A stretch of DNA of 64,000 bases, from NCBI RefSeq assembly GCF_014695585.1, contig NZ_JACJON010000079.1, positions 1 to 64,000 of the forward strand. Direction: 5' to 3'. The stretch comes from Microcoleus sp. FACHB-831. Its GTDB lineage: Bacteria > Cyanobacteriota > Cyanobacteriia > Cyanobacteriales > FACHB-T130. The notes beneath the pieces were generated by a model, which worked only from the letters and a program-made list of their open reading frames with translations, made no database searches and was not told where the DNA came from. Positions 1-64,000 of the stretch are shown here, in pieces (positions within the stretch are counted from its first letter, which is position 1; the number at the start of each line of letters is the position of its first letter). The translations under genes were made by a program, and so were the position numbers.

Positions 1-103
1 CGGACAGCAATGTCTTTCCGTTTTGTCGAGTGGCTGAACCACAATCGGGACGTATTCATCGCGAATATCGCAGCTTTGGGCTTTGTTTGGGCTTGAAATC
101 TGT

Positions 104-217
104 TTAAGTCCCGTTAAAAGGTTGGCGAAGCACTAACCGTAAAGGAACCAGCGATAAGCCAATCAATGCTAGTACAATACCCAGAATGCTAGCTGAGTTT
201 AATCCGAAATTAACCAT
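104..217 (-). CDS. Small membrane protein resembling the N-terminus of Ycf66
   Basis: A 37-residue reading frame begins MVNFGLNSASILGI and then forms one hydrophobic segment. From memory, this opening matches the N-terminus of the cyanobacterial and plastid Ycf66 family, which normally continues into a second membrane segment and a hydrophilic tail. Here the similarity stops after about 20 residues and the frame ends at LRQPFNGT. No frameshift in the following bases restores the family sequence. It lies just downstream of the PlsY-like fusion gene on the same strand, about 46 bases after it. It could be a truncated relic or a real one-helix protein. Confidence 0.45.
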   Translation of the reverse strand: MVNFGLNSASILGIVLALIGLSLVPLRLVLRQPFNGT

Positions 218-263
218 AATAAAATTACCTCAACCGTAAAGCCTAATTAGCTTGTTTTTATAA

Positions 264-3212
264 TTACAAAATTTCCACTATTCCCCTAGAGCCATCAATT
301 CGCACGCGCTGGCCATCTTGCAATATCTGAGTCGCATTGTGGATATCCATCACTGCTGGGATGCCATATTCACGCGCCACAATAGCACCGTGAGAAAGAC
401 GCCCGCCCACTTCCGCGATCAACCCACCAGCACGCGCTAATAGTGGTGCCCAACCAGAATCTGTGTAAGGCACAACTAAAATAGTATCCCGATCTATATC
501 TGGAATTGATTGTAAATTCCGGAGGACTTTTACTATGCCTTCCACCTGTCCGGGGCTTGCACCAATTCCTTGCAAAAGTTCGATATTTTCAAAAGAGGGA
601 GTTGGAAAGTTGAAGATTGAGGCTGGGGGTGCATTGCCGTAAACTAAAGGGGGCACAGGGTCTAAATTGCGGTCTTCTTCGAGGCGATCGCGCCGCTGTT
701 GCACTTGAGAGATGCGATTGCTTAATTGCTCATCGCCGCCAGCAACAAGATGCCGAATTTCAGAGAATTCCAAAAAAAAGATATCCCCAGCTTCAGCAAG
801 CAAACCCCCATCCAGCCAAACATTCTCCAGCGCCACAAAACACCAGCGCAGTTCCGCTAACAGACGACTGTAAACCTCAGTCACCCGCCCCTTAAGATTA
901 AGACGACCCTGCACAAGCCGCACCTTCCCTCCTCTCTTCCCTCTGCTTTCTCCGCGTCTGTGCGGTTCGCTTTGCTTAAAAAACTCAGCGAACATTTCTT
1001 TAACCACATGAGGCTCTTCCTTCCAAGTGGGGACAGCAATATCAGTTCCCACTTGACTGAGATAGCCATAACGCTCAAGAAACTGGTCGAAGCGATCTGA
1101 GATAGACTGATTTGCAAATAGATCTGCATCAGAATTCGGGACGAGGTTGCGTGCATCAGCAGCGAGTTCTTGGAGCGATCGCAACGAAGCAACTTCCGGA
1201 CTCTGGCTATTATCCAACTCTGTATCCTTGACTCGCCAAATCGCCTGACGCAACGCTGCACTCAAGGGAGCCATGATGCTGTAGTAAGTAGCCCGCTTCA
1301 GTACCGAATGAATCTCGTCCACCCGTTCGAGTAACTCTAGTGGCGATAATGTCGAAGGCGGTTGACTCGCAAGCTTACTCAAAATTGGGGCAAACAGGCG
1401 TTTGTAATCTTTCTGGAAATCCTTCTCTAAACTCAGTTCCCTACCCAGTAACCGCATTAATCCCGGTACGTTCCGCAAAGTCGAACCTAACGGCGGTTTG
1501 CTAAACTTAGCGCCTAACGTCAGAAACTCCAAACTTTCGGGCGGTAAACCCATACGGCGGAAAATCTGCCCTAGTAGCGTCGCATTGAAGTAAGCGCGGG
1601 AATAGTGCAAAGTTGCAGTTTCGTTGAAATCCAACCCACGCGCTTTTTTGCCCAAAACTAGAGTATAAATTTCACCCCAAACGCCGCACGTTAAGGGACG
1701 ATTTATAGACCAAGTGAGGGGGCGAATTAATCCCGGAATTACCTCAGCGGCAATTTTGCGCGTCCAGATGGGTAGGAGGGTGGTAATGGGACGCGATTGC
1801 AAAAGCCACAGTGTCCGACCATCATAACTCCACTCAATATCCTGGGGTACGCCATGATAACGCGCTTCGAGATCTCTGGCTAGAATTGCCACTTGTTTAA
1901 TTAAGGCTGGTGGTAAATCCCCAGTTCCTTCAACTGCGATCGCGGGTTGTTCGATTTTAGATTTTGGATTTTGGATTTTGGATTGGGGGTTAACCGCTAT
2001 GTCCTCATCATCCCTAATCTCTTGACCAGCCTCTGAATAGCCGAGTCTGTTGTCCTCAATCGCCTGCTTTGGCACAAAAACGCGGTATTGCTCTGGGGTA
2101 ACTTGTCCGGAGACAACAGAAGTAGCGTATCCTGGCAATCCCTCGATTATTACTGCATCGCCTTGCTGAGAAATTGGGTCGCGGCTGAAGGCGACGCCAG
2201 AGAAGACGCCTTGAATTTGCTTTTGAATAAGAACAGCGATCGCGTCTTCTGGAAGATCGCGATCGCGTCTATATTGAACCGCAGCAGGGTTATCGTAGGA
2301 AGCGAGGACGCCATTTATAGCTTCTTGCAATGCTTCCTTGCTTGTTACGTTCAATATGCTTTCATACTGACCAGCCGCAGACGCATACTCTGAATCTTCC
2401 CCAATAGCTGAAGAACGCACCACCAGGGGTTCTTGATCGGAAGGCTCTACAGATTCTATCAGCGGTGCAGGATCGTCACCTGGAGCAAGCACCCATCCAG
2501 TTGGCACGGGGTATCCCCAGCGCTTGAGTTGCGATAAAGTCGCTGCTTTTTGGCCTACTTTATTGGCATCTAGCAGTGTATCGAGAGAGATTAGGGCTTT
2601 ATCGCCGCGAAAGAAACGAAACACAGGTTGAGTATTTGTAGAAGCTTGTTCGGGACGGAGGTCTAGATCATCGGGAATTTTCTGATAGATCCCAGCAATG
2701 AAGCTGCACAATGCGATCGCCGCGATAATTCGCCCTGGTTCGTGCGGGTGCAAGAGGACAACCATTAAGCTTACCAGAACTAAAATAGCCAGCCGTCCCT
2801 GCTGCTTTTCTCGCCAAATTGTAAAGCCAACTCCCCCAATCAAAAATACAAATAGCGCCACCCTCCAATCATGGACAACAAAACCCCAAACAACATTTGT
2901 TGTCCCAGCACCTCTACCCACCCAATATCTACCAGCAACAAGAGCAATTAGGGCAATTAACTCCCAAGCAGGTTCGCTAGGAAATAATCCCCTCGCCAGT
3001 AAAACAGCCGCAATTCCCTTACCAGCTTCGGAAAGCACCGCCAGAATACCCGCAATGTTTCCCCCGTGATAAAACGCAGCCGACACGCTGACATTACCAG
3101 TTCCCAGCCTTGCCAGGTTTTGCTCTGTGAGAGCATAAATAATCCAGCGAATTAAGGGTAGCCCCCCCAATAAAGGGCAGACTATGAAAATGAGTAGCGC
3201 TCCCCAAACCAT
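264..3212 (-). CDS. PlsY-like membrane domain fused to a PEP synthase/PPDK-like protein
   Basis: This 982-residue protein has a membrane domain (about residues 1-175) resembling the glycerol-3-phosphate acyltransferase PlsY. A pyruvate-phosphate-dikinase-type ATP-binding domain follows (about 200-480; note VVRSSAIGEDSEYASAAGQ and the closing WLLQSRP). A long middle region leads to a C-terminal PEP-utiliser swivelling domain with the phospho-accepting histidine in GGRLSHGAIVAREYGIP (His941). The PlsY part keeps GTGN, but the Arg of the first motif and the His and GGKG of the second are not seen, so acyltransfer activity is doubtful. Residues 408-423 are encoded by an intergenic-type repeat. 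The gene starts 11 bases after the MBOAT gene, so the two are probably co-transcribed. Substrate and role are unknown. Confidence 0.85.
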   Translation of the reverse strand: MVWGALLIFIVCPLLGGLPLIRWIIYALTEQNLARLGTGNVSVSAAFYHGGNIAGILAVLSEAGKGIAAVLLARGLFPSEPAWELIALIALVAGRYWVGRGAGTTNVVWGFVVHDWRVALFVFLIGGVGFTIWREKQQGRLAILVLVSLMVVLLHPHEPGRIIAAIALCSFIAGIYQKIPDDLDLRPEQASTNTQPVFRFFRGDKALISLDTLLDANKVGQKAATLSQLKRWGYPVPTGWVLAPGDDPAPLIESVEPSDQEPLVVRSSAIGEDSEYASAAGQYESILNVTSKEALQEAINGVLASYDNPAAVQYRRDRDLPEDAIAVLIQKQIQGVFSGVAFSRDPISQQGDAVIIEGLPGYATSVVSGQVTPEQYRVFVPKQAIEDNRLGYSEAGQEIRDDEDIAVNPQSKIQNPKSKIEQPAIAVEGTGDLPPALIKQVAILARDLEARYHGVPQDIEWSYDGRTLWLLQSRPITTLLPIWTRKIAAEVIPGLIRPLTWSINRPLTCGVWGEIYTLVLGKKARGLDFNETATLHYSRAYFNATLLGQIFRRMGLPPESLEFLTLGAKFSKPPLGSTLRNVPGLMRLLGRELSLEKDFQKDYKRLFAPILSKLASQPPSTLSPLELLERVDEIHSVLKRATYYSIMAPLSAALRQAIWRVKDTELDNSQSPEVASLRSLQELAADARNLVPNSDADLFANQSISDRFDQFLERYGYLSQVGTDIAVPTWKEEPHVVKEMFAEFFKQSEPHRRGESRGKRGGKVRLVQGRLNLKGRVTEVYSRLLAELRWCFVALENVWLDGGLLAEAGDIFFLEFSEIRHLVAGGDEQLSNRISQVQQRRDRLEEDRNLDPVPPLVYGNAPPASIFNFPTPSFENIELLQGIGASPGQVEGIVKVLRNLQSIPDIDRDTILVVPYTDSGWAPLLARAGGLIAEVGGRLSHGAIVAREYGIPAVMDIHNATQILQDGQRVRIDGSRGIVEIL
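1944..1991 (-). repeat. Translated AT-rich repeat inside the PlsY/PPDK-like gene
   Basis: The + strand carries repeated ATTTTAGATTTTGGATT-type units here. The same units occur between genes at 11906-11957 and 38202-38238. On the minus strand they are read in frame as NPQSKIQNPKSKIEQP (residues 408-423), a low-complexity linker inside the PPDK-like part. Confidence 0.8.
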
Positions 3213-3223
3213 AATTTTGGTAG

Positions 3224-4795
3224 CTAAAAATCAAAATAAATAAAAGGCGAACCACCTGTAGGAGCTAACACCCAGACAGTATAGAGACACATGGGTACTA
3301 GCAGCAGCTTGAGAGGCCAATTTAACTGTAACTTCAGCCCTCGTTGTACGATGTAGGCCACACCCATCAACGCTACCAGAAAAATCAAAAGTAGAGACAG
3401 CTGAAATTGATCCAAACGGATCGCTTCACCGTAAACCTTTTGAGCAAACTGAATATCAGCATTATGACCCCAAAGGTGCTGAACTACCCAAACGGAATCT
3501 TTAAGATTGGGAAGCTTGAAAAATATCCATGACGTAAAGACCATTAACTGAGTCAGCAGCCAAGCTACAACTACACCAGGGATACTTTGCCACCAATTTT
3601 GAGCTAATTTAAACTTGTTGGATACTGCTTCTGTAAGTCGGTGAACTACTAGCGCTAAACCGTGAAGCCCGCCCCAGACAACAAATCCCCAGGCTGCTCC
3701 GTGCCAGATACCAGCAATTAGCATAACAATCAGCAGGTTTAGGCAAGTTCTACCTAAACCCCGGCGCGAACCACCAAGGGGAAAATAAAGGTAATTACGC
3801 AACCAATCTCCCAAAGTCATGTGCCAGCGCCGCCAGAACTGGGCAATGCTGGTACTAAAGTAAGGAAAATCAAAATTTTCAGGTAAATTTATACCCAGCA
3901 GGATGGCACTGCCTCTCGCCCAGTCAACATAACCGCTAAAATCCAGATAAATTTGCAGCCCGTAGGCGAACATCGCCAGCCACAAATCAACGCTACCCGC
4001 CCGCTGTAAGTTGCCGTTACCCCAGATTAGATCGACAATAAAAGCCAAATTATCAGCCAAAAGTGCTTTTTTAACAGCACCACAAGCTATTAACCAAAAT
4101 CCTTCAGTAAACTGGTCGAGGGTGGGAAATTGCAAGGCTTTCATTTGGGAGGCAAAGTAATGAAAGCGAGTTATCGGCCCAATAATTAGTTTGGGAAAAA
4201 ATAACTTATAAGCAGCAAAATCGAGAAATTTCTTAGTTGCTGGCGCACCGCGATAGACATCAATTAAGTAAGCGATGCACTCGAAGACGAAGAAACTTAG
4301 CCCCAAAGGAACAACTAAGTTAGCTCCAACCCAAGTTGCGCTATCTTCAGCAATTTGCCAATTAAAAATACCTGCGATGGAGTTTAAGAAAAATGGTACA
4401 TACTTGAAGCCCACCAGCAAAATAATATTGAGGACTATACCCAGCCATAAGAAGTTCAGGCGGCGACGATTCCAAACAGCTTGGACTTTCTGCCAATCTT
4501 CATTGGAGATCCTCTGGTCTATAGCTTGCTGTCCTAGTGCGGCATTTGCTCCGATTGCTTTTCCCAGCCGGAAGTTAATGAATGTAATAACAACTAATAA
4601 GGGGACGTAAGCGACTTGCAAGGATGCATAGAAGATAAGGCTGGCAATCAAAAGAATCCACATCCGCTTAGATTGGGATGCTGAGGAAGGAGCATCTTTT
4701 GCACTCGTCCTAGTTTGGCTAACGCTACGCACCGACCAATAAACTCCCAGTACACCGATTAGAAATAGGGCGTAAATGATTGAAAGAAAGTTCAT
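3224..4795 (-). CDS. MBOAT family O-acyltransferase (AlgI/DltB-like)
   Basis: This 523-residue polytopic membrane protein belongs to the membrane-bound O-acyltransferase family. Diagnostic segments are ITRFHYFASQM, FWRRWHMTLGDWLRNYLYFPLGG and WHGAAWGFVVWGGLHG, which holds the two conserved histidines (365 and 378; the second is the usual catalytic one). AlgI-type members move acyl groups across the membrane to extracellular polysaccharide, usually with an SGNH-fold partner. The gene just upstream (4925-8068) encodes such an SGNH-like protein, which supports an envelope acetylation role. The acceptor cannot be deduced. The ATG start gives a normal hydrophobic N-terminus. Confidence 0.9.
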   Translation of the reverse strand: MNFLSIIYALFLIGVLGVYWSVRSVSQTRTSAKDAPSSASQSKRMWILLIASLIFYASLQVAYVPLLVVITFINFRLGKAIGANAALGQQAIDQRISNEDWQKVQAVWNRRRLNFLWLGIVLNIILLVGFKYVPFFLNSIAGIFNWQIAEDSATWVGANLVVPLGLSFFVFECIAYLIDVYRGAPATKKFLDFAAYKLFFPKLIIGPITRFHYFASQMKALQFPTLDQFTEGFWLIACGAVKKALLADNLAFIVDLIWGNGNLQRAGSVDLWLAMFAYGLQIYLDFSGYVDWARGSAILLGINLPENFDFPYFSTSIAQFWRRWHMTLGDWLRNYLYFPLGGSRRGLGRTCLNLLIVMLIAGIWHGAAWGFVVWGGLHGLALVVHRLTEAVSNKFKLAQNWWQSIPGVVVAWLLTQLMVFTSWIFFKLPNLKDSVWVVQHLWGHNADIQFAQKVYGEAIRLDQFQLSLLLIFLVALMGVAYIVQRGLKLQLNWPLKLLLVPMCLYTVWVLAPTGGSPFIYFDF

Positions 4796-4924
4796 TATAA
4801 ATTGCGAATTGGCGAAAGGGGAATTGGGAATTGGCTAGCGGAAGTAAAGTTAATATGCAAAACTAAAATGTTCTTTTTAAATTTTGCGTTTTGCTTTTTA
4901 TTGTTTATTTATCCCCCTTAGATG

Positions 4925-7900
4925 TTATTTACTAGGCCAGGGAATCATCGGGTCTTGAGCTAGTTGGTTGGAGACTTCATAAGCACCATAGCGGTTAAGG
5001 TGGCTGGGGTCAGAAAAGAAGTCGTTTTTAGTAGGCCAAAGCTGGCTTAAGTCTCTGTAGATTAATCCCTTTTGTTCCGCTATTTCCCTCATGTGCAGTT
5101 GAAATTTTTGCTCGTGCTGCGTGCGTATTGGGTCTAAGTATTCTTGGGTGAGAGGCAAGTTAACAAAAACCAGAGGAACCCCACGCTCCTGCACAAATTG
5201 GAGGAGAGAGTCTAAAGCTTCGTCTTGCTTACCAAAAAGTTGGAATGATTCATAATCTCCGTCATGATCGCCGCTGACGCGGGCATATTTTTGATAGTAA
5301 GAGGTGGGTAGAAAGCGAACTGATAAGGGGAGAAAGCCATCAAAATCAATTTCGTTTTCAAGGAGCAAATTCTCTTCGTTGTTGGTGGAATTTTCGGCTT
5401 TTGGAGCGATCGCTCTATTTGCTGCCAATTGTTTAAAACCTTCGCGCAATATAGTTTTGAGTTGGTCGCGTTGAGGATAAGTTGACGAAATCTGAGATAG
5501 TGCTTGATTAAGGCTTCCCTCAACCATCTGATAGCTAGATGTCAAACTTGCATCTTCACTTGCAGGCGAATTTGTTTGTCCCAAAGAGGAAGCTTGCGCC
5601 GCCATTAAAGAGCGACTTGGGGTTATATTGCTTTGATTGCTTTTGGGGAAAGTCCCGGCATTTAGTTGCTGGTAGCCTGGAGAGGCAGCGATCGCTTTGT
5701 ATGTCATATCAGTCCGCCCGCTGTTAAACGCACGCGCCCCATCTGCCCAAATAATCACTTTGGGCATCTGCTCTGCTGTCAAAATCTGGCGTATTATCAA
5801 ATCGACGACTTGGGCTGTAGCGCCGTTGACTCCAAAGTTAAACACATCAACATTGGGGAAGCCAGCATCGGCAAGAGCAGCAGAAAGCGCTGTAGGGTCA
5901 ATACCGCGCATTGCCCGCGAACTGCCAACTATAAGCACGTCTGGAGGCTTACCCCGCTTCTGTAGCAGGCGTTGTTGGTAGAGAGCCAACTTTTCATCTA
6001 GCATCCGGTTGTTGAAAGAAGGGTTGAGCGATCGCGCACTCGCTAAAATTGCCGCTGTTGCTCCGCTTTTGCGCCCTGAAGCTCTTAAATTGCCTTTCTC
6101 GCTTTTTATTACAATGACGCTGGTTTCACCATTTTTTGTAAATCCTGTTCGGTTGAAAACTTTAGCGTTATTACCCCTAGATTGTTTTTGCAAAGACAGT
6201 TGGGGTATCGCTACAGATTCTAAGGTTTCTTCCTTTTGCACAGGCTTACCAGAAATTGCCTGTTCTTCTTGCCTTTGCAACACCTGACCCATTAACCAAT
6301 CAGACTGTAGCGTTAACAATAAACCCAACGTGCCCCACACCAAGACTGTCTTTACTCCATCGCCAGCAGAATTATTAGTGACGAGGGTGCGGCTTGGAGT
6401 TTTCCATGCATTGTCTGATGCTGTGGAAACAAATAATTGCGTATAGCACAGCCATTCGCGGAATATTGCACTGGACGTGGCAACCCACCTGTTAAAGCGG
6501 GAGTTGAAGTTTTCTTTGGCGATCGCGCTCGATGTTTCGACCTCTTCTTTAACCTTAGCCGCCGTCGGGTCGTCGCTGCTTACATCGCTGGCTGCAAACT
6601 CTACTGGCTGCAAATCCGGCTGAGGAAGCCGCCCTCTGCTGACAAAATCAACTCCGTAATTCCACAAAGGTGATGATAGCCCAGCCCGCCGCCCATAGAC
6701 TCGCACGCCCACTATTCCTCGAATCCCCAACTGGCGCACAAATTTAGCGATAGGCGCCCCTACTTGATTTTGGACGGGACAGCACACGGCCTCCGTCATA
6801 ATATGCAACAAGTCTTGTTTTTTGGTGATTTGGACGCGAATGCCACCAGTGGCAAGCCGCCCATCCATGTCGGGATTCAGCAAGCGCTGTAGCAAAAATA
6901 ACAACGCTCCTTGGTCTCCCTGAGCCGCCAGTGCAAGGGCGGTTTCGGCTAAAGCGGGATTTTTTGCGGCTGGTAAATTCAGCCACTCGATCCAGATGGG
7001 CGTTTCCTGGTCGGGTACAGGCGTTTTCTTATGTGCTTCGACCCCATAAACCGCCGCTGCCTGAATGCCTTGAGGCTCAATCGCCTCTAGGACGGGAGCT
7101 AGAGCATCTATAATGGTTGCCCTATCGGGAGCTTTGGGTGTATTTGTGATGTCAAGGGTATGGCTACAAAATAAATGCAACGTGACATCTTTGAGGACAG
7201 CTCGCAGTTCTATGTCGTGTGGAGCTAATTTTTGATTGAGCAGCCGCGCGATCGCCTGTATATCTCCCCAACGTGCCCAATCTTTGAGCATTTCTTCTGG
7301 AGGAGTTAGATCCACCCGCAGCACCCAATCAGGGCTGGCTTCACCACTCACTTGGCTCTTGATCGCCGCATCGCAGAATCCCTCCAAATTAAGATTCCGC
7401 AACCTAGAAGCTACTGTTTCGGCCAGTAAAGATTGATCGGGGCTGTAGTCAGAATCGCAGACAACCCACAGACGCCGGGTCGGGGGTTGAGATTTTTCTG
7501 TTACCTGTCCTTTGGGAAGGTTCTGGATTACGACCTTGACGCTTACTCCCATAGGGCTTAAGCCTTCGCTGAGATAGCGGGCGATCGCCTCGGTAGAGCC
7601 AGATCTGGCAAGAGTTTCATTAGAAATAAGCAAAGCCGAACCATTGGCCGTGGGTATAGATCCGCCGCCTGATGGAGCAGTAAAACCATTTGCCGGGGCG
7701 GATGGCGCTTCCATAAGTCGCCCTTCGTCGAGGGCGCGATCGCTAGCTGTCTCTACAAGCTGAATTGGCTCTATCCATTCTGGACGCTGGCGACCCGCGA
7801 TGCGACCGTAAAGTATTATCTGGTATACGGGGCGACCAGGGTCGCTGGGAACCTGCCCATCTGTAGCATCGAGCGCTTGGAGTATCCTGGTTACGACCGT

Positions 7901-8068
7901 TGCCGACGAAGGACACTGGAAATCTGATTCACAGAGAATATGCAGGTCGTTACCCCGCAACCGGGTTCGCAGACGCAAGCCCTTAGATTCACCGATGGCC
8001 TGGTAAACCCAGTGGGCAATTGACGACTTATGGCGTGTGTGGTCGCGCTGATTGACATCCAACATCAC
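4925..8068 (-). CDS. DUF1574-type protein: four repeats, one membrane helix, SGNH-like domain
   Basis: This 1047-residue protein has three parts. Residues 15-475 contain four diverged repeats of about 90 residues (15-105, 160-255, 270-365, 385-475). Each has a strand like LHILCES or LWVVCDS, a helix, and a strand such as VRVYGRRAG. A membrane helix lies near 572-592. The C-terminal part resembles SGNH/AlgJ-like esterases: VGSSRAMRG (715-722), GVNGA (746-750) and a final DPSH (1020-1023) fit the family's Ser, Gly/Asn and Asp-His blocks. The DUF1574 name is from memory of cyanobacterial proteins of this layout. It is the first gene of a likely three-gene operon with the MBOAT gene, so polysaccharide O-acetylation is the best guess. 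Confidence 0.8.
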   Translation of the reverse strand: MMLDVNQRDHTRHKSSIAHWVYQAIGESKGLRLRTRLRGNDLHILCESDFQCPSSATVVTRILQALDATDGQVPSDPGRPVYQIILYGRIAGRQRPEWIEPIQLVETASDRALDEGRLMEAPSAPANGFTAPSGGGSIPTANGSALLISNETLARSGSTEAIARYLSEGLSPMGVSVKVVIQNLPKGQVTEKSQPPTRRLWVVCDSDYSPDQSLLAETVASRLRNLNLEGFCDAAIKSQVSGEASPDWVLRVDLTPPEEMLKDWARWGDIQAIARLLNQKLAPHDIELRAVLKDVTLHLFCSHTLDITNTPKAPDRATIIDALAPVLEAIEPQGIQAAAVYGVEAHKKTPVPDQETPIWIEWLNLPAAKNPALAETALALAAQGDQGALLFLLQRLLNPDMDGRLATGGIRVQITKKQDLLHIMTEAVCCPVQNQVGAPIAKFVRQLGIRGIVGVRVYGRRAGLSSPLWNYGVDFVSRGRLPQPDLQPVEFAASDVSSDDPTAAKVKEEVETSSAIAKENFNSRFNRWVATSSAIFREWLCYTQLFVSTASDNAWKTPSRTLVTNNSAGDGVKTVLVWGTLGLLLTLQSDWLMGQVLQRQEEQAISGKPVQKEETLESVAIPQLSLQKQSRGNNAKVFNRTGFTKNGETSVIVIKSEKGNLRASGRKSGATAAILASARSLNPSFNNRMLDEKLALYQQRLLQKRGKPPDVLIVGSSRAMRGIDPTALSAALADAGFPNVDVFNFGVNGATAQVVDLIIRQILTAEQMPKVIIWADGARAFNSGRTDMTYKAIAASPGYQQLNAGTFPKSNQSNITPSRSLMAAQASSLGQTNSPASEDASLTSSYQMVEGSLNQALSQISSTYPQRDQLKTILREGFKQLAANRAIAPKAENSTNNEENLLLENEIDFDGFLPLSVRFLPTSYYQKYARVSGDHDGDYESFQLFGKQDEALDSLLQFVQERGVPLVFVNLPLTQEYLDPIRTQHEQKFQLHMREIAEQKGLIYRDLSQLWPTKNDFFSDPSHLNRYGAYEVSNQLAQDPMIPWPSK

Positions 8069-8100
8069 AGACGTAGGGGCGGTTTTGGTGTTTGACGTTT

Positions 8101-8204
8101 ACAATAACATTTGTTGTCTTGACGGCTAGACCCGCAGATCCAGCAAGCCGGATCTTGGGGCGGAAAAGCGCGTTCGAGTAAGACAATAACATTTGTTGTC
8201 TTGA
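8101..8204. promoter_or_regulatory. Two identical 22-base direct repeats upstream of the DUF1574 gene
   Basis: ACAATAACATTTGTTGTCTT plus GA occurs at 8101-8122 and again at 8183-8204, 82 bases apart. They lie 33 and 115 bases upstream of the minus-strand start at 8068. Each copy is an imperfect palindrome (ACAAT/GTTGT ends), as expected for a regulator site. A 13-base core also occurs at 2892-2904 inside the fusion gene. A role as operator is inference. Confidence 0.45.
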
Positions 8205-8356
8205 GAGTTAAACCTGCACGGGCAGACTTTGGGCTTTAAAGATTAGACTTTAAACATTAGACACTAGAAGTGTCCGCATTCCCTAGTCGATACGGTTATA
8301 GGCGCGTGCGGTTATAGGGCGATGCAACCCAATCAAAAAAGCTAGAGGAAATTTCA

Positions 8357-8560
8357 GTGACGCAGCCCAAGTTTCCATTTACCACAGAATGTTTGCTATC
8401 TTTGGCGACGGGTCCCTTACTACTTGGCGTTCTAGCAACCAAGGCGCTAGCTGAATGCTTAGACGCAGCGGGTGCGGCAAGTGAGGAAGTTTTTCGGGGC
8501 GATCGCTTGCCCGTCCTCCACTTCCCCCACAAGGGACAGCAGTCTAACGACTCACCTTAA
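8357..8560 (+). CDS. Small hypothetical protein with hydrophobic N-terminus
   Basis: A 67-residue protein starts with GTG at 8357. AGAGGAA at 8344-8350, six bases upstream, is a good Shine-Dalgarno match and fixes the start. Residues 12-31 are hydrophobic and end in ATKALAE, like a signal peptide or membrane anchor. The remainder contains SEEVFRGDRLPVLHFP, which looks conserved rather than random. It lies between the divergent DUF1574 gene and ppc, 218 bases upstream of ppc on the same strand. I do not recognise a family. Confidence 0.6.
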   Translation: MTQPKFPFTTECLLSLATGPLLLGVLATKALAECLDAAGAASEEVFRGDRLPVLHFPHKGQQSNDSP

Positions 8561-8778
8561 GCAAGCAAAGGGCGAGAGTAGCCTAAAAGTCCAAATTGCC
8601 AAGTCTGGAGTCTTAGATAAGTCGCAAAGTGGGAGGATAAAAACACCCTTCTTTGTAGATACACCGATTTAGCGCGTCTCCCAGTCCCTAGAAAAAACTG
8701 ATTGGTGTTCGCCACAAACGACTCCCGGCCACAATAGCCTTTAAAATGGATCATCTTTGTTGAGCAAGAACCAGTTGT

Positions 8779-11700
8779 ATGAGTTCCCTACTCCAGTCAT
8801 CCGATCAAATTACGGTACTATCTACCACCCAACTGTTTCTGCGCCATCGCCTCAAAGTTGTGGAGGATTTGTGGGAATTTGTTCTGCAACAGGAGTGCGG
8901 GCAGGAACTGGTCGATCTGCTCAAGCAACTGCGCGATCTGTGTTCGCCTGAAGGACAGGCTACTGACTTTCCAGAGTCGTCAGTCCCGAAGGTGATCGAA
9001 AAGCTTGACCTCAACGAAGCTATTCGTGCCTCCCGCGCCTTTGCCCTTTACTTCCAGCTGATTAATATTGTCGAACAGCACTACGAACAGCGCGATCAAC
9101 AGCTTTCCCGACGTGCGACTTACAGCTATCCGGGTGCATTAAAACCACAGGGAACGCCAAAGCCCAGTATCGCCAACGTGCCGATGGATGGAGCCGAAAA
9201 TAAAGAACAGGAAAACGGATCGAGCAAGCTAGCACCTTCGAGCGATCCGGGTGCCCATTTGTTGGAAAAAAGCTGGCATCATGACCCGAACGAAGAAGAA
9301 AAACTGGGTACTTTTCATTGGCTGTTCCCCCACTTGCGTGCGCTGAACGTTCCACCTCAGCAAATCCAACGGCTAATTGACAATCTCGATATCCGGTTAG
9401 TTTTCACCGCTCACCCAACGGAAATTGTCCGCCACACCATCCGAGGCAAACAGCGGCGCATGGCCAAAATTTTGCAACAGATGGATCAGGCAGAGGAAGC
9501 ATTTAGAGCTTTGGGACTTACTACTTCGTGGGAAGCAGAGTCTTTGCAAGAACAGCTAACTGAAGAAATTCGCCTGTGGTGGCGCACTGACGAACTGCAC
9601 CAGTTCAAGCCTACAGTCCTCGATGAGGTGGACTACACTCTCCACTACTTCCAAGAAGTTTTGTTCGATGCCATTCCTCAACTTTATACAAGGCTGAAAA
9701 AAGCTCTGGGCGCCGCTTTCCCTTGGCTAAATCCTCCCTCAAACAATTTCTGCTACTTCGGCTCTTGGGTGGGTTCAGACCGCGATGGCAATCCGTTTGT
9801 TACGCCTAAAGTAACTTGGGAAACTTCTTGCTATCAACGCGATTTGGTGCTGGAAAAGTATCTCCAGTCCGTGCGGCAGTTGACGAGTTTGTTGAGCCTC
9901 AGCTTGCACTGGAGCGATGTTTTGCCAGAACTGCTGGAATCTTTGGAGCAGGATCGGCAGACGATGCCAGATGTTTATGAAAAGCTGGCTATTCGTTATA
10001 GGCAAGAACCTTATCGGCTGAAACTAGCGTATATACTTTCGAGGCTGGAAAATACGCGCGATCGCAACCTCCAACTCTACAATGGTTCGGCAATCCGCAG
10101 CCCCGAGTCGGCAGTAGGTCGTCGCCAGTCGGAACTCAGCCGCCGCGAAATGCCCGATCCTCACGCTGCTTGTGTTTACCGCTCTGGATTGGAGTTCTTG
10201 ACAGAGCTTAAACTAATCCAGCGCAATCTTAAGGAGACGGGGTTGAGTTGTAGCGACCTGGAAAATTTAATCTGCCAGGTGGAAATCTTTGGCTTCAATC
10301 TGGCTCACTTAGATATTCGCCAGGAAAGCACGAGACACGCGGATGCGCTTGCAGAGGTTGTGGAATATCTGCAAATTCTGCCTAAGCCTTACAACGAACT
10401 ATCTGAGGCAGAGCGATCGCTGTGGTTGGCAACGGAACTGCAAACCAAACGCCCGCTGATTCCAGGCGAATTGCCGTTTTCTGAAAAAACCTGCGAAACC
10501 ATTGAAACTTTCCGCACGGTGCGGAAAATGCAGCAGGAGTTTGGCCCAGAAATCTGCCAAACTTACGTGATCAGCATGAGCCACGAAGCCAGCGATGTTC
10601 TAGAAGTGTTGCTGCTGGCTAAGGAATGCGGCCTGTACGACCCTGCAACAGGCACGAGCAGCATACAGGTAGTGCCGCTGTTTGAAACCGTAGAAGACTT
10701 GAAGAAGGCTCCTACGGTGATGCGATCGCTATTTGAATTGCCCTTGTATCGCGCTGCTCTTTCGGGAGGCTATAGCAGTGTAGAAAAATCCCATACAATT
10801 TCTCTACAAGAGGTGATGTTGGGTTACTCCGACAGCAACAAAGATTCGGGTTTCTTGAGCAGTAACTGGGAAATCCATAAGGCTCAAAAAGCTTTGCAGC
10901 AAATAGCTGAGGAGTACGGCGTTGCTCTACGCATCTTTCACGGACGTGGCGGAAGCGTTGGTCGCGGCGGTGGCCCCTCTTATGAAGCTATCCTCGCTCA
11001 ACCTGGCCACAGCATCAACGGTCGCATCAAGATTACGGAACAGGGTGAGGTACTTGCTTCTAAATACTCGCTACCAGAGTTGGCTTTATACCATCTGGAG
11101 TCGGTAACTACGGCTGTAATTCAAGCTTCTTTGCTGCGAACGGGGTTTGATGATATTCAGCCTTGGAACGAAATCATGGAGGAGTTATCCACGCGATCGC
11201 GCAGCCACTATCGCGACCTGATCTACGAAAATCCCGACTTAGTAGATTTCTTCCACTCCGTCACCCCCATCGAAGAAATCAGCCAACTGCAAATTAGCTC
11301 CCGCCCAGCACGTCGCGGCGGGAAAAAAGATTTAAGCAGTCTCCGAGCCATTCCTTGGGTATTCAGTTGGACGCAAAGCCGCTTCTTGTTACCGAGTTGG
11401 TATGGGGTGGGTACGGCGTTACAAGAGTTTTTGGATGAGGAACCAGAGGAACACCTCAAGCTGCTGCGCTATTTTTATTTCAAGTGGCCTTTCTTTAAGA
11501 TGGTTATCTCCAAGGTGGAAATGACTCTTGCAAAGGTGGATATGCAGATGGCTAGCCACTATGTACGCGAGTTATCGCGACCTGAAGACCAAGAGCGTTT
11601 TCAAGCCTTGTACGAGCAGATTATCAAGGAATTCCACCTCACCCGCGATTTAGTCCTCTCCATCGCTGGAAACAAACGCCTTTTGGATGGCGATCCAGTC

Positions 11701-11901
11701 CTCCAGCGGTCTGTGCAGTTACGCAACGGTACGATTGTGCCTTTGGGTTTCTTGCAAGTTTCCTTATTGAAGCGCCTGCGTCATCATGGCAAACAGGTAG
11801 CTTCCGCCGTCATCCAGTCTCGTTATAGTAAGGGCGAGTTGTTGCGCGGGGCGCTGTTGACTATCAACGGTATTGCTGCTGGGATGCGAAATACAGGCTG
11901 A
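8779..11901 (+). CDS. ppc: Phosphoenolpyruvate carboxylase
   Basis: This 1040-residue enzyme adds bicarbonate to phosphoenolpyruvate to give oxaloacetate. In cyanobacteria it feeds the interrupted citric acid cycle and amino acid synthesis. Visible signatures are [12 protein letters not shown] with the catalytic His212, the [16 protein letters not shown] motif, the glycine-rich loop [14 protein letters not shown] and the invariant C-terminus ending RNTG. Length fits the cyanobacterial subfamily. There is a low-complexity insertion at about residues 120-160 and another near the [13 protein letters not shown] stretch. The ATG start gives the usual N-terminal helix. It stands alone and ends at a strong hairpin. 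Confidence 0.98.
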
Positions 11902-11905
11902 CGAT

Positions 11906-11957
11906 TTTAGATTTTAGATTTTGGATTCTAGATCCAATCCAAAATCTAAAATCTAAA
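11906..11957 (+). terminator. 22-bp perfect inverted repeat after ppc
   Basis: Arms at 11906-11927 and 11936-11957 are exact reverse complements around an 8-base loop, starting 5 bases after the ppc stop. The arms are built from the TTTAGATTTTGGATT-type repeat seen elsewhere. There is no long T run, so it may be a mobile repeat that also helps end transcription. Confidence 0.6.
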
Positions 11958-12060
11958 GTACAGATATTGAATAAAAACGTGCTGTAAAATCCACCTCGAT
12001 AACACCTCTTTAGGTGTGGCTTTGGCTGAGACATTAACAGAGCGATCGCTATCGGTTCAG

Positions 12061-12089
12061 ATACCCGACTTCTTAGAGAAGTCGGGTAT
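12061..12089. terminator. 13-bp hairpin between convergent ppc and beta-helix genes
   Basis: ATACCCGACTTCT and its exact complement flank a 3-base loop (TAG). A related but imperfect copy lies at 40786-40818, so this is a dispersed palindromic repeat. Its position between convergent genes fits a bidirectional terminator. Confidence 0.6.
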
Positions 12090-12099
12090 TTCGCCCATC

Positions 12100-13653
12100 T
12101 TATAAAGCACCTATATTCGGCGCATATCCAGTGAATGGCAGTCCAACATTTACCCCAGCATCCAATAGAATGCTCTTGCGAGATGGTGCATAAAATGGCC
12201 GGGGAATTGAACCAGAGTTATTAAATCCGGGATTACCAGCTTTATTATTTCTAATTATAAAATTGGTAGGTTTAGTTGCTCCCCAATTAGTCCATACACC
12301 CGTCAACTTTACTCTTGGGTTATAGAACAAGTTGTTAGAGAAAGTAACATTTTTCAGTGTCTTGGTATCGCCTCCCATCATAATATATCCTGAATCGGTA
12401 AACACGTTGTTTCGGATATCTAAACCATCAACCACCCCTTGAGTGTTGCTGAGATTAATAGCCGAAGTTTTGAACCCAATCAGCGTATTATTATAGATTT
12501 TGGTGGTTTTGATATATTGTCTGTCGGCGGGTTTAAGTACTATGAATCCATGTCTATTATTGCCGCTGACAACTACGTTGTGATGCACTAAATTATTAGA
12601 AGGGCTGCCCCTTTCCCAGATAGCAATTCCATAAGAACCGGGGTTTTTAATGTAATTATTATAAATTTCCATATCTGACGCCGCAGCTTCGATAGCGAGA
12701 TACTCCTCACCAGTGTCAGATTGAATAATTTGGTTATCATGAACTTTGACGCTGCGCTTACCCGATCCTTTGTTTCCATAGCCAAAGGAAAACCAGTTGT
12801 TTGTTTTAACTTTATAAACTTCACTGTCGTCAAAAGTATTCCACAGTTCTATAGAGATCGCCCGCCTATTATGACTTCCTTTATCTGCTACATTGATTGT
12901 GCTGTTAGTTATTTTGATATTTTTAAACCACCCTCCTTTAAACTGTTTAATCCCGTGACCGAATTTGGGGTTATTGATGGTAATATTATCGAATCTTGCC
13001 CCATCTAAAGCGGCAATCATTAATGCCCCTGAACTCCAACCGCCTTTATTTTCGCCACAATTAGTAATTTGAGTGTTTGTAACAGAAATTCCTTTTACCC
13101 AAATAGAAGGGGGAGTTGTACCCTCTTTCTGACGATTGTCTACGCCTCCTACAAATAAGCAGGTAAATTTTATATTTTTTAAATGTATATCGTCAATTTT
13201 TACATTGTGACGGTTGGTGATAGAGATTCCCCTTTCTAATGAATTGTTCTGTCCATCAATAGAAAATCTTCTTAGACGTTGGTTGCCTAATTCACGGTTT
13301 GAATCCAAGCGAATTAAAGTGCGATCGCCTGATAAATTCTTTGCTATTAAAACAGTAGTTTCGCTACTTTCGCCTTCCAAATTTACGCCTGGTGGTAGAT
13401 CGATAGTTCGGGTTTCCACAAAAGTTCCCCTGTTCATATGAATTGTGTCGCCCTTCTTGGCACGAGATGTAGCAAACGCTACAGTTTTCCAAGGTGAAGA
13501 CTTCGAGCCATTATTATTGTCGCTGCCATTGGGATCTACATAATAGGTTCTGCCTGCAAAAGCTATATTCTGGGAAGCTGCTTGGGTGACTAACGCCCCG
13601 ATTGCGCCAGCAAACGATGTACAAAGAAGAAGGGTAAATGCAATTTTTTTCAT
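12100..13653 (-). CDS. Secreted right-handed beta-helix (DUF1565-type) protein
   Basis: From the ATG at 13653 the protein is 517 residues and begins MKKIAFTLLLCTSFAGAIG, a clear signal peptide. An in-frame ATG at 13716 would bury this signal, so the inner start is preferred. The mature protein opens with YYVDPNGSDNNNGSKSSPWKT, the usual start of DUF1565/parallel beta-helix proteins. It continues with many short Asn- and Ile-rich repeats (INNPKFGHG, IYNNYIKNPGSYGIAIW, RNNVFTDSGYIMMGG) typical of pectate-lyase-like solenoids. It is probably extracellular and polysaccharide-binding or polysaccharide-cleaving, but no catalytic residues can be assigned. Confidence 0.8.
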   Translation of the reverse strand: MKKIAFTLLLCTSFAGAIGALVTQAASQNIAFAGRTYYVDPNGSDNNNGSKSSPWKTVAFATSRAKKGDTIHMNRGTFVETRTIDLPPGVNLEGESSETTVLIAKNLSGDRTLIRLDSNRELGNQRLRRFSIDGQNNSLERGISITNRHNVKIDDIHLKNIKFTCLFVGGVDNRQKEGTTPPSIWVKGISVTNTQITNCGENKGGWSSGALMIAALDGARFDNITINNPKFGHGIKQFKGGWFKNIKITNSTINVADKGSHNRRAISIELWNTFDDSEVYKVKTNNWFSFGYGNKGSGKRSVKVHDNQIIQSDTGEEYLAIEAAASDMEIYNNYIKNPGSYGIAIWERGSPSNNLVHHNVVVSGNNRHGFIVLKPADRQYIKTTKIYNNTLIGFKTSAINLSNTQGVVDGLDIRNNVFTDSGYIMMGGDTKTLKNVTFSNNLFYNPRVKLTGVWTNWGATKPTNFIIRNNKAGNPGFNNSGSIPRPFYAPSRKSILLDAGVNVGLPFTGYAPNIGAL

Positions 13654-13888
13654 TTTGGCTGAAATTTTTACTAATGTGCCTGCGTACCGCTGTATTTCCT
13701 GGGATGATTGTGGCAAATATAGCGAAAAATATAGAAATTGTCATTAGCACGAACGGTTATTGAGGGTTAGCGATCGCAACCCTAAAACTTAGGGCGAATT
13801 TTGATAAAATTCATTATCAGGAAATTTCATAAAAAGCGATCGCACTGCTGTAGAGATTAACATAGCAGCGATCGCCCAGCAAATGCAT

Positions 13889-16780
13889 TTACCGCGCATC
13901 GCCAATTAGTATCAAAGGCGACCAAAAATAAGGATGGCTGTTAATTTGGCTGAGTTTTGCCCCACGCAATGCCTCACCTTTGTCCATGCCTTTTTTCAGG
14001 TTTTGATAGAACGCAACCATAACATCTTTCATCGCATTGTCTTCGCCACTCCAAAGACTGGCAATAACCGCTTTAGCACCAGCGCGTTCAAAGATATAGG
14101 CAACTCCGGCAATTTCTTCACCATTAGAGTTAGCTTCCTGGGCAGTTTGACAAGCACTGAGGGTCAAAAGTTCAGTGTTTTTTAATCCCAACAAAGCAGC
14201 ATCAGCAATATTAAATTGTTGATTATTGGCAAATAGAATAGTATTCGACTGCATATCTAACTTGCCAGATTCTTGGCAATCTTTAGATTCCCGCAGACAG
14301 CAGCCTTCTGGTTGGAAACAGCCGTGAGTCGCTAAGTGCAGGAAAGCAAAGCGGGGTGCTTGGGTTTTGAAGGTGTCGAGAGTGGCGCGATCGCCGATGT
14401 AGACTTCACCCGGCAAAGCTGTAAAAATATTGGTAATACTGTTAACTTCTGCCTCTGCTGCATTCAGAGCAAACGGTTTAACTGGGACAGGATTTCCTAG
14501 TGCTAAAACGCGAGGAGTACGCCCAAGAATAATCAAAAATGCGGCACTACCTAAGACGATAACCAATAAGCCACTAGCGATGATACCAAACTTGCGCCAA
14601 ACCCAGAAAGTGAGGATAGTTAAAATAGCGATCGCAGCAATACCTTCTAGAGATGCTGCATTCAACGTTTTTACAGATTGCCAGGAACGATTAGAAAGGC
14701 GCGTGAGATAGTTGACAGGATATTTCTCGATCAGGTATTTGCCAGTTTGGGAATCGCGTAGGGTTTCAAAGGGGATATAGCGCAGTTTCCCAGATGTAAT
14801 TATGCTCAGTTGAGTAGGCGATTGTGCCTGAATTTTGTCTTCAACGGGACGAAGTAGGATGTCGTAAAGTTTCGTACTGGTTACGGGGTAGTCTGTATTT
14901 TTGCGGTCTTGTAATTGGTCGCCGTAATCTTTGACCAGTTTATCAAATTCTGTATAATTAATCGTTTTTTTAGTAACGGTTACTTTATCTTTAGTCAATA
15001 CAAAAATAGCAATATTATTCGGTAGATTGTTCACGCCTGTCAGCAATACGGGGTGAACAATTACGGTTCCTGGTGGGATAGAGGATTGTAGCTGGGCAAT
15101 ATCTGTGGGTTTGGTTTCAAATAATTCGGCTACTTCAGGAAATTGGCGGGATATATCTTCAGCTTGCTTAAAAACTTCAGCCTCTACTTCCCGCATTTGT
15201 CGGGAACGCTCGTTGGAAAAATTATCTTGTAATTGGTTATATAAAAATTGAAGTTGCTGATTTTTTTGGTTCCACTCGTCAATTGCTTTCTGTGCTTCTG
15301 GGTTGGCAATTTTAGCGTTAACTAGGCGAGTGTAGTCAACAAGTTCGGCAGTAGTTACGCGGTTAATCCATTCATAGGCTTTAGCGGGTTGATTTTGGTC
15401 GATGAGGAGAGAGGTGAGGGCGATCGCTGTTCCTGCGTAATCCAGGTAAAAACTTTTTCTGTTTTCCCGCTGTAAACTACCCCGCATTTCTAAGCTAATG
15501 TCGAGAGATTTTTCATACTGGGTGATAGCTTCATTCGGTTGGTTTATATGTTCGTAAAGTGCGGCAATATTACTTAGAGTGTTAACTTCCCCAGAGCGAT
15601 TTTGCAATTCCCTGACGATCGACAAAGCTAGGTTATAAACTTTCAATGCCCGCTGTGGTTGCCCAATATTCTTGTAGACGATACCAATATTATTTAAGGT
15701 TGCAGCCTCCCCAGAGCGATTGCTGACTTCTTTGCAGATAACTAGCGCTTGGTTATATAATTCTAATGCCCGTTGCGGTTGCCCGATGTCATCGTAGACG
15801 CCTGCAATATTATTCAGCGTCGTAGCTTCTTCCCTCCGCTGCCTAATGTCTCTGACTAGCTGCAAGGCTTGGCTGTATAGTTCTAAAGCTTGTTGGGTTT
15901 GCCCAATATCCCTGGAGATTAAAGCGATATTATTTAGGACTGTAGCTTCCCCAGAACGATCTCGCAATTGCCTGTATATCGACACAGCTTGTACGTAAAA
16001 CTCAATCGCTCGGTCTAGTTTCCGGATGTCATTGTAGAACCCACCAATACTATTCAGCGTGCTGGCTTCCCCCCTCCGATCTTTTACTTCCCTGCGAATT
16101 GTCAAAGCTTTGTTGTAGTAGTCCAACGATTGTTGAAATTGTCCGATGGAGCGGTAGACTTCGCCGATATTATTCAGCGCTCCAGCTTCCTTATCGCGAT
16201 CTTTCATATCTTTGAGAATAGGCAAACTTTGCTTGAAAAACTCTAATGCCAGTTGGGGTTGCCCCGTCTTTAGGTAAACAACACCTATATTATTCAATGT
16301 GGCAGCTTCCCCAAGTTTATCGCCAACTTTTATAGAGTTTGGCAAAGCTTGGTTGAAAAATTCAAGCGCTCGTTGCGGCTGTCCAATCGTGCTGTAAACG
16401 CCACCAATACTATTTAAAACATCAGCTTCTTCACCTCGTTCAACAAATCCTCTAGCAACAGTGAGAGCTTGATCGTAGTATTTTAGTGCTTGTTCGGGTT
16501 GACCATCATTGGCATAGTTGTGACCAATCCATAGAAATGCGTAATATTCAAGATCCTTGGCTTGCCTTGTTCGGGCAAGTTCTAGAAGCTGCTGCCATGT
16601 TTTTACCGCTTTTAGGTGTTGCCCTTGCTCCTGCTGTTGACCTGCTTGGATGATAAGTGTATAAAGTCTTTCCTTGTAAGAATCTTGAGTTTGTCCCCAG
16701 CTAGGTTGAGCTATCAGCGTCACACTCAGAGGAGCCAAATTAATGCCTACCGCCAAAATACTGCTGAGGAGTCGTTTCAT
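13889..16780 (-). CDS. Exported TPR-CHAT protein with two membrane helices inside the CHAT domain
   Basis: This 963-residue protein begins with a signal peptide (MKRLLSSILAVGINLAPLSV, then a WGQ cleavage region). About ten 40-residue TPRs follow (residues 40-430), recognisable by repeated GEAATLNNIGxVY and GQPQRALEFYNQAL. The C-terminal third is a CHAT domain (caspase-like HetF/TPR-associated) with the catalytic pair His819 in HLATHG and Cys877 in LSACQT. Between the CHAT start (KLRYIPFETL) and VLALGNP are two hydrophobic helices (about 713-728 and 732-752), which is unusual. It is probably a membrane-tethered protease-like protein, but target and role are unknown. The start is the only Met that exposes the signal peptide. 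Confidence 0.88.
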   Translation of the reverse strand: MKRLLSSILAVGINLAPLSVTLIAQPSWGQTQDSYKERLYTLIIQAGQQQEQGQHLKAVKTWQQLLELARTRQAKDLEYYAFLWIGHNYANDGQPEQALKYYDQALTVARGFVERGEEADVLNSIGGVYSTIGQPQRALEFFNQALPNSIKVGDKLGEAATLNNIGVVYLKTGQPQLALEFFKQSLPILKDMKDRDKEAGALNNIGEVYRSIGQFQQSLDYYNKALTIRREVKDRRGEASTLNSIGGFYNDIRKLDRAIEFYVQAVSIYRQLRDRSGEATVLNNIALISRDIGQTQQALELYSQALQLVRDIRQRREEATTLNNIAGVYDDIGQPQRALELYNQALVICKEVSNRSGEAATLNNIGIVYKNIGQPQRALKVYNLALSIVRELQNRSGEVNTLSNIAALYEHINQPNEAITQYEKSLDISLEMRGSLQRENRKSFYLDYAGTAIALTSLLIDQNQPAKAYEWINRVTTAELVDYTRLVNAKIANPEAQKAIDEWNQKNQQLQFLYNQLQDNFSNERSRQMREVEAEVFKQAEDISRQFPEVAELFETKPTDIAQLQSSIPPGTVIVHPVLLTGVNNLPNNIAIFVLTKDKVTVTKKTINYTEFDKLVKDYGDQLQDRKNTDYPVTSTKLYDILLRPVEDKIQAQSPTQLSIITSGKLRYIPFETLRDSQTGKYLIEKYPVNYLTRLSNRSWQSVKTLNAASLEGIAAIAILTILTFWVWRKFGIIASGLLVIVLGSAAFLIILGRTPRVLALGNPVPVKPFALNAAEAEVNSITNIFTALPGEVYIGDRATLDTFKTQAPRFAFLHLATHGCFQPEGCCLRESKDCQESGKLDMQSNTILFANNQQFNIADAALLGLKNTELLTLSACQTAQEANSNGEEIAGVAYIFERAGAKAVIASLWSGEDNAMKDVMVAFYQNLKKGMDKGEALRGAKLSQINSHPYFWSPLILIGDAR

Positions 16781-16914
16781 AATGTTGAATGATATCGCGC
16801 AAATGTTTTAAAATTCTTCAGAAAGCGATGCACTATTAGATTAGGTGATGCAGGCGTTCTAAGATTTACTCATAGCATTCTCCGTCTGATGTGAGCCTGT
16901 CACCTTTGTATTTT

Positions 16915-16990
16915 GTAGGTTGGGTTGAGGCACGAAACCCAACCCTCTGGTGTGTTCTGTTGGGGTCTGCTATCGCTCTACCCAACCTAC
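16915..16990. repeat. Palindromic GTAGGTTGGG repeat element
   Basis: GTAGGTTGGG (16915-16924) is matched by CCCAACCTAC (16981-16990). An inner pair, GGTTGGGTT (16919-16927) and AACCCAACC (16936-16944), can form a second hairpin. The layout is that of the dispersed GTAGGTTGGGTT repeats common in cyanobacterial spacers. No protein is encoded. Confidence 0.65.
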
Positions 16991-17034
16991 GGTTTGTTGC
17001 TTGCAAAACTGATATGCTGCCCCGTCTAATTATC

Positions 17035-17622
17035 TCATTCTTCACTTATATCAAAATTAACTCGTTCGTAAATTTCACTCAAGGGAATTTCCAACTCTAG
17101 CGAAGCTAGCGCTAACACTGCATCACTCGATTCATAATCAGTTAACAGCCATTTCCCATCGGCAGTTTTGGCAAAGTGTTCTATATGAAATTTATATTGG
17201 TCAATCAGGATATATTCCCTAAATTCAGGAAGTGACCGATAATATTCAAACTTCTCCGCCCTATCGTAGTTCTTAGTTGATTTTGATAAAACACTGGCGA
17301 TCGCCCTTGGATTGGTAATTGTATCTGTGCGCGTACCATCAAACACTGGCTCTCCCTCAATTACCATCACATCTGGATAGAAGTAGAGGCGATAACGCGG
17401 TATCCACAAGCGTAAATCATTGAGAAAAACCTCATAAGGGTGGCCTTGAAGCGCAACATCTAAAATCCTGGCAAAATTTCGCACTATCCGATTGTGATTG
17501 ATTGATGCACCTGTCATTGGAACTATCTCTCCATCTCTGTACTCATTTTTGTATTCAGCAGCTTCCTCTAGTTCCAAATATTCTTCTGGAGTGTAATAGC
17601 GTTGTTGTGTTTGGGTTTGCAT
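17035..17622 (-). CDS. Uma2 family (DUF820) putative restriction-like endonuclease
   Basis: The 195-residue product has the Uma2 layout: YTPEEYLELEEAAEYKNEY and DGEIVPMTGAS at the N-terminus, FYPDVMVIEGEP with the metal-binding Asp, and YILIDQYKFHIEHF carrying the (D/E)xK-like end of the PD-(D/E)XK fold. Uma2 proteins are present in large numbers in cyanobacteria and their DNA substrates are unknown. The start ATG is followed by the family's usual Gln-rich leader. It ends next to the GTAGGTTGGG repeat. A broken relative is seen at 25638-25775. Confidence 0.88.
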   Translation of the reverse strand: MQTQTQQRYYTPEEYLELEEAAEYKNEYRDGEIVPMTGASINHNRIVRNFARILDVALQGHPYEVFLNDLRLWIPRYRLYFYPDVMVIEGEPVFDGTRTDTITNPRAIASVLSKSTKNYDRAEKFEYYRSLPEFREYILIDQYKFHIEHFAKTADGKWLLTDYESSDAVLALASLELEIPLSEIYERVNFDISEE

Positions 17623-17637
17623 ATTCTCTTACTCAAT

Positions 17638-18219
17638 TTAGTTACCTTGCCGCTCGAACTTTAGTACCTCGATCGTCATTTTCCCGGAAGTAGAATTAAA
17701 CGACATTTTATCTACCACGAACACGAGATGTGTCGCCGTTTGAATTCCTAAAATTTTGTCTGTAACAACCCCAGATGCAGTTAGTTTCACTTTAGCTGCA
17801 CCAGTTTTAGGATCTTGCAGTGTAAAATCACTCAGCGGAATTTCCGACCAAGTTTCGCGATCGCTTGTAGATGACTTATCCTCACCCCGGATCGGCATCT
17901 TTACATTACTGGAATACTGGATGTCGCCTTTAAAAGTCACTTTTTCAACATCTGCGATCGCAACTGTTGCAGTTCTACCGCTTCCCTCAATCTTTAACTG
18001 TTTCCCATCTATCGCTGTCAATCTACCAGACTTAGGCTCACCCTTCTTCAGCACCACTTCCGCCACAGTTGGCAATAATACGGGAATCGGTGCATCTTTT
18101 TGTACATTAATCGCCTCAGCCGATTTGTTGCGATCGCTTAACCGTTGGCGATCGCACCCCGCTAACCCAATAATTGCAGCAAACAGAGCAACAACCAACA
18201 CCTTGAAAAATACTTTCAT
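17638..18219 (-). CDS. Predicted lipoprotein of unknown function
   Basis: From the ATG at 18219 the product is 193 residues and begins MKVFFKVLVVALFAAIIGLAGC, a signal peptide with a lipobox (LAGC). Starting here removes an implausible 28-residue leader and leaves 66 bases to the divergent gene at 18286. The mature part contains KKGEPKSGRLTAIDGKQLKIEG and then alternating strand-like segments, suggesting a small beta domain. It ends 15 bases before the Uma2 gene, so the two may be co-transcribed. I do not recognise the family. Confidence 0.7.
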   Translation of the reverse strand: MKVFFKVLVVALFAAIIGLAGCDRQRLSDRNKSAEAINVQKDAPIPVLLPTVAEVVLKKGEPKSGRLTAIDGKQLKIEGSGRTATVAIADVEKVTFKGDIQYSSNVKMPIRGEDKSSTSDRETWSEIPLSDFTLQDPKTGAAKVKLTASGVVTDKILGIQTATHLVFVVDKMSFNSTSGKMTIEVLKFERQGN

Positions 18220-18285
18220 ATCTGCAACAGCAACTTGTAGTGCCTTACACTTTAACTGTAGCTCAGGCCAATTTGGAGACTGCTT

Positions 18286-19044
18286 GTGTCCCAGACTCCC
18301 CAACCCACAAACGAACCCAGCATTTTAGCCAAGTTTGCCAGTATATTAACTTTGCTGGGTGCTGCGCTCTACTTTACAGGCTGGATATATCGCTGGTCTT
18401 ACTTCAGCTTCTTTCAGCTAGAAGTGACAACCCTTGATTTACCCTTAGAATCATTTCTTTTCGTTCCTATCCAGGTATTCGTGGGTAGTTTCTGGGCATT
18501 TTGCAAAACAGTTTTTGTTACTGCGATCGCTGTTAGCCTGATTCTATTAACTTTACGAGTAATTCAGAAACAAAAATTTATTCCCATCAGTTTTAAAAAC
18601 TCTATTCTAGATGAGACAATAATAGTAATTTGGGTCTTAATTGCTCTGTTTTGGCTAGCTCGATGGCAAGGTGAAGCAGATGCTTGGCGGGATGCCGTTA
18701 ATGATACTTCCAACCGACCTGTTGTTACTTTTGTAACTCCTATAGGCAAAGTAGGATTAGGCCGCAAACCTGACGATCTGCTCGCCAAACCATCCTTACC
18801 TGAATTCCGGATTATTGGCGATGCAGGTTTATTAGATAGTTTGCGGGGAAGAGAAACCAACGATACCGCAAATCCAGCCAAGCCCGTTGTTTGGCGCTTA
18901 CTCGTGAAGCACAACGGTCAATTTTATCTGTTCCTGGCGCTACCTCCAAAAGCTGATAGCAACCAGCGCCCACCAGTTTTAATGATTCAAGAAAGTAGCA
19001 ACGGCGACCAGTTGATGATTCTTAGCCCTCAAGTATCTAAGTAA
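18286..19044 (+). CDS. Hypothetical membrane protein with three N-terminal helices
   Basis: The 252-residue product starts with GTG at 18286 (MSQTPQPTNEPS). It has hydrophobic helices at about residues 15-40, 55-85 and 108-125, followed by a soluble C-terminal domain rich in strands (VVWRLLVKHNGQFYLFLALP). No ATG lies before the first helix, which supports the GTG. It is divergent from the lipoprotein gene, with 66 bases between, and is followed directly by a hairpin. The family was not recognised. Confidence 0.7.
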   Translation: MSQTPQPTNEPSILAKFASILTLLGAALYFTGWIYRWSYFSFFQLEVTTLDLPLESFLFVPIQVFVGSFWAFCKTVFVTAIAVSLILLTLRVIQKQKFIPISFKNSILDETIIVIWVLIALFWLARWQGEADAWRDAVNDTSNRPVVTFVTPIGKVGLGRKPDDLLAKPSLPEFRIIGDAGLLDSLRGRETNDTANPAKPVVWRLLVKHNGQFYLFLALPPKADSNQRPPVLMIQESSNGDQLMILSPQVSK

Positions 19045-19068
19045 AAGGCAGAAGGTTTTGCCTTTTTA
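19043..19068 (+). terminator. Rho-independent terminator after the membrane protein gene
   Basis: AAAAGGCA (19043-19050) pairs with TGCCTTTT (19059-19066) around an 8-base loop and runs into a T tract. The stem overlaps the stop codon of the preceding gene. Confidence 0.75.
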
Positions 19069-19373
19069 TGTCTGCTAGCCGCAATTCGGCATTTAACGTT
19101 TAATTATGTCCATCTACTTAAGCCTGCGAAGGCAGACCCGATGACTCGCGTCTCTACAAGTCGTATAGCCCAAGAATTGAGGCTGCGGGTGTTTTGGTCG
19201 GGCAATGGCATCGCTTTTATCTAACGCCCCGTTGCTTCCGGGTGGGGCTTGTAAGGCTTGAATTCAGTCATCAGGTAAGTATATAAAAGAGGCGATCGCT
19301 CTTCTACTTCCAACATGGCGCAATGGGAACCTATCATCAAAGATGCGGTTCTGACTTCCAAAAAGGGCAAATC
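19069..19373 (+). other. Intergenic region upstream of the duplicated-domain protein
   Basis: About 305 bases after the terminator. It contains one HIP1 octamer (GCGATCGC, near 19293) and no convincing reading frame. It must hold the promoter of the next gene, but I see no clear -35/-10 pair. Confidence 0.4.
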
Positions 19374-20927
19374 ATGCGATTACTATTGTGGGGACTAATT
19401 TTTAGCATCGGATCGTGTGTTGGTAGCGTTTGTGCAGATGCGAAGGCTACCAACGCGCAAACGCAGGCGCGGCCAGCACAAGCAGCCGTTTCAGACCCCC
19501 AAGTAGGGGCGCTGGTGGAAGCGCTGCGGCAAGCAGCCCCAAAGACAGGTACGCAAAACAGCGGAGCTTACAGCGAGTGGCAAATTATACCTTCCAATAT
19601 CCCCCGTTGGTCTAAACAATGTACGGGGCGATCGCTAACACCAACTGAATTTGCGGCCAACTCGGGGACAGCACGAACAATCTTAGTGTGCGTTATGCGC
19701 GATGTCCTGCGCGATCAGTATGCACGCTCTGGCAACAACGAAGCGATCGCCGTGCAACGCGCTGCTGCTTGGTGGATGACGGGTGACGGCAGTCGCTACA
19801 ACAATACTCAAACCGCCCCTTATACTAAAAAAGTTTTAGCACTGTACCAGCAGTTGCGCCCCAAGGCATCCGCAACACTCTCTACCTCTTCCCAGGCCAA
19901 ACCTGTCAGGCAGAGTCCCCCAAAGCAGACTGCCTCTCGTCCGCCCAAAGCCACGATCGAGCGACTCCCAATACCCAACCCTCCGGTTGTGGTAACTGAG
20001 GTGATACCAGACCTTCCAACGCCAACGGCAACAACACAGCCCTCCACTCCTACTGTGGCAACTCAACCAACGCCACAACCTTTAGCACCAATTGTTGTAA
20101 CTGAGCCGACGCCACAGCCATCAATGCCCGATATTGTAACTGAGCCGACGCCACAGCCATCAGCCCCAATTGTTGTAACTGAGCCAACTCCACAACCCTC
20201 AGTGCCGGATATTGTAACTGAGCCAACTCCACAACCCTCAGCCTCGGCTGTAGTAACTCAACCCACGCCAAAACCACCAACTCCTAGAGTAGTAACTCAG
20301 CCAACGCCAAAACCACCAACTCCTATTGCTTCACCTGTGGCAACGCCAAAACCGCCAGTTGCGGTAACTCAGCCAAAACCAAAACCACCAACTCCTATTG
20401 CCTCACCTGTGGCAACACCAAAACCGCCAGTTGCGGCAAATCAACCACCAACTCGGACTGCGGCTGTTTCTACAGTAAAAGTATCTGACGCCCAGGTAGT
20501 GGCCTTGGTGGAAGCGCTACGACGTGCTGTGCCAGAGATGGATACTCCCAACAATGAGCTGTACGGCGAGTGGCAAGTTCAACCAGACAACATACCCAGG
20601 TGGTCTAAACAATGCATTCAACGTGAAATTACACCTACACAATTTGCCTCTAGCCCAGTTACAGCAAGGGGAATCCTTGTGTGTGTTATGCGGGATGTCC
20701 TGCGGGATCAATATAGAGACAGTGGGAATAACGAGTCTGTAGCTGTGCAACGCGCTGCTGCTTGGTGGATGAGTGGCGACGGTGCCAGCTATCAAGAAAC
20801 TCCAACGGCAACCTATGCCCAGAAAGTTCTCGGCTTCTACCAGGAGTTGCGCTCAAATCCATCAACACCGCCCCCACGAGCAAATCGACCAGCTACACCA
20901 CCGTTACAGTTATTGCCTCATCGCTGA
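19374..20927 (+). CDS. Secreted protein with two copies of one domain joined by a Pro/Thr repeat linker
   Basis: From the ATG at 19374 (AAGGGC upstream) the product is 517 residues and begins MRLLLWGLIFSIGSCVGSVC, a signal peptide. Residues about 40-165 and 375-495 are two copies of one domain. Each runs from VSDxQVxALVEALRxAxP through NIPRWSKQC, ILVCVMRDVLRDQY, SGNNExxAVQRAAAWWM and GDGxxY to a final YxxKVLxxYQxLR. Two conserved Cys per copy could form disulfides. The copies are joined by about 200 Pro/Thr-rich residues, many in a 13-residue repeat. The family is unknown to me. Export and the rigid linker suggest a cell-surface or periplasmic role. Confidence 0.75.
   Translation: MRLLLWGLIFSIGSCVGSVCADAKATNAQTQARPAQAAVSDPQVGALVEALRQAAPKTGTQNSGAYSEWQIIPSNIPRWSKQCTGRSLTPTEFAANSGTARTILVCVMRDVLRDQYARSGNNEAIAVQRAAAWWMTGDGSRYNNTQTAPYTKKVLALYQQLRPKASATLSTSSQAKPVRQSPPKQTASRPPKATIERLPIPNPPVVVTEVIPDLPTPTATTQPSTPTVATQPTPQPLAPIVVTEPTPQPSMPDIVTEPTPQPSAPIVVTEPTPQPSVPDIVTEPTPQPSASAVVTQPTPKPPTPRVVTQPTPKPPTPIASPVATPKPPVAVTQPKPKPPTPIASPVATPKPPVAANQPPTRTAAVSTVKVSDAQVVALVEALRRAVPEMDTPNNELYGEWQVQPDNIPRWSKQCIQREITPTQFASSPVTARGILVCVMRDVLRDQYRDSGNNESVAVQRAAAWWMSGDGASYQETPTATYAQKVLGFYQELRSNPSTPPPRANRPATPPLQLLPHR
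20088..20432 (+). repeat. 39-base tandem repeats coding the Pro/Thr linker
   Basis: About nine units of roughly 39 bases encode variants of PIVVTEPTPQPSM, PDIVTEPTPQPSA and, later, PRVVTQPTPKPPT and PIASPVATPKPPV. The first four are nearly identical in DNA, so copy number may vary between strains. Confidence 0.8.
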
Positions 20928-21055
20928 GCGAGTTTATTGGATGCAGTAAGTAACAGCCTTTCCTCCTTACCGATGGCCCTGTGCGTCGGCTAGGGAGTTA
21001 GGTTGTGCGATCGCTCTAACGCTAGAACCGCTATGATTGCTAGTTGCTTTATTAG

Positions 21056-22159
21056 TTAATTACCAGAAGTGCTGGCCAAGCTATTCATTTTCTGGTTCTG
21101 GGTTTGCATATTTTTGGCTTGAATGCGGGATTTTCGCTCGCGCATAGCGATCGCATTTCTTACAACCGGAGAGCGATAGTTCAGTATCGTTGTCGTTTTC
21201 CTGTTGTCTAACTCATCCTCTGGGCGGCGCCGAACAGTCATGCAATGCGATAGATTATCCACAGCCAAATCCTTATTGAGCGCCCGCAGAACTGCTACTG
21301 CCGATTGATAGCGCTCGTGTAGAGAAATCTTGAGCATTTTGTCGAGAACTTGCCCCAATGAGTCGCTCACCTTAATAGCACTCCGCCAACAAAGCTCGCC
21401 CGTTCGCCGATCGTTATCAAAGTCTAGTGGTGCTTTACCTGTCAACAAGTAAACACAAGTCACCCCTAGCGCATAGATATCAGTCGCATACACAGGTCGC
21501 AGCGAAAATTGTTCTGGGGGCGCAAACCCAACCGTACCAATGAATTGAGTTGTTGGCGCCTTAGTTTTACTCTCGCCAATTTGCGAGATTTCCTCTTTAA
21601 CCGCGCCGAAGTCAATTAGCACCAGCCTGCCATCGTCCTCGCAACGGATGATGTTTTGGGGCTTAATATCGCGATGAATAACTTGATTTTGGTGGATGTA
21701 CTGCAATAGTGGCAGCATTTCCCGCAAGAAGTGGTTGAGTGCCCCTTCTGAGATGGGGCCAGAGCGTCTGACCAGCCTAGCTAGGGTTGCACCCCGTATG
21801 TACTCTTGAACTAGGTAGAATTCCCCTTCCATGACAAAGTAATCCAGCAGCATGGGAATTTGAGAATGGCTGCCTAACTTGCTGAGTGTTTTCGCCTCGC
21901 GCTCGAATCGCGTTTGGGCGCTTTGCAAAGTTATAGGATCGCTAACCTTGGGGCACAGCTGCTTAATTACGCATAACGGCTGGCTGGGCAAATACACATC
22001 CCTGGCTAAGAATGTGACGCCAAAGCCGCCTCGGCCTAGCATCCGCAGGACTTCATAGCGATCGCGGAATAGCCGATCTTGGCCGCACAGCTTCCCCAGT
22101 GTCGTCTGCTGTAGTACATCAGAGTGAAAAGGAGACAGGTTTGTTGGCTGGAAATTCAT
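21056..22159 (-). CDS. Serine/threonine protein kinase
   Basis: This 367-residue Hanks-type kinase has the glycine loop LGRGGFGVTF (41-50), catalytic Lys66 in VIK, HRDIKPQN (162-169), DFG (183-185) and the activation-segment GTVGFAPPEQF. All key residues are present, so it should be active. The C-terminal tail is short (about 70 residues, basic), with no membrane helix or sensory domain, which suggests a soluble kinase. It is monocistronic between a plus-strand gene and the divergent ycf23. The substrate is unknown. Confidence 0.93.
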   Translation of the reverse strand: MNFQPTNLSPFHSDVLQQTTLGKLCGQDRLFRDRYEVLRMLGRGGFGVTFLARDVYLPSQPLCVIKQLCPKVSDPITLQSAQTRFEREAKTLSKLGSHSQIPMLLDYFVMEGEFYLVQEYIRGATLARLVRRSGPISEGALNHFLREMLPLLQYIHQNQVIHRDIKPQNIIRCEDDGRLVLIDFGAVKEEISQIGESKTKAPTTQFIGTVGFAPPEQFSLRPVYATDIYALGVTCVYLLTGKAPLDFDNDRRTGELCWRSAIKVSDSLGQVLDKMLKISLHERYQSAVAVLRALNKDLAVDNLSHCMTVRRRPEDELDNRKTTTILNYRSPVVRNAIAMRERKSRIQAKNMQTQNQKMNSLASTSGN

Positions 22160-22460
22160 GATTCACCAATGGCGCGAGGCGTGCTTTATCTCCGATATAC
22201 TTCTAGTTTAGGCAACCATATTACCTTAATACCCTATTTTTACCAAAATCAACAGCACCAAAACTTCACCCTTATAAAGGATTCAAAATTCTAGAGGCAA
22301 GGGTAGCAGCTTGGAAAGGTGCAATTTTGGATAATTGACGGCAAGACTCTTTGTGTTAAGTACCCAGTGGAGATACACATCATACTTGATGCATATTGGG
22401 GAATCTTGGCGATTATGATGTCAAAATAATCCTGAGAAAATTTTGAGCAACAAAAGAACT
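22160..22460. other. Divergent promoter region between kinase and ycf23
   Basis: A 301-base AT-rich spacer. TATGAT near 22415 could be the -10 of ycf23. No repeat or coding sequence was seen. Confidence 0.35.
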
Positions 22461-23210
22461 ATGACCATGCCTAACATACTACAAAAAGCCCTTGACCAGG
22501 GACGTGCCCTGAAAATTATCAGCGGCTTAAATAACTTCGACCCCCAGAGCGTCGCCGCTACAGTAAAGGCAGCCCAGCTAGGTGGTGCGACCTTTGTTGA
22601 TATAGCTGCTGACCCTGCCTTAGTGCGTCTAGTTCGTAACTTGACAACTTTGCCTATATGCGTTTCAGCCGTAGAGCCGCAGCGCTTTGTTGCTGCTGTC
22701 GAAGCAGGTGCAGATTTGATTGAAATTGGCAACTTTGATAGTTTTTATGCCCAAGGGCGGCGGTTTGAGGCTGCTGAAGTATTGGCGCTAACACTAGAGA
22801 CGCGATCGCTCCTCCCCAACATCACCCTATCTGTCACAGTACCCCACATTCTAGAGCTAGACCAACAGGTGCAGCTAGCTGAGGAACTTGTTAAAGCTGG
22901 AGCAGACATCATCCAAACTGAAGGTGGAACCAGCAGCAACCCAACTCATGCGGGGACGCTAGGACTAATTGAAAAAGCCGCGCCTACTTTAGCCGCCGCT
23001 TATGAAATTTCTCATGCCGTATCGGTGCCCGTCTTGTGTGCTTCTGGCATATCCAGCGTAACAGCACCGCTGGCTCTAGCTGCTGGTGCTGCTGGCGTTG
23101 GCGTCGGTTCAGCCATCAATCAGCTCAATAGCGAAATTGCAATGGTTGCAGCTGTCCGCAGCTTAGTAGAAGCTTTGGCGACTGTAAGCCGCGATCGCAT
23201 CCACGCCTAA
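22461..23210 (+). CDS. ycf23: DUF561 protein Ycf23
   Basis: The 249-residue product matches the Ycf23/DUF561 family of cyanobacteria and red-algal plastids, predicted (beta/alpha)8 barrels of unknown reaction. Visible features are ALKIISGLNNFDP, the strand-loop VEAGADLIEIGNFD, GADIIQTEGGTSS, and a late phosphate-binding-like GAAGVGVGSAIN. I start at ATG 22461 (a second ATG follows at 22467). An upstream TTG at 22443 would add six residues without better support. It converges on the DegT gene across a hairpin terminator. Confidence 0.88.
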   Translation: MTMPNILQKALDQGRALKIISGLNNFDPQSVAATVKAAQLGGATFVDIAADPALVRLVRNLTTLPICVSAVEPQRFVAAVEAGADLIEIGNFDSFYAQGRRFEAAEVLALTLETRSLLPNITLSVTVPHILELDQQVQLAEELVKAGADIIQTEGGTSSNPTHAGTLGLIEKAAPTLAAAYEISHAVSVPVLCASGISSVTAPLALAAGAAGVGVGSAINQLNSEIAMVAAVRSLVEALATVSRDRIHA

Positions 23211-23222
23211 GTTGAAAAGATG

Positions 23223-23261
23223 AAAGGCAAAAGTAAATATTTTTTTGTTTCTTTTGCCTTT
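23223..23261. terminator. Hairpin between convergent ycf23 and DegT aminotransferase genes
   Basis: AAAGGCAAAAG (23223-23233) and CTTTTGCCTTT (23251-23261) are perfect complements. The intervening bases include a T7 run, so it can work in both directions. Confidence 0.7.
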
Positions 23262-23272
23262 TACCTTTTGCC

Positions 23273-24448
23273 TTACAAACAATCCTTCAAACCGTATACC
23301 ACCTGCTCCTGCTCTACAACTGAAATTTCCGGGAACATCGGTAGGGCTAAAACCTCGTAGCAGGCTTGCTCAGACACTGGTAGACTACCTGGTTGGTATC
23401 CCAAATGCTTGTAGACAGGTTGAAGGTGTAACGGGAGGGGATAGTAAACCATTGAACTCACCCCCAACTGCTGCAACTTGCTACGCACTTGGTCGCGATA
23501 GGTTACGGGCAATGAGGTAGATTGTTTCCCATCCCCCTCCTTACCTGGCTCTTGGGTAGGAACGTAATTAGTCGGTATGCGAATTGTGTACTGATTCCAT
23601 ACAGAACGACCGCCAACGGTTTCTTGAGGTGTCACAATTCCTGGCACCAGTCCGAGTAATTCTTGATAGCGCTTTGCAACACTGCTACGCTGGGCATTCC
23701 AGGTATCGAGATGTCGCAGCTTGATTTGCAGAATAGCGGCTTGCACGGCATCTAGGCGGCTGTTGATGCCCGTTTCTTCGTGATAGTAGCGAGCCTTCAT
23801 ACCATGCTCTCGGAGCATCCGCACCTTAGCCGCGATCGCCGGATCGTTAGTGGTTATAGCTCCTCCATCCCCACAAGCACCCAAATTCTTAGTGGGAAAG
23901 AAACTAAAGCAGCCGATATGCCCAATGCTACCTACGCGGCTGCTCCCCCATTGAGCGCCTGTAGCTTGGGCGCAGTCTTCTATTACTGCTAGACCATGCG
24001 ACTGCGCTATACCCATAACTGCGCTCATATCCACAGGCTGCCCAAACAGGTGAACGGGCAAAATAGCTTTAGTTTTGTTGGTAATAGCCGCTTCTAGCTT
24101 GTTGATGTCCAAGTTAAACGTTTGGGCGTCTATATCCACAAACACTGGCGTCGCACCAACGGCAGTAATTACCTCAGCAGTGGCAATAAAAGTAAAAGGC
24201 GTTGTAATTACTTCATCCCCAGACCCAATTTCTAAGGCTCTCAGGGCGAGGTAAAGGGCATCAGTGCCAGAGTTACACCCCACACAGTTTGAAACGCCAA
24301 CGTAAGCACCAAACTGTTGCTCAAAGGTTTCAACGTGGGAACCACCGATGTAACGACCAGAGGCTAACACGCCGAGTACAGCCGCACTTACGTCTTCACC
24401 TATAAGTTTGTACTGCCGCGCCAAGTCAAGAGGAGGAACGTTATTCAC
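23273..24448 (-). CDS. DegT/DnrJ/EryC1/StrS family PLP-dependent aminotransferase
   Basis: The 391-residue product has the sugar aminotransferase hallmarks: SGRYIGGSHVETFE, CVGCNSGTDALYLAL, EDCAQATGA and SFFPTKNLGACGDGGAI, where Lys binds pyridoxal phosphate. Such enzymes transaminate keto-sugar nucleotides for surface polysaccharides. GTG at 24448 gives MNNVPPLDLARQY, the family's normal N-terminus. An upstream TTG (24484) adds a Cys-rich leader and is less likely. There is a low-complexity insert near QEPGKEGDGKQST. No other sugar-nucleotide gene is nearby. Confidence 0.9.
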   Translation of the reverse strand: MNNVPPLDLARQYKLIGEDVSAAVLGVLASGRYIGGSHVETFEQQFGAYVGVSNCVGCNSGTDALYLALRALEIGSGDEVITTPFTFIATAEVITAVGATPVFVDIDAQTFNLDINKLEAAITNKTKAILPVHLFGQPVDMSAVMGIAQSHGLAVIEDCAQATGAQWGSSRVGSIGHIGCFSFFPTKNLGACGDGGAITTNDPAIAAKVRMLREHGMKARYYHEETGINSRLDAVQAAILQIKLRHLDTWNAQRSSVAKRYQELLGLVPGIVTPQETVGGRSVWNQYTIRIPTNYVPTQEPGKEGDGKQSTSLPVTYRDQVRSKLQQLGVSSMVYYPLPLHLQPVYKHLGYQPGSLPVSEQACYEVLALPMFPEISVVEQEQVVYGLKDCL

Positions 24449-24582
24449 TCGTTTACACCACAAATTTTTATTACATACAACCAAATTTTGCCCATAAAGG
24501 GAATCCGAGTATCCGCTTACCTGGTGTACTGAGAATGGCGCTGTCTCAAAATTGTTTCAGAAAATAGCAAGAAGGAAAATAG

Positions 24583-24743
24583 GCAATTGGTAATGGGTAA
24601 TTGGTAATGGGCAATTGGTAATGGAGAATCCGGCATATGTAATGATGCTTTATGAGTTATGAGCCAGTTTAATTGTTTATTGCAAAGTAAACCTTTTTTA
24701 GGCGCTCAACATCCGACTAATTCTTAATTACCAATTACCAATT
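24583..24743. repeat. AATTGGTAATGG tandem units with a complementary partner
   Basis: Three AATTGGTAATGG units lie at 24583-24624. AATTACCAATTACCAATT at 24726-24743 can pair with them, giving a long-range hairpin upstream of the fetB-like gene. This is a repeat type common in cyanobacterial spacers. Confidence 0.6.
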
Positions 24744-24767
24744 ATTAATGAAAAGAAAACGCGAGCA

Positions 24768-25550
24768 ATGGATTTTTTAATCAAACTCGACTTTACAGAC
24801 CTAGCCTGTGCCTTGGGAATGATGGCGATCGCCATTGGTTTATCTAGCTGGCAAAAGCTGGGATTAGAGGGACAACTAGCGATCGCAGCAGTGCGAACAG
24901 TTGTTCAGTTGTTAGGCGTGGGTTGCATCTTAGCCGTTGTCTTCGCCTCAAATAATCCTTGGATAGTTTTGGGAATATTGATACTGCTTTTGACAGCCGA
25001 TGCTATTGTTGCTCGCAATCGCATTAGCAAGAAGATTCCCCAATTGTTTCCCATAGTCTGGGGTTCAATTTTCATTAGTGCCGCTCTCACGCTGAGCTAT
25101 ACCATTTTCTTAGTGATTCAGCCTACAACAACTTGGTACGATCCGCAGTACCTCATTCCATTGGCGGGGAGCGTACTGGGGAATGCTATGAACGCCGCCG
25201 CACTTTGCGGAGAGAGACTCGCCAGCACGATTGCAGCTAGCCAGTTGGAAATAGAAACACATTTGAGCTTGGGTGCTACTCCGAAAAGTGCGATCGCGCA
25301 ATACCGAAAGGAAGCCATCCGCGCAGCACTTATTCCCACTCTCAACACCATGATGGTGGTGGGTATTGTCACCTTACCTGAGATTATCACCGGACAACTC
25401 TTGAGCGGTACCGATCCACTTCAAGCAGCGGCTTACCAGATAGTAATTATGATTATGGTTGCCTTTACCAGCCTGAGCGCCACTCTGTTAGTTACCCAAG
25501 GACTCCAGAGGCAGTTTTTCAATCAAAACTTGCAACTAAAGAAGTTTTGA
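24768..25550 (+). CDS. FetB/UPF0014-type ABC transporter permease
   Basis: The 260-residue protein has about seven membrane helices. It carries UPF0014 family features: AAVRTVVQLLGVG near the start, PLAGSVLGNAMNAAAL, LGATPKSAIAQYRKEAIRAALIPTLNTMMVVGIVTLPEIITGQLLSGTDP in pieces along the second half, and a late helix YQIVIMIMVAF. In E. coli FetB pairs with the ATPase FetA in iron export. No ATPase gene adjoins it here, so its partner must be elsewhere. Confidence 0.88.
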   Translation: MDFLIKLDFTDLACALGMMAIAIGLSSWQKLGLEGQLAIAAVRTVVQLLGVGCILAVVFASNNPWIVLGILILLLTADAIVARNRISKKIPQLFPIVWGSIFISAALTLSYTIFLVIQPTTTWYDPQYLIPLAGSVLGNAMNAAALCGERLASTIAASQLEIETHLSLGATPKSAIAQYRKEAIRAALIPTLNTMMVVGIVTLPEIITGQLLSGTDPLQAAAYQIVIMIMVAFTSLSATLLVTQGLQRQFFNQNLQLKKF

Positions 25551-25637
25551 TTGAAATCTTGAGACGTTCAGACGCCGAGTTTGGAAAGATTAAAAGTGAA
25601 AAGGAAAAATTAAAAATAACTTCATTGTTATGTCTGA

Positions 25638-25775
25638 AATTTCCTTTCCGAACGAGCCGAAAGAGAACGATTGGAGAAAGAGCAGCAACGGGAACGAGCC
25701 GAAAGAGCAGAGGCGCGATCGCAACAGTTGGCTCAAAGGTTGCGCTCGCTCTGCTTCGATCCCGATGCGGAGTAG
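25638..25775 (+). pseudogene. 3' remnant of an Uma2-type gene (coiled-coil tail)
   Basis: A frame open only from 25638 to the TAG at 25773-25775 reads ERAERERLEKEQQ, then RERAERAEARSQQLAQRL, ending RSLCFDPDAE. This is the charged coiled-coil tail that closes many cyanobacterial Uma2 family nucleases (typically ending QRLRELGIDPD or similar). A stop lies directly upstream and no nuclease core remains. It is probably the relic of a deleted gene, stranded between fetB and the next convergent gene. Confidence 0.6.
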
Positions 25776-25788
25776 GGAAAGATCGGTA

Positions 25789-27618
25789 TTATGGAGCGTG
25801 CTTCTGAATTGCGGCTCCGTCTGGCCCATAAACCTCAAGAGGAATTCGGACATTATCGCTAATCGCTTCCAAAGCTTCTCCTAGCGTTAAGACGTGACGC
25901 ACAATCCCAACTTGGGCGTTATAGTCGCCCTTCATCTTAGCTGCGATCGCCGCATTGCGTACCTTCTGGGCATAGGTAGGTGTCAGACGTACCTTGATCG
26001 TATTATTTGATATCGTGTAGTTGCAAATAGGAGGCTTTCCATCGCAGGTTTGTTTCAAATCGCTATTAGCTTTTTGAACGATACTAGCTAACTGTAGTTT
26101 TACTTGCGCTTGGTTGAGAGCTTGCGTGTAAATTGAAATTTGTTGTTGAGCTTTGCTGTAGTAAAAAGTACCGTTAGGAACCTGCTTGAGCGTCTGAATT
26201 GCATTGCGCCAGTTGTACACTGACTGCGACCACTGATTGATAGCTCCGGAATTTTTAGCGTTTTGCGCTAGAAGCAAGCCTTGCTTGTAGGTATTGGCAG
26301 AGAATTGCTCTTGAACTTTGCGATCGCGCACGACGGAAAGTTTACCCTTATTGACCCGCATCAGCAATTGCGCTTCCTCATAAGCACTTGTTGCGGGCGG
26401 AATCTTATCGAGCCGATTTAGCGCTGTCTGCCATGAAGCGTCAACCAGTTGCCAGTTTTCCAACGACTGAGCGACGCCCATCCGAGCTTCTGCCACTCTA
26501 GACGCTTGCTTACCAGCTTCTAATTGTTGGCTCGACTGTTTTTCGGCAGCTAACCGCTTATTAATAACTGCTAAGTTAGCCCTATACGCAGTTAGTTTCT
26601 GATTTGCCAAAGGTCTGAGGCTGCTATTTGTGGGAATTTGTTCCAAAGTTGCGATCGCCTCTCGCCACAGCTTTTGAATTTCTGTCCATTCTGATACTGA
26701 ATGAGGGGGATTTTGACTTTTATCCGCCGCCTTAGAAGCTTTCTGTAGAGCCGCTACCACGTCAACAAGCTTTTCTTCCTGCACGCGATAAATTTTCAAA
26801 AGGTCTTGGGCTTCTCTGTGACGAATAGACCAAAAGGGAATAGTTTCCAGTCCCGCGATCGCTTCCCTTAATTGCTCTTGCGCTTGCAAAATTGCTTGTC
26901 CAGATGCGGGAAACGTTAGAGTTTGCGTTGACTCTTGCTTCAACTGTTGAGCATCTGAAATTTCTTTGCACGAACCAATAACACAAGGACGAGTCAAAGC
27001 ATAAAAACTGCCCAAGAAAACAAACATACTGATACCACCGAAAACGACCGCCGAAGCTAGGTCTGGTCGCCTTGGCTGATTTTTAGCCGTTGCCGATACC
27101 TCTTCTTGTTCCTCATCTGGATACATTGCTGACTCAGCAATTGGCTCATTCCATGAGTCTGCCTCGGTCGCAACTTCATCTTGTTCGTCTTCTGTCTCTT
27201 CCTCATTTTCAACATCAGCAGAACTGCTGTGTGTTTCAGATGTCTGACCCCAGTTAAATGGATTGTGCAAACTCTCTTTCACAGTTTGCTGCTGGTTGTC
27301 GCTAGCCTCTTTATCCCTAGCATCTACAACAAACTTGTGAAAAGAATAGGGGCGTTTTTCACCGTCTACTCTCAGATACAGTTGTATTGGCAAGTTTAAT
27401 TCTGGGTCTTCGGCGAGAATCGCTTGTTCCAAAACTCCAAAAGTTTGTTGTGTATCTGGCCTCACTGCCGCAGGATGTTGAGCCATAACCATCAAAGCCC
27501 CATCCTTGAGCGCACATTTTATCTGGAACCTGGCATTATTAGGTAGTTCCGCGTGCAGGCGATCCTGCAAGTAAGACCCTAAAACCTGTAAATCATCAAG
27601 TCTTGTCGCTGTTTTCAT
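25789..27618 (-). CDS. Membrane-anchored helical-repeat protein of unknown function
   Basis: This 609-residue protein has four parts. Residues 10-98 form a domain like the repeats in the DUF1574 protein (LGSYLQDRLHAEL, ALMVMAQHP, LPIQLYLRVDG). Residues 135-175 are a very acidic linker. One membrane helix lies at about 188-207. Residues 240-500 contain about four helical repeats with the pattern WxxAxxxLxxIP...A...L..Y. A C-terminal domain (510-609) has two Cys (TCDGKPPICNY). Topology suggests a cytoplasmic N-domain and periplasmic repeats. No enzyme motif was recognised. Confidence 0.75.
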   Translation of the reverse strand: MKTATRLDDLQVLGSYLQDRLHAELPNNARFQIKCALKDGALMVMAQHPAAVRPDTQQTFGVLEQAILAEDPELNLPIQLYLRVDGEKRPYSFHKFVVDARDKEASDNQQQTVKESLHNPFNWGQTSETHSSSADVENEEETEDEQDEVATEADSWNEPIAESAMYPDEEQEEVSATAKNQPRRPDLASAVVFGGISMFVFLGSFYALTRPCVIGSCKEISDAQQLKQESTQTLTFPASGQAILQAQEQLREAIAGLETIPFWSIRHREAQDLLKIYRVQEEKLVDVVAALQKASKAADKSQNPPHSVSEWTEIQKLWREAIATLEQIPTNSSLRPLANQKLTAYRANLAVINKRLAAEKQSSQQLEAGKQASRVAEARMGVAQSLENWQLVDASWQTALNRLDKIPPATSAYEEAQLLMRVNKGKLSVVRDRKVQEQFSANTYKQGLLLAQNAKNSGAINQWSQSVYNWRNAIQTLKQVPNGTFYYSKAQQQISIYTQALNQAQVKLQLASIVQKANSDLKQTCDGKPPICNYTISNNTIKVRLTPTYAQKVRNAAIAAKMKGDYNAQVGIVRHVLTLGEALEAISDNVRIPLEVYGPDGAAIQKHAP

Positions 27619-27962
27619 CCGTCCACCCCAGTTTACTGTTGAGAGTTTTTAGTTGTAGAGGCGGGTGCGTGCCGTTCAAGTTAGCTGTAATTACCCATGT
27701 ATGTTTCTGGCCAACCCGCCTGCGCCGGAGTTTTATATTATTGTTGCTATTTTTCTATGCTTTCAATTTTGCTGCAACTGTGTTAATTAGAGATATTCTA
27801 CTGGTGTCTGGTTAAGTCCAATCAAAAGATGCTAGGCAACTTTCTACTCTGCGGCAGAGGAAAAACGCCTAATTTCGCGTTAATAATAAGAAGTGTAAAG
27901 GTGAGTGTTATTTTAAACAACCATTGCCGAATAACACCGGAAATAAAAATTAACACCTATTT
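27619..27962. other. Divergent intergenic region
   Basis: 344 bases between the helical-repeat gene (minus) and the SDR gene (plus). I see no convincing reading frame, repeat or regulator site. It should contain both promoters. Confidence 0.4.
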
Positions 27963-28871
27963 ATGACCTACGCTCCACCTCTATCCGAACAAGTTATCCT
28001 GATTACGGGAGCCTCGACGGGAATTGGTGCTGCCCTAGCGCAACGTCTAGCCGCCCAGTATTTCGGAATTCAGTTAGTGTTGGCAGCTCGAAGTCAGGAA
28101 AAACTAGAACAGGTAGCTAACATCTGCCGCAAAGCAGGTGCAGATGTTTTGGTATTGCCTACTGATATTTCTCAAGTTGAACAGGTCAAAGCTTTGGCGA
28201 GTGCGGCTCTAAAGCATTTCGGTCGCGTCGATACCCTAGTCAACAATGCTGGGTACGGACAGATGGGGCCAGTAGAGTTAATTCCTCCTGACGCCGTACA
28301 GCGGCAGTTTCAGGTAAACTTAATCGGGCCGTTAACGTTGACTCAGGCTTTAATTCCAGGGATGCGGGAGCAGGGTGGCGGAAGAATTATTAATATTAGC
28401 TCTATAGGAGGAAGAATACCATTTCCCTTTGGGGGTCTGTATAGCTCTTCTAAATTTGCCTTAGAGGGAATCAGCGACACCTTAAGAATGGAACTGGAAC
28501 CATTCAATATTAAAGTCAGCGTGATTGAACCGGGGCCAGTAAGCACAAACTTTTTCGAGGTTGCAGCTGATGGGGTTGAGAAAGCGGTAGCAGCTCCGCA
28601 CGATACACCATATCGGGCAGCGTTTGAGAAGTTAAAAGGGCTGGAGAAACTAACGAGTAGTAGAGCGTGGACATCAGAAAGAGTGGCGGATGTGATAGTG
28701 CGATCGCTCAATGCCCGTCATCCCCGACCCCGCTACGTCGCCGCTAGCAATGGGAAATTGCTGCTGTTTTTAATGACTAAATTGTTGCCCACAAGATTGG
28801 TAGATATTTTCTGGCAGCGTTTCTACGGCATCAATCTAGTCGCACAAGAATGGAAAAGTAGCCGGAAATAG
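27963..28871 (+). CDS. Short-chain dehydrogenase/reductase (SDR)
   Basis: The 302-residue classical SDR has the cofactor loop TGASTGIGAALAQRLA (TGxxxGIG), NNAGYGQ, and the active-site triad with Ser in NISSIGG and YxxxK in YSSSKFALEG. The Arg of LVLAARSQEKL after the second strand suggests NADP preference. The C-terminal extension with a hydrophobic stretch (LLLFLMTKLLP) resembles DltE/ketoreductase-like family members. The substrate is unknown. It is monocistronic. Confidence 0.92.
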   Translation: MTYAPPLSEQVILITGASTGIGAALAQRLAAQYFGIQLVLAARSQEKLEQVANICRKAGADVLVLPTDISQVEQVKALASAALKHFGRVDTLVNNAGYGQMGPVELIPPDAVQRQFQVNLIGPLTLTQALIPGMREQGGGRIINISSIGGRIPFPFGGLYSSSKFALEGISDTLRMELEPFNIKVSVIEPGPVSTNFFEVAADGVEKAVAAPHDTPYRAAFEKLKGLEKLTSSRAWTSERVADVIVRSLNARHPRPRYVAASNGKLLLFLMTKLLPTRLVDIFWQRFYGINLVAQEWKSSRK

Positions 28872-28888
28872 ATTGAGATTGTTAGTTG

Positions 28889-28918
28889 TTAGTTGTTAGA
28901 CTACCAAACAACAACTAA
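28889..28918 (+). repeat. Small hairpin in TTAGTTGTT repeats after the SDR gene
   Basis: TTAGTTGTT (28889-28897) pairs with AACAACTAA (28910-28918). The left arm is part of a tandem TTAGTTG run. It may act as a weak terminator, although there is no T tract. Confidence 0.45.
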
Positions 28919-29056
28919 AAAGTAAGCAGGTAGGGGGAATTAAATAAAATTTTTGCTAGGGGGGAACGCAGGTTAGATTCCCAATCCCCATAGTAAAATT
29001 TAAAATTTATTTCCACAAACCTAGCTACCAACTAACAAGCAATAAATAATAACTCT

Positions 29057-30352
29057 ATGGATTTACTTGAATATCAAGCAAAAGAATTATTTCGAGAAGT
29101 TGGCATACCTGTCTTGCCATCACAACGAATTGACAATGCCAGAGACTTGAAGGGCTTGCAAATTCCCTATCCTGTCGTGATTAAATCCCAGGTGCGTGCA
29201 GGTGGAAGGGGAAGAGCGGGTGGTGTGAGGTTTGCCGAGAATACGATAGATGCGATCGCCGCAGCAAGGACAATCTTTAACTTAGCCATATTGGGCGAAT
29301 ATCCCCAAGTGCTGCTGGCTGAAGCAAAATACAATGCAGATCGCGAATTTTATCTAGCCGTAGTGCTAGATTACGCACAACGTCGCCCAGTCCTGCTAGG
29401 TTCGCCACAAGGAGGCATCAACGTAGAAGCGGTGATGGAACACCTCCAACAAGTCGTGGTCGATCAAGAATTTTCCCCCTTCTATGCGCGTCGTCTAGCA
29501 CTCAAAATGGGGGTCAAGGGAGAGCTGATCGCATCAGTCAGTGAAATTATAGAAAAAATGTACCACCTGTTTGTCCAGAAAGATTTGGAGCTGGTGGAAA
29601 TCAACCCTCTGGGTATCAGCCCCACAGGCGAAGTAATGGCCCTGGATGGTAAAATTACCGCCAACGACGCCGCCTTGGGACGCCATCCAGACTTAGCTTT
29701 AGTGGGCGCAAAAAAAGATACTCAGCAGGATCAAAAATCTTTAAGTTGGAGCCAAGCGGCGAGTGCGTCCAACGACTGCAAGCTAAATTGGCTGAATAGA
29801 GAAGGCAATATTGGGATTCTCTGCAACGGAACTGGTTTGATGATGGCGACTCTGGATTTGCTTTATGAGGCTGGAGCAAAGCCAGCAAATTGTCTGATTT
29901 TGGGTACGAATGCGGAGTGGGATGCGACACCCCACCCAGGAATAGAACAGCTGGAACTATCGCTAGAGCAGGTAAGTGAAGCTAAAGGCGTCAAAGTTGT
30001 GTTGGTGAATATTCTGGGGGGCGCTACATTCTGTGAGAAAGTGACAGGAGTAATTGCAGCTTATCTACAACGAAAAGCGGGTAGAACGCTCAACGGCGAC
30101 GATGGGCGCCACATAGAAGACCAGAAAAAACGGCCACCCAGACGCGATCGCCGGCTAGCGTTTCCCAGTAATATACCGCAATTTGTTGTGCGGATAGTTG
30201 GGGGAAATTCCCAAGCAGAGTCAGTAAAAGACTCTTACGGCGAAGCTAGCGAAAGAGAACAACTTGCTGCAATGCCCGTACACTGGGAGGATAATCTAGA
30301 TTTGGCGATCGCTCAAACCGTTTCTCTGGCTAGATCGACAAAAAACTTATGA
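29057..30352 (+). CDS. Divergent succinyl-CoA synthetase beta-subunit-like (SucC-like) protein
   Basis: The 431-residue protein opens MDLLEYQAKELFREVGIPV and has the ATP-grasp domain with VIKSQVRAGGRGRAGGV and EINPLGISPTGEVMALDGKI (metal and ATP ligands), as in SucC. The C-terminal CoA-ligase domain is unusual. Where SucC has LDVGGGAT it has LILGTNAEWDA, and NIFGG is NILGG. An extra charged loop lies near KRPPRRDRR. It is followed 97 bases later by a SucD-like gene that lacks the catalytic residues. It is therefore likely a paralog of the true enzyme, not proven to be succinate-specific. Confidence 0.75.
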   Translation: MDLLEYQAKELFREVGIPVLPSQRIDNARDLKGLQIPYPVVIKSQVRAGGRGRAGGVRFAENTIDAIAAARTIFNLAILGEYPQVLLAEAKYNADREFYLAVVLDYAQRRPVLLGSPQGGINVEAVMEHLQQVVVDQEFSPFYARRLALKMGVKGELIASVSEIIEKMYHLFVQKDLELVEINPLGISPTGEVMALDGKITANDAALGRHPDLALVGAKKDTQQDQKSLSWSQAASASNDCKLNWLNREGNIGILCNGTGLMMATLDLLYEAGAKPANCLILGTNAEWDATPHPGIEQLELSLEQVSEAKGVKVVLVNILGGATFCEKVTGVIAAYLQRKAGRTLNGDDGRHIEDQKKRPPRRDRRLAFPSNIPQFVVRIVGGNSQAESVKDSYGEASEREQLAAMPVHWEDNLDLAIAQTVSLARSTKNL

Positions 30353-30449
30353 TTCAATTCCCTGCGCCAATATTTAACAGCTATGTGCCCCATAGCCCCT
30401 TCACCAGATACCATACAGTTAGGATAAGTGTGGCAACCGAATTAAAAAA

Positions 30450-31343
30450 TTGCTATTAACGCCAGAAAGTAAAGTAATCATACAGGGCATCACAGAACCG
30501 CTGGGTTCACTATACGCTGCCCAAATGAAAGCCTATGGTACAAATATCGTCGCTGGTATCAGTGCCGGACACAGCGGACAATTTGTGCATGGCATCCCCG
30601 TTTTCGATCTCGTAGAACAGGCACTGCCTGCTGTAGGAGCAGTTGACAGTACAATTATCTTCGTGCAGCCTTACTCAGCATTGGATGCAGCACTAGAAGC
30701 AATTGCCGCTGGCATTAAGCAGATTATCCTGACTACAATTGGTATTCCCCCCCTGGATATGGTTTGCCTGCTCAGGAAGGCAGAGGCCACTAAAACCATC
30801 GTCCTGGGGCCAGGTAGTGCTGGGATTATTATCCCTGGAAAACTTTTGCTTGGCACTCACGAAAGTGAATTTTACACCCCAGGCCACATCGGAATTATTA
30901 GCCGTAGTGGGAAACCCCTTACTGGGGAAGTAGCCCTAGCGTTAACTAAAGCTGGGTTGGGGCAGTCCATTGGAGTCAGCTTGGGCAATGACGCGATTGT
31001 AGGTGCTTCTTTTGTGCAATGGCTGCAATTTTTAGCTGAAGATAAACATACCAAGGCGATCGTTTGGGTTGGGCAGACAGGCGGGGGGGGCGAAGAAGCA
31101 GCAGCGGAATACATTGCCAAAGCTGTGGATAAACCTGTAGTTGTCTATATCGCCGGACGACATACACCAGTAGACAAAGTTTTGGGCGATGCTGGTGCGA
31201 TAATTGTTTCGCAGTTATCAGGGCCAGTGACTTACTCAGGTACGGCAAGCCGCAAAATTGCCGCCTTCGAGCAAGCAAAAATCCCAGTAGCAGAGCGCCC
31301 TTCCCAAATTCCAGACCTGGTGAAAAAGGCGCTCAAAAAGTAA
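30450..31343 (+). CDS. Divergent succinyl-CoA synthetase alpha-subunit-like (SucD-like) protein lacking the catalytic His
   Basis: The 297-residue protein aligns by eye with SucD along its length: VIIQGITEPLGS, a CoA-binding Rossmann part, GPGSAGIIIPG, and GIISRSGKPLTGEVALAL. The phospho-accepting His of SucD (MGHAGAI) is Asp247 here (VLGDAGAII, codon GAT at 31188-31190). The helper Glu (GEIGG) is Gln209 (VGQTGG). Phosphoryl transfer by the normal route should not work. The start is TTG at 30450, the only start codon near the family N-terminus. It forms a pair with the SucC-like gene upstream. Confidence 0.75.
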   Translation: MLLTPESKVIIQGITEPLGSLYAAQMKAYGTNIVAGISAGHSGQFVHGIPVFDLVEQALPAVGAVDSTIIFVQPYSALDAALEAIAAGIKQIILTTIGIPPLDMVCLLRKAEATKTIVLGPGSAGIIIPGKLLLGTHESEFYTPGHIGIISRSGKPLTGEVALALTKAGLGQSIGVSLGNDAIVGASFVQWLQFLAEDKHTKAIVWVGQTGGGGEEAAAEYIAKAVDKPVVVYIAGRHTPVDKVLGDAGAIIVSQLSGPVTYSGTASRKIAAFEQAKIPVAERPSQIPDLVKKALKK

Positions 31344-31360
31344 ATGGCTACTAATTGCTA

Positions 31361-31403
31361 AAAGTTTTGAGTTTTGAGTGATTAATTCAAAACTCAAAAC
31401 TTT
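31361..31403. terminator. 17-bp perfect hairpin between convergent genes
   Basis: Arms 31361-31377 and 31387-31403 (AAAGTTTTGAGTTTTGA and its complement) flank a 9-base loop. It lies between the SucD-like gene and the converging permease operon and suits both directions. Confidence 0.75.
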
Positions 31404-31410
31404 CGTCTTT

Positions 31411-33138
31411 TTAGCTGGCAGGCAAAGAACGACGGCCAGCTAATATTGCTTTCGATTCAGACTCGCCAGCGAGTCGCAGCTGTCGAGTTGTCTGAATATT
31501 CAACAACGCGAAACCGAGCCACTGACCTAATACCGTCATAATAATGGTTGTCGCTCCTGCGTGTTCTACAGCTCCCCAAGGGAGAGCAGATAACAACCAC
31601 AAAGCAGGCATCGTGTCAGTTGAGATAGATAGCATACCGCAGATTATCGGTGGCAAGAACATCAATCCAGCAACCGTAGCGATCGCCCACACAGCGCGTT
31701 TTGGCGTCTTCATAAACAGCATTAGCTGGGCGATGCTGGCGTAAATCAAGAGTGAGTTTACGCTCAAGAGCCACGCCAAAATGGCGGACATCTTATTATC
31801 TTGGGTAGGCCAAATCAGAATCCAAGGCAGCAACATTGTAGATGCGATCGCCAGATTCAACCCAATTGCTACAACTGAAGGGCTTTTTTCACCCCAAATC
31901 AAATCTTTCCACGAGGAAGGCAAGTTTAAAAACCCAAAAATACCTTTTGTCTTGGTATTTTTTACTTTTCTGTACCGTGCCCAATCTTGCAAAGCTTGGC
32001 GGTGAGGCGACAAAGCTGCCATTAATGTTAAAAACAAACCTTGGTTAAAGGCCAGCAGCCAGATAAAATTCTTGAACCACCCGTCTGTATAACCATCACT
32101 AAGCACTATTGGCTGGGCGAATCCGAGAAACACCACCTCAAAGCAAGCCACTAGAGCATAACTTTGCCCTTTGCTCAACAGTGTAGAAGTGGGATTGGGA
32201 AAGCGTCGCTTTAGAGCCTGCCAAACCCAGTAGGTGCAAACTGTATAATTCACTAGCAGCAAACTCACAGCACCTATAGCACTGGCACCTACAGGTAGGT
32301 TAAACCATCGCAACATTTCTAAATTGGCATAAGGAAAATAATTCTTTGCCGCTTCTAACGTTGACGAAACTGGAAAAACTACATAGGGACGTATAAAAGA
32401 GGGACTAAACAGAGTCAACCAATCTACAGCAGTATGGGTGACTACGCCGGAGTAGTAAGGCATCAGTTTCGAGCAACTGATGCCCAGGTAAATTAATACC
32501 AAGCTACTCCCCAAGAAAGCTTGAAACCCACTTAAAACGGCGCTAACCAAACCAAACAGCAGTGAGGCGCTGTAGAAAAACGCACAACTGGCAATTTGGA
32601 CGACGTAGAAGCTTAAAATCAGACCAAGGGGAATTTGGGCAGTCAGGCCAGCCCATAAGTTTAGAGGAACAGCCAAAAGCACTACTGCATACAGCACAAT
32701 TGGCACTCCCAGCAGTTTCCCAGTCAAGATGCTTACTGTGGACTGGGGGCTGAGGCGAAGGAAGTTGAGCGTACCGCGACGTTCTTCATTCGCTAGGTCG
32801 CCGATTAGCATATACGTCCCACCTACTAACAAGGCGAAGATGCTAACAAGGCCGAGCGATAAGAATAGATCTAACGACCAGAGCTGCCAGTTAATTTCAA
32901 AATTTCCAGCCACATCTATGAGGCATTGTTGGCCGTTGCCCGTACAGAATCTATTGTAGGTTGTCACGGAACTACTCTCACCGGGCAGTTGGTTCCAGAA
33001 AATAAACAACAGTAACATTTGACCCAGAAGGGACATACCACCTGCGATCGCTATGTTACGGAAATTGAGGCGTCCTTTGATTTCTCGCAATAGTTGCGGA
33101 TTCCAGTCGCCCACTCGGTCTATCCAATTTAGTTCCAT
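31411..33138 (-). CDS. ABC transporter permease, copy 4 of the array
   Basis: The 575-residue polytopic protein starts near MELNWIDRVGDWNPQLLREIKG and shares its layout with the three genes upstream. Shared segments are the opening GDWNPQLxRExKGRL, ERRGTLNFLRLSPQS followed by a membrane helix GKLLGVPI, a middle LSPHRQALQDWARYR, WGEKSPSVVAIGLNLAIA, and the end TTRQLRLAGES. About ten to twelve hydrophobic helices are present. It is the last gene of the ATPase-led operon. Substrate is unknown. Confidence 0.85.
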   Translation of the reverse strand: MELNWIDRVGDWNPQLLREIKGRLNFRNIAIAGGMSLLGQMLLLFIFWNQLPGESSSVTTYNRFCTGNGQQCLIDVAGNFEINWQLWSLDLFLSLGLVSIFALLVGGTYMLIGDLANEERRGTLNFLRLSPQSTVSILTGKLLGVPIVLYAVVLLAVPLNLWAGLTAQIPLGLILSFYVVQIASCAFFYSASLLFGLVSAVLSGFQAFLGSSLVLIYLGISCSKLMPYYSGVVTHTAVDWLTLFSPSFIRPYVVFPVSSTLEAAKNYFPYANLEMLRWFNLPVGASAIGAVSLLLVNYTVCTYWVWQALKRRFPNPTSTLLSKGQSYALVACFEVVFLGFAQPIVLSDGYTDGWFKNFIWLLAFNQGLFLTLMAALSPHRQALQDWARYRKVKNTKTKGIFGFLNLPSSWKDLIWGEKSPSVVAIGLNLAIASTMLLPWILIWPTQDNKMSAILAWLLSVNSLLIYASIAQLMLFMKTPKRAVWAIATVAGLMFLPPIICGMLSISTDTMPALWLLSALPWGAVEHAGATTIIMTVLGQWLGFALLNIQTTRQLRLAGESESKAILAGRRSLPAS

Positions 33139-33170
33139 AATTTTGATTTTTTAGCTTCGGCAGGAAGAAA

Positions 33171-33204
33171 ATTATGAATTATGAAAAGTTTCATAATTCA
33201 TAAT
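33171..33204. repeat. 16-bp perfect hairpin in the permease operon
   Basis: ATTATGAATTATGAAA (33171-33186) and its exact complement (33189-33204) flank two bases. It lies between permease copies 3 and 4 and may act in transcript processing or attenuation. Confidence 0.6.
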
Positions 33205-33224
33205 TCATAATTTCTCCATACTCA

Positions 33225-34931
33225 CTATACTGAGCGCTGACCGGAACGTGCTGAGTGTTCCATTAAGGCTTTGGTAGCAGACTCACCAGCAAGCCGCAGT
33301 TGTCGCGTTGTCTGGATGTTCAACAAGGCGAGCATCAGCCACTGACTCATGACGGTCATAATAACTGTTGTCGAGGTGGCTTCTTTTACAGCAGCCCAAG
33401 GGAAGGCAGAAAAAAGCCATACAGCAGCCACTTTCTCAGGCGACAGCGACAGCAAGCCAAAGATTATTGGTGGCAAGACAATCAATGCGGTTACTGTAGT
33501 AGCAGCCCATAGCGCCCGTTTTTGCGTCTGCATAAATAGCATGAGCTGGGCGATGCTGGCGTAAATTAAGAATAAATTTACACTCAGCAACAACGCTACA
33601 AGCGCTTGGATGCCGCGTTGACCAGGCCAAGTCGATATCCAGGGCACTAACATTGAGACAGCGATCGCTAGATTCAATCCCACTGCCACGAGAGCCGGAC
33701 TTTTTTCACCCCATACTAAATTTTGCAACCTACTAACCAGCCGGGAAGACTTCCTCTCGCGCCGATAGCGTGCCCAATCTTGTAGCGCTTGGCGGTGAGG
33801 CGACAAAGCCGCCATTAAAAAGGCAAACAAAAACAGGTTTAAAACCAGTATGTAAGTGAAGTTATTGAATAACTCGTTTACCCGATCGTGCCCTGTTCTG
33901 GTTTGTAGGGCAAATCCAAGAATCAACACTTCAAAACAAGCCGTTAGGGAATAACTTTGCCGCTTGCTGAGTAAGGTAGCGCTGGGGTTGTGGAAACAAC
34001 GCTTCAGCGCTTGCCACGCTAAGTATGCCCACAAGCCGCAGTTGAGCGCACTAAAGCTAGCCATGCTCCAAAAACTAGCACCTATTGGCAGGTTAAACCA
34101 TGTCAACTTTGATAGCTGAGAAAATGCCGAGTAAGTTTCTGTTACTGGAATGCTGGCATTCATCAGGTATGGCAGCAAAGCCAAGGGAGAGAACAGATGC
34201 AGCCAGTCTCCTGAAGTATTGCTGAGTGCCGATCCTCCGCCCATCGTCAAGGCTGTCAAGATGTACAGCAATAACAGCATCGCACCGCTGCCCAACCAAG
34301 CTTGAAATCCGCCTATTCCAGCACTGACCAAGCCGTAGATCAGGGCGATGCTGTAGAAGCAGGCGCAACTGGCCGCTACAACACCGTAGAAGCCCAAAAT
34401 CATATTCGCAGGAATTTCAGCCTGAAAGGCAGCCCATAAATGCAAAGGCAGAGCTAGGGCAGCAACCAGATAAAGTAGAATCGGCACGCCTAGTAGTTTG
34501 CCGCTCAAAACGCTGGTTGTAGACTGGGGGCTGAGACGAATAAAGTTGAGCGTGCCGCGTTGTTCTTCCCGCGACAAGTCGCTAATCAGCAGATGCGTGC
34601 CGACTACCAACAACGCTATAAAGCCAAAGATACTCAGCCAGACAAATACATCTAACCACCACTGCTGCCAGTTAACGGGAAAATGGCCCAAAGCATCTCG
34701 GACGCACTCGCCGTACTGGCTAGAGCGGGTTAGACAATATTTGCTGTAGACGCTAGACGCAGTAGCATCATCAGAAGGCAACTGAGATGCGAAGCTCATC
34801 AGCAGTAGCAACTGCCCTAGCAAGGAGATAGGCAACGCAATTAGTAAGTTGCGCGGCCTAAGTCGCCCTTTCAGTTCTCTCAACAGTTGGGGATTCCAGT
34901 CTCCCAACTTGTCTAGCGGGGCTATAGTCAT
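33225..34931 (-). CDS. ABC transporter permease, copy 3 of the array
   Basis: The 568-residue product begins MTIAPLDKLGDWNPQLLRELKG and is the closest relative of the 31411-33138 product: the same EQRGTLNFIRLSPQSTTSVLSGKLLGVPILLYL, LSPHRQALQDWARYRRER, WGEKSPALVAVGLNLAIAVSMLVPW and TTRQLRLAGESATKAL. The first periplasmic loop has a Cys pair (YCLTRSSQYGEC). It is multi-spanning throughout, with the conserved cytoplasmic GTLNF loop before helix 3. It is probably co-transcribed with its neighbours. Confidence 0.85.
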   Translation of the reverse strand: MTIAPLDKLGDWNPQLLRELKGRLRPRNLLIALPISLLGQLLLLMSFASQLPSDDATASSVYSKYCLTRSSQYGECVRDALGHFPVNWQQWWLDVFVWLSIFGFIALLVVGTHLLISDLSREEQRGTLNFIRLSPQSTTSVLSGKLLGVPILLYLVAALALPLHLWAAFQAEIPANMILGFYGVVAASCACFYSIALIYGLVSAGIGGFQAWLGSGAMLLLLYILTALTMGGGSALSNTSGDWLHLFSPLALLPYLMNASIPVTETYSAFSQLSKLTWFNLPIGASFWSMASFSALNCGLWAYLAWQALKRCFHNPSATLLSKRQSYSLTACFEVLILGFALQTRTGHDRVNELFNNFTYILVLNLFLFAFLMAALSPHRQALQDWARYRRERKSSRLVSRLQNLVWGEKSPALVAVGLNLAIAVSMLVPWISTWPGQRGIQALVALLLSVNLFLIYASIAQLMLFMQTQKRALWAATTVTALIVLPPIIFGLLSLSPEKVAAVWLFSAFPWAAVKEATSTTVIMTVMSQWLMLALLNIQTTRQLRLAGESATKALMEHSARSGQRSV

Positions 34932-35068
34932 GAGATTTTTCCTTAATTACAAAGGGGGTTGGGGATGGGGCATCGGGCATGGGGCATAGAGTTATAAGTT
35001 ATTAATTCAAAAGGTGCTACTTGGCTACGCTAACAAAACTCAAAACTCTCCCATTCCCTATTTCTAAC

Positions 35069-36550
35069 TCAAGCTTCCCTGGGCAAAGACTGCCGACCGT
35101 TTAGCAATGCTTTAGTGGTAGACTCGCCAGCCAGCCGCAATTGTTGATTTAATTTGAAGCTCAATAACACCAGTATGCTCCACTGACTCAGGAGTGCGAC
35201 AAAAATTGTCGTAGGCGTGAAGTCTGTGCCGATCGCTGGAGATAGTGTAAACAGCCACAATACAAATTGTTGTTCTGGTGAAACCGACAACACGGTGGCA
35301 ACTATCGGGGGTAGAGCGATCGCCAATCCTACTGCACCCACTGCCCAGAACATCGGATTTTTTGCTTTCGTTAAGAGAATTAATTGAGCGATCGCGGCGT
35401 AGATGATTATTAAACTCGCAAAGCAGAGCAAGCTTAAAATTGCTGTAGTTTTATCATCTAATTCAGCACCCGACAATAAAATCCCGGGAATTTGGGGAAG
35501 TAAGGCGATTGCCAGATTGATTGCGATCGCTACCATTGCTGGACTCTTTTCACCCCATATCCATTCCTGCCTACTTTTTATGTTTTTGTAGCGTGCCCAA
35601 TCTTTCAATGCCTGACGCCCTGGAGACAACAAAGCAATCAGAATTAAGAAAAATATAGAATTTACGCTAAACGCCAAGGTAGAAAACCCAAATTGTTCGT
35701 TATCTGGAACTACAAACCCTAGCAGCCAAATTTGCAAAATAGCGCCTACCCAATAACTTTGTTTTTTGCTCAAAAGCGTGGCATTCGGGTTACGAAACCG
35801 ACGCTTTATGCCTTGCCAAATCCAGTAATTTGCAACGCCTATTGTGCCTAGCGTCCATAGATACAAAAGCAGCGGCTGAGAGCCTATAGGCAAGAATAAC
35901 CAATGCCAGTTTGCCGAACTATACCACCGATATTTAGTAGCTTCAAGAAAGTTGGTGTAAGGCGACGCCAACGTGAATGCTAAAACGCTGCCTAACAGGG
36001 GTAAGGCTTGACTGCCGCGGTAAGATGCGCCTATTAATGCAATCAAGACGGCAGTACTGTAGAACAGAAAACAAGCTGCACCCCAGTGGATATATAAAGC
36101 TACGATCATTCCAAAAGAAACATCAATCTCTAGACCATGAAAACAGTTTATTGGGAGTGCTAGGGCTATCGCCAAATATAGTAATATCGGCACTCCCACT
36201 ATTTTTCCCATCAAAATACTTTGGCTAGATTCAGGACTAAGCTTGATCAAATTAAGCGTCCCTCTACGCTCTTCTTTAACCAGATCGCTCATTATCATGT
36301 AGACGCCGCCGACTATCATTAATGTGGGCAATATCCAGTTGAGATCTTGCCAAAACATATGAAACCACCACAATTCCTGGGGCTGGCTCGAATCGCTCCC
36401 CTTATGGATGTACCATTCGAACACTATGCCTTGACACGCCAAGGAACCAACAATTGTAAAAAAAATGTTGCGGCACGTGAGTCTGCCTTTGAGTTCGCGG
36501 TATAGTTGCGTGTTCCAGTCACCAATTCCCTTTAAGAATGGTACGCTCAT
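35069..36550 (-). CDS. ABC transporter permease, copy 2 of the array
   Basis: From ATG 36550 (MSVPFLKGIGDWNTQLYRELKG) the product is 493 residues, the shortest copy. An in-frame ATG at 36601 would place 17 extra residues before the family N-terminus. It keeps ERRGTLNLIKLSPESSQSILMGKIVGVPILLYLAIALALPI, LSPGRQALKDWARYKN, WGEKSPAMVAIAINLAIA and QLRLAGESTTKALLNGRQSLP. It resembles copy 1 more than copies 3 and 4 (SSQSI in place of STTSV, SPGRQ in place of SPHRQ), which points to two rounds of duplication. Confidence 0.83.
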   Translation of the reverse strand: MSVPFLKGIGDWNTQLYRELKGRLTCRNIFFTIVGSLACQGIVFEWYIHKGSDSSQPQELWWFHMFWQDLNWILPTLMIVGGVYMIMSDLVKEERRGTLNLIKLSPESSQSILMGKIVGVPILLYLAIALALPINCFHGLEIDVSFGMIVALYIHWGAACFLFYSTAVLIALIGASYRGSQALPLLGSVLAFTLASPYTNFLEATKYRWYSSANWHWLFLPIGSQPLLLYLWTLGTIGVANYWIWQGIKRRFRNPNATLLSKKQSYWVGAILQIWLLGFVVPDNEQFGFSTLAFSVNSIFFLILIALLSPGRQALKDWARYKNIKSRQEWIWGEKSPAMVAIAINLAIALLPQIPGILLSGAELDDKTTAILSLLCFASLIIIYAAIAQLILLTKAKNPMFWAVGAVGLAIALPPIVATVLSVSPEQQFVLWLFTLSPAIGTDFTPTTIFVALLSQWSILVLLSFKLNQQLRLAGESTTKALLNGRQSLPREA

Positions 36551-36609
36551 CGATGTTTTCCCTTTGTAAAAATTTTGTAATCGGGAAGGCATTGCCCACA
36601 ATAGTGCTA

Positions 36610-38169
36610 TTACCTATTTCCTGCTAGCAGTGCTTTGGTATCAGACGCACCAATTCGTCGCATTTGCCGCGTTAGTTGCAAGGTTAACAAGGCAAAAATT
36701 CCCCAGTGGCTCAATATTCCTAGAAAAACGGCTGTCATGCTTGCGTGTTGCAAACCGATTGCTGGAACAGCTGTAAACAACCATAGCAAAGGGCTTTTTT
36801 CAGGGGTAAGAGATAGGGACAGTAATGTAAGCGGGGGTAAAAAGATCGCGGCTAATGCGACAGAGGCATAGAGATTCTGCTTCTGAGTTTTTATCAACAT
36901 CATCAGGGAGCAGATGGCTGACAAAATCAAAATAATATTGCTTGTCAGCAGCAAAGATAGTATAGCCTTGGGAATGGTGAAGCTGGCATTCCACTCATGT
37001 TGAGGCAAGAGTAAAATCCAAGGTATCCAGATGACAGCGCAGATGAGTAGGTTAATAGCGATCGCTACTACTGCCGGACTCTTTTCCGCCCAGATTAAAT
37101 CTTGTACGAGGGAAGAACCCAAAACAGCAGAAAGATTTCTTTTTTGTTTTGCATTTTTACTTTCTACTTTTCTGTACCGTGTCCAATCTTGCAATGCCTG
37201 ACGCCCTGGAGACAAAGCAGAGATTAAAACTAAGAACATTACAGGATTTATAGCGAACAGGAAGGCAAAACCTATACTTATTCGAGGATCTAGTTCACCT
37301 GAGCTTAATCCTGGCAGCACAAACCCTACCAGCCAAAGTTGAAAAGAAGCGACTAACAGATAACTTTGTTTCTTGCTAATAAGCGTAGAGTTGGGGTTGC
37401 GGAAACGACGATTTATGGCTTGCCAAACCCAGTAAGTCGCAGCGCTAAAAGTACACACGAGCCATCCATAACCAAGCGGCGGTAAAAAGCCTATAGGCAA
37501 GAAGAACCAATGCAAGCCGACCACTACATACTTCCAGTCGGGACTATCGAAGATAAAGCTAAGAAAGCTGATGTAAGGCAATCCCAACATTAAAGCTAAA
37601 CTACTGCCTGCTGGAGCTAAAGCTTGATTGTTACCTTGAGCTGCGCCTAGTAATGTTATTAGGATGGCAGCACTGTAGAACAGACAACAAGCTGCACCCC
37701 AAAGTGTATATAAAGCCGCGATCGCTACCAAATGAATACCAGCAACTAATCCAGAAATGCAATGCAAAGGCAGCGCTAAAGCGATCGCTAAATATAGCAA
37801 TATCGGCACTCCTAGCGCTTTCCCGCACAAAATGCTTTGGCTAGATTGCGGACTCAATCTGACAAAATTAAGCGTACCTCGACGCTCTTCTTTAGCTAAA
37901 TCGTTAATTATCATGTAGACGCCGCCGACTAACAGTAATGCGGGCAGCATCCAGTTTAGAATTTGCCACAAACCCTGCCAGCGAATCTCCCATTCCAGGT
38001 TGTCGCTAGCTCCAATGAAGGATTCACTACACAATCCGACCAAAATGAATTGGCAAGCAAAGGAGCCAAAACCTGTAATTAAAATGTTGCGGCGTTTGAG
38101 TTGCCCTTTGAACTCCCGAAACATCTGCGGATTCCACTCACCCGCCCGCTCTATCAAATTCAGACGCAT
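36610..38169 (-). CDS. ABC transporter permease, copy 1 of the array
   Basis: The 519-residue product opens MRLNLIERAGEWNPQMFREFKG and carries ERRGTLNFVRLSPQSSQSILCGKALGVPILLYL, LSPGRQALQDWTRYRKVES, WAEKSPAVVAIAINLLI and QLTRQMRRIGASDTKALLAG. It is the first permease after the ATPase gene, 82 bases downstream, with a hairpin in between. It has about ten to twelve membrane helices and no substrate-binding domain, as in exporters of the NatB/ABC-2 kind. Confidence 0.84.
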   Translation of the reverse strand: MRLNLIERAGEWNPQMFREFKGQLKRRNILITGFGSFACQFILVGLCSESFIGASDNLEWEIRWQGLWQILNWMLPALLLVGGVYMIINDLAKEERRGTLNFVRLSPQSSQSILCGKALGVPILLYLAIALALPLHCISGLVAGIHLVAIAALYTLWGAACCLFYSAAILITLLGAAQGNNQALAPAGSSLALMLGLPYISFLSFIFDSPDWKYVVVGLHWFFLPIGFLPPLGYGWLVCTFSAATYWVWQAINRRFRNPNSTLISKKQSYLLVASFQLWLVGFVLPGLSSGELDPRISIGFAFLFAINPVMFLVLISALSPGRQALQDWTRYRKVESKNAKQKRNLSAVLGSSLVQDLIWAEKSPAVVAIAINLLICAVIWIPWILLLPQHEWNASFTIPKAILSLLLTSNIILILSAICSLMMLIKTQKQNLYASVALAAIFLPPLTLLSLSLTPEKSPLLWLFTAVPAIGLQHASMTAVFLGILSHWGIFALLTLQLTRQMRRIGASDTKALLAGNR

Positions 38170-38201
38170 AAAAATTAATCTCCAAAATTAAGGTTGTTTT
38201 G

Positions 38202-38238
38202 GATTTTAGATTTTGGATTAGTTTTGAAATCTAAAATC
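38202..38238. repeat. GATTTTAGATTT inverted repeat between ATPase and first permease
   Basis: GATTTTAGATTT (38202-38213) and AAATCTAAAATC (38227-38238) are perfect complements. It is the same repeat family as at 11906-11957 and as the translated copy at 1944-1991. Confidence 0.65.
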
Positions 38239-38251
38239 TAAAATCTGAAAT

Positions 38252-39202
38252 TTATGATGCTTGCTGGTGTCCAAGTTTGAGGAAAATGGTTTCCAGGTCT
38301 TCTTGACTTGTGTGGAATTCTGTTAGGGGAATACCAGCGGAAACGAGCGATCGCAACAGGATTGCACAATCTTCTGGCCCTCCTGCAAAATTAATCCGCA
38401 CGCGCTCTTGTCCGGGCAATACTTCCCAAGTTTCTACTAACGGGTTATTTTTTAGTTCCGCCGTCAGTGCATCTAACCTACCGAGAGTTGACACAAAAAT
38501 TTGCTGGCGGCTGAGGCGGCGGTAAAGTTCATCTAGCGACGCACTTTCTACTAGATAACCCAGTTCCATAATTCCCACTGAAGTACACAATTCTGCTAAG
38601 TCGCTGAGTACGTGGGACGATATCAAGATTGTCATCCCAGCTTCTTGCAACGTCTTGATAATTTCGCGGAATTGCATTCTGGCAATTGGATCTAAGCCAG
38701 AAACAGGCTCGTCCAATAGCAAAACAATCGGTTCGTGAATAATAGTACGTGCAAGACTCAACCGCTGCTTCATCCCCCGCGATAGGGTAGAAATAATGCT
38801 ATTGCGTTTATTGGTAAGTTGGACGAGTTCCAACACTTCTCTAAGGCGAGAACTGCGACGGGGTTCGCGCAAGCGATAGAGACGGGCAAAATATTCTAGG
38901 TAGTCCCAAACATTTAAATCGTCATAAAGTGGGAAGTCGTCGGGGAGATAGCCAAGCCGTCGCTTCAGGGTGGGGTTGCTTTCATCGCGCAGGAGGCGAT
39001 CGCCATTTATATAAATTTCGCCGATAGTTGGCTCCTCAGCCGCAGCTAACATCCTGATCAGCGATGTTTTTCCGGCTCCATTCGGTCCAATCAGCCCGTA
39101 GACTTCTCCGGCTTTAATTTCTAAATCGACATCGTTGACAGCAATGTGGCGATCGAATTGCTTAGTGAGTCCGCATGTACGGATTGCCAGTTCATTTGCC
39201 AT
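38252..39202 (-). CDS. ABC transporter ATP-binding protein (NatA/CcmA type)
   Basis: The 316-residue ATPase has Walker A GPNGAGKTS, the signature LSRGMKQRLSLART, Walker B IVLLLDEPVSGLD and the switch His in LISSHVLSD. A C-terminal extension of about 90 residues after the nucleotide domain is common in ABC-2 exporter ATPases. It leads a minus-strand operon with four paralogous permeases, which implies one ATPase energising several alternative or heteromeric membrane partners. Transcription probably begins in the 39203-39605 spacer, where a CRP-like site is seen. Confidence 0.93.
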   Translation of the reverse strand: MANELAIRTCGLTKQFDRHIAVNDVDLEIKAGEVYGLIGPNGAGKTSLIRMLAAAEEPTIGEIYINGDRLLRDESNPTLKRRLGYLPDDFPLYDDLNVWDYLEYFARLYRLREPRRSSRLREVLELVQLTNKRNSIISTLSRGMKQRLSLARTIIHEPIVLLLDEPVSGLDPIARMQFREIIKTLQEAGMTILISSHVLSDLAELCTSVGIMELGYLVESASLDELYRRLSRQQIFVSTLGRLDALTAELKNNPLVETWEVLPGQERVRINFAGGPEDCAILLRSLVSAGIPLTEFHTSQEDLETIFLKLGHQQAS

Positions 39203-39605
39203 GAGTGCGGTCGGTTGGATAGTAAGTTGACCAATAGCCTAACCTTTCCCTACAGCAGTTGGCACGACTGTTTCGCAAATTGCAACTTGTTCTAGTAGGC
39301 ATGGCTTGAGATGAGAGCGATCGCGCCCGTCCCCTATTGCTTGCAAATTTTATTGTGAGAACTTCCCTCCGGCTTGAAAAGCGGGTTTTGTGACCTACGT
39401 CACGCAATCTCTAACAACGTATCACCCTAACTTCTCCTCAACATCACGATCTTGTTTAATTCAATATCACCATTTATCTCGAAATTGTATCACCACTCCC
39501 CTAACTAAAATCTTGAACAATAACAATACGGAAGCGACGAGGTTAAAAAGCGTTTAATCCGCCATACATATTGTTTATCTAATCTAAAATCTAATGGAGG
39601 TAATT
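39203..39605. other. Divergent regulatory region between ABC operon and PATAN gene
   Basis: 403 bases with no convincing gene. It holds a CRP-like palindrome at 39389-39404, one GCGATCGC (39318-39325), and the strong Shine-Dalgarno site GGAGG at 39596-39600 for the gene at 39606. Confidence 0.5.
39389..39404. promoter_or_regulatory. Candidate CRP-family binding site
   Basis: TGTGACCTACGTCACG matches the CRP/SyCRP1 consensus TGTGA-N6-TCACA at nine of ten positions. It lies 187 bases upstream of the ABC ATPase start and about 200 bases upstream of the PATAN gene. Binding is inference. Confidence 0.45.
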
Positions 39606-40469
39606 ATGATTATTAAAGGTGAATTATCGGAAGTGTCTTTAGCAGAAATTTTTCATTTCCTCGCTTTCAACTATAAAACTGGATTGCTGACGATTCATAC
39701 ACCCAGAGATGAAAACGAGCAAAGAGGGGAAAGTTATTATATTTGGCTAGAGCGGGGATGCATTTTAGCCCTAGACACTAATGCGGATGGTCAAGGGTTG
39801 ATATCTAAAATTGAACAACGAAACTGGCTTTCGCATCAAACAATTACCGAGCTTGTTTCTCGCTGTCCTGAAAATGCACCTCTGGGAATGTTTATGAGGG
39901 CTGAAGATGCGCTAACCTCGGAACAATTGAAGGTGTTATTTTATGCTCAAGTAATCCACCCAGTTTGTGGATTGTTTAAACTTAAAGAAGGTAAGGCTGA
40001 TTTCGATCCAATGGCGACTTTACCCCAAACGGGAATGACGGGGTTAAATTTGTCAGCAGCAAGAGCAACTTTAATGGGTTTGCGGGTACTTAGAGACTGG
40101 GGTTCTCTGTCAGACAACCTACCAGCGACGATTTCAGCTTTAAATCGTACAAATTTAGGCAAGCCTAACTTCAAGTTAGACATACTAGAGCGTGAAGTTT
40201 GGGAGTTGGCTGAGGGAAAAATTTCGTTAGAAGCGATCGCTGAAAATTTAAGTCTAACAACAGGCAAAGTTCAACAGATTGCCTTTCGCCTAATGATGGC
40301 AGGTTTGGTGGTAGAAGTCACCCCCATCTCATCAAATTTTGATACCTCCCTGATTAGTAGTTCACCTGTGTCTGTTACTCCATTTGTTGCCCAAACGAAT
40401 AGCGATCGCTCGTATCTACAAAACTTATTCGGGATGGTGCAAGGAAAGCTCAAACAGGGTTTTGCCTAA
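39606..40469 (+). CDS. PATAN (DUF4388) domain protein
   Basis: The ATG at 39606 is preceded by a perfect GGAGG (39596-39600, five bases away). The in-frame ATG at 39594 overlaps that site, so the inner start is chosen, giving 287 residues. The N-terminus MIIKGELSEVSLAEIFHFLA followed by KTGLLTIH is the PATAN/DUF4388 domain found in PatA-like regulators. A second part (about 185-230) resembles a small winged-helix-like segment (VWELAEGKISLEAIAENLSL). No receiver domain is attached. It is probably a signalling adaptor in two-component or motility pathways. Confidence 0.82.
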   Translation: MIIKGELSEVSLAEIFHFLAFNYKTGLLTIHTPRDENEQRGESYYIWLERGCILALDTNADGQGLISKIEQRNWLSHQTITELVSRCPENAPLGMFMRAEDALTSEQLKVLFYAQVIHPVCGLFKLKEGKADFDPMATLPQTGMTGLNLSAARATLMGLRVLRDWGSLSDNLPATISALNRTNLGKPNFKLDILEREVWELAEGKISLEAIAENLSLTTGKVQQIAFRLMMAGLVVEVTPISSNFDTSLISSSPVSVTPFVAQTNSDRSYLQNLFGMVQGKLKQGFA

Positions 40470-40696
40470 TTTGTGCAAAATTGAAACCACTTTTTAAAAA
40501 TGAAGGTATGATGAGTGGGAAATAAAGATGCGATCGCCTTGTTCTTCTATCCAAGCTTCTCTTAGTTATTTATCAGTAATAAGAAAAAATAATGGTAAAT
40601 TACTTGTGTTTTGCACCGTAACATCATAATATATTAATTGTATTTGTCTAACCAAATGCTGCCTCTTCAACTGCTCTTCAAAAGTATCTGGTTAGA

Positions 40697-40724
40697 CGCG
40701 CAACGGACAATAGTCCGTTGCGCG
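40697..40724. repeat. 12-bp perfect GC-rich hairpin
   Basis: CGCGCAACGGAC (40697-40708) and GTCCGTTGCGCG (40713-40724) flank AATA. The stem is far more GC-rich than its surroundings, suggesting an inserted palindromic repeat. Confidence 0.7.
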
Positions 40725-40785
40725 GGGTTCAGAAGATAGAGTTGTTGAAGCCAGATAGAGCGGTATTAAATAATTGGTGAATGTG

Positions 40786-40818
40786 AGATGCCCGACTTCT
40801 TGGAGAAGCCGGGGATCT
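40786..40818. repeat. CCCGACTTCTT palindromic repeat
   Basis: AGATGCCCGACTTCT and AGAAGCCGGGGATCT form an imperfect hairpin around TGG. It is the same family as the perfect copy at 12061-12089. Confidence 0.65.
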
Positions 40819-40960
40819 GAAACTCTGACAAGTGATAACGGCGAAAATAGCGCTCGGGGAAATCGTCAGACCGATATAGTTAATTAGGTAAAATCGCCCA
40901 CTTGTCTTTCGGGTACACTTGCCATGTATATTAATAACTCGCAAGAATTTTTATTTAACT

Positions 40961-42046
40961 ATGACACAGCACTACCGCATTACTCTTTTACCTGGCGATG
41001 GCATTGGCCCTGAAATTATGGCAGTAGCGGTAGATGTGCTGCAAGTCATAGCCAAACAATTTGATATTCAGTTTGAATTTAAAGAATGTCTGATGGGGGG
41101 TGCGGCGATTGACGCTACTGGGGAACCCCTACCCGCTGAAACTCTAGAAACTTGTCGCAACAGCGATGCTGTTTTGCTAGCTGCTATCGGCGGCTATAAA
41201 TGGGATAACCTACCGCGCCATCAACGTCCAGAAACCGGATTGCTAGGATTGCGTGCTGGACTGGATTTATTTGCAAATTTGCGCCCTGCGAAGATATTAC
41301 CCCAATTGATTGATGCCTCGTCGCTGAAGCGGGAAGTTGTCGAGGGCGTCGATATCATGGTGGTGCGCGAACTCACCGGGGGAATTTACTTTGGCAAACC
41401 CAGAGGAATTTTTGAGACGGAAACGGGTGAGAAGCGCGGCGTCAATACTATGGCTTACACTGTATCTGAGATTGACAGGATTGGCCGTGTAGCGTTCGAG
41501 ACAGCAAGGAAACGGGGCGGGAAACTATGCTCTGTGGATAAGTCAAATGTGTTGGAAGTGTCGCAGTTGTGGCGCGATCGCATAACCGAGTTATCCAAGG
41601 AATACCAAGATATCGAACTATCTCACCTTTATGTAGATAACGCGGCGATGCAACTGCTGCGTTGGCCTAAACAGTTTGACACAATTGTGACTGGCAATCT
41701 GTTCGGTGATATTCTTTCTGATGCAGCTGCTATGCTTACAGGCAGTATCGGCATGTTACCATCTGCTAGTTTAGGTGCTTCTGGCCCCGGCGTTTTTGAA
41801 CCAGTTCACGGTTCAGCCCCAGATATCGCAGGACTTGATAAGGCTAATCCTTTAGCGCAGGTGTTGAGTGCGGCGATGATGCTGCGCTATGGGTTAGACC
41901 AACCAGCAGCAGCAGATAAAATTGAGCAAGCCGTCCTAAAAGTTTTGGATAAAGGCGATCGCACTGGGGATCTTATGTCCGCAGGGATGAATCTTTTAGG
42001 GTGTCGCGCAATGGGTGATTCTTTGATTAAGGCACTGGAAGACTAG
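40961..42046 (+). CDS. leuB: 3-isopropylmalate dehydrogenase
   Basis: The 361-residue enzyme oxidises and decarboxylates 3-isopropylmalate in leucine synthesis. It shows [12 protein letters not shown] at the start, [19 protein letters not shown] (substrate Arg residues), [16 protein letters not shown], and the Mg/substrate loop NLFGDILSD followed by [12 protein letters not shown] and [15 protein letters not shown] 40961 gives [14 protein letters not shown]. The TTG at 40919 adds an unsupported leader. It stands as a single gene. Confidence 0.97.
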
Positions 42047-42138
42047 CGATCTCATGCACAAACATACAAAACTTACTGTACCCTTGTCGTAATTTCATAG
42101 GTACACTAAAGTCGAGCGTTAATAATAGGGGTAGGTGG

Positions 42139-42402
42139 GTGGTATACACAACACAGCAACGCATAGAAAATCGGAACGACCGCATGGATCTGCCCCTCTT
42201 GCTAGATCCCGCTTTAATTAGAGCAGCTCGACAGATCTATCGCACTTACTCGGAAGTCCATCCCCAACGGCTACAGCGTCCTCTTGGGGTAGCTATTCAC
42301 CGCTATACTTACCGGGGTAAGCTCATTTTTTCGGGGAAACCAGTCCTTTTACCCCAAGAATGTTTTGTGCCTTTTAGTCAAATTGAGTCTGAAATCTATT
42401 AG
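42139..42402 (+). CDS. Conserved small hypothetical protein
   Basis: The 87-residue product starts with GTG at 42139. AGGGG a few bases upstream may serve as ribosome site. ATG at 42184 is an alternative start that would leave 72 residues (MDLPLLLDPALIRAARQIY). The sequence is basic and soluble, with HPQRLQRPLGVAIHRYTYRG and a closing PFSQIESEIY. It has coding-like composition, but I do not recognise a family. It lies between leuB and pilD on the same strand. Confidence 0.6.
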   Translation: MVYTTQQRIENRNDRMDLPLLLDPALIRAARQIYRTYSEVHPQRLQRPLGVAIHRYTYRGKLIFSGKPVLLPQECFVPFSQIESEIY

Positions 42403-42451
42403 TGGTTGATGGTTCATTGTTCGTTTGGGGCAAGCTGATTTTTGCGATAAT

Positions 42452-42470
42452 AATGTTCATGATGAACATT
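42452..42470. promoter_or_regulatory. 9-bp inverted repeat upstream of the prepilin peptidase gene
   Basis: AATGTTCAT, one base, ATGAACATT: a perfect palindrome about 95 bases upstream of pilD. It could be an operator, and there is no T tract to suggest a terminator. No known regulator was matched. Confidence 0.35.
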
Positions 42471-42564
42471 TGCAGGCGATCGCTAGTGGTTTTTAATCCC
42501 GGACGACTGGTGCAAAATTTTAGTTAATTAACTCCAACCATCACCGTCAGCCACTAAAAGATCT

Positions 42565-43374
42565 ATGGATACTTGGATAGATTTGCCTGCTGCTGTAATT
42601 GTCTTCGCTCTGGGCGCTTCTATTGGCAGCTTCCTCAATGTGGTTGTTTACCGACTGCCAAATAATTTATCGATTCTTTGGCCCCCTTCTCGCTGTCCCC
42701 AATGCATGCATCGACTGGAAAAGCGCGATAACGTCCCGGTTTTAGGGTGGTTGTTTTTGCGCGGGCGATGCCGTCATTGTCGAACTAAAATTTCCAGCCG
42801 CTATCCCTTGGTAGAGGCAGCCTCGGGAGTGCTGTTTCTGATGGTTTTCTGGGCTTTTGGCTACTCCTTGGCAACCATAGGTTATTGGTTTTTTTTCAGT
42901 TGGCTGCTGACTTTATCCCTCATCGACCTAGACACGATGACTTTGCCCGGTGTACTTACTAAGTCCGGCTTGATTGCTGGTTTGGTATATCAAGCTGCGG
43001 CGGGGGCGGGGGCGCCTGCATCCATAGCGCATCATTTGATGTCGGGTATTGTCGGTGCTGTTGTCGGTATATGGGTATTTGACACAATCAGAGTTTTAGG
43101 GTCAATAATTTTCAGAAAAGAAGCTATGGGGGATGGAGATGCCTACTTAGCCGCGATGATGGGAGCGTGGTTGGGTTGGAAGTATTTGTTGTTGGCTGGG
43201 TTTCTGGCTTGTGTGGTGGGTGCGTTTGGTGGTGGGGGGGCGATCGCGCTGGGCTGGCTGGAAAGACGATTTCCATTTGGGCCATGTCTAGCAATCGGTG
43301 CAGTTTTGGCAACTTTTTGGGGAGAGGCGATTCTGGAAGCCTATTTGGGGCTATTTTTCCCTCTCACTCAGTAA
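42565..43374 (+). CDS. pilD: Prepilin peptidase / N-methyltransferase
   Basis: The 269-residue membrane enzyme cleaves the leader of type IV pilins and methylates the new N-terminus. It has the cytoplasmic CxxC pairs (CPQC and CRHC) of bifunctional PilD, and the two aspartates of the aspartyl protease: one in LIDLDTMTLPG and one in MGDGDAYLAAMMGAWLGW (GxGD-type). About eight membrane helices are present. It is needed for pili, twitching and DNA uptake. No pilin gene is nearby. Confidence 0.95.
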   Translation: MDTWIDLPAAVIVFALGASIGSFLNVVVYRLPNNLSILWPPSRCPQCMHRLEKRDNVPVLGWLFLRGRCRHCRTKISSRYPLVEAASGVLFLMVFWAFGYSLATIGYWFFFSWLLTLSLIDLDTMTLPGVLTKSGLIAGLVYQAAAGAGAPASIAHHLMSGIVGAVVGIWVFDTIRVLGSIIFRKEAMGDGDAYLAAMMGAWLGWKYLLLAGFLACVVGAFGGGGAIALGWLERRFPFGPCLAIGAVLATFWGEAILEAYLGLFFPLTQ

Positions 43375-43501
43375 GATACCCCTCCAATTGCCAAAAGCTT
43401 AAAATTTCTCATATCTTCTGTTTTACCAGCCAAACCCCAATCCAAAATCGATATGACGCCCCTGATTTACCTGGATACTGCCGTATTGATAAGATGTACC
43501 C

Positions 43502-43729
43502 GTGTCTTGGATAACCATAAAAAGTAATTGTGCCCGCTGGGAAGCTGAATTAATGCAGCAGGTACTAGCAGCTCATGATATCCCTAGTAGGGTTCTTGAC
43601 TTGGGAATTACCTCATATTTCGGGCAAGGGACTTCAGCCCACTTGCAAGTTCTATCCAAGGATCGGTGGACTGCTTTGCTGCTGTTGAGTCCGATTGAGG
43701 ACGACCAGGCCGAAGCGAAAGAAATTTAA
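43502..43729 (+). CDS. Small DUF2007-like protein
   Basis: The 75-residue product starts with GTG at 43502 and contains WEAELMQQVLAAHDIPSRVLDLG, which resembles the helix-strand core of the DUF2007/signal-transducing-like family (a helix, AHxIPxxVxD, then LQVLSKDRWTALLLL). It ends about 106 bases before accD. Its conserved-looking core supports a real gene. The role is unknown. Confidence 0.55.
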   Translation: MSWITIKSNCARWEAELMQQVLAAHDIPSRVLDLGITSYFGQGTSAHLQVLSKDRWTALLLLSPIEDDQAEAKEI

Positions 43730-43835
43730 TCGAATTGTTAATGACTAATTGTGTCATTGGCGAAGGGTGAATTTCTTCCTGGTAGTTTGATAAAAGACAG
43801 CAGACAATTAAACATTCTCCATTCCCCATTAACAA

Positions 43836-44747
43836 ATGTCTTTATTCGATTGGTTTGCAAATCGCCCCAAATCCGGTCAGATTAGTCAAGAGCGCCAAGA
43901 ACGCGAAATTGCTGATGGGCTGTGGACTAAGTGTGAGGCTTGCGGGGTGCTGGCATACACTAAAGACCTGCGAGCTAATGATATGGTTTGCCTGGAGTGC
44001 GACCATCATATGCGGGTGTACAGCGACGAACGCATCCGCCAGCTGATTGATGCTAGTACTTGGAAGGCTTTGGATGAGCAGGTGCGTCCGACCGATCCGT
44101 TAAAATTCCGCGATCGCAAACCATATAGCGATCGCTTGCGCGAAACTCAAGACAAAACTGGTCTGGTAGACGCCGTGCAAACTGGTATCGGGCAACTTGA
44201 GGGCTTGCCTGTAGCCCTCGGTGTCATGGACTTCCGTTTCATGGGCGGCAGTATGGGATCTGTCGTTGGCGAAAAACTCACCCGCCTGATCGAACGCGGT
44301 ACAAAAAATCGCTTGCCAGTCGTGATTGTTTGTGCATCAGGTGGGGCGAGAATGCAGGAGGGGATGTTAAGCCTGATGCAGATGGCAAAAATATCAGGTG
44401 CTTTGGAGTTACATAGAGAAGCAAAACTCCTATACATCCCCGTTTTGACTCACCCGACGACTGGCGGCGTGACAGCCAGTTTTGCCATGCTGGGAGACTT
44501 AATTTTGGCAGAACCAAAGGCAACTATTGGATTTGCAGGGCGTCGCGTCATCGAGCAAACACTTAGAGAAAAGCTACCAGACGATTTTCAGACTTCGGAG
44601 TATTTGTTAGACCACGGCTTTGTAGACGCGATCGTGCCTCGCACCCAGTTAAAGAAAACTTTGGCAAGTCTGATTCGCCTGCACCAACCGAGTCCGGCTT
44701 CCCCGATGGTCGTTCCCAGAACGGAAACAGTACACTTGGGAGCTTAA
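43836..44747 (+). CDS. accD: Acetyl-CoA carboxylase carboxyltransferase subunit beta
   Basis: The 303-residue subunit transfers the carboxyl group from biotin to acetyl-CoA, the first step of fatty acid synthesis, in complex with AccA. The N-terminal zinc ribbon is visible (CEACG and CLECD), followed by the crotonase-like fold with [48 protein letters not shown] and [11 protein letters not shown]. Length and start are standard for cyanobacteria. Confidence 0.98.
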
Positions 44748-44866
44748 ATTTAGAATGGGGATCGATCCCATCCCAAACAAGCGCGATCGCAACCGCAGGC
44801 GTACCCCAACGTGGGATGATATTCATATAAACTGGCTTCCGATCGCGCTAATGTCAGTACACAACC

Positions 44867-45073
44867 ATGGGCTTTGCAGACCTGTCAATTGCTGAAATCG
44901 CCGCCGACTACAACCTCAGTGTAGAGGAAGTTTTCCAGCTGTGCGATCGCCTGGGAATTGCCTATAAAACCGAAAAGACCCGTCTGGCTCTGGAGGACGC
45001 AAAGGCAATTATGTCTAAAATCTTGTCTCAAAGACAGCACTCAGACACCGATGGTGGGGATAGCCTTGCCTGA
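44867..45073 (+). CDS. Small IF-2 N-terminal-like helical protein
   Basis: The 68-residue product reads MGFADLSIAEIAADYNLSVEEVF and CDRLGIAYKTEKTRLALEDAKAIM. This two-step helix pattern resembles the N-terminal domain of translation initiation factor IF-2 (and other small helix-turn-helix-like domains). It lies between accD and psbV on the same strand. It is probably a nucleic-acid-binding or regulatory protein, but there is no direct evidence. Confidence 0.65.
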   Translation: MGFADLSIAEIAADYNLSVEEVFQLCDRLGIAYKTEKTRLALEDAKAIMSKILSQRQHSDTDGGDSLA

Positions 45074-45161
45074 TAATTAGTTGTGCTTTGGGGTATAGGC
45101 AGCGATCGGAGCCTTGCTGTGTTGTGCGTTTAATAAACTAATCGCATTTTTAGGGAGAACC

Positions 45162-45653
45162 ATGCTTAAGCGATACATCTGGCTTGCTGTGGCCACTGTA
45201 TTTTTTACATTTCAACTTGTTGTCAGCAGTGCATCGGCGCTGGAACTGGATGAAGCCACCCGCACCGTGAAACTGAACGAGCAGGGCGAACAAGTCACCT
45301 TGAGCCTCAAACAAGTCAAGGAAGGCAAACGCCTGTTCAACTACGCTTGCGCTAAATGCCATACGGGGGGCGTTACCAAGACAGATTTCAACGTGGGACT
45401 AGGCCCCAATGACTTGGCTCTCGCAACTCCTCCTCGTGATAGTATCGCCTCCCTGGTGGATTACATGAAACATCCAACCACTTATGACGGGGAAACTAAC
45501 ATCGCTGAGCTGCACCCAGCTATCGAGAGCGCAGATATTTTTGCTGAGATGAGAAATCTCACCGAAGACGATCTGTACGCGATCGCCGGTCATATTCTCC
45601 TACAACCCAAAGTTGTGGGCGAACAGTGGGGTGGCGGTAAAGCCGTGCGCTAG
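45162..45653 (+). CDS. psbV: Photosystem II cytochrome c-550
   Basis: From ATG 45162, with AGGGAG at 45152-45157, the precursor is 163 residues. A cleavable signal peptide ends in SSASA, and the mature protein starts LELDEATRTVKLNEQG. Haem is attached at CAKCH, and His in MKHPTTYDGE is the likely second axial ligand, as in the family. It binds the lumenal side of photosystem II and stabilises the oxygen-evolving centre. An in-frame upstream TTG at 45114 is not used, since it would hide the signal. petE and petJ follow. Confidence 0.97.
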   Translation: MLKRYIWLAVATVFFTFQLVVSSASALELDEATRTVKLNEQGEQVTLSLKQVKEGKRLFNYACAKCHTGGVTKTDFNVGLGPNDLALATPPRDSIASLVDYMKHPTTYDGETNIAELHPAIESADIFAEMRNLTEDDLYAIAGHILLQPKVVGEQWGGGKAVR

Positions 45654-45711
45654 TGTCTCAGTGGGGAATTCACGCAGATGTTTTCCCCAGTTAAGATAAA
45701 CCACAAAGCAT

Positions 45712-45736
45712 AGGAACTACCCCTCCTGTAGTTCCT
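45712..45736 (+). terminator. Hairpin after psbV
   Basis: AGGAACTAC and GTAGTTCCT pair around CCCTCCT. There is no T run. It lies 59 bases after the psbV stop and is the likely 3' end or processing site. Confidence 0.5.
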
Positions 45737-45860
45737 GTGCCAACCCAAAATAATTACTGAGTATAGTGGGCTAAAAAGCTCGTTTAACTAATTTATAAAC
45801 ATAAAAAAATCTAAATAATATAAAATTAAGAAGTTAACTATAGATAGGGAAGAGGAAACC

Positions 45861-46280
45861 ATGAAATTCATGGCTGCAATTTCACGAAGAATGGCTGTAG
45901 TATTGTCTGCAATCTTGTTGATAGTAGGCAGCTTTGTATTGTCAGCTTCCCCAGCAGCGGCAGAAACCTATACCGTTAAAATGGGGTCGGATAACGGGGG
46001 ACTGAAGTTTGTACCCGCTAATGTGACAATTAAGCCCGGAGATACTGTGCAGTGGGTGAATAATAAACTCGCTCCCCACAATGTTGTCTTTGACAACAAG
46101 AAAGTACCAAACGGAGATAAGGATCTGGCAACCAAACTGTCTCATCCCAAGCTTCTGAATAAGGCTGGAGATACTTACGAGACAACCTTCCCAGCAGATG
46201 CGGCAGCAGGAACCTACACTTACTTTTGCCAACCCCACCAAGGCGCAGGCATGATTGGTAAAATCACAGTCGAAGGCTAG
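45861..46280 (+). CDS. petE: Plastocyanin precursor
   Basis: The 139-residue precursor has a twin-hydrophobic signal peptide ending in SPAAAE, then [22 protein letters not shown]. The copper ligands are visible: His in [12 protein letters not shown], then Cys, His and Met in [19 protein letters not shown]. It carries electrons from cytochrome b6f to photosystem I in the lumen when copper is available. GGGAAGAGGA stands upstream of the ATG. It lies directly before petJ, its copper-free substitute. Confidence 0.98.
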
Positions 46281-46443
46281 AACATACATCAACTCGATGA
46301 GCAACTCAATCTGAATTATCCCTGTGTTGATAATTTCTTCTCAGTGCTAGTCAGATCGATAGAAAAACCTTAAGGAATCATAGAATATTCCTATAAGGGA
46401 TTGTCAAAATTGGCTGTTAAGTATTGAGAAGAGGAGATTCAGG

Positions 46444-46776
46444 TTGAGAAAGCTATTATCGGTTGTAATGTTAGCGATCGCTGTGCTTGCATTTTCCTGG
46501 ACTCGTCCAGCTCTAGCAGGTGATGCAGACAATGGTGCCAAAATTTTCAGCAACAGCTGTGCGGCTTGCCACATAGGCGGTGGCAACGTGATTATGGCAA
46601 ACAAAAACTTGAAGAAGGAAGCCCTCGACAAGTATGCTATGAACTCGCTAGAGGCAATTACCAAGCAGGTGTATAACGGGAAGAATGCTATGCCAGCCTT
46701 TGGTGGTCGTCTCAATCCTCAAGAAATTGAAGACGTAGCCACCTACGTTCTAGAGAAGTCCGAAAAAGGCTGGTAA
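46444..46776 (+). CDS. petJ: Cytochrome c6
   Basis: The 110-residue precursor starts with TTG at 46444, set by GAGGAG at 46432-46437. No ATG lies before the signal peptide (LLSVVMLAIAVLAFSW ending ALA). The mature protein has CAACH for haem attachment and the axial Met in NAMPAFGGRL. It replaces plastocyanin as electron donor to photosystem I under copper limitation. It ends at a strong terminator. Confidence 0.96.
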   Translation: MRKLLSVVMLAIAVLAFSWTRPALAGDADNGAKIFSNSCAACHIGGGNVIMANKNLKKEALDKYAMNSLEAITKQVYNGKNAMPAFGGRLNPQEIEDVATYVLEKSEKGW

Positions 46777-46810
46777 AGTGGCAAGGATTTCTTCCTTGGC
46801 GATGCACTAA

Positions 46811-46838
46811 CCCCTCTATATCAAGAGGGGTTTTTTTA
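46811..46838 (+). terminator. Rho-independent terminator of petJ
   Basis: CCCCTCT and AGAGGGG pair around ATATCA and are followed by T7: a textbook intrinsic terminator 34 bases after the petJ stop. Confidence 0.92.
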
Positions 46839-46971
46839 TGCATACTTACCATCATCTATGACGCGAGAGGTATGAGATTGGGCATAGGAGATCTATCCAC
46901 AGATGAAAAGACAGCTAAAGATCAAGTAAGTTATTCTGTTGTCAACTGTTGGATAGTTAGGAAAAAAGTCT

Positions 46972-47694
46972 GTGGTTCCTTTAAGAGACGAAAATCCCAC
47001 CACTATTACTCCGTATGTCACATACGCGCTGATTGCTGTAAATTTATTGATTTTTCTATATGAACTGAGTTTAAATCAGCCCCAACTAGACAGGTTTATG
47101 CACCTTGCTGCCGTAGTTCCCTGCGAACTCTCAAGTAGTTGTCCGGCAGTGGGAAATGAGGTCGTCCCGGAGTGGTTGAGCTTGGTAACATCGCAGTTCC
47201 TACACGGTGGCTGGGCGCACGTTTTGGGGAATATGTGGTTTTTATGGATTTTTGGCAACAACGTTGAAGATCGGTTGGGGCACGTTAAGTATTTGGTTTT
47301 TTACATTGCTTGCGGTGTTTTGGCAGGATTAGCGCAGTGGTTCTTTTCCCAAAATTCTACAATTCCTTCATTGGGAGCTAGTGGAGCGATCGCTGGCGTT
47401 ATGGGCGCTTACATCATCCGATACCCCAAAGTAGCCGTTCTTACATTACTCCCCCTCGGCCCCTTCCTCACCTTTCCCAGACTCCCCGCATACCTTTTCT
47501 TGGGTTTGTGGTTTGTACAGCAGGCTTTGTATGGCGTCGCCAGCCTGAATGTGCCTACAAACATCGGCATGGAAAGTGGTGGAGTTGCTTACTGGGCGCA
47601 TGCTGGCGGATTCGCTTTCGGAGCTATCTTAGGGCCGCTTCTAGGATTGTTTTCCGGTGATGGGGCTAGGGGAGATAATTACAATAATGTTTAA
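46972..47694 (+). CDS. Rhomboid family intramembrane serine protease
   Basis: The 240-residue membrane protein starts with GTG (MVPLRDENPTTITPYVTY), the usual rhomboid-like opening. It has the oxyanion HGGWAHVLGNMWFLWIFG segment, the catalytic Ser in GASGAIAGVMGAY and the catalytic His in AHAGGFAFG. About six helices are visible. It should cleave membrane helices within the bilayer. The substrate is unknown. It stands alone after petJ. Confidence 0.94.
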   Translation: MVPLRDENPTTITPYVTYALIAVNLLIFLYELSLNQPQLDRFMHLAAVVPCELSSSCPAVGNEVVPEWLSLVTSQFLHGGWAHVLGNMWFLWIFGNNVEDRLGHVKYLVFYIACGVLAGLAQWFFSQNSTIPSLGASGAIAGVMGAYIIRYPKVAVLTLLPLGPFLTFPRLPAYLFLGLWFVQQALYGVASLNVPTNIGMESGGVAYWAHAGGFAFGAILGPLLGLFSGDGARGDNYNNV

Positions 47695-48033
47695 ATCCTC
47701 ATAGGGATTCTAGATGCCCTTGATTTGAAGTGGCTGAGGCGAGGCTAAAGCATCTTTAGCCTACCCTTCACCATACAAAACAGCCCTAACCCACGAGCGT
47801 GAAGTTGGCGTAGACCAATTGTTGGATAAAACAAAAACTGAAGCGATATTTAGCGACAAGGCGATTTTAGGAAGGAAATAAAACAACCCTGCCTAGAACA
47901 GGGGCGATCGCGTGCAGCTACCTTGCATATCGTCGCTGTTGACACCAAAGAGCAATTGTAAAAACAATACGTGATATAACCCACGCTGCGATCTGCGCTC
48001 TTATAGGACAATAATCCAGTGGGATGATTCCAA
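47695..48033 (+). other. Intergenic region upstream of the sucrose-phosphate phosphatase gene
   Basis: 339 bases with scattered short direct and inverted repeats and one HIP1-like octamer near 47904. No convincing gene or terminator was seen. Confidence 0.4.
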
Positions 48034-48804
48034 GTGATACGCGAGATTGCTGTGGCCAAATTTCTATTTGTAACAGATTTAGACCATACCCTAGTGGGCG
48101 ATGACCAAGCTTTGGGAGAACTCAACCAGCAGCTTGATCGGCATCGCGAGCAACAAGGGACAAAAATTGTTTATGCGACGGGTCGTTCCCTCGCTCTCTA
48201 TCGTCTGCTCCTAGCCGAAAAGCATTTGTTAGTGCCCGATGCCCTGATAGCGGCAGTGGGTACAGAAATCTACTACAACGAGGGAGACGGCAACCCCGAC
48301 CCAGCTTGGTCTAAACAACTTTCCCCAGGCTGGAACCGGGAAGTGGTGTTAGCTACAGGCGCTCGTTTTGCTGACCTCGTACCCCAACCAGGGTCAGAGC
48401 AACGCCCTTTCAAAGTCAGCTATCACCTTAGCCAGGAAGCTTCAGTAGAAGTGCTGCCCCGCCTAGACTCCCTTCTAAAACAACGGGGCTTAGACATTCA
48501 ACTGGTCTACAGTGGCGGCAGAGACCTTGACATTCTTCCGCGCAACGGTAACAAAGGTTTGGCAGTGCAGTTTTTGCGAAAAGTCTGGGGAATCGATGCC
48601 ACGCGGACGGTGGTGTGTGGTGACTCTGGAAATGACATTGCCCTACTTAGCGTAGGAGAACCGCGAGGCATTATCGTCGGCAATGCTATGCCTGAACTCA
48701 GACAGTGGTACGAAGCCAACCAGACGGATTACCGTTATATGGCTGCTGGGGCTTGTGCGGGTGGTATCCTTGAAGGCTTAAAACACTTTGGCTTTTTGCC
48801 ATGA
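48034..48804 (+). CDS. Sucrose-phosphate phosphatase
   Basis: The 256-residue HAD phosphatase (type IIB cap) has motif I FVTDLDHTLVG, motif II ATGRS, Lys in NGNKGLAVQFL and motif IV CGDSGNDIALL. It removes phosphate from sucrose-6-phosphate in the synthesis of this compatible solute. GTG at 48034 is the first start and GTG at 48052 (MAKFLFVTD) is an equally plausible one. The stop overlaps the ruvA start by four bases (ATGA), so translation of the two is coupled. Confidence 0.9.
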   Translation: MIREIAVAKFLFVTDLDHTLVGDDQALGELNQQLDRHREQQGTKIVYATGRSLALYRLLLAEKHLLVPDALIAAVGTEIYYNEGDGNPDPAWSKQLSPGWNREVVLATGARFADLVPQPGSEQRPFKVSYHLSQEASVEVLPRLDSLLKQRGLDIQLVYSGGRDLDILPRNGNKGLAVQFLRKVWGIDATRTVVCGDSGNDIALLSVGEPRGIIVGNAMPELRQWYEANQTDYRYMAAGACAGGILEGLKHFGFLP

Positions 48805-49424
48805 TCGGCTATCTCAAAGGAACGGTGGCGCTCGTCCAACAAAGTAGCGGCAATCGCGTCACCCTCACCCTAGAAGTTAACCAAGTTGGATACGATCTGC
48901 AAGTTCCGCAGCGACTGACCCAAGTGTTATCGATTGGAGAAACGGCGCAAGTACACACGCACTTGCAAATTAGAGAAGACCAAATCATTCTGTATGGGTT
49001 TGGTTCTGCGGCGGAGCGCGATTTGTTTCGGCAGTTGGTGAGCGTAAGTGGGGTTGGTGCAAATATGGCGATCGCTCTGTTAGATACTCTTGGGTTGCCA
49101 GATTTAGTTCAGGCGATCGTTAATGGCAACACCCGCGCCCTCTCCAAAACTCCTGGTGTCGGTAACAAAACAGCAGAAAGACTGGCGCTGGAGCTAAAAA
49201 CCAAGCTAGCACAATGGCGCACTTCCATAGGGTTAAGCACTCCTGCGGGAACAGCACCCGCGCCAGGGATTTTAGAAGATGTGGATATGACACTACTAGC
49301 TTTGGGATATAGCACTGCTGAGGTGGCGCAGGCAATTTCTGCTGTAGGTCAGGATGCAATAGTTGCTAAGAGCAAAGATGCGGAAGATTGGATCAGAGCA
49401 GCGATCGCCTACTTGAGCCAGTAA
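48801..49424 (+). CDS. ruvA: Holliday junction branch migration protein RuvA
   Basis: The 207-residue protein opens MIGYLKGTV, then has the OB fold and two helix-hairpin-helix motifs: VSGVGANMAIALLDTL and TPGVGNKTAERLALELK. A C-terminal RuvB-binding domain ends AIAYLSQ. It binds four-way DNA junctions and loads RuvB. ATG overlaps the preceding phosphatase stop. Confidence 0.96.
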   Translation: MIGYLKGTVALVQQSSGNRVTLTLEVNQVGYDLQVPQRLTQVLSIGETAQVHTHLQIREDQIILYGFGSAAERDLFRQLVSVSGVGANMAIALLDTLGLPDLVQAIVNGNTRALSKTPGVGNKTAERLALELKTKLAQWRTSIGLSTPAGTAPAPGILEDVDMTLLALGYSTAEVAQAISAVGQDAIVAKSKDAEDWIRAAIAYLSQ

Positions 49425-49745
49425 TTTCACTTAAAAATTAGCAAAAAAGCAAACTTCACACACCACAATAACTTGTCTGGGGGCGGGGCTAAACTCCGCC
49501 CCCATATTTATGCACGCTCGTTTATTGGCAGTAGATTCTATCACTCGTTATCTAGCATTATTGACTATTTTCAGGCTTTATCAGCAGAATTTTCTCTTAA
49601 ACAGCTTTTAAGGCTGATTAACTCTTATCTCTTAAGAATTATTCCACCTCAAGCTATTTTATGCCTCCAGAACGATACATTAGCTAGCTTGAAAGCAGGA
49701 AAATACCGTTGTTGTCCTTTTTTACGTCAAATTTCAAGTACTTCT
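49425..49745 (+). other. Intergenic region before the first GH13 gene
   Basis: 321 bases with the GC-rich hairpin (49479-49503) after ruvA. The frame of the next gene stays open back to 49473, but that leader includes the hairpin and has no family similarity, so it is treated as non-coding. Confidence 0.5.
49479..49503 (+). terminator. GC-rich hairpin after ruvA
   Basis: GGGGGCGG and CCGCCCCC pair around GGCTAAACT. It is followed by an AT-rich stretch with only a short T run, and is probably the end of the phosphatase-ruvA transcript. Confidence 0.65.
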
Positions 49746-51398
49746 ATGGCAAGTCCCATTGAATTTAATTTATTTGCACCATACAACAAAGGAGCATCCT
49801 TAATTGGCTCTTTTTCTAACTGGGAAGAAATCCCCATGGAAAAAGGTAAAGATGGTTATTTCCGTACCAAAGTTGAATTAGAAGATGGCGTTTATCAATA
49901 TAAATTCCGCGTACAATCTAAATCGTGGTTTTTTGAACCAGATCAATGGGTAGATGTAGTAGATCCTTACGCCACAGATATTGATAATCCCACACAAAAC
50001 GGTAACGTAAGAATCAAAGACGGCGAACGTATTGTTGATACCTACGTTTGGAAACATGACGATAAGCCACTACCGAGCGATCGCGAATTAGTAATTTACG
50101 AATTGCACGTTGGCGACTTCTCTGGCGGAGAAGATGATCCTTACGCACGCGGTAAATACAAACACGTTGTTGAAAAATTAGATTATCTATGCGAACTGGG
50201 AATTAACGCCATTGAGTTAATGCCAGTCAAGGAGTATCCAGGCGATCATAGTTGGGGTTATAACCCTCGCTACTTCTTTGCTTCAGAATCTAGCTATGGC
50301 ACCACTGAAGAATTAAAAAACCTAATTGATGAGTGCCATGCTCGCGGTATTCGCATCATCATGGATGGTATTTATAACCACTCAGAAGCAGAAAGCCCTC
50401 TGACGCAAATCGACCACGACTATTGGTTTCACCACTCGCCTCGCGACCCCGATAACAACTGGGGGCCAGAGTTTAACTACGAGTTTTACGATGAAAGTTT
50501 AGATACTTTCCCAGCGCGTAAATTTGCTGGGGATACTCTACGCTTTTGGGTTCAAGAGTATCACATTGACGGCATTCGCTTCGACGCAGCGCGACAAATT
50601 GCCAACTATGACTTCATGCACTGGGCAGTTCAGGAAGCTAAAAAAGCCGCTGGCCCTAAACCTTTTTATACCGTTGCCGAACACATACCTGAAAATCCCA
50701 GCATCACTAATGTAGATGGGCCAATGGATGGCTGCTGGCACGACAGTTTCTATCACTGCGTTTTGGAACATATCTGCGGAGATACGTTTGATTTAGAGCG
50801 CCTTAAGGATGTAATTGATTGCAAGCGCCAAGGGTTCATGGGAGCTACAAATGTTGTGAATTACCTAACTAACCACGATCACAACCATGTGTTAGCAGAA
50901 TTGGGCGATCGCGGCATTTTAGATGAAGAAGCTTTTAAGCGCAGAAAATTAGGTTCTGTCATCAATATGACAGCAGTGGGAGTCCCTTTGCTGTGGATGG
51001 GTGAAGAGTTTGGCGAGTACAAATACAAAACAACCGAACAAGCTAAAATCGATTGGACCCTACTCGGTCATGAACTCAATCGCGGTATGTTTGATTTCAT
51101 CAAAGGCTTAATTCACCTGCGGAAAACAAATCACGCCCTTTACACCGAAAACATTGATTTTATCCACGAAAATCCTGAAACTAAGGTGTTAGCCTACAGC
51201 CGCTGGAATGGTGAAGGTTCTCGCGTTGTAGTCGTTGCTAACTTCTCAGATAATTTCCTGGGTGGTTATCACATTCCAAACTTTCCAGAAGCTGGGACGT
51301 GGCACGAGTGGACGAGAAATTATGATGTCGAAGTTGCCGAAGATGGCATCAGACTAGACTTGGGGAGTTACGAAGCTCAAGTGTTTGTTTGGCAGTAA
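49746..51398 (+). CDS. GH13 alpha-glucan enzyme with N-terminal CBM48-like domain, paralog 1
   Basis: From ATG 49746 the protein is 550 residues. Residues 1-100 form a CBM48/E-set domain (EFNLFAPYNKGASLIGSFSNWEE). The barrel follows with YELHVGDFSG, and the catalytic residues are the nucleophile Asp280 (DGIRFDAAR), acid Glu312 (VAEHIP) and Asp378 (TNHDHNH). It is in the branching-enzyme/trehalohydrolase part of GH13, but the exact reaction (branching, hydrolysis or trehalose release) cannot be decided by eye. A paralog with similar length lies at 57882. The chosen start matches that paralog's N-terminus. Confidence 0.85.
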   Translation: MASPIEFNLFAPYNKGASLIGSFSNWEEIPMEKGKDGYFRTKVELEDGVYQYKFRVQSKSWFFEPDQWVDVVDPYATDIDNPTQNGNVRIKDGERIVDTYVWKHDDKPLPSDRELVIYELHVGDFSGGEDDPYARGKYKHVVEKLDYLCELGINAIELMPVKEYPGDHSWGYNPRYFFASESSYGTTEELKNLIDECHARGIRIIMDGIYNHSEAESPLTQIDHDYWFHHSPRDPDNNWGPEFNYEFYDESLDTFPARKFAGDTLRFWVQEYHIDGIRFDAARQIANYDFMHWAVQEAKKAAGPKPFYTVAEHIPENPSITNVDGPMDGCWHDSFYHCVLEHICGDTFDLERLKDVIDCKRQGFMGATNVVNYLTNHDHNHVLAELGDRGILDEEAFKRRKLGSVINMTAVGVPLLWMGEEFGEYKYKTTEQAKIDWTLLGHELNRGMFDFIKGLIHLRKTNHALYTENIDFIHENPETKVLAYSRWNGEGSRVVVVANFSDNFLGGYHIPNFPEAGTWHEWTRNYDVEVAEDGIRLDLGSYEAQVFVWQ

Positions 51399-51707
51399 AG
51401 CCACAAAATTGAATTAATTGACACCCGCCGGGAAACATCGGTTTGACAGCCGAAGTTTTCCGGCGGTTGGCGATCGCTCTCCAATCTAAGTATTTTAAAG
51501 CAGCACTTAATCAAAACTTTACACTTCCTTCACAAACAGGCTGCTTAATTAAAGATTATGTAAATTTCGACTTTTAAAGAAATCTAGAGGGGTAGTAACG
51601 ACGTAAACCTGGCAGACCATCAAAAACCTATGTAAATTTGCGTAGGTTTAGGGTGGCTTGAATTTTGCCGACAAAACTAGAAACAACTACCACTTAGAAA
51701 ATTACCC
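51399..51707 (+). other. Intergenic region before the PEP-CTERM gene
   Basis: 309 bases. It contains the hairpin at 51425-51466 and then an AT-rich stretch with a smaller AAACCTA...TAGGTTT pair (near 51624-51650). No coding sequence was seen. Confidence 0.4.
51425..51466 (+). terminator. Long imperfect hairpin after the first GH13 gene
   Basis: CCGCCGGGAAACATCGG (51425-51441) pairs with CCGAAGTTTTCCGGCGG (51450-51466) with two mismatches. It starts 27 bases after the stop codon and has no T tract. Confidence 0.55.
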
Positions 51708-52619
51708 ATGAAACTAAATAAACTCGTTACAATCATCAGCACGCTGGCTGTAGCAACGACACTAGATCTACTAGGCGTCGTCAACCCCGCAAATGCAGCC
51801 ACCATCCAGCTGACTGGTTTAACAGACAATAACACTCTAGTTTTGTTCAACCCCAGCGACACCAGCAGTACTAAAACTATTGGGGTTACTGGCGTTGAGG
51901 GCACTTTACTTGGTATTGACTTTCGTCCAGCCAACGGCTTGCTATACGGCGTCACCAACACCAACCGCCTTTACACCATTGACAACTCCACTGGTACTGC
52001 TACTTTCGTGAGTACCCTGTCCACTGCCTTCAATGCAGGACTCCAGTCAGGATTTGACTTCAACCCAGTACCCGACCGCCTGCGCCTTAATGGGGCCAAT
52101 GACCAGAACCTCCGCACCAACGTAGATACGGGAGCGGTTATTACAGATGGAACCTTAGCTTATGCGGCTGGGGACGCCAACGCCGGAACTAACCCGAACA
52201 TCACCGCTGCGGCTTATACAAATTCCTTCCCTGGCGGAGCCTCGGTAAGTCGGACAACCCAACTTTTTGGTATTGACTCTGCTCTAGACGTATTGGTTCT
52301 GCAAAACCCGCCCAATAATGGCACTCTACAAACAATAGGCTCCCTCGGCATCGACTTTGGCTCGACGGGAGGTTTTGACATTTTCTCGCCTAGCAGTGGC
52401 AACAATACTGCTTTCGCAGCCTCCGGCTCGACGCTATACAACATCAACTTATCTACAGGCGCTGCCACAACACTAGGCACGGTGGGTAACGGTAACGTTA
52501 ACCTCGTCGGTCTCGCTGCCACTTCCGTCCCTGAACCTGGTACTGTTGCTTCGTTGATCGGGTTGGGTGTCTTTGGTTTACTTGGTCGCTCCCGCCGCCG
52601 TGGCAATTTGCCCAACTAG
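51708..52619 (+). CDS. PEP-CTERM protein with DUF4394 beta-propeller-like domain
   Basis: The 303-residue protein has a signal peptide (MKLNKLVTIISTLAVATTLD, ending ANAA) and repeated strands of DUF4394 type (LLGIDFRPANGLLYGVTNTNRLYTID, SGFDFNPVPDRLRLNG). It ends with the sorting signal VPEPGTVASLIGLGVFGLLGRSRRR. PEP-CTERM proteins are processed by an exosortase and anchored outside the cell, often with extracellular polysaccharide. No exosortase gene is in the window. Confidence 0.92.
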   Translation: MKLNKLVTIISTLAVATTLDLLGVVNPANAATIQLTGLTDNNTLVLFNPSDTSSTKTIGVTGVEGTLLGIDFRPANGLLYGVTNTNRLYTIDNSTGTATFVSTLSTAFNAGLQSGFDFNPVPDRLRLNGANDQNLRTNVDTGAVITDGTLAYAAGDANAGTNPNITAAAYTNSFPGGASVSRTTQLFGIDSALDVLVLQNPPNNGTLQTIGSLGIDFGSTGGFDIFSPSSGNNTAFAASGSTLYNINLSTGAATTLGTVGNGNVNLVGLAATSVPEPGTVASLIGLGVFGLLGRSRRRGNLPN

Positions 52620-52787
52620 GAGCGTTTGTGGGCGATCGCAGTAATCTGGCAAGTGTTTTCCCTAGTCGATTGAGCGATCGCCAGCAATGAGAGATTAGCC
52701 CTTAAGTTCCCGCAGGCTCCTGAGTGCTAACCTCTCCAGGCTAATAACGCTCTTAAATTCCTATCAGCAATTTACCGTTAGGGTAGC

Positions 52788-54704
52788 TCACAGTACGGTG
52801 GGAATTTCCTTTAAATAGACACGGGTGAAGGGTTCTCCTTCTCCTAGCGCGTACTGTTCAATCAAGCCTTTGTGCTTGATTGAAACGTTGTTGCCTTCCT
52901 TAACAACTACGGTCGAATCGTCGATAATGTCCCGTGCCAAGGTCATCTCAGTTTCCGTTGGATTATCCAGAACTACCATGTTGCTACCGTAGTAAAACAT
53001 TCCATCGGTTTTTAGCACGCTATCGTCATACTCGGCAATTAGCAAGTCAAGTTTGGGATTGCGAAGCAAATTTCTGACGTTGGTGTTGTAATCCTTGTTG
53101 AGGATCTTTTCAGAACGATTAACAAAAACTGCCTCGCGACAAACAGCGCCTATAGTCCAGTCGGGGTGTTGCAAAAGAATATGGTCGATAGTTTCCTGGA
53201 GTTCGTGAACTGAAATCCGGTTAAAGGTGACGATCGGTATGCGCGAATCTGACCCTGATTTAAAGAATGTTTCCAGGATATGAGAGGGCACGTCAACTTT
53301 TTCACCAAGAGCAGGGTTAAGGTGCATAAAAATGCCCGGTGCAGAGTTGATTTCGAGAATGCCAAAATTGCCTTCTTTCCAAGATTTTGAAAGGCTTTCG
53401 GCTATTACATCAATCCCAAGGCAAGTGAGGCGGAAATGCTGTGCTATGTCTTGCGCTAAAACAATGTTGTCAGGGTGAACGCTGTGCGTTGCATCTATGC
53501 TCAGACCTCCAGCGGAGAGGTTGGCGACTTTGCGAAGAGAGACAGTGCGATCGCTCTCAATTACGCTGTCTAATGACAATCCCTGTTCTTCCAAATACAG
53601 TTCCATCGCTTCGTCGCACTGGATTTTGCCCATAGGCGAGGTAGGCGTATCCAGACGTGCTGGTTGGCGGTTTTCGCGCTCGATCAACTCAGCAATAGTT
53701 GAACGTCCGTTACCCACAACCGAAGCAGGACGGCGTTCTGTCGCTGCTACAAATCTGCCGTTAACGCACAGCAAGCGAAAATCTGACCCCTTGATACTTT
53801 TTTCGACAATTATCTGCTTTGGCTGATCTTCAGGAATCGCTTTGAGTGCCCTGCTAAACGCAGATCTAACTTCTTCTGCATCTTGCACGTCAGCCGTCAC
53901 CCCAATTCCTTTGTGACCGATAACGGGCTTGATGGCTACTGGGTAGCCAATCTCTCTAGCTACTGCTACGGCATCTTTCTCGGAGCTGACTATATCACCG
54001 TTGGGAACTGGGAAGCCCAAAGTACCTAGAAATGCTTTACAGTCATCTTTGCGTGTTGTGAAGTCTGAATCCAAATGGCTGTCGCAATCAAATGTTGTTG
54101 CTACGCCGCGAATCAGGTTTTTCCCGTAGCCATATTGCATCAGTCCTTCATCCCACAGATAAAAGGCAGGAATCCCTTTCTCTTCGGCTGTGCGTAACAA
54201 AGCATACACTGTTGGCCCGCCGTAGACAGATGAGCGGAATTGATCTTGAAGCATCCTGATTTGAGCTTCTAACTCTACTTCAAAGTCGCGATCGCGAGTA
54301 ATTGCTTCAAACCAGTCCCAAACGCCGTAAACTACGCCCCTCGTTGTGCGTGCGTGGATTGCTTGAACGCTAATTCTCACATAGTTTTCATATTGTTTTA
54401 CACTCCAGCGATCGAGGTGCAAACCCATATCGAGCTTACCCACTTCTGAGATGCTGCGAGCGAACAATTGGGCATAGGATTCGTATGTCTCATCGCGCAA
54501 GTGCGGATAGCGATCGCTAATAATTTTTACATAATCTTCCAGCGGTCGCGGATCCAAATTGCCCGTGAAAGCAAAATCAAATACTAATGCAGCCCTATCC
54601 AAATATGGGTTAGGGCCAATGTAATGATTGAAGTTGAAAATATCAAAAGCGTCGGTTTTTCTAGCATTGACGCGGTATGGTTCGGCTACTTTGTTTTGCA
54701 CCAT
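52788..54704 (-). CDS. cphA2: CphA2-type cyanophycin synthetase
   Basis: The 638-residue protein begins with the N-terminal domain of CphA (to about residue 160) and then an ATP-grasp domain (about 215-480: KPVIGHKGIGVTADV, GSDFRLLCVNGRFVAATER, ILEINSAPGIFMHL). CphA1 would continue with a Mur-ligase domain whose P-loop is GTNGKTT. Here the matching place (487-505) reads SRIPIVTFNRISVHELQ and the domain is short, so no second ATP site exists. This is the CphA2 layout. In the family, CphA2 joins beta-Asp-Arg dipeptides into cyanophycin. It is divergent from a small gene and two cyanophycinases, whose product is that dipeptide. Confidence 0.92.
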   Translation of the reverse strand: MVQNKVAEPYRVNARKTDAFDIFNFNHYIGPNPYLDRAALVFDFAFTGNLDPRPLEDYVKIISDRYPHLRDETYESYAQLFARSISEVGKLDMGLHLDRWSVKQYENYVRISVQAIHARTTRGVVYGVWDWFEAITRDRDFEVELEAQIRMLQDQFRSSVYGGPTVYALLRTAEEKGIPAFYLWDEGLMQYGYGKNLIRGVATTFDCDSHLDSDFTTRKDDCKAFLGTLGFPVPNGDIVSSEKDAVAVAREIGYPVAIKPVIGHKGIGVTADVQDAEEVRSAFSRALKAIPEDQPKQIIVEKSIKGSDFRLLCVNGRFVAATERRPASVVGNGRSTIAELIERENRQPARLDTPTSPMGKIQCDEAMELYLEEQGLSLDSVIESDRTVSLRKVANLSAGGLSIDATHSVHPDNIVLAQDIAQHFRLTCLGIDVIAESLSKSWKEGNFGILEINSAPGIFMHLNPALGEKVDVPSHILETFFKSGSDSRIPIVTFNRISVHELQETIDHILLQHPDWTIGAVCREAVFVNRSEKILNKDYNTNVRNLLRNPKLDLLIAEYDDSVLKTDGMFYYGSNMVVLDNPTETEMTLARDIIDDSTVVVKEGNNVSIKHKGLIEQYALGEGEPFTRVYLKEIPTVL

Positions 54705-54881
54705 TGATTCCCTCCTTTTCCGTAACTACTCTGGAGAATGTACTTTAGCTCTGTTCGAGGAATTCTTCAGCTATCGCAGGGCATAGTCAAATTAATTTAC
54801 TTAGACCTATGACTTGCGACAGGTGTAATAGCAACCCAAACTCCTTATAAATAGAAGAAAGCATTGCGGAGACAGCAGTCT

Positions 54882-55079
54882 ATGAATAGCACCAAAGCTG
54901 ATCTCAGATATGAAGTGCGACAACTTGCTGAGGAAGCTTTCCACCGGAAACTTATTTCTGGTTATGGCGATGGGCCAGTAAGCTCGGAGTACCAAATTGT
55001 TTGTAATGGGAAACCTAAGCATTTTCCTCTAGAATATGCACGCGCTATCTTAGGCAACTTACTTAGGCAGGCGCGTTAA
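54882..55079 (+). CDS. Small hypothetical protein in the cyanophycin locus
   Basis: From ATG 54882 the product is 65 residues (MNSTKADLRYEVRQLAEEAF, then SEYQIVCNGKPKHFP). A TTG at 54864 would add six residues, but GGAG at 54867-54870 lies inside that leader and is a possible ribosome site for the ATG. The sequence is soluble and basic at the C-terminus. It begins 177 bases from the divergent cphA2. It may be co-regulated with it, but the role is unknown. Confidence 0.6.
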   Translation: MNSTKADLRYEVRQLAEEAFHRKLISGYGDGPVSSEYQIVCNGKPKHFPLEYARAILGNLLRQAR

Positions 55080-55140
55080 TTAGACATTCCCCTTGGAATG
55101 TGTAGCTTTCCCTATTTACCCAAAGTACTTAAACTTACCC

Positions 55141-55169
55141 AAACCCGTTTTCTCAAAGAAAGCGGGTTT
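55141..55169 (+). repeat. AAACCCG palindromic repeat
   Basis: AAACCCGTTTTCT and AGAAAGCGGGTTT pair around CAA with one G-T wobble. It is a common type of dispersed cyanobacterial hairpin and may terminate the small gene upstream. Confidence 0.6.
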
Positions 55170-55302
55170 CTAGTTAGTGAAATTTTTGGGAAGTAAACTA
55201 TACAATACGTTGTTGGGGCTGGGCTGAACCCAAGACAATATCTTCGCTCTTCATTAATAATTTTTATACCACCGTGTTTAACATATAAAGCTTTAGCTTT
55301 AT

Positions 55303-55316
55303 GTATAAATATCTAC
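55303..55316. promoter_or_regulatory. Candidate NtcA site upstream of cyanophycinase 1
   Basis: GTA-TAAATATC-TAC fits the NtcA consensus GTA-N8-TAC. It lies 70 bases upstream of the ATG. A clean TAnnnT -10 at the standard 22-base distance is not seen, so support is modest. Confidence 0.35.
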
Positions 55317-55385
55317 CGATTGGCTGTTTTAGTCATTTAGCTAGTCCTGTTTAATTGAAATTAATTACTACAAGGTTGAGATAAT

Positions 55386-56231
55386 ATGGCTGGGAGCGAG
55401 ATAAAAGGGCAGTTAGTGATTATTGGTGGAGCTGAAGACAAAGAGGGAGACTGTAAAGTTCTGCGCGAATTCGTTCGCCGCGCCGGCGGCACCCAGGCTC
55501 GTATTGTCGTGATGACAGTGGCTACAGAACTGCCTCGCGAAGTCGGAGAAAACTATATCAGAGTATTTGGGCGGTTGGGCGCTGCGGATGTCCGCATCGT
55601 TGACACCGTTGAGAGAGAAGATGCGAGTTCCGCCTCTTACCTAGAAGCGATTGAAAAATCTACTGGGGTCTTTTTTACTGGAGGAGATCAGGCTCGGATC
55701 ACCAGCATTCTTAAAGGTACCGAGATTGATACTGCTATTCACAAACGCTATCAAGAAGGAATCGTTGTCGGAGGCACAAGCGCTGGAGCTGCCATGATGC
55801 CAGACATCATGATAATTGAAGGCGACTCTGAAACAAATCCCCGCGTTAACGTTGTGGATATGGGGCCTGGTATGGGCTTCCTGCCGGGGATAGTGGTCGA
55901 TCAGCACTTCTTGCAGCGCGGGCGCTTGGGACGCTTAATCTCAGCCTTGGCACAGCAACCTGCTGTCTTGGGATTCGGTATTGATGAGAATACAGCGGTG
56001 ATAGTGAGCGATAACAAGTTTGAAGTTATTGGGGAAGGTGCTGTTACTGTTGTAGATGTGGCAGACCTTATTCATACCAACGTGGGTCAAATCTTGAAGG
56101 ATGAGGCTTTAGCAATTTGCGGAGCCAAACTGCATATTCTTCCCGACGGATATCGCTTTGACCTGCAAACCCGAAAGCCTATCCTGGATAACGTAGCTCC
56201 AAGTTCAATGCAACCGACTGTTGCTGCCTAA
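55386..56231 (+). CDS. cphB: Cyanophycinase, copy 1
   Basis: The 281-residue serine exopeptidase of the peptidase S51 family cuts cyanophycin to beta-Asp-Arg dipeptides. It has the nucleophile elbow GGTSAGAAMM, the substrate segment MGFLPGIVVDQHFLQRGRLGRL and the conserved GIDENTAVIV. AAGGTTGAG precedes the ATG. It is followed by a perfect HIP1-centred terminator and then by a second copy about two-thirds identical by eye. Confidence 0.95.
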   Translation: MAGSEIKGQLVIIGGAEDKEGDCKVLREFVRRAGGTQARIVVMTVATELPREVGENYIRVFGRLGAADVRIVDTVEREDASSASYLEAIEKSTGVFFTGGDQARITSILKGTEIDTAIHKRYQEGIVVGGTSAGAAMMPDIMIIEGDSETNPRVNVVDMGPGMGFLPGIVVDQHFLQRGRLGRLISALAQQPAVLGFGIDENTAVIVSDNKFEVIGEGAVTVVDVADLIHTNVGQILKDEALAICGAKLHILPDGYRFDLQTRKPILDNVAPSSMQPTVAA

Positions 56232-56260
56232 TCTAATAATATTGGTTGATTTGATTGTAG

Positions 56261-56290
56261 AAGCCCAAAGAGCGATCGCTCTTTGGGCTT
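56261..56290 (+). terminator. 30-bp perfect palindrome centred on HIP1 after cyanophycinase 1
   Basis: AAGCCCAAAGAGCGATCG continued to CTCTTTGGGCTT is a perfect palindrome with GCGATCGC in the middle, followed by TTTT in the last bases. It fits a terminator. Confidence 0.8.
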
Positions 56291-56516
56291 TTCCTATTTA
56301 TCACAAAAATATAAGCCCTGAGAATGATCTTATAGAGACTTTTTGTATCGTTTCTCACATACTCGCTTAACATAAATAGTGGCGATATCACCACCGCCCT
56401 TCTGTGTGTTGAGTGAGAAGAGCCAACAAATTTTTAAGCGAGGTGGTAGCCGCCGTTCCTGATAAGTGCCGAGATTGTCAGGTTGATAAACATCTAGCGA
56501 ACAGGAGATTTAAAAA

Positions 56517-57344
56517 ATGCTGTTGAGTCAAACACGCGGACAGTTGATGATTATTGGCGGTGCGGAAGACAAAACGGGGGAATGCAAGATCCTGCGGGAG
56601 TTCCTTCGATGTGCTGGAGGACTGAAAGCCAGAATTGTCGTGATGACAGCCGCTATAGAACTCTCTCGCGAAGTTGCACAAAACTATATCAAAGTGTTTG
56701 AGCAGTTAGGGGTTGCATATGTTCGCATAGTTGATACTGTGTGCCGCGAAGATGCAAGCTCATCCAGTGCGCTATTAGCAATTGAAAACGCAACAGGCGT
56801 ATTTTTTACTGGAGGAAACCAAGCTAGCATCGCTAGCATAATTAAGGACACAGAGATCGATGCTGCTATTCACAAACGCTTTTCTGAAGGCATGGTAGTA
56901 GCAGGTACAAGCGCTGGAGCTGCTGTGATGCCAGACATGATGATCGTTGAAGGTGAATCGGAGACAAATCCCAGAGTTAATGTTGTGGAAATGCAGCCTG
57001 GTATGGGTTTTCTCCCAGGAGTGGTAGTGGATCAGCATTTCGCACAGTGCGGAAGATTGGGACGCTTAATTTCAGCCTTGGTTATTCAGTCAGCCGTATT
57101 GGGATTAGGCATTGATGAAAATACGGCTGTGCTTGTTGATGGTAAAGAGTTTGAAGTTATTGGGGAAGGTGCTGTTACTGTTATCGATGTGGCAGAGATT
57201 ACTCATAGCAATTTGGAGCAATTATTAAAGGATGAGGCTATGGCAATTTGCGGCGCCAAGCTACACATTCTGCCACAAGGATATCGATTTGATTTAGAAA
57301 CGCGATCGCCTATTCTTGCTAAGGTCGCTGTTCAAGCGGCTTAA
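56517..57344 (+). CDS. cphB: Cyanophycinase, copy 2
   Basis: The 275-residue protein has the same motifs as copy 1: AGTSAGAAVM, MGFLPGVVVDQHFAQCGRLGRL and GIDENTAVLV. It should be active. CAGGAGATTT gives a good ribosome site for the ATG at 56517. Tandem duplication of cphB next to cphA2 is unusual in my experience, and the copies differ enough (for example HFLQRG against HFAQCG) to have separate regulation or specificity. It ends at a second HIP1-centred terminator. Confidence 0.94.
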   Translation: MLLSQTRGQLMIIGGAEDKTGECKILREFLRCAGGLKARIVVMTAAIELSREVAQNYIKVFEQLGVAYVRIVDTVCREDASSSSALLAIENATGVFFTGGNQASIASIIKDTEIDAAIHKRFSEGMVVAGTSAGAAVMPDMMIVEGESETNPRVNVVEMQPGMGFLPGVVVDQHFAQCGRLGRLISALVIQSAVLGLGIDENTAVLVDGKEFEVIGEGAVTVIDVAEITHSNLEQLLKDEAMAICGAKLHILPQGYRFDLETRSPILAKVAVQAA

Positions 57345-57400
57345 ATGATGAGCGGGGAAAATCGCTATGGGTAAGAGGCAGATGTGGCAATGTCTGAATA

Positions 57401-57443
57401 AATGGCCGATGTGCGATCGCGATCGCACATCGGCCATTTTTTT
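57401..57443 (+). terminator. 38-bp perfect palindrome with two overlapping HIP1 sites and T7
   Basis: AATGGCCGATGTGCGATCG and its exact complement meet at 57401-57438, with GCGATCGCGATCGC at the apex. T7 follows. It is the strongest intrinsic terminator in the window. Confidence 0.9.
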
Positions 57444-57511
57444 CTAATTTGCTAAACTCGTTCATCTAAATTGATCGGATTTTATTCGATGTATTTGGCC
57501 TAGTTGGTTGA

Positions 57512-57610
57512 CTATACAAAACTTGCAGCATAATAATAAGCAAGAATAATAAACATTACACCAAGGCAAGCACTAGATAGCAGAGGAAGCCATTGTGATA
57601 TTGCTAGCAT
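57512..57610 (-). CDS. Possible 32-residue single-helix membrane peptide
   Basis: The frame reads MLAISQWLPLLSSACLGV, then MFIILAYYYAASFV: one membrane helix, in the size range of small photosynthetic subunits. No Shine-Dalgarno site precedes it and I recognise no family. It could be chance in an AT-rich spacer. Confidence 0.25.
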   Translation of the reverse strand: MLAISQWLPLLSSACLGVMFIILAYYYAASFV

Positions 57611-57881
57611 TTTTTATTGCTTTATATTTGATAAGTATTCTCTTATCTTCTCTATCTAGGCTTGCACCTAACTCTACCCTTAGCGGCATTTAATATTTTC
57701 ATAAACATCCGTCTAAAGTTAGATATAAATTAACCTATTGCTAAATGGTTATAGCATAAAAAATATTTAACAACTTATATAAAAGTGTCAAATTTGTATG
57801 ACCGCAGAGTGATGGCAAGCACACTCTTAGTAGGGAAAATGCTTTTATTCACACCGTTGATATTAGGAAATAGAAAATTTC

Positions 57882-59552
57882 ATGCCGAGTTTGATTGAAT
57901 TTAACTTATTTGCTCCTAATAATAAAGAAGCAAGATTAATTGGCTCTTTCAATCAAGGGAAAGAGATATCAATGAAAAAAGGTGAGAATGGTTATTTCCG
58001 CACTAAAGTAGAGCTGGAGGATGGCGTTTATCAATATAAATTTCGCATACAATCAAAAACCCCATCTTTAAACCCAGAGCAATGGCTAGAAGTAATAGAT
58101 CCCTACGCAACTGACGTTGATGAAACCACTAAAAATGCCATTGTACAAATCAAAAACGGAAAACGAATTGTCGATGACTATGTTTGGCAGAATGACGACA
58201 AGCCACTACCTGAAAATCATGAGTTAGTTATATATGAAATGCACGTCGCCGACTTTTCAGGTGATGAGCCGCGCGATCGCAATAAATTCAAGCACGTTAT
58301 TGAGAAATTAGATTACCTAAGCGAACTGGGTATTAACGCAATAGAGTTGATGCCAGTAAATGAATATCCAGGAAATTATAGCTGGGGCTATTTAATAAGG
58401 CATTTTTTCGCTACAGAAACTAGCTATGGTACAACCGCAGAGTTGAAACGACTAATTGACGAATGCCATGGTAGAGGCATTCGCGTTATCTTAGACGGAA
58501 TTTACAACCACTGTGAGGACAAATGCCCTTTATTGCAGATAGATCGCGATTACTGGTATTACCACGACAAACACTATCCCGACGATCCTGCTAATTATTG
58601 GGGTCCAGAGTTTAATTACGATAACTATGACGAAAAATTAGACATCAAGCCCGCTTGGAAATACATTGGCGATGTAGTGCGGTACTGGATCGAAGAATAT
58701 CATATTGATGGTATTCGCTTCGATGCCGTGCGTCAGCTTGCTAATAATGACTTTTTTTACTGGGTCGTTGAAGAAGCCAAAAAAGCTGCTGGCAACAAGC
58801 CATTTTATAACATTGCCGAACACATTCCCGACACTAGCAGCATAGTTACTCCAGAAGGGCCATTAGACGCTTGCTGGCATGAAAGTTTTCGGATTTTTGC
58901 AATAGAAAATATTACTGGGGACACCTTCAACATAGATCGGCTCAAAGAGGCGTTGGACGGCAAGCAGCAAGGCTATTCAGGTGCTACTAGCGTAATCAAT
59001 TATCTAGCCAGTCACGACCGCGATCACTTAATGGCAGAGGAACACCTCCGCACTCTCGATAAGGAACAAGCGATTAAGCGGGCAAAGTTAGGCGCTGTTT
59101 TGCTGATGACAGCAATGGGAGTGCCCATGATTTGGATGGGTGAAGAGTTTGGTGAATATACGCGCCAAACACCAAACCAGCAAAACAAACTAAATTGGTC
59201 GATATTAAAACATGAGGCGAATCGCAGTTTGTTGGAAGATTACAAAACTTTGATTGCATTACGCAAACAAACTCCTGCCCTTCAAACTGAGAATATTGAG
59301 TTTTTTCACGAAAACTCAGAAGCTAAAGTGCTGGGTTACGTTCGTTGGAACGATGAGGGTTCTCGTGTTGTAGTTGTCGCTAATTTCTCAGATAAATCTT
59401 TGATGGACTATAAAATTCCTAACTTCCCAGCTGCGGGTACTTGGCATGAATGCACGAGCAGCTATGACGTAGAATCTCGTGAGGATGGGGTAACAATTAT
59501 GTTGCCAGAATATGAAGCGGCAGTGTTCGTCTGGGTAGGCGGGAACGAATAA
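57882..59552 (+). CDS. GH13 alpha-glucan enzyme with N-terminal CBM48-like domain, paralog 2
   Basis: The 556-residue product is a clear paralog of 49746-51398, with the same CBM48-like start (MPSLIEFNLFAPNNKEARLIGSF), DGIRFDAVR (nucleophile), IAEHIP (acid) and ASHDRDH (third Asp). Catalytic residues are complete. It differs in loop sequences near the active site (SWGYLIRHFFA against SWGYNPRYFFA). The two genes bracket the cyanophycin and PEP-CTERM genes, suggesting local duplication followed by insertion or a common reserve-polymer context. Confidence 0.86.
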   Translation: MPSLIEFNLFAPNNKEARLIGSFNQGKEISMKKGENGYFRTKVELEDGVYQYKFRIQSKTPSLNPEQWLEVIDPYATDVDETTKNAIVQIKNGKRIVDDYVWQNDDKPLPENHELVIYEMHVADFSGDEPRDRNKFKHVIEKLDYLSELGINAIELMPVNEYPGNYSWGYLIRHFFATETSYGTTAELKRLIDECHGRGIRVILDGIYNHCEDKCPLLQIDRDYWYYHDKHYPDDPANYWGPEFNYDNYDEKLDIKPAWKYIGDVVRYWIEEYHIDGIRFDAVRQLANNDFFYWVVEEAKKAAGNKPFYNIAEHIPDTSSIVTPEGPLDACWHESFRIFAIENITGDTFNIDRLKEALDGKQQGYSGATSVINYLASHDRDHLMAEEHLRTLDKEQAIKRAKLGAVLLMTAMGVPMIWMGEEFGEYTRQTPNQQNKLNWSILKHEANRSLLEDYKTLIALRKQTPALQTENIEFFHENSEAKVLGYVRWNDEGSRVVVVANFSDKSLMDYKIPNFPAAGTWHECTSSYDVESREDGVTIMLPEYEAAVFVWVGGNE

Positions 59553-59772
59553 AACTAATAGCCGCATCTGGTTAATCCTATTTAGTAATAGGGAATAGGC
59601 GTCTGGAGTCCGGAAAGCCCCCACTCCCTATTTTCCATTCCCTTTTTAATGCAGACGCTTTCTGGCTGAGTCCGTGATATCCTGAGTTTTGCAACCTGCA
59701 CCCCCAGCGTTTATTAGCGATGAGGTTAGCGGTTTCTCAGTACCTTTGACTGTAGATAGCAGCATATCTGCC

Positions 59773-60345
59773 ATGTTCCCATCCCAATCTCCTGAAGAGA
59801 ATGAATATTCTAGTGCAGCATCTGTCACCCTTACGGATACAGATGGGCGCACTCTCTCGTGCTACATTGAGCATTCCTTGGAAGTAGAGGGGGAGGAATA
59901 CCTCCTCCTGCTACCCACTGACGCGCCAGTAGAAATTGTTGCCTGGGACGGGGACGAGGAGGAAGCCGAAGCTACCCTCGTCGAAGACGAGGCAGAACTT
60001 GACAAAATTTTTACTACTGCTCAAGCAGTTTTGTCAGAACAAAACCTCGCCCTCAACCGCACGGCTTTTGCTCTTACAGTTGCCGGTGACTTGCCCCCGA
60101 TTGAGGAGGATGAAATTCTTACCCTCGAAGTTGAGGATGAGGAAACCGACACTGAGCCAGAACAATTTCAACTGCTGGCTTCTTTTTACTATGAAGACCA
60201 GGAGTATTCAATTTATACTCCCCTCGACCCGCTTCTGTTCTTTGCGCGACTTAATGACCAAGGTCAACCAGAGCTACTTTCACCAGAGGAATTTAAAAAA
60301 ATACAACCGCTTTTAGAAGATAGGCTGTTTGATGAATTGGAATAG
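59773..60345 (+). CDS. DUF3727 family protein
   Basis: From ATG 59773 the product is 190 residues, very acidic, with an N-terminal domain (VTLTDTDGRTLSCYIEHSLEVEGEEYLLLLPTDAPVEI in pieces) and a repeated similar half near EEFQLLASFYYEDQEYSIYTPLDPLLFFARL. This fits the DUF3727/DUF1292-like family, which is often encoded next to mltG in cyanobacteria, as here. An in-frame leader from 59689 lacks support. The role is unknown. Confidence 0.8.
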   Translation: MFPSQSPEENEYSSAASVTLTDTDGRTLSCYIEHSLEVEGEEYLLLLPTDAPVEIVAWDGDEEEAEATLVEDEAELDKIFTTAQAVLSEQNLALNRTAFALTVAGDLPPIEEDEILTLEVEDEETDTEPEQFQLLASFYYEDQEYSIYTPLDPLLFFARLNDQGQPELLSPEEFKKIQPLLEDRLFDELE

Positions 60346-60447
60346 CCACAAAAAGTCATGCGATCGCGCGGTGGTAGATAAAATTACTATAACTAGCGCC
60401 ATCGAGCAATCCTGGCTTTTTTTAAGGGTAAGCGGTTTTTACCACAA

Positions 60448-61542
60448 GTGAAAATGAAAGCAGGCATAGGCATCTCCAAGTGGTGGTTTTATCTGGCTCT
60501 ATTGCCGATGATTCTGGGTATCTGTGCGTGGCAAGGCTGGGCTTGGTGGAGTTGGGCAAGCGCTCCGCCTGTCATGCCGGATACATCGCCGCAGGGTGGA
60601 GATAAAACAGTGCAAATCCGTATTCCGGCGGGAACGTCAGCCCAGCAAATTGGCCGAGATTTGGAAGCTGCGGGTTTAATTCGCTCTACTGATGCTTGGA
60701 GGCTGTGGTCTTATTGGCTGATGTGGCGCAATCAGCCAGGGGGCTTTAAAGCCGGAACTTATAAACTGTCTCCGACTCAGCCGCTAAGTGCGATCGCTAG
60801 CAAAATTTGGACTGGCGACGTGATGCAACTTAGCTTCACCATTCCCGAAGGCTGGTCTTTACAGCAAATGGCTACTTATTTTGAATCTTTGGGTTTTTTT
60901 AAGGCGCAGGATTTTCTTGCTGCTGCTAGCCAAATTCCTAAAGATAAATACCCCTGGTTGCCCGCAGATTTACCTTTTTTGGAAGGATTTTTGTATCCAG
61001 ATACTTACCAGTTGGCCAGCGATCGCATTAGTCCCCAACAAGTTATCAACCTAATGCTAGATAATTTTGAACAGAAGGCTCTGCCTATCTATCAAAAAGG
61101 CCAGAACAGTACCACATTGAACCTCGTTCAATGGGTAACTCTGGCGAGCATTGTGGAAAAAGAAGCTGTGAAACCCGAAGAACGCCCCCGCATTGCAGGC
61201 GTTTTCACAAAAAGGCTGCGTCAAGGCATGAAACTTGGATCCGATCCAACTGTTGAGTATGGATTGGGCTTTCGGCAAACAGCAGATCAGCCCTTGACTT
61301 TTGCCCAAGTAAAAACAGCCTCTCCCTACAACACTTATCTCAACCCAGGATTACCACCCACCCCTATTGCTAGCCCTGGATTGGCAAGTTTAAGAGCCAC
61401 GCTTTATCCTGAAAATACAGACTTCCTCTTTTTCGTGGCTCGGTACGATGGCAGTCACGTTTTCAGTCGCACGCTACAAGCACACGAAGCCGCTACAAGA
61501 GCCATTCGCCAACAACAGTCACAGAAGCGAAAGGCGTCTTAA
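60448..61542 (+). CDS. mltG: Endolytic murein transglycosylase MltG
   Basis: The 364-residue protein has one N-terminal membrane helix (about 10-30) and the YceG-like domain: IPAGTSAQQIGRDLEAAGLI, a LysM-like segment FTIPEGWSLQQMATYF, the catalytic Glu in ASIVEKEAVKPEERPRIAGVF, and SPYNTYLNPGLPPTPIASPG. It cuts nascent peptidoglycan to set strand length. GTG 60448 and ATG 60454 are both possible starts. Confidence 0.94.
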   Translation: MKMKAGIGISKWWFYLALLPMILGICAWQGWAWWSWASAPPVMPDTSPQGGDKTVQIRIPAGTSAQQIGRDLEAAGLIRSTDAWRLWSYWLMWRNQPGGFKAGTYKLSPTQPLSAIASKIWTGDVMQLSFTIPEGWSLQQMATYFESLGFFKAQDFLAAASQIPKDKYPWLPADLPFLEGFLYPDTYQLASDRISPQQVINLMLDNFEQKALPIYQKGQNSTTLNLVQWVTLASIVEKEAVKPEERPRIAGVFTKRLRQGMKLGSDPTVEYGLGFRQTADQPLTFAQVKTASPYNTYLNPGLPPTPIASPGLASLRATLYPENTDFLFFVARYDGSHVFSRTLQAHEAATRAIRQQQSQKRKAS

Positions 61543-61576
61543 AGGCAACTGACTTTAAGCAGAATGGATAATGGGT

Positions 61577-61647
61577 AATGGGGAATCCCGATGATAGATT
61601 TTTGATTGGGGCAAAATCTATAATCTGAAATCGAGGAATTCCCCATT
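61577..61647. repeat. AATGGGGAAT inverted repeat before the YqeG gene
   Basis: AATGGGGAAT (61577-61586) and ATTCCCCATT (61638-61647) flank an AT-rich loop with GATTTTTGATTGGGGC. It is the same style of spacer repeat as at 24583-24743. Confidence 0.55.
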
Positions 61648-61675
61648 GTCCCTTAAAAATAACAATTAAGAATTA

Positions 61676-62209
61676 ATGACAATGTGGGCGGCAAACTTCC
61701 TGACTCCTAATTTAATTTTAGGAGACTCAATTCTAACTCTGACACCCGATATTTTACAGCAGCATAATCTCAAAGGTCTGGTGTTGGATGTTGATGAAAC
61801 CCTTGTACCTATCACAGCAGCCCAAGCTTCTGAAGAACTTTTGCTGTGGGTAGAGCAAATTAGACAGGTGGCAGAGGTGTCCCTCGTGAGTAATAATCTG
61901 AGTGCAACTCGGATTGGTAGCATCGCCTATGCCTTGAATGTCCCTTATATTCTTGGCGCTGCCAAGCCTTCGCGCCGGAAGTTACGGCAGGCTGCCACTG
62001 CTATGAATCTGCCCATCGAACAGATAGCAATGGTGGGCGATCGCTTGTTTACTGATGTTTTAGCAGGCAATCGGCTGGGAATGTTTACTATTCTTGTTGA
62101 GCCTATGGTAGATCCTTCGTTTGCCGTCCGTTCCCACCCAGTAAGGGATTTTGAAGTTTGGCTATCTCAATTTTTGGGCGTTTCTTTAGGGCAAAGCAAT
62201 AAAACTTAA
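61676..62209 (+). CDS. YqeG family HAD-type phosphatase
   Basis: The 177-residue HAD protein has motif I LVLDVDETLVP, Ser of motif II in SLVSNNLS, Lys in AAKPSRRKL and motif IV MVGDRLFTDVLAGN, and lacks a large cap. The order is that of YqeG/PGP-like IIIA phosphatases, found across cyanobacteria. Relatives include phosphatidylglycerophosphate phosphatases, so a role in phosphatidylglycerol synthesis is possible but not shown. Confidence 0.88.
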   Translation: MTMWAANFLTPNLILGDSILTLTPDILQQHNLKGLVLDVDETLVPITAAQASEELLLWVEQIRQVAEVSLVSNNLSATRIGSIAYALNVPYILGAAKPSRRKLRQAATAMNLPIEQIAMVGDRLFTDVLAGNRLGMFTILVEPMVDPSFAVRSHPVRDFEVWLSQFLGVSLGQSNKT

Positions 62210-62965
62210 ACAACGGTGACAAGTATTAAAAAATTGAATATAAAATTTGCCAGGGCAAATTTGTAAAGAGAAAAATAAGACATAAATTATGATAAATAAT
62301 AAAGCTAGCTAGGCATCGGTGGGCTTATAAAAAAATAGCTGTTAAAATTGTCCCAAAAGGCTATGATGCGGGCGGGATAAGTTAGTGCGATCGCTGAAGC
62401 TAGGGTTAACTAGATAGAATAAACCGCAGGGTGATGGCTTACTTGCGGATAATATCTCTCTATACACATCAAGATACTACGCTTGCAACCATTTTTAGCC
62501 CTCTGGATTATTAATAAAGTGCTAGAAAGTATGAGGGTTAATCTCTTGAGAGTCACAGCGAACTGGAAGCAAAATATATTGATATTGCTGTTTTAGTAAT
62601 TTTCCCTAATTTAAGAAAAATAGCGCCTTCACGATGCTGCAAAAGACACAGCATAGCTAAGTCTTAATTCAATAAATTTGTTTATTGCAAATTTTCTCCA
62701 GCACAATATATACAGCTTCTAAGAATAAGTATTGCTGGATACAGATTTCAGCCAAATTTAGAGAAACTTTATAAGTCAGTTCGGCAGGAGAAAATATAAA
62801 GAAAATATTTATTACAAAAATGCTACGGCTAAAGGCGATCGCGCCGCCCACAAACTCTTGATTCTGTCATAATGCCCATATGTATACGATATATACCAAG
62901 GGTTTGTGAAACAAGGTAAAAATTTTATTCAGACTTTACCTAAATTTCATGGTTAGAGCGCAAAG
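62210..62965 (+). other. Long AT-rich intergenic region before the response regulator gene
   Basis: 756 bases with no convincing gene on either strand, one or two HIP1 octamers (near 62389 and 62838) and no long inverted repeat. Short minus-strand frames near 62669-62851 lack a ribosome site. It could hide a small RNA or only a long leader for the downstream two-gene operon. Confidence 0.45.
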
Positions 62966-63418
62966 ATGTTAGAAAATACAATCAATATATTGGTAAGCGG
63001 CAATCCTGAACAAGAAGCATCAAAATTGCGTAGCTTTAAAAGGAATGAGATATCAAAAGAAGTTAGGGTGGCTCGCGAGGGAGTAGAAGCGCTAGATTAT
63101 TTATTTACAATGGGAGCTTATAGCACTAGCGATCGCAGCCTCATGCCACAACTTATAGTATCAGACCTAAAACTGCCTAAAATCGATGGAGTGCAAGTAT
63201 TGCGCTGCCTCAGAGACAGCGATCGCGCAAAACCACTCCCCCTAGCAATCCTCACCTCATCTTTTGAGGAGCTAAAACCCAACGATACCTACAACTCAGG
63301 CTGCAACAGTTATATAGGTAAAAAAGTATATTTCATTGAATTAAATGAAACTGTCAATAACCTGGGTCTGTACTGGCTGAATTTAAACCAACAGCCATCT
63401 AAAACAAGGAGAAATTAG
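62966..63418 (+). CDS. Response regulator with degenerate acidic pocket (Rcp1-like)
   Basis: The 150-residue single-domain receiver keeps the phospho-accepting Asp in LIVSDLKLPKIDG, Thr/Ser in AILTSS and Lys in SYIGKKV. The expected acidic pair at the first strand (VEDNPxD) reads ILVSGNPEQEA, lacking both acids, so Mg binding and phosphorylation may be weak or absent. It resembles the CheY-like partners of cyanobacterial phytochromes. The stop codon abuts the next gene's ATG, which indicates one operon. Confidence 0.85.
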   Translation: MLENTINILVSGNPEQEASKLRSFKRNEISKEVRVAREGVEALDYLFTMGAYSTSDRSLMPQLIVSDLKLPKIDGVQVLRCLRDSDRAKPLPLAILTSSFEELKPNDTYNSGCNSYIGKKVYFIELNETVNNLGLYWLNLNQQPSKTRRN

Positions 63419-64000
63419 ATGCGTATACCGCTGCGGTTATTATTAGTCGAAGACTCAGAAGACGATGCAATGTTGCTCACCCGCGAACTGCGACGCGGCA
63501 ACTACGATCCTGTCTACGAACGTGTAGACACAGCTGCTGCTATGAGCGAGGCGCTCGATCGCGAACAATGGGAAATCGTTATTGCTGATTACGCTATGCC
63601 TCAGTTTAGCGGCATTTCAGCCTTACAAGTATTGCAACAAAAGCAACTTGACCTGCCGTTCATTATCGTCTCAGGGACTATTGGCGAAGATGTAGCCGTA
63701 GGAGCAATGAAAGCAGGCGCTCACGACTACATGAATAAAGACAATTTGGCGCGGCTAGTCCCTGCTGTAGAACGGGAGTTACGCGAGGCAAAAGTCAGGC
63801 AAGAGCGTATTGTAGCTCAAGAGCAAATTAGAGAACAAGCAGCCTTACTAGATGTTGCCCAAGATGCGATTATTGTCCAAGACTTAGAAGACCGCATCTG
63901 CTTTTGGAATAAAAGCGCCGAACGCTTGTATGGTTGGACATCTCAGGAAGTAATAGGGAAAAAAGCTGCGGAACTGCTATTTGCCGATCCTACAGCCACA
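63419..64000 (+). CDS. Response regulator-PAS sensor protein (5' part, cut by window end)
   Basis: ATG at 63419 directly follows the previous stop, and AAGGAG at 63406-63411 gives a good ribosome site. The visible 194 residues hold a complete receiver (LLVEDSEDDA acidic pair, Asp in VIADYAMPQFSG, Thr in SGTIGED, Lys in YMNKDNL), then a coiled linker and the start of a PAS domain (AQDAIIVQDLEDRICFWNKSAERLYGW). The order is typical of hybrid histidine kinases of the receiver-PAS-kinase type, but the kinase part lies beyond the window. Confidence 0.9.
   Translation, partial: MRIPLRLLLVEDSEDDAMLLTRELRRGNYDPVYERVDTAAAMSEALDREQWEIVIADYAMPQFSGISALQVLQQKQLDLPFIIVSGTIGEDVAVGAMKAGAHDYMNKDNLARLVPAVERELREAKVRQERIVAQEQIREQAALLDVAQDAIIVQDLEDRICFWNKSAERLYGWTSQEVIGKKAAELLFADPTAT

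Follow-up and report, generated by a model that had tools for sequence, protein, structure and literature searches.

Why cells that already carry the cyanophycin synthetase CphA1 keep a second polymerase, CphA2, and how the latter is controlled, are questions on which a small gene at this locus may bear. The window (the whole 64-kb stretch of DNA that was analysed) contains cphA2 on the minus strand, divergent from the small gene and two cyanophycinase genes on the plus strand, an arrangement confirmed by the ORF coordinates (Table 1). For the small gene, the ATG at 54882 is preferred over the TTG at 54864 as the start because of the ribosome-binding site GGAGACAGC.

Table 1. Position, strand and supporting evidence of the features at the cphA2 locus (numbering of the window)
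Feature	Position	Strand	Evidence and remarks
cphA2, predicted beta-Asp-Arg polymerase (cyanophycin synthetase 2)	52788..54704	-	638 aa; PDB homology and motif losses
Conserved element, degenerate copy of TATAACCTTTGAAAGGTGYAA with 5 mismatches	54808..54828	+	74 nt upstream of the small-gene ATG
TATAAATA, probable -10 box of the small gene	54846..54853	+	28 nt from the element centre; aligned in relatives
GGAGACAGC, probable ribosome-binding site of the small gene	54868..54876	+	conserved in many relatives
Small gene	54882..55079	+	65 aa; co-occurrence with CphA2, AF2 model, dN/dS
First cyanophycinase, CphA2-side clade	55386..56231	+	TIGR02069 346.2 bits; ten of ten checked positions intact
Intrinsic terminator-like hairpin, 15 pairs, between both cyanophycinases	56259..56292	+	
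Second cyanophycinase	56517..57344	+	TIGR02069 315.4 bits; Arg178 to Cys; triad Ser, His, Glu kept
Intrinsic terminator-like hairpin, 18 pairs, 3' of the second cyanophycinase	57400..57439	+	

A phmmer search with the synthetase gave 8fxh (973.6 bits) and 7ta5 (725.7 bits) as the best solved-structure matches, far above the best CphA1 match (228.8 bits), and the homology is full-length, with residues 3-635 of 8fxh covered. We take 8fxh/8fxi and 7ta5 to be CphA2 structures; their PDB names are RimK-domain protein and glutathione synthase. In place of the Mur P-loop the synthetase has SRIPIVTFNRISVHELQ at residues 487-503, so the loss described in the earlier note holds while its range, 487-505, has to be corrected. 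In the alignment, SRIPIVTFNRISVHELQ lies opposite SRVPIISITGTNGKTTT of the same genome's CphA1 (PIVTFNRIS versus ISITGTNGKTT in the aligned segment), and the pattern G..GK[ST] occurs in 0 of 84 CphA2-like rows versus 4 of 4 CphA1-like rows. According to PMC9262961, Cx19HxxEH is the N-domain primer-site (primer-cleaving) motif of CphA1, and its absence serves to recognise CphA2. None of 78 cyanobacterial CphA2 rows has this motif and neither does the window's enzyme, while the CphA1 of the window genome has it. Judged by homology and motif losses, the minus-strand frame is thus assigned to CphA2, as had been proposed. Of 91 rows, the CphA2 tree holds 84, as seven that were CphA1 or fragments had been excluded by name; its label 'no_small' for L007, L023, L026-L028 and L033-L035 means that the small gene does not lie within the fetched flanks. 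Rows dropped earlier were L038 (truncated), L051 (G039) and L083 (G385), the last two with an internal TAG, plus repeats; the fetched loci contain three repeats of one gene (L017/L072, L029/L075 and L033/L055).

Partly from the absence of cphA1 from the window, the earlier note had read the locus as a self-contained dipeptide-recycling module, independent of CphA1. Within the 64 kb this absence is real, but it misleads for the genome as a whole: the genome-wide search for cphA1, named as a check at the time, found cphB1-cphA1 on another contig (G000:C68:334221-337757), the only cphA1 found. Moreover, CphA1 is present in all 46 sampled CphA2 genomes, and without it there would be no cyanophycin to recycle, which also counts against a self-contained module. 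At the gene level this reading is refuted, and we regard it as next to impossible. No nifH was seen in 15 of the 46 CphA2 genomes (the window genome and 14 others), which suggests that CphA2 is not restricted to nitrogen-fixing species.

Both frames taken for cyanophycinases next to cphA2 indeed score above the TIGR02069 cut-off of 126.6 bits. They are 74% identical to each other and only 36-39% identical to the CphB1 of the same genome (39% for the first copy), and the first copy is mostly 67-80% identical to CphA2-side copies in other genomes. For the CphA2-side clade, 45 genomes were listed, of which G016, G041, G044 and G332 (43-45% identity) were excluded, leaving 41; the residue check covered 66 distinct cyanophycinase sequences after removal of the partial hit L036 and of repeats. 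In Synechocystis numbering, the first copy keeps the triad S132, H174 and E201, as well as the pocket residues Q101, D172, Q173, R178, R180 and R183. The second copy keeps the same residues except R178. Here it alone has Cys, the other 65 of the 66 sequences having Arg. The difference is a single base, TGC at 57048-57050 versus CGC in the first copy, and could be a sequencing error. The claim that two cyanophycinases make the dipeptide therefore stands for the first copy at all checked positions and fails for the second, which lacks the substrate-binding Arg178. In the reading favoured below, the second copy is a duplicate that has diverged and forms a separate transcription unit, and it is probably low in activity, changed in specificity or regulatory in role. 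That it is instead a normal enzyme of full activity, adding to the dipeptide supply, is doubtful: the frame is open, intact and above the TIGR02069 cut-off, the catalytic Ser, His and Glu and the five other pocket residues are present, and the Asn at checked position 100 also occurs in 6 others of the 66, but R178 is described as critical for activity (PMC3235067) and for binding the substrate (PMC12661447), and its replacement is unique to this copy.

The small gene had been suggested as an extra part of the cphA2 locus. Rather than being absent from all other cphA2 loci, which was the outcome held to speak against this, it was found in 36 of 386 genomes of the phylum. Each of these 36 belongs to the 46 that carry a CphA2 gene, and none of the 340 CphA2-less genomes gave a hit among the first-look candidates scored, at most 15 per genome. 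Two genome scans scored the best 15 and the best 3 such candidates, and because at most 15 were scored a few small genes were possibly missed. The association is strong (Fisher p = 6e-42, phylogeny ignored). The gene was not found in 10 of the 46 CphA2 genomes, and the window's family has four further genomes with CphA2, all of which lack it; CphA2 therefore does not need it everywhere. Where both genes lie in one fetched stretch they are always divergent (59 of 59 loci, 57 distinct), and in G062 the small gene is retained 7.7 kb from cphA2. The one clearly unlinked case is G385, in which a long distance separates the small gene and cphA2. The cphA2 frames of G385 and G039 carry an internal TAG, so that in these two genomes the small gene possibly coexists with a broken CphA2, and G385 is for the same reason weak proof of a shared function. 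Overall, a functional link between the small gene and CphA2 is well supported.

The 65-aa product has a predicted helix-strand-strand-strand-helix fold (AF2, pLDDT 89.5) and evolves with a dN/dS of 0.04-0.24 (17 of 21 pairs, those with finite dS). Invariant residues lie in LISGxG and GKPxH. Most members carry little net charge or a negative one (median -2.7 over 21 members), which favours protein contact over nucleic-acid binding; the window's own protein, with +2.2, is basic, unlike most members. It gave no match in Pfam or, searched alone, in NCBIfam. Over the 21 members, Pfam gave only weak hits, namely Pep_M12B_propep in 8 (best E 0.012) and three further families that each matched a single member (best E 0.0083), all four of which were judged to be chance matches. 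In a PDB profile search the best E was 0.18, Foldseek returned no match at E < 0.001, and VIA-align reached a Z of at most 4.6; the tool warns that values below 8 may reflect no more than a common arrangement. LINE-1 ORF1p C-terminal and dsRBD-like structures recur at low Z and were set aside; with the double-stranded RNA-binding domain the topology agrees, at a Z of about 3.6 or less and a Foldseek E never below 0.001. A search of a plasmid collection gave no match at E 0.01, and no description of the gene was found in open-licence PMC papers.

The conserved element TATAACCTTTGAAAGGTGYAA, with the dyad ACCTTT-G-AAAGGT, precedes a TATAA box in front of the small gene. Of the 56 distinct intergenic regions, 46 have it when up to 5 mismatches are allowed (with repeats included, 48 of 58, against a shuffle mean of 0.12), and an ancestry control was also run for its conservation. 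In 13 of 15 distinct exact-dyad regions (14 of 16 before repeat removal) the element centre lies 28-29 nt from TATAA or TATAT. In the window, transcription of the small gene would be predicted to begin a little 3' of 54853. When the 46 genomes were scanned, all 15 matches with at most 2 mismatches adjoined the small gene. Up to 3 mismatches gave 31 matches, 5 of the 16 with exactly 3 being beside the small gene and 11 elsewhere, and the reversed-pattern control gave 12 hits; no wider regulon was found in these genomes, the window's own copy with its 5 mismatches falling below the limit of that search. In G062 a copy with 4 mismatches remains beside the small gene, and in G385 none is recognisable in the 220 bp before the distant small gene (best 8 mismatches). 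NtcA boxes (GTAN8TAC) occur between cphA2 and the small gene in 4 of 58 regions versus a shuffle mean of 6.5, so that direct regulation by NtcA is not supported at this site. Positions 52001-58000 of the window contain five exact GTAN8TAC matches.

The reading we favour, at about an even chance of being right, is that the locus forms a cyanophycin-recycling branch beside CphA1 and that the 65-aa protein acts as an accessory specifically for CphA2. CphA1, encoded on the other contig, would make cyanophycin from Asp and Arg, and the first cyanophycinase would release beta-Asp-Arg from it. Re-addition of this dipeptide to the polymer is known for the CphA2 family; the window's enzyme, with its ATP-grasp site only, would carry it out in one ATP-dependent reaction. 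The small protein, expressed from its own activator-type promoter, would then serve CphA2, most likely by protein contact, and we infer that it binds the enzyme and modulates its activity or its granule attachment. As Klemke reportedly found in 2016, CphA2-family enzymes are active when purified alone, which we count against an accessory role. The CphA2 genomes that lack the small gene, the interrupted cphA2 frames of G385 and G039 and the basic charge of the window's own protein count against it too, and no relative in sequence or fold points to a function.

Three other roles of the small protein have to be weighed against that of a CphA2 accessory. It might be a transcription factor that uses the dyad as its operator and so controls the promoter region between cphA2 and the divergent small gene and cphB. 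The restriction of close element copies to the vicinity of the small gene fits a local regulator, as do the recurrent spacing to the TATAA or TATAT box and the position of the gene next to the element; no DNA-binding family was found in Pfam or NCBIfam, however, and the size and fold of the protein, the acidic median charge and the unrecognisable element in G385 make this role unlikely. That it serves the cyanophycinase instead of CphA2 is less probable still. The two genes are on the same strand in all 49 loci with both (48 distinct), from 112 bp to 2.8 kb apart, but the CphA2-side cyanophycinase clade is found in only 30 of the 36 small-gene genomes, and none of the five CphA2-less genomes with this clade has the small gene. 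Least probable of the three, and very unlikely, is that linkage alone has preserved the gene as a passenger: it does adjoin cphA2 at nearly all its loci, usually between cphA2 and cphB, and the only clearly unlinked case has the interrupted cphA2, but purifying selection, a conserved promoter element of its own, its retention at a distance in G062 and the lack of any hit in the 340 CphA2-less genomes searched all argue against this.

Since CphA2 is already known, the small gene, confined to CphA2 genomes in this sample, is the concrete new target. Should its product, as a CphA2 accessory, govern repolymerisation, it would reveal how the timing of nitrogen release from storage is set in cyanobacteria, with a possible use in bulk cyanophycin or dipeptide production. 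In its boldest and rather improbable form, the 65-aa protein would be the first regulatory protein specific to a cyanophycin synthetase, turned on through a promoter element of its own and deciding between repolymerisation of beta-Asp-Arg by CphA2 and release for hydrolysis and export, and the pocket-mutant cyanophycinase would be a granule-binding or regulatory pseudo-enzyme.

Compared with known CphA2, the window's enzyme is alike in full-length homology, the ATP-grasp domain and the cyanophycinase linkage, and likewise has neither the Mur P-loop nor the N-domain primer-cleaving motif. The CphA2 of G070, a genome without the small gene, matches the structure 8fxh with a higher score (1084.3 bits) than the window's enzyme does (973.6 bits); with 8fxh nearer G070, a CphA2 from a small-gene genome may perhaps lack structural study so far. 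With CphA1 (TIGR02068), the window's CphA2 has the ATP-grasp and neighbouring regions in common at about 31% identity, whereas the genome's own CphA1, an open frame of 921 aa, carries both GTNGKT and Cx19HxxEH. With CphB (3EN0, TIGR02069), both cyanophycinases have the serine, histidine and glutamate triad in common; the first copy matches at every checked position and the second differs by Cys178. Finally, PirA, PirC and others are short cyanobacterial proteins that contact a metabolic enzyme or PII (PMC7760959). The small protein of the window differs from these in having no credible Pfam or NCBIfam family, and is suspected, like them, to act by contact.

By all the sequence features examined, the window enzyme is a CphA2. 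It aligns over its whole length with the solved chains 8fxh (973.6 bits) and 7ta5 (725.7 bits), which we take to be CphA2 structures, and over a shared part only with CphA1 (228.8 bits at best). Residues 487-503 read SRIPIVTFNRISVHELQ, the aligned counterpart in the CphA1 of the same genome being SRVPIISITGTNGKTTT; G..GK[ST] occurs in 4/4 CphA1-like rows and 0/84 CphA2-like rows. According to an excerpt of PMC9262961, Cx19HxxEH is a CphA1 motif missing from CphA2; it is present in the CphA1 of this genome and in none of the 78 cyanobacterial CphA2 rows. The classification rests on the whole-length match and the lack of both motifs, and agrees with the earlier note's CphA2 without Mur P-loop, the stretch being 487-503 rather than 487-505. 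At another locus (L060, G111), two CphA2 genes, 52% and 58% identical to the window enzyme, stand in tandem. The window is part of contig 79 in a cyanobacterial assembly of 6.42 Mb, with 99.44% completeness and 3.77% contamination.

Features in and around the cphA2 locus of the window
Feature	Position	Strand	Remark
GH13 enzyme, first	49473-51398	+	
DUF4394 protein	51708-52619	+	directly beyond cphA2 end
cphA2	52788-54704	-	
Upstream element	54808-54828		5 mismatches; centre 28 nt before TATAAATA
Small gene	54882-55079	+	
Cyanophycinase, first copy	55386-56231	+	
Terminator-like hairpin			15 pairs; after first cyanophycinase
Cyanophycinase, second copy	56517-57344	+	
Terminator-like hairpin			18 pairs; after second cyanophycinase
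GH13 enzyme, second	57882-59552	+	

The small gene is genuine, and it goes together with CphA2. A profile of 21 small-protein sequences was run against 386 genomes, scoring no more than 15 candidates in each; it found the small gene as a single copy in each of 36 genomes and not in the other 350. All 36 belong to the 46 CphA2-positive genomes of this set, and none of the 340 CphA2-less genomes has it (Fisher p = 6e-42, too small because the genomes are related), which bears out the suggestion that the small gene is an extra part at cphA2 loci. It was not found in 10 of the 46 CphA2 genomes, which counts against a universal role. The tie to the CphA2-side cyanophycinases, the clade of the window's two copies, is looser: 30/36 small-gene genomes have the clade, and the small gene is in 0/5 genomes with the clade and no CphA2.

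Both genes are divergent in 59/59 fetched loci having them (57 distinct), 126-720 bp apart except for one at 7.7 kb (G062). In G385 they lie near 0.50 and 4.43 Mb of one contig. A TAG interrupts the cphA2 frame in G039 (L051, residue 189) and G385 (L083, about residue 56), reflecting either a broken gene or a sequencing error; in G385 the gene may be broken. Since both keep the small gene, 34 of the 44 genomes with uninterrupted CphA2 have it. On a quick CphA2 tree of 78 cyanobacterial rows, whose root is uncertain, small-gene presence switches 9 times, so the gene has been lost or gained repeatedly. Among seven chosen small genes, dN is 0.08-0.28; of their 21 pairs, 17 have a finite dS, and in these dN/dS is 0.04-0.24. 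That the small protein is functionally linked to CphA2 is very probable; direct contact between the two falls just short of an even chance.

The intergenic region has two prominent islands. One lies at the start of cphA2, the other, TATAACCTTTGAAAGGTGYAA, upstream of the small gene. At up to 5 mismatches, this element occurs in 46/56 distinct regions, in 43 of these 71-90 nt before the ATG, and with repeats retained in 48/58 (shuffle mean 0.12). Because the pattern was derived from these very loci, every 21-mer of four reference regions was counted as a control: across 58 regions, the element was found in 40-46, the median 21-mer in 3-6 and the best outside it (cphA2-start or middle stretch) in 26-38. 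All 15 matches at up to 2 mismatches in 46 scanned genomes adjoin the small gene; the window's genome has none at 3 or fewer. G062 has a 4-mismatch copy 78 nt ahead of its small gene; in front of the small gene of G385, no copy can be recognised. Where the dyad is exact, the spacing from the element's centre to the probable -10 box is 28-29 nt in 13/15 distinct regions. Activators at class II promoters are centred near -41, and this spacing resembles theirs by analogy.

Invariant residues of the small protein are grouped in LAxxAFxxxLISGxG, QI and GKPxH (21 sequences). Its confident AlphaFold2 model (mean pLDDT 89.5) is helix-strand-strand-strand-helix, which is the dsRBD topology. An RNA-binding role was not adopted because dsRBD rows gave Z of about 3.6 or less and the family has a median net charge of -2.7. 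No convincing solved structural relative of the model was found, nor a credible match in Pfam and NCBIfam.

Five other genomes of the window's family were searched. Four (G387-G390, L112-L115) have CphA2 and one clade cyanophycinase on the same strand, with no small gene found; this arrangement is co-directional, that of the window divergent. In G386, none of the three was found.

The two window cyanophycinases are 74% identical mutually and 36-39% to the CphB1 of the genome. Their clade is present in 41/386 genomes (four weaker ones left out), 36 of them with CphA2. Among 55 other CphA2 loci that have the clade close by (25/32 named and 30/45 sampled, a few being repeats of one gene), none has two copies; in G382 and G215 a second one lies elsewhere in the genome. 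Excerpts describe Arg178 as among the residues critical for cyanophycinase activity and substrate pocket (PMC3235067) and as required for substrate binding (PMC12661447). Position 178 is Arg in 65/66 distinct cyanophycinases and Cys in the window's second copy alone, with TGC at 57048 versus CGC in the first; the second enzyme probably has reduced or altered activity. With a terminator-like hairpin after each, the copies look like separate transcription units in the sequence (7 such sites in the stretch versus a shuffle mean of 4.5).

The two flanking GH13 enzymes are mutually related, both with CBM48 and alpha-amylase domains; the closest solved structures to the second are alpha-amylase, trehalohydrolase and neopullulanase. 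The recurrence of GH13 relatives near cphA2 (16/32 named and 16/45 sampled loci) hints at a carbon-nitrogen reserve link. The DUF4394 protein has a PEP-CTERM motif and is probably exported.

The whole-genome search for cphA1 proposed in the earlier note located a cphB1-cphA1 pair on another contig (C68), and CphA1 is above the family cut-off in 46/46 CphA2 genomes of the 386 sampled from the phylum (in G332, the match spans positions 172-861 only). The idea of a self-contained dipeptide module is therefore not upheld. In the simplest pathway, CphA1 would build the polymer, cyanophycinase would release beta-Asp-Arg from it and CphA2 would return the dipeptide to the polymer.

CphA2 itself is an already known enzyme. 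One cited paper title ties it to N2-fixing cyanobacteria; nifH is in 31/46 CphA2 genomes, with none found in 15/46, and was not found in the window's genome despite its CphA2. Excerpts of the literature describe CphA2 as cyanobacterial. CphA2-like proteins (36-39% identity, without P-loop and Cx19HxxEH) were seen in Bacteroidales or Bacteroidetes MAGs (G391-G395; L039-L043, L107-L111, L116). All five also have a CphA1-like protein, which exceeds the family cut-off in just one of them. The two proteins are encoded on one contig in G394, and at L041 a cyanophycinase adjoins the CphA2-like gene. As far as literature searches reach, the strict small CphA2 companion with its own promoter element and the tandem cyanophycinase with a changed pocket are new.
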